This document shows positions 1-22,697 of a DNA stretch of 22,697 nt, piece by piece. The position numbers were made by a program, and so were the translations under genes. The stretch is taken from positions 1 through 22,697 of IMG/VR virus record IMGVR_UViG_3300036760_000136. One strand, 5' to 3'. This stretch comes from a virus. The number at the start of each line of letters is the position of its first letter. Position 1 is the stretch's first letter. A model generated the notes under the pieces. It saw only the letters and a program-made list of their open reading frames with translations, was not told where the DNA came from and ran no database searches.

Positions 1-1
1 G

Positions 2-1141
2 GAAATCTATTTTTTCGAGAACCACCAGGGCATCGTGGACAAATGTATCCGTTATTTTTCATTGACGCTGCGCCAGATCGAACAACGCTGGCCCGGACAA
101 TTACCGGAAAATCTCAAGAGCAGATTTAGCGCCAATCCTGAAGACAGTGTATTTTTACTCCATTGCATCAAGCCGAGAAAAGAACGCGATCCGGAACGGC
201 GCGATTATAAAGGCATGCCCATCGCCTCGTATTATGTCTTAATTGAAGGCAAAAAGATGATGGAAGAAGGCGGATATCAATCATTCCCCTATGCCATTTC
301 CCGTTATGAACAGGCACCGAATGAGGTCTATGGGCGTTCTCCGGCGATGGATGTGCTGCCCGCCATCAAGACGCTCAATGAGGAAAAGAAAACCCTGTTA
401 AAACAAGGACACCGGCAAGTTGACCCGATATTACTCACCCACGATGACGGGGTGTTGGATACCGCAAGTCTCCGCCCTGGTTCCGTGATTGCGGGGGGCA
501 TGTCGGCGGAAGGCCGCGCTTTGGTCGGTACACTCCCGACCGGAAATATCGCCGTCTGCAAGGAATTGATGGATGATGAGCGGGCCATTATCAACGATGC
601 CTTTCTGGTGACTTTATTCAGGATATTGGTGGACTCACCGCAAAAGACGGCAACGCAAGTCATCGAGGAAGCGCGGGAAAAGGGGATATTACTGGCCCCG
701 GTATTGGGCCGCCAACAATCGGAATATCTGGGGCCGATGTTCGAACGAGAACTTGATGTGCTGTATGAGCAACGCCTGGTCCCGCCGATGCCGCCGGAAC
801 TGATTGAGGCCCGTGGCGAATACAAGATCGTGTTCGATTCACCGTTATCACGTATTCAGCGATCCGGCGAGGCCGCCGGGTTGATACGCTCGATGGATGC
901 GACACTGCGTATCGTCGAAGTCACGCAAGACCCGACGCCTTTGGATCATTACGACTGGGACACTATCATCCCGGAAATGTCGGACATTAACGGCGTGCCG
1001 ACGCGCTGGATGCGCTCAGTAGAAGCGATTCAAACTATCCGTGATGGGCGCGCCCAAGCCAAACAGGCGGCGGAACTTAGCCAAGCCCTGCCCGGTATTG
1101 CAGCGACCATGAAAGGCGGGGCCGCGCTTGCCAAGGCATGA
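2..1141 (+). CDS. Portal (head-to-tail connector) protein, 5' end cut by window
   Basis: The dodecameric portal forms the DNA entry/exit vertex of the head and the platform for tail assembly. The frame is open from base 2 to the TGA at 1139-1141 (379 residues visible), so the GTG at 35 is an internal valine and the true start lies left of the window. The stretch YGRSPAMDVLPAIKTLNEEK, followed by a glutamine/valine-rich strand and a run over TLPTGNIAVCK, is the hallmark of the T7 gp8/BPP-1-type head-tail connector family (Pfam Head-tail_con). T7 gp8 has about 536 residues, so roughly the first third is missing. The C-terminus ends in an Ala/Gly-rich tail (GIAATMKGGAALAKA), common in this family. 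Its stop overlaps the next start (ATGA, 1138-1141), so the two genes are translationally coupled. Confidence 0.93.
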   Translation, partial: EIYFFENHQGIVDKCIRYFSLTLRQIEQRWPGQLPENLKSRFSANPEDSVFLLHCIKPRKERDPERRDYKGMPIASYYVLIEGKKMMEEGGYQSFPYAISRYEQAPNEVYGRSPAMDVLPAIKTLNEEKKTLLKQGHRQVDPILLTHDDGVLDTASLRPGSVIAGGMSAEGRALVGTLPTGNIAVCKELMDDERAIINDAFLVTLFRILVDSPQKTATQVIEEAREKGILLAPVLGRQQSEYLGPMFERELDVLYEQRLVPPMPPELIEARGEYKIVFDSPLSRIQRSGEAAGLIRSMDATLRIVEVTQDPTPLDHYDWDTIIPEMSDINGVPTRWMRSVEAIQTIRDGRAQAKQAAELSQALPGIAATMKGGAALAKA

Positions 1142-1398
1142 CGATACCTGATATTGTAAAAAACTTTCTCAGGGGCCGGAGGCAAGCGTATATTGCAGTT
1201 TTCACCGGGCCGGATGGAGAAGCAGTATTGAAAGATTTGGCGCGTTTTTGTCGCGCCAACAAGAGCACTTTCAATCCTGACCCTTATCTCGCCGCCAGAC
1301 TGGACGGGCGGCGCGAGGTCTGGTTAAGATTGATGGAACATATTGGATTGACCGAAGATCAGTTGTATAAACTTTATGGAAGAAACCTAGATACTTAG
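1138..1398 (+). CDS. Bbp19-like small phage protein
   Basis: An 86-residue protein coupled to the portal gene by an ATGA overlap. The sequence RRQAYIAVFTGPDGEAVLKD, followed by LARFC, a Pro-containing loop and a C-terminal helix with EVWLRLMEHIGL, resembles the Bbp19-type phage domain known from BPP-1-like podoviruses, where it also sits between portal and scaffold. The molecular role of that family is not established; its constant position suggests head assembly. Full length for the family, with no truncation seen. I assign it by remembered family resemblance plus gene order, not by a search. Confidence 0.75.
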   Translation: MTIPDIVKNFLRGRRQAYIAVFTGPDGEAVLKDLARFCRANKSTFNPDPYLAARLDGRREVWLRLMEHIGLTEDQLYKLYGRNLDT

Positions 1399-1435
1399 TT
1401 CTCTTTATACTGAACAATTCAAAGAGGAATAAATC

Positions 1436-2263
1436 ATGCCTGAAGCAACCGTAGCCGCATCTGCGACAACTACACAAGACACAACGACCACCACCACCGC
1501 AACACCACCAGCATGGACGGACGGATTACCCCAAGAAACACTCGGATTTGTCGAAAAGAAAGGCTGGAAAGGCAACGCCGATGTGATAACGAGTTACCAG
1601 AACCTTGAAAAACTCCACGGCGTCCCGGCAGAACGCATTATCAAGCTGCCGGAAAAACTCGAAGGCACCGAAATGGATGCCATTTACAATCGGCTGGGGC
1701 GTCCGGAAAAACCGGACGGCTACAAAATCCCGGTGCCAGAAGGCCAAGACGCGGCATTTTCCAAGACAGCCGCGACGTGGTTCCATAAGCACGGCCTATC
1801 ATCTAAACAAGCCGAAGGGCTGGCAACGGACTGGAATGCCTTTGTCAAAACGACACAAGACGCTGAAACGCAAAAATCTACAGTTGCCGCCGATGAAGCG
1901 GTTGGCGCACTGAAAACCAAGTGGGGGGCGGCTTACGAGCAGAATACTAAAATCGTAGATCAGGCCGCAACTTCGCTCGGATTAACTAAAGATGATCTTT
2001 TGGGTCTGCGCACGGCGATGGGGCCGGGGCGGGCGATGGAATTTATCTATAACCTCGGCGCCAAGATGGGCGAGGCGGATTTCATCACCGGCGAAACCGA
2101 TCATGATTTCGGATCAGGCATACTGACCCCAGAACAGGCCAAACGCAAAATCAGTTTGTTACGCCAAGACAAGGATTTTGTGAAGCGGTATACCTCCGGC
2201 AACGTACAGGCGAAGTTAGAGATGGAGCAGCTCAATAAATGGGCTTGGCCCGACTCTGCTTGA
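1436..2263 (+). CDS. Capsid scaffolding/assembly protein
   Basis: A 275-residue protein immediately before the major capsid gene, the position of the scaffold in T7 (gp9) and BPP-1-like phages. Residues 1-27 are a Thr/Ala/Pro-rich disordered head with runs of threonine; residues 28-85 hold WTDGLPQETLGFVEKKGWKG and a helix with SYQNLEKL; the rest is mostly charged helix with few hydrophobic patches and only one Trp-rich spot near the C-terminus (KWAW). Scaffolds guide capsid polymerisation and are then lost from the shell. The start at ATG 1436 has a good ribosome site, AGAGGA, 8 nt upstream. Its TGA stop (2261-2263) lies inside a candidate -35 box for the following capsid unit. Function rests on position and general composition; sequence conservation of scaffolds is low. 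Confidence 0.8.
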   Translation: MPEATVAASATTTQDTTTTTTATPPAWTDGLPQETLGFVEKKGWKGNADVITSYQNLEKLHGVPAERIIKLPEKLEGTEMDAIYNRLGRPEKPDGYKIPVPEGQDAAFSKTAATWFHKHGLSSKQAEGLATDWNAFVKTTQDAETQKSTVAADEAVGALKTKWGAAYEQNTKIVDQAATSLGLTKDDLLGLRTAMGPGRAMEFIYNLGAKMGEADFITGETDHDFGSGILTPEQAKRKISLLRQDKDFVKRYTSGNVQAKLEMEQLNKWAWPDSA

Positions 2264-2288
2264 CAAGCTAAAAATTAAAGTCTACAGT
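2260..2288 (+). promoter_or_regulatory. Candidate sigma70-type promoter for the capsid unit
   Basis: A perfect -35 hexamer TTGACA (2260-2265) is followed, after exactly 17 nt of AT-rich spacer, by TACAGT (2283-2288), which matches 4 of 6 -10 positions including the key second A and last T. It overlaps the stop of the scaffold gene and lies about 185 nt before the capsid start, so the predicted transcript begins near 2295. If the phage uses host RNA polymerase for late genes this would add transcripts for the capsid block. The reading is from pattern only. Confidence 0.45.
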
Positions 2289-2473
2289 TATTCCAACAAC
2301 CGGAGAAATCCATAAGTTGTTGCAGTAAACAGCACAACGCGGACAATCGTTATTGACCCGCTGACAGCCTGAAAGCAGGCACGCCGCTCTGCGCATGAGC
2401 ATGAAGAAGCCCCGCATCACGCGGACAAGCTGACTCGAAAACAGTTGTTGTTTAACTCTTTTTGGAGATGGCT
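2264..2473 (+). promoter_or_regulatory. Untranslated leader before the capsid gene, with repeats
   Basis: The longest gene-free stretch in the window, about 210 nt. CAACAAC at 2294-2300 can pair with GTTGTTG at 2316-2322 or with a second GTTGTTG at 2444-2450, just before the capsid ribosome site. ACGCGGACAA occurs at 2337-2346 and again at 2419-2428. Small hairpins are possible at 2367-2380 (GCCTG/CAGGC) and 2412-2424 (CCGC/GCGG); neither has a T-run, so neither is a terminator. A 12-codon ORF at 2395-2433 has no ribosome site. The leader could tune capsid translation or mRNA stability; this is inference. Confidence 0.4.
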
Positions 2474-3370
2474 ATGTCCGTCAATGTACCGAACTGGTAT
2501 GTCCAGCAATATTCCACCAACATAGACCTTCTGCTCCAGCAGAAAGGCTCCATGCTCGCCAATGCTGTCACTACAGGGAGTTATGTCGGCACATCGGCCT
2601 CGCCCGTAGATCAGATTGGTGCCATTGAAATGCAAGCCGTCACGACACGGTTCGCACCGATGCCGCGTGTAGATGCCGCGCTCTCGCGCCGGTGGGTAAC
2701 GCCGAGCGATTTTGATTTGCCACAGTTGATTGATTCCTTCGATAAATTGCGTCTGTTGACTGACCCCGAAAGTAGTTATGTCCAAAATGCGGTCATGGCC
2801 GCAGGCAGGCAAAAAGATCGATTAATTATTACCGCGATTACGGCCTCCGCGAAGACTGGCGTTGCCGGTGCCAGTAGCACCATCTTTACCGCTGCCAATG
2901 AAATTGACGTGGCCGTCGGTGGCGCGAATTCACGCCTGAATGTCGCCAAACTTCTCGCAGTAAAAGAATTAATGCGCTCCCAGTTCGTTGATTTCGACAA
3001 TGATATTGTCTATGTCGGGTTGACTGCAAAAGATGAATCCAATCTGATGTCTGATATACAGATTGTATCTTCTGATTTCAACAAGAGGGACGTGCCCGTT
3101 CTGCAAGCAGGCAGACTGGTCAGTTTCCTGGGCATGAATTTCATTTATTGCGAATTGATTGAAACCGTGGCCGCAGGGACGAACGAAGTCAATGTCCCGG
3201 TATGGGCCAAGTCCGGTATGCACCTCGGTGTCTGGAATGATATTTATACCTCCATCTCCGTGCGTAACGACCTGCAATCAGAACCGTGGCAGGCGTATGT
3301 CAAGATGACGATGGGCGCGACTAGGCTTGAGGAAAACAAAGTATATAATGTGGAAAGTTATCGTAGTTAA
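2474..3370 (+). CDS. Major capsid protein (BPP-1 Bbp17-like)
   Basis: A 298-residue shell protein, expected to have the HK97 fold and polymerise into the icosahedral head. SVNVPNWYVQQYSTN at the N-terminus, SRRWVTPSDFDLPQLIDSFD about residues 75-95, and a C-terminal segment with KSGMHLGVWNDI and MTMGATRLEENKVYNVES are typical of the Bbp17-type podovirus capsid family. I choose ATG 2474: GGAG (2464-2467) stands 6 nt upstream. The in-frame TTG at 2462 and ATG at 2468 would lie in front of, or directly touch, that ribosome site. It follows scaffold and precedes decoration-type genes, as expected. A homing endonuclease gene is wedged 6 nt after its stop. Confidence 0.93.
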   Translation: MSVNVPNWYVQQYSTNIDLLLQQKGSMLANAVTTGSYVGTSASPVDQIGAIEMQAVTTRFAPMPRVDAALSRRWVTPSDFDLPQLIDSFDKLRLLTDPESSYVQNAVMAAGRQKDRLIITAITASAKTGVAGASSTIFTAANEIDVAVGGANSRLNVAKLLAVKELMRSQFVDFDNDIVYVGLTAKDESNLMSDIQIVSSDFNKRDVPVLQAGRLVSFLGMNFIYCELIETVAAGTNEVNVPVWAKSGMHLGVWNDIYTSISVRNDLQSEPWQAYVKMTMGATRLEENKVYNVESYRS

Positions 3371-3376
3371 ATTAAT

Positions 3377-3853
3377 ATGTTAGCGACAAATGATATTTAT
3401 TGGTTAGCCGGTTTTCTCGACGGAGAAGGATGTTTCTCTATGTGGGGACAAACACCAAACATATCTGTTGCGCAAAAGGAAATATGGCCTCTTGAGAAAG
3501 TACATAAACTTATTGGTGGAAAATTCTATAAATTCAAGAATTGGGGCACTAATAAAGAAATATTTTATAATTCATTGCATATTTCAGGTAAACGCGCCAT
3601 TGGCTTGATGATGACGCTTTATTCTTTATTATCTCCAAGACGACAAGCAAAGATTGAAGAAATCATTGCTAAGTGGAAATCAATACCAAGGCGCGGAGAA
3701 ACCAATAGAGCAAAAACTCATTGCAAGCGTGGCCATGAATTTACACATGAAAATACCTATCTAAAATTAAAAGGTGGGCGCGATTGTAAAACTTGTCTGG
3801 ATATGCATAGGACAAATTATATTTTGAAACAACGTACATTACAGATAGCTTAA
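3377..3853 (+). CDS. Free-standing LAGLIDADG homing endonuclease with zinc-finger tail
   Basis: A 158-residue protein whose N-terminus carries one LAGLIDADG motif, WLAGFLDGEGCF (residues 9-20), with the catalytic acidic residue position filled (D15/E17). A basic linker follows (RRQAKIEEIIAKW, then KSIPRRGETNR). The C-terminus is a separate module with C116, H120, C137 and C140 (CKRGHEFT...CKTC), like the zinc-binding tail seen on many phage HNH endonucleases. A single LAGLIDADG motif implies action as a homodimer. Known members cut intron-less or gene-less alleles and spread by repair. The gene is visibly AT-richer than its neighbours and lacks a clear ribosome site, so it probably depends on coupling to the capsid stop 6 nt upstream. 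It is not inside an intron or intein: both flanking genes are intact. Family call firm, cut site unknown. Confidence 0.85.
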   Translation: MLATNDIYWLAGFLDGEGCFSMWGQTPNISVAQKEIWPLEKVHKLIGGKFYKFKNWGTNKEIFYNSLHISGKRAIGLMMTLYSLLSPRRQAKIEEIIAKWKSIPRRGETNRAKTHCKRGHEFTHENTYLKLKGGRDCKTCLDMHRTNYILKQRTLQIA

Positions 3854-3868
3854 CGTGGAGAATTAAAC

Positions 3869-4372
3869 ATGGCTGTCGCTAATACCAAGTCCACCCACGT
3901 TACCAATGCCGATGCTAACCCGCTGGCGTTGACCAACAGTTATATTGCCAAGGGCCAAATATACGAAGTTGTTGGCACGGTGGAAACCTTGGCGGCTGAT
4001 GATGCTTCTTCGGTCTATCGCATGGCGCGTGTTCCGTCCAATGCCCGGATTACTTCAATCCTGCTGGGGACGGATGCCATTAGCGGGGCTACCACCTCCG
4101 ATATAGGCGTTTACCAAACCGCTGCGAATGGCGGGGCGATTGTGGGCACTGGCGATCAGTTTGCAACGGACGTGAATCTTTCCGCTGCAGCTACCGTTTT
4201 CACAGAAGATTTGTTGGAGGCTACCGCTACCGATATTGCCAAGGTCGAATACCGCCTGTGGGAAATGCTGGCATTGACGGTAGACCCGATGCGATATTAC
4301 GATATTTGCGTCACCGTAAACGATGTGACGGCGGCAGGTACAATATCCATGAAATTGAAATATGTGGTTTAA
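3869..4372 (+). CDS. Capsid decoration/cement-type protein, copy 1
   Basis: A 167-residue Ala/Thr/Val-rich protein with alternating beta-strand-like segments (RMARVPSNARITSILLGTDA, then SDIGVYQTAANGG) and a conserved end, VTVNDVTAAGTISMKLKY. No signal, membrane segment or coiled coil. It lies just downstream of the capsid gene, apart from the inserted endonuclease, where BPP-1-like phages encode their cement protein, so a decoration role is the best inference; I do not recognise the family firmly. ATG 3869 follows GTGGAG with an 8 nt gap. It is a close paralogue of the next gene, about two thirds identical by eye over the full length, and shares an exact 51 nt tract with it. Confidence 0.7.
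   Translation: MAVANTKSTHVTNADANPLALTNSYIAKGQIYEVVGTVETLAADDASSVYRMARVPSNARITSILLGTDAISGATTSDIGVYQTAANGGAIVGTGDQFATDVNLSAAATVFTEDLLEATATDIAKVEYRLWEMLALTVDPMRYYDICVTVNDVTAAGTISMKLKYVV
3970..4020 (+). repeat. 51-nt exact direct repeat, copy 1
   Basis: Identical base for base to 4489-4539 and in the same codon register of the two decoration-type paralogues (offset 519, equal to the distance between their starts). It encodes the 17 residues VGTVETLAADDASSVYR. The flanking coding sequence differs at many synonymous positions, so the tract stands out against the background. Confidence 0.97.
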
Positions 4373-4387
4373 TACGAGGATAAAATA

Positions 4388-4888
4388 ATGGCTGTTGCTA
4401 ACACTAAATCAACTTTCATCACTAATGCCGATGCAACTCCGACGGCATTGACCAGTGATTATATCGCCAAAGGCCCATTGTATGAGGCTGTTGGCACGGT
4501 GGAAACCTTGGCGGCTGATGATGCTTCTTCGGTCTATCGTTTATGTCGCATACCCAGCAATGCGCGCATTACCAGTATTTTACTGGCTTCAGACGCCATT
4601 ACTGGGGCGAGTTCTTGTGATATAGGTATTTACAAGACCGCCGCGAATGGCGGGGCGGTGGTTGACGCAGATTATTACGCTACGGCAACCGACATTTCCA
4701 GCGCCACGGTCTTTACCGAACAACTTAATCTTGCGACCGTAACAGACATTGACAAGGTTGAAAAGAGGGTCTGGGAAGGGGCCGCCGTATTGAGTGCCGA
4801 TCCCATGATTGATTATGATGTATGCGTGACGGTGAATGATGTGACCGCCGCCGGGACGATTTCCATGAAAGTCAAATACACGGTGTAA
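4388..4888 (+). CDS. Capsid decoration/cement-type protein, copy 2
   Basis: A 166-residue paralogue of the preceding gene, colinear with it apart from small gaps near residues 92-105 and 131. MAVANTKST and VTVNDVTAAGTISMK are shared, while the codons for them differ at many synonymous sites, so the duplication is old. Differences cluster in the middle (DADYYATATDISSA versus the longer TGDQFATDVNLSAA version) and may mark exposed loops. Ribosome site GAGGA at 4376-4380. Two cysteines (C53 and C77) are absent from copy 1 at those places. Role inferred: a second decoration subunit, perhaps for different capsid positions. Not identified by a database family. Confidence 0.7.
   Translation: MAVANTKSTFITNADATPTALTSDYIAKGPLYEAVGTVETLAADDASSVYRLCRIPSNARITSILLASDAITGASSCDIGIYKTAANGGAVVDADYYATATDISSATVFTEQLNLATVTDIDKVEKRVWEGAAVLSADPMIDYDVCVTVNDVTAAGTISMKVKYTV
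4489..4539 (+). repeat. 51-nt exact direct repeat, copy 2
   Basis: Second copy of the tract at 3970-4020. A shorter shared run of 15 nt (GCGAATGGCGGGGCG) lies further downstream in both genes, but most other aligned positions have diverged. Confidence 0.97.
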
Positions 4889-4891
4889 TCT

Positions 4892-5086
4892 ATGGCTGAT
4901 CGATTCTACAGTGTAATTCTTGGTGAACACTTCCCCAGTCAAGTCACGGAAGGCGCAAACACATCATCGGAGGCCATCGAATTGCGCGTTTCCGACACGA
5001 TTTATACCAAAAAGATGGATGTACTTCTCGGTCTGGAAGCCATCAAGATGTATTTGCAGACCAAAGAAACGAGTCCTATTGCATAA
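4892..5086 (+). CDS. Small conserved phage head-region protein
   Basis: A 64-residue protein, MADRFYSVILGEHFPSQVTE..., ending in a helix with LLGLEAIKMYLQTKE. Proteins with this opening (MADRFYSVxLGE) recur in podovirus head modules, from memory, but without known function. It follows the second decoration gene by 3 nt and has no clear ribosome site, so it is likely read by re-initiation. Its small size and mixed strand/helix pattern would fit a minor head or assembly factor; that is a guess from place only. Confidence 0.65.
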   Translation: MADRFYSVILGEHFPSQVTEGANTSSEAIELRVSDTIYTKKMDVLLGLEAIKMYLQTKETSPIA

Positions 5087-5102
5087 CTGAGGATTAAAGA
5101 TT

Positions 5103-5741
5103 ATGTCATCGTTAGATACTGCCCAAGTTGTCACCCGTGTTGGCCCGGCGCTGTCAGCCGACGGGTCATTAACCACCCCCCGCGCTACTAAGGAAAGTGC
5201 ATTTGTAATACAGAATCTACATGGGCAATATTATGAACAGGCGGCACGCGGCAATCTCTATATGGCACGGGCCATTGTTACCGCGCCGGTTATTTTCACC
5301 ACTGCCGCTGGTACGGGCGGGCCACTGTTATGGAACCCGCCAGGATCAGGGATCAATGCCTCAATTCTTGCGGTTAGCTGGGGGACATCGGTAGTCACCA
5401 CGGTAGCTGCTGTTCTTGGATTAACAGGCGGCACCGGACAAACTGCTGCGCCGACATCGACTACTGCCATAGACAGCATTACGAATTGTTTGATTGGCGG
5501 CGGTTCACCGGCTTGCTCGACTTTCAGAGTAGGAACGACGGTAGCCGCCGGAACCTTCTTGATGCCTTTTGGAGATTTACATACCGGCGCTTTAACTGTA
5601 GACAACAATGGCGTGCATTGGGTGGACATCGGCGGGTTGATGATTGTCCCGCCTGGCGCATGGTGTTCAATCTCGGCGTCAGCCACAGCGACGACCACAG
5701 TAGGTAATTTCGGCATGGTCTGGGAGGAAGTGCGCCAATAA
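5103..5741 (+). CDS. Structural protein of the head region, function unknown
   Basis: A 212-residue Ala/Gly/Thr/Val-rich protein. The N-terminus (GPALSADGSLTTPRATKESA) and the helix QNLHGQYYEQAARGNLYMAR are followed by a long beta-rich part with PVIFTTAAGTGGPLLWNPPG and a closing GNFGMVWEEVRQ. No membrane or signal segment and no catalytic motif. The composition and place, last gene before a strong terminator and after the decoration genes, suggest a virion protein such as a decoration or head spike. I recognise the type as common in metagenomic podoviruses but know no role. Ribosome site GAGGA at 5091-5095, with ATG at 5103. Confidence 0.75.
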   Translation: MSSLDTAQVVTRVGPALSADGSLTTPRATKESAFVIQNLHGQYYEQAARGNLYMARAIVTAPVIFTTAAGTGGPLLWNPPGSGINASILAVSWGTSVVTTVAAVLGLTGGTGQTAAPTSTTAIDSITNCLIGGGSPACSTFRVGTTVAAGTFLMPFGDLHTGALTVDNNGVHWVDIGGLMIVPPGAWCSISASATATTTVGNFGMVWEEVRQ

Positions 5742-5780
5742 CAACAGCAAGATTAATTCTTTGAAAATTGTTATATACTG

Positions 5781-5806
5781 AAAGGGCGCACTTCGCGCCC
5801 TTTTTT
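5781..5806 (+). terminator. Strong intrinsic terminator after the capsid block
   Basis: AAAGGGCGC (5781-5789), loop ACTTC, then GCGCCCTTT, with six T at 5801-5806. The 6 bp GC core extends by three A:T pairs. It sits between the last head gene and tail tubular protein A, the same place as T-phi of T7, so read-through rather than full stop is expected to supply the tail genes. No promoter is visible between it and the next gene. Confidence 0.9.
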
Positions 5807-5827
5807 GATTGAGGTTCTGCGTGGGAC

Positions 5828-6418
5828 ATGAGCAGCGAAACAGAAATCTGTAACCGCGCCCTGCAAAAATTAGGGGACGGGAGAATTGTCTCTTTAACAC
5901 AAGACTCGGCCAATGCCAGGTCTTGTAATGTTGCCTATGCCCCTATACGTGATGCCGAACTTCGCGCCCATCCGTGGAGTTTTTCCATTAAGCGGGCGCA
6001 ACTTCCGGCACTCACATCTGAACCGCTTTTTTACTTTGATAATGAATTTCAGTTGCCTTCTGATTTTTTGCGCCTGCTCCCCCGTGATCGCTTTGACAAT
6101 CTGGCCGATCTGGACTGGACGATAGAAGGACGCATATTACGCACGAATGATGCCGCGCCGCTTAATATACGTTACGTTTCTCAAGTGACTGATCCGAATG
6201 AAATGGATGCGCTGTTCAGAGAGGCATTGTCCTCTAAAATCGCCTATGAATTATGCGAAGAAATCACGCAAAGCAATACCAAGAAGGGCAGTATTGGCAC
6301 TCAATCAGGCCTTGCTTGGGACTATGTTTTAATTATCCGTGAAGCACGGCGCGTTAATGCGATAGAAAAGACAGCAGAGGATTTGCCTGAAGATAGCTGG
6401 ATAACTGCGAGGATATAA
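5828..6418 (+). CDS. Tail tubular protein A (T7 gp11-like adaptor)
   Basis: A 196-residue adaptor that joins the portal ring to the tail nozzle. MSSETEICNRALQKLGDGRI, the SLTQDSANARSCN stretch, AHPWSFSIKRAQLP and FQLPSDFLRLLP are the well-known signature of this family, and the length matches T7 gp11 (196 residues). The 3' part has FREALSSKIAYELCEEITQS, the helix that packs against the portal. Likely start ATG 5828, with a weak GTGGGA or a more distant GAGG as ribosome site. The stop TAA shares its last A with the next ATG (6418). It is the first gene after the terminator. Confidence 0.95.
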   Translation: MSSETEICNRALQKLGDGRIVSLTQDSANARSCNVAYAPIRDAELRAHPWSFSIKRAQLPALTSEPLFYFDNEFQLPSDFLRLLPRDRFDNLADLDWTIEGRILRTNDAAPLNIRYVSQVTDPNEMDALFREALSSKIAYELCEEITQSNTKKGSIGTQSGLAWDYVLIIREARRVNAIEKTAEDLPEDSWITARI

Positions 6419-8958
6419 TGGCAAGAAGCTCGCCGCTGCAATCAAATTTTGGGGCGGGGGAATTCAGCCCGCTGGCCTATGGTCGCGTAGATCATCCCCG
6501 TTATAACACCGGACTTGCGACCTGTCTGAATTATAACCCGACCATCCAAGGCGGGTTGATACGCCGCCCTGGAACCAAATTTGCCGCAGAAGTCAAAAAC
6601 AGCAGTTTGGCAACAAGGGTTGTCAATTTTGAATTCTCTGTAACGCAAGCCTATATCATTGAATTCGGCAATCTCTATATCCGCATTTTCAAAGACAATG
6701 CCTCGGTAACATTAACGACTCAAGCGATTACGGATATTACTAAAGCCTCTACCGCAGTTGTCACTTATACCGGAGCGGATACGTATGCCAATGGCGACCG
6801 TATCCTTATTACCGGAGTTCTCGGCATGGCGGAAGTGAATAACCGTGAATTTACGGTAGCCAATGTCAATGCCGGGGCCAATACCTTTGAATTGTCCGGC
6901 ATCAACAGCACCACCTATACGACCTATGTGAGCGGCGGGACTATCGGGGAAATCTATGAGGTAGTGACGCCTTATCTGACCGCCGATCTCTTTACGCTTA
7001 AATTCACGCAATCAGCCGATGTGCTTTACATCACCCACCCCTCCTATGCGCCGCGCAAACTCACGCGTACCGGGCATACGGCCTGGACGCTTTCCACCAT
7101 TACTTTTCTGGATGGGCCATATTTAGCGACGAATACGACGACGACAACCTTGACGCCAAGCGCCGCAACCGGGGCCGGGGTAACCATTACAGCTTCAGCA
7201 GTTACCGGGATTAATAGTGATACTGGTTTCCAAACTACGGATGTTGGGAGATTAATCCGCCTGCAACAAGGAACAATTTGGGGTTATGTGTTGATTACGG
7301 CGCGTGCCACAACTACATCGATCATGGTAACGGTGATCAATACGCTTACCAATACCAATGCAAAAACCAACTGGAGACTGGGTGTTTGGTCTGATACGAC
7401 CGGCTATCCTTCATGCTCAACTTTCCATGAAGATCGATTGGTATTCGGCGGTGCCTTAGGTGCGCCTTTGCGTCTCGACGCCAGCAATTCAGGCGATTAC
7501 GAAAATTACGCCCCATCTGGGACGGATGGCACGGTAATCGCGAGTAATGCGCTTGCCTTTACCTTAAACTCCAATGGTGTCAATAACATTCGATGGTTGA
7601 TTAGCGATGAAAAAGGACTCTTTGCCGGTACGGTGGCGGGCGAATGGATTATCCGCAGTTCCAATCTTGGCGAAGCCCTGACGCCGACCAGTATTAATGC
7701 CCAACCGACAACCTTTTATGGAAGCGCCAATTTGCAAGCCATCCATTCCGGCAAAGCCGCTGTTTTTGTGCAACGCACTGGGCACAAGGTCAGGGAACTC
7801 AATTACTTTTTTGATGTGGATGGTTTCCAATCTTCCGATCTGACTGAAATATCTGAACACATTACCCAAGGCGGCATTGTGGATTCAGCCTCCATGACCG
7901 ATCCGCAATCATTGTTATGGTATGTCAGAAGCGATGGCGTGTTGATTAGTTCCACCTATGAACGTGCCGTGGACAGCCTGCGCGTGGGCTGGGCGAGACA
8001 CATCCTTGGCGGCGTGAGTGATGCACTGGGCAATAATGCCATTGTAGAAAGCGTGGCTATCATTCCTTCCGTGGGGGCCGATCACGATGAGGTCTGGCTG
8101 GTGGTCAAACGCTATATCAATGGCAGCACCAAACGATTTATTGAATACATGACGCCATTTTTTGAAGATGATGATTTACAGGAAGAAGCCTTTTTTCTGG
8201 ACGCCGGATTGACCCTGAATAATACGATTGCCGCCACGTTGACGCCAGGAACCGGGGCGAACGTCAAGGGTACGACCGGCGTAACCTTTACCGCCGGGTC
8301 AAGCGTTTTTGTAGCAGGCGACGTGGATCGTTATATCCATTACCCCTACAGATTGAACGGCGTTAATTATAAATCCATTGCCAAAATTACCGGCTATACA
8401 TCAGGAACGGTGGTGACGGCAACCATACAAGTCGCGTGGCCTTCTTTATCAGTGATAGCATCAAGCGCGTGGCGCATGACCGTCACGACCGTTACCGGGC
8501 TATTTCATCTGGAAGGTGAAACCGTGAGTATCCTTGCGGATGGCGCCGTTTTAACGGATGAAGTTGTGGTGTTGGGAGCAATTACGTTGGCGAGTCCGGC
8601 CTCTTTGGTGCATGTCGGTTATAATTATAACAGTGACGGGCAATTATTAAGACCGGAATCCGGGGCGCAGGATGGTACGGCCATCGGCAAAACCCGAAGA
8701 ATTAACCGCGTCGCCATGATGCTGCATCGCACACTTGGGCTTAAAATTGGCAAGGACTTTGACAATCTTGATGAGGTAATATTCCGCACATCAGCGGACG
8801 CCGCTAATCAACCACCTGGATTATTCAGCGGGATTATCTCGGAAACAGTCAGTTTTGATTACGATATGGACAATCAATTCTGCTGGCGGCAAGACCAGCC
8901 GACACCGGGCATGATTCTGGCGATTGCCCCGCAACTCACGATACAGGACAGGTTATGA
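6418..8958 (+). CDS. Tail tubular protein B (T7 gp12-like nozzle)
   Basis: An 846-residue nozzle protein; six copies are expected to form the tail tube below the adaptor. LQSNFGAGEFSPLAYGRVD and YNPTIQGGLIRRPGTKF at the N-terminus are diagnostic, as are WSDTTGYPSCSTFHEDRLVF (around residue 323), RWLISDEKGLFAGTVAGEW and the C-terminal VGYNYNSD...RRINRVAMMLHRT. T7 gp12 is about 794 residues, so this is full size. The sequence is Thr/beta-rich with two repeated-looking Thr-rich inserts (around residues 235-305 and 600-690). Start overlaps the tail tubular A stop by 1 nt; its stop overlaps the next gene as ATGA (8955-8958). Confidence 0.96.
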   Translation: MARSSPLQSNFGAGEFSPLAYGRVDHPRYNTGLATCLNYNPTIQGGLIRRPGTKFAAEVKNSSLATRVVNFEFSVTQAYIIEFGNLYIRIFKDNASVTLTTQAITDITKASTAVVTYTGADTYANGDRILITGVLGMAEVNNREFTVANVNAGANTFELSGINSTTYTTYVSGGTIGEIYEVVTPYLTADLFTLKFTQSADVLYITHPSYAPRKLTRTGHTAWTLSTITFLDGPYLATNTTTTTLTPSAATGAGVTITASAVTGINSDTGFQTTDVGRLIRLQQGTIWGYVLITARATTTSIMVTVINTLTNTNAKTNWRLGVWSDTTGYPSCSTFHEDRLVFGGALGAPLRLDASNSGDYENYAPSGTDGTVIASNALAFTLNSNGVNNIRWLISDEKGLFAGTVAGEWIIRSSNLGEALTPTSINAQPTTFYGSANLQAIHSGKAAVFVQRTGHKVRELNYFFDVDGFQSSDLTEISEHITQGGIVDSASMTDPQSLLWYVRSDGVLISSTYERAVDSLRVGWARHILGGVSDALGNNAIVESVAIIPSVGADHDEVWLVVKRYINGSTKRFIEYMTPFFEDDDLQEEAFFLDAGLTLNNTIAATLTPGTGANVKGTTGVTFTAGSSVFVAGDVDRYIHYPYRLNGVNYKSIAKITGYTSGTVVTATIQVAWPSLSVIASSAWRMTVTTVTGLFHLEGETVSILADGAVLTDEVVVLGAITLASPASLVHVGYNYNSDGQLLRPESGAQDGTAIGKTRRINRVAMMLHRTLGLKIGKDFDNLDEVIFRTSADAANQPPGLFSGIISETVSFDYDMDNQFCWRQDQPTPGMILAIAPQLTIQDRL

Positions 8959-9395
8959 TTGAGGTTATCCGTTTTATGCCGGAGCACGTGGCTGAACTGG
9001 AACGGCAAAATGCCGATATGAAATTCAGCAAGTTCTTTACCAGTGAGCATTTCCAGGCGCTTGGAAATTCACCGTGGTCGTTTACCGGGGTTGTCGGTGG
9101 GCGGATTGTAGGGTGTTCCGGCGTCATTCCCTATTGGGAGGGCCGGGGTGAGGCATGGGCCATTCTGGATAGAAGCATGAGGCATGAATTTTTGTCCGTC
9201 CACAATGCCATCAAACGATTTCTGGAAGTCTGCCCGTTGCGGCGCGTAGAAGCCGTAGTAGATGAGAATTTCAGTAAAGGGCACAAATGGATTACACTGC
9301 TGGGGTTCAGGAAAGAAGCAGATGTATTAACAGGCTACTGGCCGGACGGCTCTAATGCCGTCCTTTATGCGAGAGTGAAAGAATGGCAGCATTAG
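8955..9395 (+). CDS. GNAT-fold protein in the T7 gp13 position
   Basis: A 146-residue protein with the layout of a GNAT N-acetyltransferase: an N-terminal MIEVIRFMPEHVAEL, a strand pair SFTGVVGGRIVGCSGVIPYW, a helix over the region of REGion HEFLSVHNAIKRFLEVC, then RRVEAVVDENFSKGHKWITL and LGFRKEADV. T7 gp13 (internal virion protein A) and DUF2833 proteins in the same place have this fold; T7 gp13 is needed for a normal virion. The canonical acetyl-CoA loop (Q/RxxGxG/A) is not clear, so activity is doubtful. Coupled to tail tubular B by ATGA and overlapping the next gene by 13 nt. Confidence 0.8.
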   Translation: MIEVIRFMPEHVAELERQNADMKFSKFFTSEHFQALGNSPWSFTGVVGGRIVGCSGVIPYWEGRGEAWAILDRSMRHEFLSVHNAIKRFLEVCPLRRVEAVVDENFSKGHKWITLLGFRKEADVLTGYWPDGSNAVLYARVKEWQH

Positions 9396-9865
9396 CCCCT
9401 ATCTTGCCGGTATTACAAGTCATCGGAACGGTTGTCAGTGTTATTGGCACGATTCGTCAAGCATCCTCTCAAGCCAATGCCGCAGACTATAATGCACAAG
9501 TCGCCAGCAACAACGCCATCTATGCGCGTCAAGCCGCAGCGGAAAATGAACGGCGGCAACGTATCCTCGCCCGTAAATCTATTGGCGGCGCACGGGCCGG
9601 ATACGGCGCATCCGGCGTCACGCTCGAAGGCACGCCCTTGGATGTTCTCGAAGAATCGGCGGCGAACGCCGAACTTGATGCGCTCACTATCCGCCATCAA
9701 GGAGAATTGGCGGCGCGTGGTTATACCAATACGGCAACGCTGGATACTTTTGCAGCATCAGGAGCGCGGACAGGAGGATATATCTCCGCCGTGGATGAAT
9801 TACTGAAAGGCGGCACTGCTCTTTATAATATTTACAATCCGACCAAATTAACGAGAACGGGCTGA
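9383..9865 (+). CDS. Internal virion protein B (T7 gp14-like)
   Basis: A 160-residue ejection protein. Residues 5-25 are hydrophobic (LPVLQVIGTVVSVIGTI), followed by a long Ala/Gln/Arg-rich helix with ANAADYNAQVASNNA and RQAAAENERRQ, then the conserved GGARAGYGASGVTLEGTPLD. In T7, gp14 enters the outer membrane during infection and helps form the DNA channel; length is close to that of T7 gp14 (196). The order gp13-, gp14-, gp15-, gp16-like is kept. Ribosome site weak (AGAGTGAAAG), but it overlaps the preceding gene by 13 nt, and its TGA overlaps the next ATG (9863-9867). Confidence 0.85.
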   Translation: MAALAPILPVLQVIGTVVSVIGTIRQASSQANAADYNAQVASNNAIYARQAAAENERRQRILARKSIGGARAGYGASGVTLEGTPLDVLEESAANAELDALTIRHQGELAARGYTNTATLDTFAASGARTGGYISAVDELLKGGTALYNIYNPTKLTRTG

Positions 9866-12102
9866 TGCCGAATATACGCACTTACGAAACACAGACCGAT
9901 ATACCGCTGAATGCTCCGACCGGACGCGAGGCCAATGCGGGGGATTTTGGAGGATATTCAGCGTATGCACTTCATAACTTAGGCGGTTCATTTGGTGAAA
10001 TCAGCGCGGAAATGGAACGGCGCAGAAAAGAAGAAGAAGAAAAATTAAGGCTAAAACAGGAAGAAGATGCGGTTTTGTGGGCTAATAAATCATTAGCGGA
10101 ATTACATAGCACACAAAATCAATACTATCTGGAATCGCAAAAAGATTATCCATATGGAGATGGTTTTACCAATAATTTCAAACAGCAATTTAATACGGCA
10201 GCAGAAAAACTGGTTGAAAGCGCCCCTACGGAACATTCGCGCAAGGAACTTGAGATAGCCCTGATTAAAATGGAGGATAGTTTCTCATCAAATGCTATTG
10301 TTTATGAAGCAGATGCAAAATCGAAGAAGCTATCTAATGATGTTAGTAAAGCACAGAATATTTATCTCAATCAAACTCGCGCTGACCCATCAAAATATTT
10401 ATCCTCCCTTGAGTTTATGGGTAATTATATAAATTCATTACCAGTTAACGATGCCGTCAAGGGCGCGATGTATAAGGATTTTTCTGATGATCTTTCCATT
10501 AACCAAGCCGAAGGCATGATTTCCAATGCCAATTCAATACAGTCGGCAAAAGATGTTTTTTCTGCATTACAAGATGAAGATTTCAAGAAGCGCATACCTG
10601 CATCGGAATACGGTAAATTGCTCGGCATAGCAGAGAATAATATCAATTATCAAAAGCAGGAGGCGGCGCGTTTAGAAGCAGAAAGAGATAAAATATTTAC
10701 CGCGCAAATGAATAATGAGTATGTTGATCTGGCGCTGGCTGTAGACCGGGGAGAAAAAGGGCAGGCTGATATTGATTTATTCAAGAAGAAATACGGTAAT
10801 CTCAATGAGGCGCTTGCTAGGTGGTTGCAGCTTTCAGAAAAATCTGATGCTAACATTAATACGATACAATCCAATAAGCAGACAAGCGAATATGTTGATC
10901 TGGCGCTGGCTATAGGTCGCGGCGAAAAAGGGCAACCAGCAGCTGACGATTTCAGGAAGAAATACGGAGAAACTGGAGATGTTTTGAGTAAATGGCTGGC
11001 GCTTTCCGAATCCAGTGATGCCGTAATAAAACAATACGCTAAAGAAATCATGCCGATACTGGTTGTTAATCAGGCTTTTCAATATGGCATACCGCTAGAC
11101 CCGAATGACGCAGATATTAAAAAGGCCGTGGATAAGCATTATCAAAATATGGTGCAGACTTGGAAGCCGGAGGAACAAGTTGAGAAGGCCATTTATTATG
11201 TGAACCGTATCGGAGTTATTCCGCAATCCATGATTTCAGAAATATCTGCCAATATCAATTCATCCAACCCGGATAATGTACTACCGGCAGCGGAAATTAT
11301 TGAACAATTATCAAGCCAGAATCCGCAACTGGCGCAACAAATACCGCAAAATCAATTATCTTTCGCAAAGCAAGTGCTGGATTATACGCGCTATGGCGAC
11401 AAGCCTAAAGATGCCGTGGAACGTGCTGTACAGTCCAGAAGGGTAAGTGACGCCGAAAGGAAATCCAGAGGCGCTGCTTTTGAGAAAATTATCAAGGATG
11501 CGCCATTGGAGAAATATCTTGATAACAAGATTGATGAAGGCTGGATGGAGTCCCCATTTTTAAGAAGCAATCCTGATGTGCTGGGGCCGATGGTAGAGGA
11601 AATGAAGATTCTGGCAATGGAAGATTATATCCAGCATGGGGACATTAATACGGCGTTGTCTGTTGGTTTTAATGCGGTACGTAGTACATGGGGGGCGACT
11701 AATATCGGAGGAAGACATTTTATGAAATATGCCCCGGAACTTTTTTATGGCATTCCTTCGTTATCCTTGAACGAAAACAGCAAATGGATAAAAGAGCAGC
11801 TATTTTCTGATATAAATAAAGACGCTTTTGGCGGAGAGATTAAAAATATTAATGATAGGATTATAATCGAACAAGACCCACGGCACATGTCTGCCGATGG
11901 CAGACCATTGTATTTTATCGGTTTGCATGGCGAGGATGGGGCGATATTTATGCAACCTAAACCGTGGATGCCTGATTTTTATCAAAGTCCAGAAAAGAAA
12001 GAGATTGATTTCGAGATGGAAAAATCCAAGGCACATGCAAAATCCATGCGCGAAGGCGCAGACATTACTCCGGCTCCACCTGAGTTCATGTGGGGGCCAT
12101 AA
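9865..12102 (+). CDS. Internal virion protein C (T7 gp15-like) with internal repeat
   Basis: A 745-residue mostly helical protein, the size of T7 gp15 (747), between gp14- and gp16-like genes. It opens with a Gly-rich stretch, then a highly charged helix (MERRRKEEEEKLRLKQEED, residues ~50-70). Residues ~283-397 hold two tandem ~57-residue units, each beginning EYVDLALA and containing RGEKGQ and FKKKYG / FRKKYG. The C-terminus has MEDYIQHGDI, GGRHFMKYAPELFY and PRHMSADGRPLYFIGLHG. In T7, gp15 and gp16 form the periplasmic part of the ejection tube. Assignment rests on gene order, length and helix content more than on strict motifs. It overlaps both neighbours by 1 nt. Confidence 0.8.
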   Translation: MPNIRTYETQTDIPLNAPTGREANAGDFGGYSAYALHNLGGSFGEISAEMERRRKEEEEKLRLKQEEDAVLWANKSLAELHSTQNQYYLESQKDYPYGDGFTNNFKQQFNTAAEKLVESAPTEHSRKELEIALIKMEDSFSSNAIVYEADAKSKKLSNDVSKAQNIYLNQTRADPSKYLSSLEFMGNYINSLPVNDAVKGAMYKDFSDDLSINQAEGMISNANSIQSAKDVFSALQDEDFKKRIPASEYGKLLGIAENNINYQKQEAARLEAERDKIFTAQMNNEYVDLALAVDRGEKGQADIDLFKKKYGNLNEALARWLQLSEKSDANINTIQSNKQTSEYVDLALAIGRGEKGQPAADDFRKKYGETGDVLSKWLALSESSDAVIKQYAKEIMPILVVNQAFQYGIPLDPNDADIKKAVDKHYQNMVQTWKPEEQVEKAIYYVNRIGVIPQSMISEISANINSSNPDNVLPAAEIIEQLSSQNPQLAQQIPQNQLSFAKQVLDYTRYGDKPKDAVERAVQSRRVSDAERKSRGAAFEKIIKDAPLEKYLDNKIDEGWMESPFLRSNPDVLGPMVEEMKILAMEDYIQHGDINTALSVGFNAVRSTWGATNIGGRHFMKYAPELFYGIPSLSLNENSKWIKEQLFSDINKDAFGGEIKNINDRIIIEQDPRHMSADGRPLYFIGLHGEDGAIFMQPKPWMPDFYQSPEKKEIDFEMEKSKAHAKSMREGADITPAPPEFMWGP
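10720..10740 (+). repeat. Start of gp15-like tandem unit 1 (21-nt exact repeat)
   Basis: Identical to 10891-10911, offset 171 nt (57 codons), encoding YVDLALA. The rest of the unit is similar at protein level (RGEKGQ, KKYG, LSEKSDA/LSESSDA) but diverged at DNA level. Confidence 0.9.
10891..10911 (+). repeat. Start of gp15-like tandem unit 2 (21-nt exact repeat)
   Basis: Second copy of the tract at 10720-10740, marking the second 57-residue unit of the gp15-like protein. Confidence 0.9.
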
Positions 12103-15100
12103 TGCCGTTTCTGAATGAAAATGAAATAACCAGTAAAGGACAGATGATGGGCATTAACCCTGATGTAAATTACACGCCTGAGTTTTGGAATGATACGGTT
12201 CCAGAAGCATACAGGATGTGGAATAACGTAGCTTCTGCCCGCGCCAACGTATCATCAATGAGCAAAGAACCTTTTAATAAAAATTATGATCCAATCTCAA
12301 ATCTATCGCCTGAATACGCAATGGAGGCCAATCAGTTTGCATTTTCCAATTCAGATTATGAAGTAGAAACGATAAAAAAACAGATCGACAGAGAACGCGA
12401 AGACCGGGTGAATCTCAGCGCCGGTGGTTATCCAGCAATGGCTGCAAGCATCGTCGCCGGGATAACCGACCCGCTGGCATGGGTGCCAGTCGGCGGGGTT
12501 GCATGGAAAACCTATCGTGAGGGCGGCTCAATCCTTAAAAACGCCTTGACCACAGCTAGAGTAGGCGCATTAAGTATATCCGCCCAAGAAGCCGGGTTAC
12601 ATCAATCACAATATACACGGACATGGGGCGAAAGCGCGGCCAATATAGCCGTCGGCACGATGTTAAGCGGTATCCTTGGCGGCTCATTGGGTTTTGTCAG
12701 AGAAGCATTGGCAAAACAAGGCAAAAGCCTTGAAGATATAGCCAAAGGCATAGAGATGGAATTTAATGTTGATTCTGTCGGCGCGGCAAGAGCAGCGACC
12801 ACGACTCTATCCGAAGAAGGTTTACAGGTTCCTAACAAAGCCATGCAAGCTGTTTTGGCTGTGACTAAACAGCAAGACCCTATATTAAGGGGGCTTACCA
12901 GAAAATCAAAACTCGTCAGAGAGATGACGCAGGAAATTGCTGAAGTTCCTTTAATTATCGGAAAAAACACAGAAGGGATAGCCACCCCGCGTTCTATTTA
13001 TGCCAATGTCAGGACTTATCAAAAGATGTTATACAATGCGCTTGTTTATAAAGATGATCAATATGTGCAATATATTAAAGGCAGGAGTAAAAAATTTGGC
13101 GATATTGTAGGTATTGGCGCAGCTAAACTGGCCGGGAAATATTCAAATAAATTCAGTCAAAAAGAATTTAATATTGAAGTAGGCAAGGCCATGCGGCGCG
13201 GCAATGAACACTCTATACCAGAAGTCTCTAATACAGCTAAATACTTTTCTGATAATTTATACAAACCAATCTTAGACGAAGCGGTTAATCTTGGGCTTCT
13301 GCCGGAAGGTGTTATGCCGGAAACGGCAATCGGTTATCTAAACCGGGTTTATAATCTACCGCGTTTGGCAAGACAGCCATATCGTCAGAATTTTATTAAC
13401 AAGACAGTTACTTATTTTAAGGAACGGCAACAAGACGCGGCGGGAAGAGCCGCACCGTTTGAAGAAGAAATAAAAACCATTAAAAATGATATCTCTGTCA
13501 GTAAAGGAGAGATACGGTCTATCAGCAATTCAATATTTGATGTTTCCTATAAATCTGCAAAAGATGAAGCAAACAAACGTATAAACGAAGCATTAACTTT
13601 GTTAGACCAAAGATTGGTGGAATTAAGATCAGCGCCAAAAACAGATGAGCAAATTAAAAATTTTGCTGAGCTTTCTTCGCGCAGTTCTTATTTAAGAAAA
13701 CTCGGCAAACAAGTATCTGAAGATATTGAACAGGAAGTAAAGGCCACGGCAGACGAAACTGGAGCTTTAGTAATTAAGGAAATTACTGAAGAAATTGAGA
13801 ATAGTAATGATGCTGAATTAATGGCCTTGATTAAAGAAATTCCTCCACCCATAGCAAAAGATGTTAGTGATGTTGCCGCAAATCTAGGGCGCGAGGCAAT
13901 CGAGTCTGCGAAAATAGAGGCGATGGGAAATGCACAAAAGGCATTTGCGAAAGCTATAAAAAATCAATTAGAAATGCGTGCCAATGAAACCCCGGAAGAT
14001 AGTATAATACGTGCCCTGAAAGAGATAAGGCAATCTGTCGCAACAGAATCAAGAAAAGCAGCTTCGGTTGCGGCCAGAAAGGCTACAAAAGACATACGTG
14101 AACATCTTCATAAAAAAGTAAAAGAACTCATTGAGCGCAGGAAACAAAATGTAAAAGACTTGTTCTCAATTAATACTGAAGAACAAGAATTTTTCGATAC
14201 AGCAGAACAGCTTGTCTCAAGAATAGAAGGCATCCCAGGAGGGCGCTTACCATATGATATGACCATCCCCGGTTCAGGCAAGAAAGGACAAAGAAATATA
14301 ATGACGGCAAAGCCTTTGCATGAGCGCGTATTTCTGATTGACGATGCCATAATTGAAGAAGACTTAGAAAGCGATATTGAAACACTGGCAAAAATTTATA
14401 CGCGGAGCATGGCACCAGATATTGAAATTGCCCGCTGGCAAAAGACTAATCACGCCCCCGTAGATTTTGAATTTAAGATGGAGCGTGATGCAATCCGCCG
14501 CGAGTATGAACAAATGATCAGGAAGGCCAGTGGCAAGGAAGCTGAAGCACTTGGTAAAGAGCGTGATGCTGCGATTGAAGACATCCTCGCCATGTTGGAT
14601 CAGATGCGCGGTGTTTACGGATTGCCACACGATCCAAAAAGTTGGGCATACCGTGCAGGCCGATCTATTAAGGAACTTAATTTTGTGCGTATGATGGGCG
14701 GCGTTACTCTGACTTCGCTGCCAGATATAGCGCAGCCGGTAATGGTACATGGGTTTACGCGCCTTTTTAAACATGCGTTAATACCCATGATCCGTAATTT
14801 CAAGACTTTTAAACTAGATGCCAAAACACGGTCAAGATTGGGTGCGGCAACTGATATGGTGATGAACAGCCGCGCAAAATCTTTGGCCGACATACAAGAT
14901 GAATTTGGGCGGTATTCAGTGCCTGAAAGAATACTCGGAGCAATCTCTGATACTTTTGGCATGGTTTCATTGAACGCCCCGTGGAATACAGCAATGAAAC
15001 AAATCGCTGGGGCCGTGTCGCAAGGTAGATTATTGAAAAATGTATTGGATGAAGTTGCCGGGGTAATATCAAAAGAAGAATCCACTTATTTGCGGGCCGC

Positions 15101-15887
15101 AAGTATTTCCGTTGAAGATTCAAAATTAATTGCCGAACAGCTTAAAAAACACGGCTCAGAAGAAAGCGGACTTTTACTTTCTAACGCGACAGAATGGGAC
15201 AGGACGCCTCAAGGAAAAAAGGCATTACTGGCTTTTGAAACTGCATTATTGCGCGACGTGGAACGAACTATCTTGACGCCGGGGCTGGATGTGCCATTGA
15301 CGGCCAGAGGTAAACATGGTGTTTTAGGCCAACTGATATTGCAATTCAAGGCGTTTATTTTTGCCAGCACACAACGCATGTTGTTAATGAATTTACAAAA
15401 GGCCGATGCTGCGACTCTAAACGGATTATGGCTGTCTATTTCTCTTGGCATGTTATCTTATGCCGTCAAGTCATGGGATGCAGGTCATGAACTGAGCGAT
15501 GATCCTGTGCAGTGGCTTAAAGAAGGGGTAGATCGTTCCGGTGTAACATCATGGTTTTTTGAAGTAAATAATATTGCTGAAAAAGCATCGCGTGGTTCCA
15601 TAGGATTATCACGCATTGTCGGCGGTAAACCCATAAGCCGATATGCCTCACGCAATGTTGTAAGTGCATTGTTGGGGCCGTCTTTCGGCACGGCCTCTTC
15701 CATTGTTGGCGCTGCCGGTAATATATCTGCCGCTTTAATCGGTGAAGATATACCTGAAAATGAGATGAACCAATCAGATATACATACCATCAGGACATTA
15801 TTCCCGTATAATAACCTTTCAGGTTTCAGGCAACTTGTTGACCATGCCGAAAAATCTATTAATGAACATTTTGGAATACAAAAATGA
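12102..15887 (+). CDS. Internal virion protein D (T7 gp16-like), no transglycosylase domain seen
   Basis: A 1261-residue ejection protein, close to T7 gp16 (1318). I choose ATG 12102, which shares one base with the preceding TAA and has GGGGG 6 nt upstream; GTG 12090 would overlap more. Residues ~110-220 are Ala/Gly-rich and membrane-compatible (AASIVAGITDPLAW, AVGTMLSGILGG). Residues ~447-700 are charged helix, likely coiled coil. The C-terminal third (~847-1261) has VRMMGGVTLTSLPDIAQPV, APWNTAMKQIAGAVS, the ILQFKAFIFASTQRMLLMNL stretch and YAVKSWDAGHELSDDP, which matches gp16-type C-termini that end in LFPYNN...FRQLVD. The N-terminus does not show the lytic transglycosylase domain that T7 gp16 carries. 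Stop overlaps the fibre start as ATGA. Confidence 0.87.
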   Translation: MPFLNENEITSKGQMMGINPDVNYTPEFWNDTVPEAYRMWNNVASARANVSSMSKEPFNKNYDPISNLSPEYAMEANQFAFSNSDYEVETIKKQIDREREDRVNLSAGGYPAMAASIVAGITDPLAWVPVGGVAWKTYREGGSILKNALTTARVGALSISAQEAGLHQSQYTRTWGESAANIAVGTMLSGILGGSLGFVREALAKQGKSLEDIAKGIEMEFNVDSVGAARAATTTLSEEGLQVPNKAMQAVLAVTKQQDPILRGLTRKSKLVREMTQEIAEVPLIIGKNTEGIATPRSIYANVRTYQKMLYNALVYKDDQYVQYIKGRSKKFGDIVGIGAAKLAGKYSNKFSQKEFNIEVGKAMRRGNEHSIPEVSNTAKYFSDNLYKPILDEAVNLGLLPEGVMPETAIGYLNRVYNLPRLARQPYRQNFINKTVTYFKERQQDAAGRAAPFEEEIKTIKNDISVSKGEIRSISNSIFDVSYKSAKDEANKRINEALTLLDQRLVELRSAPKTDEQIKNFAELSSRSSYLRKLGKQVSEDIEQEVKATADETGALVIKEITEEIENSNDAELMALIKEIPPPIAKDVSDVAANLGREAIESAKIEAMGNAQKAFAKAIKNQLEMRANETPEDSIIRALKEIRQSVATESRKAASVAARKATKDIREHLHKKVKELIERRKQNVKDLFSINTEEQEFFDTAEQLVSRIEGIPGGRLPYDMTIPGSGKKGQRNIMTAKPLHERVFLIDDAIIEEDLESDIETLAKIYTRSMAPDIEIARWQKTNHAPVDFEFKMERDAIRREYEQMIRKASGKEAEALGKERDAAIEDILAMLDQMRGVYGLPHDPKSWAYRAGRSIKELNFVRMMGGVTLTSLPDIAQPVMVHGFTRLFKHALIPMIRNFKTFKLDAKTRSRLGAATDMVMNSRAKSLADIQDEFGRYSVPERILGAISDTFGMVSLNAPWNTAMKQIAGAVSQGRLLKNVLDEVAGVISKEESTYLRAASISVEDSKLIAEQLKKHGSEESGLLLSNATEWDRTPQGKKALLAFETALLRDVERTILTPGLDVPLTARGKHGVLGQLILQFKAFIFASTQRMLLMNLQKADAATLNGLWLSISLGMLSYAVKSWDAGHELSDDPVQWLKEGVDRSGVTSWFFEVNNIAEKASRGSIGLSRIVGGKPISRYASRNVVSALLGPSFGTASSIVGAAGNISAALIGEDIPENEMNQSDIHTIRTLFPYNNLSGFRQLVDHAEKSINEHFGIQK

Positions 15888-17341
15888 CCATATCATCAAC
15901 TGTAGTCAGAATAGCTTACGAAGGCGACGGCACCACAACCGCCTTTACCTTCCCCTATCTATTCCGGTCACAAGATGATTTGAAAGTTTATCAAGCGGCA
16001 ACTCTGAAAACTATTACTACGCATTATACCGTATCCGGCGCAGGCGCTTCCGGCGGTGGGACGGTGACTTTTGTTACGGCCCCGGCGTTGGGTGACGATA
16101 TTGTTATCTTGGATGATCCGGTGCTTAACCAACTTGTGGATGTCGTGGAAAACGACCCGCTCCCGGCAGAAACCGCAGTCGAACAACCACTCGATAAGTT
16201 GACCTTGATTGCACAACGCCTGAGTGATCGGGCCGATGGATCAATGCGCCTGCCGGATTATATTGATCCGGATGATTTTGACATGACCGTGCCGTCAACG
16301 ATTGTTGGCGCGGCAGATTATTTCCTGGTCACAAACGCGACAGGGGACGGCATTGATTTGGGGCCATCATCCATGGACATTGATAATGCCTCGACCTATG
16401 CCGCCGCCGCTGCCGCATCAGCCGCCGCAGCCGCTTCGTCTACTGGGTTATTTGCTGGCACATCCACGACTAGTCTGACCATAGGCACCGGCTCAAAAGT
16501 CTTTACGACACAATCCGGGAAATTATTTGATGTCGGTAAATGGCTGTTGGCGACCTCAAATGCCGACGTGACCAATTACATGCACGGCCAGATTACGGCT
16601 TATAGCGGCACAACCTTGACCGTCAATGTGACGAACGTAGGCGGTTCCGGCACAAAAACCGACTGGACGCTTTCAGTCAGTGGTACTCGTGGCGCAACCG
16701 GGGCCACGGGCGCATCCGGCGGCGGCACGGGTGACATGCTGGCCGCGCAAAATTTGGCGGATGTGGTCAGCGCATCAACTTCATTTACCAATATCAAACA
16801 AGCGGCCAGTGAAACTGTAACCGGCGTGGTTGAGCTGGCTACCCAAGCGGAAGCCGAAGCAGGTACAGACAATGTTCGCGTGCCAACTGTATTAAGAGTG
16901 GCCCAAGAAATTGCAGCGCTTTCACCCTCGGCAACGGCGGCGACCCAAGCCAATCAAGAAACCGGGACATCACTCACAACTTTCGTTTCTCCCGGCAGAC
17001 AACAATATCATGCTTCGGCGTGCAAGGCCTGGGTCAATGCCAATACGAACGGAACCTCGGATGTTTCTTACAATGTATCCAGTATTACGGATGTGGCTAC
17101 GGGGCGCATAGGTGTTAATTTTACGATTGCTTTTTCCAGTGCTGATTATGTTGCTATCCCAGGGATTCAAGATAGCAACAACAGTGCTATTGATAGTGAT
17201 AAATCAGTTTCTGTTAATAGCGACGGGACAATAAGCGCCTCACGATGTGATTTCAAATGTATCCAAGGAGCAACTCCAACCGTAAATGCGGCCTTTGCCG
17301 ATCCCTCTGAATGGCACATGATGTTTGCCGGAGATCAATAA
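15884..17341 (+). CDS. Tail fibre with T7 gp17-type N-terminus
   Basis: A 485-residue fibre that should attach to the nozzle and bind the host. Residues 5-135 match the T7 tail-fibre N-terminal domain: YEGDGTTTAFTFPYLFRSQD, DLKVYQ, TVTFVTAPALGDDIVILDDP, and LDKLTLIAQRLSDRADGS. Then come an Ala-rich helix (about residues 169-182), a Thr/Gly beta unit with FDVGKWLLATSNADVTNYM and GQITAYSGTTLTVNV, a short collagen-like stretch (GATGATGASGGG, ~269-281), VTGVVELATQAEAEAGTDNV, and a C-terminal domain with QYHASACKAWVNANTNGTSD and YNVSSITDVATGRIGVNFTI. The last segment recurs at the ends of many phage fibres. No pectate-lyase or SGNH depolymerase is evident, so this is probably a simple fibre. Confidence 0.93.
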   Translation: MTISSTVVRIAYEGDGTTTAFTFPYLFRSQDDLKVYQAATLKTITTHYTVSGAGASGGGTVTFVTAPALGDDIVILDDPVLNQLVDVVENDPLPAETAVEQPLDKLTLIAQRLSDRADGSMRLPDYIDPDDFDMTVPSTIVGAADYFLVTNATGDGIDLGPSSMDIDNASTYAAAAAASAAAAASSTGLFAGTSTTSLTIGTGSKVFTTQSGKLFDVGKWLLATSNADVTNYMHGQITAYSGTTLTVNVTNVGGSGTKTDWTLSVSGTRGATGATGASGGGTGDMLAAQNLADVVSASTSFTNIKQAASETVTGVVELATQAEAEAGTDNVRVPTVLRVAQEIAALSPSATAATQANQETGTSLTTFVSPGRQQYHASACKAWVNANTNGTSDVSYNVSSITDVATGRIGVNFTIAFSSADYVAIPGIQDSNNSAIDSDKSVSVNSDGTISASRCDFKCIQGATPTVNAAFADPSEWHMMFAGDQ

Positions 17342-17736
17342 TGAACAAACGTATCGTTTATACTATGCCGGATGGCCACATGGAAATGATCTGGCCGATG
17401 GAAGGCGCAAGATTGGTATCGCACATTTTTGTGGATGGCGAAAAGATTACGTTTGGTCTTTTAACCTACGATAAAATCAGGCCAATTATCAACAAATACA
17501 AAAAACAAGGCGCAGTCATTGAAGTTGGCTACGTGGAATCCGAAGAAGAATTTGCAAAAAGAATCATGGCAAAAGACCTGCCGGAATTCGCCATGAATGC
17601 CCATATCTGTGAACTGGAAGATTTGCCGGAACGAACATTCCGTAGCGCCTGGAAACAGGATAATGATAAAATTCCTGCATTGGATGTAGACAAGGCTAAG
17701 CTGATTGATCCAACCTTTATCGGTAAGCCAAAATGA
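17341..17736 (+). CDS. Tail-fibre-associated protein, possible assembly factor
   Basis: A 131-residue protein. I start it at ATG 17341, which shares its A with the fibre stop TAA and has GGAG upstream; the upstream in-frame ATG 17311 would lie inside the fibre gene. The protein is soluble, mixed alpha/beta (RIVYTMPDGHMEMIWPMEGA) and ends with ERTFRSAWKQDNDKIPALDV followed by a Lys/Asp helix. RxFRxAW near the C-terminus is a motif I associate with small proteins encoded right after phage tail fibres; their job is unproven but chaperone-like assembly is often suggested. Coupled to the next gene by ATGA. Confidence 0.65.
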   Translation: MNKRIVYTMPDGHMEMIWPMEGARLVSHIFVDGEKITFGLLTYDKIRPIINKYKKQGAVIEVGYVESEEEFAKRIMAKDLPEFAMNAHICELEDLPERTFRSAWKQDNDKIPALDVDKAKLIDPTFIGKPK

Positions 17737-18263
17737 AATCCGAAAGATTCCGCGTATTTGAACCGATAGAAGAAGCTGATCTAAAAAACAAACGTCAGCC
17801 GATTGATCCGGTCAAAATGTATAACGAACTTCTGTCGGCATTGACGCAGATGGAAAAGGAAGCTAATGCCATGAGCGTTAAGATGGATACTATGGCGGAA
17901 GAATTGAAAGAAACTAAAGATTATATTAAACAACTCGAAAAAGAAAAGACGGCGCTGGAAAAGTCCAAGGACATATTGGAAGATAAATTGTCCAATCAAT
18001 CTTCGTCCAAGGATATGAATGAAACATCCTACAAGACTTTGGTGGATGAATTGAAAAAGGCTTTAGAGAATGAGCGGAAAGGACGAGTGGAGTATGAAAA
18101 AAAGATGATGGAAATGATGGATAAAATGCAAGTTTCTTCATTAATGCCGACGGCAAAAGGCAAAGCACCGTTAGGCTGGCAACTGAATGTAACAGCGCAC
18201 AATGCGGAAGGGGAGATCAAGTCCGTAGATATTATCCCAAAACGTAAAGCGGGCATGAACTAA
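17733..18263 (+). CDS. Coiled-coil phage protein of unknown function
   Basis: A 176-residue protein coupled by ATGA to the preceding gene. Residues ~28-135 are almost wholly Lys/Glu/Met/Leu helix with heptad-like spacing (MEKEANAMSVKMDTMAEELK, LEKEKTALEKSKDILEDKL), a strong coiled-coil pattern. The C-terminal ~40 residues form a small globular-looking end, GKAPLGWQLNVTAHNAEGEI. There is no signal peptide or membrane segment. It could be a trimeric or dimeric rod in the tail, or a chaperone; sequence alone does not decide. Confidence 0.6.
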   Translation: MKSERFRVFEPIEEADLKNKRQPIDPVKMYNELLSALTQMEKEANAMSVKMDTMAEELKETKDYIKQLEKEKTALEKSKDILEDKLSNQSSSKDMNETSYKTLVDELKKALENERKGRVEYEKKMMEMMDKMQVSSLMPTAKGKAPLGWQLNVTAHNAEGEIKSVDIIPKRKAGMN

Positions 18264-18329
18264 AAAATGGAGAATATAAACATTAAATATCTAATCAAAA
18301 TTTACCGGCGGTCTTTTTGAGAAACCCTG

Positions 18330-18587
18330 ATGGCTATATCGGTTACCCACTCTAAAACTCTTATTGCCCCAGACAGCGGGGCTGAGGACAAGGTATACGG
18401 TGTAGATTATGTCGCTGCCGATAGCCACACTGTTACAGGAGCCGCTGCATCAGGCGCTAATTCTGACATAACCTCACTTGCCGGACTCACTACGCCGTTA
18501 TCTAGGGGGCAGGGAGGCAATGGAAATACTTTAGGAAACGCCGGTTCAATCATTTATCTCGCAGTTAATTTTGGAGGATATCTCTAA
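18330..18587 (+). CDS. Short tail-fibre-like module 1
   Basis: An 85-residue protein that begins VTHSKTLIAPDSGAEDKVYG and ends with GANSDITSLAGLTTPLSRGQ, then GGNGNTLGNAGSIIY. The second half is the GANSDITSL/LTTPLSxGQGGxG segment found in the shafts of many phage fibres, which suggests that this is an independently encoded shaft or collar piece. The region upstream (18264-18329) is AT-rich with no good ribosome site for ATG 18330 (only TGAGA), and the frame is closed by TGA at 18318-18320. It may be a shortened descendant of a larger fibre gene. Its stop shares its last A with the next start (TAATG). Confidence 0.6.
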   Translation: MAISVTHSKTLIAPDSGAEDKVYGVDYVAADSHTVTGAAASGANSDITSLAGLTTPLSRGQGGNGNTLGNAGSIIYLAVNFGGYL

Positions 18588-19054
18588 TGGCCGTTACTGC
18601 AACCCCAGTTTTCCCGCAAGTCTTTAATGCAGGCGTAATGAATGTATTACTTTCTACGGCCATGACCAACACCAAGGCTTTTGAAGGAACGGATGCTTCA
18701 GGGGCGGCGATACAAAAAGTTTTTACCGCCGGGGCCAATGGATCATTAGTGAGACAAGCGAGAGTCCAGTATGCCTCTACTACAGCGGCGGCCCCTTCCG
18801 GCACATCAACAGCTACTACGATACGAATATTTGTCAATAATGGCGGGGTCAATACGACTGTTACGAATAATGCTTTTATCGGTGAAATCAGTATGCCCGC
18901 CGTGGCTTTTACCAATGCCGTGCCGATGGGAACATTGATTTTGCAATTAGATATTTATATTCCTGCGAGCTATACCATATGGGCTGGCATGTCTGCCGCC
19001 ATTGGCGCAACGAATTGGGCAGCCGCAGTAACCTGTTTTGGTGGAGATTACTGA
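18587..19054 (+). CDS. Tail-fibre-like module 2, virion protein
   Basis: A 155-residue beta-rich protein, Ala/Thr/Val-dominated: MAVTATPVFPQVFNAGVMNV, GSLVRQARVQYASTT, TTIRIFVNNGGVNTTVTNNA and YIPASYTIWAGMSAAIGATN. A strong ribosome site GGAGG (18573-18577) stands 9 nt before ATG 18587, better than that of module 1, so this protein may be made in larger amounts. Similar short proteins with an ARVQY...TTIRIFVNNGG core occur beside fibre genes in podoviruses, from memory; a jelly-roll-like decoration or fibre tip is plausible but unproven. Confidence 0.6.
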   Translation: MAVTATPVFPQVFNAGVMNVLLSTAMTNTKAFEGTDASGAAIQKVFTAGANGSLVRQARVQYASTTAAAPSGTSTATTIRIFVNNGGVNTTVTNNAFIGEISMPAVAFTNAVPMGTLILQLDIYIPASYTIWAGMSAAIGATNWAAAVTCFGGDY

Positions 19055-19056
19055 TA

Positions 19057-20085
19057 ATGTTGTCTCCAAGTTTAGATTTAATACCCACACCAACACAAAT
19101 AAAAATAGAGTCAGGTAGCGCGGTTGTTAATCCTCTGCTGATTACGCAGACATGGGTTTCCAATAATGTAACTTATGGCGGATTAAAATTCACCATTACC
19201 GACACCGCTTCTGCCGCCGCGTCTTTGGCATTCCAGATACTAGGCGGGGCGGCAGGCGCTACAAATTTATTTTCCGTATCAAAAATCGGGCAAGTTACTG
19301 TGCCGATGGCGGTTTCTAATACGGTTGCAGGTCTATTGTTTAGTGCCGCAGGCGGAGGTAGTGGTTCATCAGGTTTCGGGGCGGGGACAAATACTGATCT
19401 TGTTGTGATTTTTCAAACAGCCGCAAGAGTAGCTTTCACCGCATCGGCGGTAGTACTTAATTCTGGGGTACAGTTAGCATGGAATAATGGCACTTATGGC
19501 GCGACAAATGATGTAGGAATTAAACGCAATGCCGCCGGTATACTTGAAGTTAATAGTAACGCAGCAGGAACATTCAGAGACCTAAAATTACGCACTATTT
19601 CAAAAATAGCTACTGCGAGCGGGGCTTCTCTTGGCGTTGTCGCCTCTGCTGATACCGTTATAAAAAGCATTACCGCGATCGCCGATGCCGTGGCTACCGC
19701 TACTTTTACAGTCACGGTTCCAAACGCCGCGCATTCCGCTGCGATAAAAGTCACCTTGGAAGGTTCTTTGGGGGCGGGTGGGGCGATAGGCGCCAATGAA
19801 GCCACTGGCACGATTGCCTATGATATAGCGATTGCCAGAACAGCGGGAGTGGCAACAGTCGCCACATTTTCTACCGCATATGGCAGCGCAACTTCATCGG
19901 TTGCAGGGGCAGCCACCATCACGATTACAGCAGCGGCCTCCGCTATAAGCGGCGCGGTTAGCGCGACACAGACCTTTACCATTGATGTGACTATTTCACG
20001 CGGTTCAGGCTCATCCACCAACCATACCTGCCAAGTTTTAGCAGAAGTCATTAACGCCAACGCCACCGGAGTAACCATCACATGA
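19057..20085 (+). CDS. Tail-fibre/spike-like module 3
   Basis: A 342-residue protein. I start it at ATG 19057, two bases after the preceding stop, with GGAG (19042-19045) upstream; starts further left fall inside module 2. The sequence is Ala/Thr/Gly/Val beta repeat: LKFTITDTASAAASLAFQIL, GGAAGATNLFSVSKIGQVTV, then LAWNNGTYGATNDVGIKRNA and AAGILEVNSNAAGTFRDLKL, the pattern of phage fibre knobs and spikes. The second half (from ~residue 190) changes to a repeat-like Ala/Thr-rich beta domain with CQVLAEV at the end. It is probably a virion surface protein and a possible second receptor-binding protein. Stop overlaps the next start as ATGA. Confidence 0.65.
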   Translation: MLSPSLDLIPTPTQIKIESGSAVVNPLLITQTWVSNNVTYGGLKFTITDTASAAASLAFQILGGAAGATNLFSVSKIGQVTVPMAVSNTVAGLLFSAAGGGSGSSGFGAGTNTDLVVIFQTAARVAFTASAVVLNSGVQLAWNNGTYGATNDVGIKRNAAGILEVNSNAAGTFRDLKLRTISKIATASGASLGVVASADTVIKSITAIADAVATATFTVTVPNAAHSAAIKVTLEGSLGAGGAIGANEATGTIAYDIAIARTAGVATVATFSTAYGSATSSVAGAATITITAAASAISGAVSATQTFTIDVTISRGSGSSTNHTCQVLAEVINANATGVTIT

Positions 20086-20249
20086 CCGAACTCGAAACCC
20101 GTATTGAAGCAATGGCTGTTGAATATCAGCACGTCATCTCTGCACTTACACGACGCTGCGCACAGATGGCGGCGGATAATGCTGTTTTGCAGACGAAATT
20201 GAAACAACTGGAAGAACCAGAAAAAACTGATGGAGACGCTATAGCCTGA
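20082..20249 (+). CDS. Small coiled-coil protein
   Basis: A 55-residue protein, MTELETRIEAMAVEYQHVI then a helix with RRCAQMAADNAVLQTKLKQL and an acidic tail. It is coupled by ATGA to module 3 and is one continuous amphipathic helix, compatible with a small coiled coil. No other start is better. Small proteins of this type follow tail genes in several phages, function unknown. Confidence 0.6.
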   Translation: MTELETRIEAMAVEYQHVISALTRRCAQMAADNAVLQTKLKQLEEPEKTDGDAIA

Positions 20250-20276
20250 TGTTTTATCAAGGCGTGACAATTAAAG

Positions 20277-20513
20277 ATGCCCGGTAATTTTTCTGGAGGT
20301 TCATTTTCTGGCGCGGTAGGCGGATTTTCTGTTGATGTTACGCCGCCAACACCTCCGCCAACTCCTTCAGGCGGAGGCGGTACAGGTACTTTCTTTATAC
20401 CTCAAATTGGGGAGAAAAAGAAGAAACGGCGCAAGAATGATGATAATTTACTGATGTTGATTGCTTCCATCATTCCATTAATTGACGATGAAGATGATAA
20501 TACCTATCATTAA
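20277..20513 (+). CDS. Gly/Pro-rich small protein with basic patch and hydrophobic helix
   Basis: A 78-residue protein of unknown function. In order: Gly/Ser/Phe-rich head (GNFSGGSFSGAVGGFSVDV), proline hinge (TPPTPPPTP), Gly linker, a strongly basic patch EKKKKRRKNDDN (about 47-58), a hydrophobic helix LLMLIASIIPLI, and an acidic end IDDEDDNTYH. The hydrophobic part is only 12 residues long, so it is at most a short membrane anchor. Ribosome site poor (AAGG 14 nt upstream); expression may depend on a 12-codon ORF starting at 20249. The layout is odd enough that I give no role. Confidence 0.5.
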   Translation: MPGNFSGGSFSGAVGGFSVDVTPPTPPPTPSGGGGTGTFFIPQIGEKKKKRRKNDDNLLMLIASIIPLIDDEDDNTYH

Positions 20514-20517
20514 TACT

Positions 20518-20622
20518 ATGGAAACATCGTCAAAAACCAGGCCCACTGATTTTCATCCGTCCAATCCGGATTCATCTTTTGTAATTGCGCAGCGCAAGAA
20601 GAAAGATACAGACACAAAATGA
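20518..20622 (+). CDS. Possible 34-residue peptide
   Basis: ATG 20518 opens 34 codons (METSSKTRPTDFHPSNPDSS, then a basic end with QRKKKD) before TGA 20620-20622. There is no Shine-Dalgarno sequence; only closeness to the preceding stop (4 nt) supports it. The stretch 20514-20654 otherwise holds no gene that I can support. Confidence 0.3.
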   Translation: METSSKTRPTDFHPSNPDSSFVIAQRKKKDTDTK

Positions 20623-20654
20623 GTAATAGAATCTTCATAAATGGAGTATAACCA

Positions 20655-20855
20655 ATGTCGGACGAAATACCAGACCGCCGCCGCCAAATTTCAGAAGAAG
20701 AAGCCGATTTAATCGCTGAAAAATTATGGGAGAAGGCAAAAAGTGAACTCTATATCAATGCTGGCAAGGGCGTGGTTAATCTGGTCTGGAAATTTTGTCT
20801 TATGGGCTTCATTGCCTTGGCTGTGTATGGCTCGATTCGTGGGTGGTGGAATTGA
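20655..20855 (+). CDS. Small single-span membrane protein, lysis region
   Basis: A 66-residue protein with a hydrophilic, acidic N-terminal half (DEIPDRRRQISEEEADLIAE) and one C-terminal membrane segment, FCLMGFIALAVYGSI (about residues 47-62), followed by RGWWN. A clear GGAG (20643-20646) stands 8 nt before ATG. It directly precedes the endolysin, so a holin or antiholin role is possible, but a C-terminal single span is not enough to decide. Confidence 0.55.
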   Translation: MSDEIPDRRRQISEEEADLIAEKLWEKAKSELYINAGKGVVNLVWKFCLMGFIALAVYGSIRGWWN

Positions 20856-20856
20856 C

Positions 20857-21243
20857 ATGATCGTGAACGAATCTCATTTTTTCAAGACCAGCGAGTTGAC
20901 CTGTCATTGCGGATGCGGGAAGGCGCTCATGGTTAAAAGCTTTATGGACAAGCTGGATAGCATCCGCATGTCTTTTGCCATGCCACTGCGGTTGTCCAGC
21001 GCCTATCGGTGTCCTGAACATAATAAATCAGTATCTGCTACCGGGGATTCCGGCCCACACACGACCGGGCGGGCGGTTGATGTTATCATTTCAGGGCGCG
21101 AAGCCTTTCTTTTAATGGATATTTCTATCACCTTGGGCATGACCGGCATTGGGGTCAAGCAACATGGCCCCCACACGGGGCGCTATTTGCATCTCGATGA
21201 TTTGGAAACTGAAGGACGACCGTGGGTATGGTCGTATCCATGA
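20857..21243 (+). CDS. M15-type peptidase endolysin
   Basis: A 128-residue peptidoglycan peptidase that should cut cross-link peptides at lysis. It matches the Peptidase_M15_3 layout: FFKTSELTCHCGCG (residues 8-21), LRLSSAYRCPEHNKSV (45-60), SGPHTTGRAVDV with zinc ligands H68 and D75, and RYLHLDDL with H112. I choose ATG 20857, 1 nt after the preceding stop, because the longer reading overlaps the membrane-protein gene in another frame. No signal peptide, so release needs a holin. Full length for the family. Confidence 0.9.
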   Translation: MIVNESHFFKTSELTCHCGCGKALMVKSFMDKLDSIRMSFAMPLRLSSAYRCPEHNKSVSATGDSGPHTTGRAVDVIISGREAFLLMDISITLGMTGIGVKQHGPHTGRYLHLDDLETEGRPWVWSYP

Positions 21244-21244
21244 C

Positions 21245-21460
21245 ATGGTTGAATGGCTTATTGTCCTGACCCTGATTTTTAACGATGGGCACACGGAGCA
21301 GGCCCAAGTGCCGGGGGTATACGCAACCCCCTTAGTCTGCCAGAAGCGGGCCTTAAGCAAGGAATTTGATAACGAGTTGATTAAGCAGTACAGTGGCAAA
21401 GGCATCGGATTGGTGCAGAAGAAGTGCGATCAGCGTCCGGTAAAATTCAAAGAGTCATAG
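21245..21460 (+). CDS. Small secreted or membrane-anchored protein, lysis region
   Basis: A 71-residue protein starting at ATG 21245, 1 nt after the endolysin stop; longer readings would overlap the endolysin widely. N-terminal VEWLIVLTLIF is hydrophobic but short (about 11 residues), then FNDGHTEQAQVPGVYATPLV, with cysteines at 37 and 61. Proteins with a W-L-hydrophobic start, then a short strand region and an R/C-rich middle occur in phage lysis regions without a known job. A periplasmic or lipid-facing location is inferred. No clear ribosome site, so it is likely coupled. Confidence 0.5.
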   Translation: MVEWLIVLTLIFNDGHTEQAQVPGVYATPLVCQKRALSKEFDNELIKQYSGKGIGLVQKKCDQRPVKFKES

Positions 21461-21475
21461 ACTCAGGAGATTATT

Positions 21476-21664
21476 ATGGCAACATCAATAGAAGTAAAAA
21501 CTGGTTGGCAAACGACCGAATTTTGGGGCACGGTGGCTGCCGCATTAATACCGTTACTCAACCAGGCGTTCGGTTGGCATCTGCCGGTTGAGGTCATGGT
21601 CAGCGTAGCCGGTTCCGTGGCCGCTTATGTCGTTTCACGCGGCTGGGTCAAGGCGAGTTCGTGA
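21476..21664 (+). CDS. Holin-like two-span membrane protein
   Basis: A 62-residue protein with two membrane-compatible segments: GTVAAALIPLLNQAF (about 18-32) and EVMVSVAGSVAAYVV (about 39-53), linked by GWHLP. The N-terminal VKTGWQTTEFW is the start I know from small phage proteins labelled holin-like. Strong ribosome site AGGAG 7 nt before ATG. Its place next to endolysin and spanins supports holin, the protein that triggers membrane opening. An alternative is a small antiholin. Confidence 0.65.
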   Translation: MATSIEVKTGWQTTEFWGTVAAALIPLLNQAFGWHLPVEVMVSVAGSVAAYVVSRGWVKASS

Positions 21665-21804
21665 TTAGCTGGTGGTGGCTTCCTGTCGCATTTCTGTGCG
21701 GTATTTTTTCCCACGAAGCCCACGTCGAGCGCGTGAAACGCAAGATAGAAGAAGCCGAAACGGTGAATCATATGCGCGAATTATATAGCAGGTTCGCAAA
21801 ATGA
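21661..21804 (+). CDS. MISWWWL peptide 1: signal-anchored small protein
   Basis: A 47-residue protein starting with GTG 21661 (GTGA overlap with the stop of the holin-like gene) and AAGGCGAG 4-7 nt upstream. After MISWWWLPVAFLCGIF (one membrane segment), the rest is a charged helix (HVERVKRKIEEAETVNHMRE). Topology of one N-terminal span plus periplasmic helix resembles an inner-membrane spanin, but shorter. Its first six codons after the start repeat in the next ORF. Too short for most automatic ORF cut-offs. Confidence 0.6.
   Translation: MISWWWLPVAFLCGIFSHEAHVERVKRKIEEAETVNHMRELYSRFAK
21662..21680 (+). repeat. 19-nt repeat at MISWWWL starts, copy 1
   Basis: TGATTAGCTGGTGGTGGCT is identical to 21802-21820, covering the overlap of the previous stop with the start and the next six codons. 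After a 3-nt indel, TCCTG also matches. Confidence 0.95.
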
Positions 21805-21899
21805 TTAGCTGGTGGTGGCTGGCTCCTGATTTCATTGCCGGGATGGCAACAGGCATTATATTAATCGTTGCCATGGGCGCGTTAATGGATTGGCGATGA
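21801..21899 (+). CDS. MISWWWL peptide 2: tiny membrane protein
   Basis: A 32-residue protein, MISWWWLAPDFIAGMATGII then LIVAMGALMDWR, starting at ATG 21801 (ATGA overlap). Nearly all of it is one membrane span; ribosome site AGCAGG about 8 nt upstream. Ends with TGA overlapping the next ATG (21896-21899). Chain of coupled starts makes expression likely. Could be a lysis regulator or antiholin. Confidence 0.5.
   Translation: MISWWWLAPDFIAGMATGIILIVAMGALMDWR
21802..21820 (+). repeat. 19-nt repeat at MISWWWL starts, copy 2
   Basis: Second copy of the tract at 21662-21680, 140 nt downstream; here the start codon is ATG instead of GTG. Confidence 0.95.
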
Positions 21900-22117
21900 C
21901 CGCTTACTGGCCTTACTTTGGCGCTTTCCTTCTTGTGGGTGGTCTTCTCTGGATCGCTATCAGGTACGGCAGGTTGGCCGAACGAGACGAAACCAAGGAT
22001 AAATTACTGGAGGTCAAGCAAGATGCCAAAACGATTGATGAAAAGGTTGCTCGTATGTCTGCTATTGATAAACGTAAGTGGCTGCGCAGGCATCGAAACA
22101 GCCGCAACGATAATTAG
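21896..22117 (+). CDS. Inner-membrane spanin-like protein (Rz-type)
   Basis: A 73-residue protein with an N-terminal membrane anchor (YFGAFLLVGGLLWIAI, about 7-22) and a charged helix (RLAERDETKDKLLEVKQDAK, then TIDEKVARMSAIDK) ending in an Arg/Asn-rich tail. That is the Rz (i-spanin) layout, though shorter than lambda Rz (153). The lipoprotein gene that overlaps it in another frame supports this. Spanins join inner and outer membranes and disrupt the outer membrane at the end of lysis. ATG 21896 is coupled to the previous stop; the in-frame TTG 21890 is less likely. Confidence 0.65.
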   Translation: MTAYWPYFGAFLLVGGLLWIAIRYGRLAERDETKDKLLEVKQDAKTIDEKVARMSAIDKRKWLRRHRNSRNDN

Positions 22118-22328
22118 CGCAGGCAGCAGTACGGCGCTCTTTACCAATAAACTCTGCCTCTTTAAGTGGTGGTGCGAGGAAAAGTTTTTGTATACAGCGG
22201 AATGTGCCTACGATTCAGAGCATCTATTTTCTGATGATGCAGTTGCCGGGATGGATGAAGAAGATTTGAACTGGTCGGTGGCGCATAACGAAAAATACAA
22301 TGCGTTCTGCAAAAAAATCACTCCATAA
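22023..22328 (+). CDS. Outer-membrane spanin-like lipoprotein (Rz1-type), overlapping the Rz-like gene
   Basis: A 101-residue lipoprotein in another frame, starting inside the Rz-like gene (95 nt overlap, 22023-22117). MPKRLMKRLLVCLLLINVSG ends in a lipobox VSG|C with C21 as lipid site. ATG 22023 has GGAGG (22009-22013) 9 nt upstream; ATG 22038 is a second option. The overlapping layout is classic for Rz/Rz1. Unlike typical Rz1 it is not proline-rich: the mature part is about 81 residues with four further cysteines (45, 51, 61, 96), an acidic middle (AVAGMDEEDLNW) and aromatic residues. It could be a spanin of an unusual type or another lipoprotein. Confidence 0.7.
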   Translation: MPKRLMKRLLVCLLLINVSGCAGIETAATIISAGSSTALFTNKLCLFKWWCEEKFLYTAECAYDSEHLFSDDAVAGMDEEDLNWSVAHNEKYNAFCKKITP

Positions 22329-22482
22329 TACTATAACAGAACCATGCCCGCATTGCGGGGCAATAAATCCATGTTGGTTTACTGGCAAGGATGGTGATAA
22401 TGGTTTTGAGTGCAACAAATGCCAAAACGTCTACATCGTAGAACAGGCTGTCAGGCTTGAGGAATTATGCAATGAAAAGTAA
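22300..22482 (+). CDS. Small zinc-ribbon protein
   Basis: A 60-residue protein with CPHC (16-19), a further C25 and CNKC (38-41), a treble-clef/zinc-ribbon arrangement. ATG 22300 is the only plausible start and overlaps the lipoprotein gene by 29 nt in another frame; no ribosome site is visible. The C-terminal helix is VEQAVRLEELCNEK. Such proteins bind nucleic acid or proteins in phages; role here unknown. It overlaps the next gene by 11 nt. Confidence 0.6.
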   Translation: MRSAKKSLHNTITEPCPHCGAINPCWFTGKDGDNGFECNKCQNVYIVEQAVRLEELCNEK

Positions 22483-22624
22483 AAAGCAATCTTCCGACGC
22501 CATGTCCAGTCTGGCGGCAAAAATAATGGGTGGATATATGCCGACCTTGCGCGAGATTAAACGACTGGCTGCTTGTGTATTATCGCAGGATGAAGTGAGA
22601 GGGAAGCGGGAAAGTAAAAAGTAA
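22472..22624 (+). CDS. Small conserved phage protein
   Basis: A 50-residue basic protein with MSSLAAKIMGGYMPTLREIK followed by RLAACVLSQDEV and a Lys/Arg-rich tail. The SLAAKxL...RLAAxVLSQDE pattern is one I recall from small genes near the terminase genes of podo- and siphoviruses; function unknown. The ribosome site GAGGA (22459-22463) is 8 nt before ATG 22472, so this start is well supported. The 73 nt after its stop (22625-22697) contain no gene or terminator that I can see. Confidence 0.65.
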   Translation: MKSKKQSSDAMSSLAAKIMGGYMPTLREIKRLAACVLSQDEVRGKRESKK

Positions 22625-22697
22625 TTCAACCGCATACTTCCTCGCTATTCCCCGCCTGCAAGCATTGATAACTGTATATCTCATAGCGGATGATTTT

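Follow-up and report, generated by a model that had tools for sequence, protein, structure and literature searches.

Two very short open reading frames lie side by side in the lysis region of a viral record and begin with the same seven residues, MISWWWL. What do these frames encode, and how did adjacent genes come to start alike? The window, meaning the whole stretch of DNA that was analyzed, is the complete 22,697-base record IMGVR_UViG_3300036760_000136 of IMG/VR, which is classified as linear and as a probable fragment and has the lysis region at its right end. Tail tubular protein B shares 53% identity with its counterpart in an uncultured Manatee Spring podovirus and, for the most part, 38–46% with those of HTVC010P-type pelagiphages, which places the phage broadly among podoviruses of this kind. 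The only close relative, L064 (99%), stops near window position 17.8 kb, before the lysis cassette, and the MISWWW motif is absent from its record. Elsewhere in the window, a 158-residue ORF at 3377–3853, homing-type endonuclease-like by eye, separates a capsid-like gene from the structural genes that follow it.

All features of the cassette are on the + strand. The gene at 20857–21243 is firmly identified, from its profile matches, as an M15 endolysin (Peptidase_M15_3; Pfam PF08291, E 1.3e-13; PHROG 894 endolysin, E 1.8e-17), and its product has no N-terminal membrane segment. In canonical lysis, an endolysin of this type needs a holin, which is thus expected. The ORF list gives a 71-residue protein with a hydrophobic N-terminus at 21245–21460; it has no match in Pfam or NCBIfam, and in PHROGs it matches a single family without assigned function (E 0.15). 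At 21476–21664 lies a 62-residue holin-like protein with two hydrophobic segments by hydropathy, for which both profile matches are weak (PHROG 34682 holin, E 0.012; Pfam Phage_holin_10, E 0.045). Downstream of the two short frames, an i-spanin-like protein with an N-terminal helix and a charged region (21896–22117; PHROG 1026 Rz-like spanin, E 0.011, weak) is followed by an o-spanin-like lipoprotein (22023–22328; PHROG 1275 Rz-like spanin, E 0.031, weak). The overlap of the latter gene with the former in another frame, and its lipobox VSGC, are seen directly. The holin-like and spanin-like identities are thus weakly supported, by weak profile matches plus architecture, and on these assignments the two frames do lie where the initial annotation placed them, between holin-like and spanin-like genes. 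A 60-residue Cys-rich ORF (22300–22482) overlaps the end of the o-spanin-like gene; its resemblance to Lar restriction-alleviation proteins is weak, as the match to TIGR03655 (E 0.0083) falls short of the cut-off.

Related cassettes were sought at the DNA and protein levels. A distant blastn of 21476–22328 against phage records gave no DNA match, and the holin-like, i-spanin-like and o-spanin-like proteins, used as queries for related loci, gave no relatives. Relatives of the endolysin were found at 59 loci, and the downstream genes differ in all 16 that were inspected; the lysis cassettes of MW202898 and HTVC028P also differ from that of the window. Beside one endolysin relative (L008, 3372–3455), a hydrophobic ORF of 27 residues overlaps the stop of the endolysin gene, and more small ORFs, with hydrophobic segments at their N-termini, come after it.

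ORF1 (21661–21804, GTG start, 47 residues, MISWWWLPVAFLCGIFSHEAHVERVKRKIEEAETVNHMRELYSRFAK) is predicted to encode a short N-terminal hydrophobic segment and a charged helix, and ORF2 (21801–21899, ATG start, 32 residues, MISWWWLAPDFIAGMATGIILIVAMGALMDWR) a single hydrophobic helix. The sequence and the ORF list agree with the initial annotation on coordinates, frames and lengths, and both frames are indeed smaller than the usual ORF cut-offs. The holin-like stop overlaps the ORF1 start as GTGA, the ORF1 stop overlaps the ORF2 start as ATGA, both as described, and the ORF2 stop overlaps the i-spanin-like start (ATG at 21896) as ATGA. These three 4-nt overlaps tile the gap between the holin-like and i-spanin-like genes completely. 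Of 5000 dinucleotide-shuffled versions of the gap, 109 (2.2%) are likewise tiled from end to end when overlaps of 1–4 nt are allowed, so the tiling is moderate evidence and not extreme. By codon usage, the annotated frame beats the five others for both ORFs, weakly, by 2.5–2.6 bits each, scores that 5–8% of off-frame segments match. No family match was found for either ORF in PHROGs, Pfam or NCBIfam, and tblastn searches of phage sequences, with the i-spanin-like protein and both ORFs as queries, returned nothing significant. Taken together, the evidence that both are real genes is moderate: supportive, not strong. The frequency of tiling in shuffled gaps and the weak coding signal would fit chance open frames with no product. 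We consider this very unlikely, as tiling, hydrophobic helices, the best codon frame and the rare common start occur together.

The two starts are identical at the DNA level. One copy of TGATTAGCTGGTGGTGGCT (21662–21680) spans the holin-like stop and the ORF1 start; the other (21802–21820) spans the ORF1 stop and the ORF2 start, so the 19 nt reported as common to both starts are exact. The window contains no further TGATTAGCTGGTGGTGGCT site with up to three mismatches (0.01 expected; none of 100 shuffles contained two sites). Only three exact direct repeats of at least 16 nt are present in the window, the others being in a tandem gene duplication (the longest) and inside a repetitive protein. 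The number of 19-nt repeats expected under a uniform model is about 0.001; the repeat exceeds chance. In the same record, the adjacent 167- and 166-residue proteins at 3869–4372 and 4388–4888 are clear tandem paralogues with a 51-nt exact repeat in common. The 19-nt repeat might also be read as a Chi-like site, GCTGGTGG.

Much of the DNA identity follows from the MISWWWL sequence itself, because Trp has one codon. The remaining choices also agree: the Ile and Ser codons (ATTAGC in both copies) and the first two Leu bases match, and the probability of obtaining the same 19 nt twice from phage codon usage, given MISWWWL twice, is about 0.03. Past the 19 nt, DNA similarity is at the level of chance (p 0.45) and the protein score is below the shuffled mean, consistent with the earlier description of two different bodies after a common start. 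The proposal that a short duplication placed one N-terminal anchor before both bodies is supported: local copying is likely, given the rarity of the start and the codon agreement, and the similarity is limited to 19 nt.

Is the MISWWWL start used by other viruses? Among 2.9 million viral contigs, MISWWW[L/F] occurs in 18 stretches, some of which are not ORFs. In six or more of these contigs, unrelated to one another, it opens ORFs that are short and hydrophobic. All seven such ORFs of 30–50 residues score at least 1.58 in their best 15-residue hydropathy window, compared with 14% of control ORFs scoring at least 1.6. The mini-ORFs at L067, L068, L069, L070, L073/L079, L074 and L078 (31–44 residues) resemble ORF1 and ORF2 in start and hydrophobic helix, with Phe instead of Leu at residue 7 in L074. 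Unlike the pair in the window, these IMG/VR mini-ORFs are single copies, use other Ser codons (AGC in none of eight distinct loci inspected) and are mostly not next to lysis genes. Several of the peptides recurrently but weakly match model positions 37–75 of PHROG 1374, of unknown function; ORF2 matches it at E 6.1, which is not significant, and ORF1 not at all. The initial annotation suggested a search for MISWWW twins in related phages, and we found none elsewhere among the matches listed. WWW twins are absent from the 59 endolysin-relative loci. A twin-pattern scan of viral contigs gave one match, which is out of frame and thus attributed to chance. In two looser, non-exhaustive scans, 31 of the 273 matches listed (fetched loci) passed the frame filter, and none was pair-like on reading.

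These data bear on the origin of the common start. One possibility is that the two genes converged on a start favored in mini-membrane proteins, an account compatible with any reading of function. The same start occurs with other Ser codons in at least six unrelated contigs, Trp is fixed to one codon, and no residual similarity links the two bodies, all as convergence would have it. Nevertheless, we regard convergence as quite unlikely: a start this rare would have to arise in two adjacent genes, adjacent twins were not found elsewhere among the scan matches listed, and the Ile, Ser and first two Leu bases coincide (P = 0.03). We favor copying of the start, locally or by short-homology recombination, because the start is rare and the synonymous sites are identical.

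The same survey also bears on function. By eye, the neighbors of MISWWW[L/F] ORFs in other viruses are nucleotide-metabolism, terminase and unassigned genes; only one ORF adjoins a likely cell-wall hydrolase and several are away from lysis genes. At L073 (291) and L079 (4696), a 31-residue MISWWWL ORF lies just 5′ of a 303-residue protein, cell-wall peptidase-like by eye, and of a 70-residue ORF, holin-like by eye. Since similar mini-ORFs are mostly not next to lysis genes, the two proteins may have other membrane roles. Both proteins could be translated small membrane proteins that merely reside in the late operon, acting for example in superinfection exclusion or in inhibition of a host membrane protein. 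We consider this somewhat unlikely, given the position between holin-like and spanin-like genes and the coupling overlaps on both sides.

In single-sequence AlphaFold2 models, ORF1 is predicted to form one helix over residues 6–45 (mean pLDDT 84.8) and ORF2 one helix over residues 4–29 (mean pLDDT 91.2). The hydrophobic segment of ORF1 comprises residues 2–17 and is short, with a 19-residue hydropathy maximum of 1.03. It is followed by RVKRK, and 16 of the last 31 residues are R, K, H, D or E. By positive-inside reasoning from RVKRK, ORF1 may be N-out/C-in, which would place the charged helix on the cytoplasmic side. The ORF2 protein is predicted to be nearly all membrane helix and contains GMATG, a GxxxG motif.

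Are both proteins functional? Recombination between the repeats would, from the sequence, delete exactly 140 nt and leave the coupling intact. Only one of the two might be a functional gene; the other would then have arisen passively, through duplication of the 19 nt or insertion of a 140-bp segment bounded by the repeat. In one of 36 pairs compared, without correction, ORF2 resembles the 31-residue L073 peptide over its full length (z 3.4, p 0.004), and ORF1 has no clear resemblance to other MISWWW[L/F] peptides, a hint that ORF2 may be older than ORF1. Against this account, each frame stays open up to a precise 4-nt overlap, both codon scores are positive, and the long charged helix of ORF1 is unlike random sequence. 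We judge it unlikely; the feature is real, and probably both are functional mini-genes.

We suggest, with a probability of roughly 0.4, that ORF1 and ORF2 are translationally coupled accessory lysis mini-proteins that tune the holin, their start having been copied locally. Each would insert in the inner membrane through one N-terminal Trp-rich helix, ORF1 as N-out/C-in with a cytoplasmic charged helix and ORF2 as a nearly bare helix packing through GxxxG. Together they would adjust the time at which the two-helix holin encoded upstream opens the membrane to the M15 endolysin. About 19 nt, stop/start junction included, would have been copied or recombined, keeping each gene coupled to the one before it. 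The sequence, the overlaps, the repeat and the sudden loss of similarity are direct observations; the helices are predicted, and we infer translation, topology, lysis role and copying. This proposal is supported by the complete tiling, the best codon frame, the predicted helices, the lysis context and the hydrophobic MISWWW[L/F] ORFs elsewhere. Counted against it are the small coding signal, the lack of a family match, the short hydrophobic segment of ORF1, the larger size (79–145 residues) and Gram-positive-host phages of its analogues, and the several MISWWW[L/F] ORFs away from lysis genes. It and the accounts given above (a non-lysis role, a single functional gene, chance frames) are mutually alternative readings of function; convergence concerns the origin of the start only.

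Competition of the holin/antiholin type through the common anchor, suggested earlier, is one possibility only, because ORF1 and ORF2 are unlike beyond the start. Furthermore, MISWWW[L/F] recurs in unrelated phages, at several non-lysis loci, so a common start does not have to imply pairing of the two proteins. A mixed helical complex formed by the identical Trp-rich N-termini, giving a two-gene timer in which one protein would act on its partner or on the holin as a block or a trigger, is highly improbable in our estimate. In that case, ORF1 could also be lost or gained through the repeat with translational coupling intact. What is new here is the pair itself with its unusual common start; the general kind of protein is already known. 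The rare start suggests one origin route for coupled mini-genes, its recurrence provides a handle for finding similar mini-proteins missed by annotation, and the pair is compact enough for clean testing.

Several known lysis components were compared with the pair. A dual-start antiholin, as in lambda S and phage 21 S, was rejected: ORF1 and ORF2 are genes separate from 21476–21664, and the holin-like gene starts ATGGCAACA with no second start nearby. Class II pinholins need two TMDs, and one helix is predicted for each protein. An i-spanin identity was also rejected, as neither has an Rz-like or lysis family match in PHROGs, Pfam or NCBIfam. Small one-helix proteins are common in lysis cassettes, and few have been tested. 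Those described in Gordonia phage cassettes in the relevant part of PMC9671378 include ten one-helix N-out/C-in proteins, arrayed with other TM genes, with a short outer N-terminus and a cytoplasmic tail of 25–46% RKHDE. They differ from ORF1 in size (79–145 residues) and in their Gram-positive hosts, and that part of the source makes no mention of a duplicated start. LysF1b of mycobacteriophages Girr and NormanBulbieJr is a 124-residue protein with one N-terminal TMD, a 22-residue outer segment and an about 50% charged tail, encoded with a −4 bp ATGA overlap after a two-TMD protein; its deletion causes a lysis defect, and it is required for efficient lysis (PMC13056207). ORF1, at 47 residues and with a putative outer segment of a few residues, is much smaller, and the LysF1b phages have a Gram-positive host. 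The function of LysF1b is shown, and ORF1 is likened to it by anatomy. In that anatomy the two correspond: a single N-terminal hydrophobic helix, a highly charged helical tail and a 4-nt overlap, GTGA here, directly 3′ of a two-TMD holin-like gene. The N-out/C-in topology predicted for LysF1b may also apply to ORF1, by positive-inside reasoning. By analogy with LysF1b and the Gordonia one-helix proteins, ORF1, and perhaps ORF2, may tune the holin.
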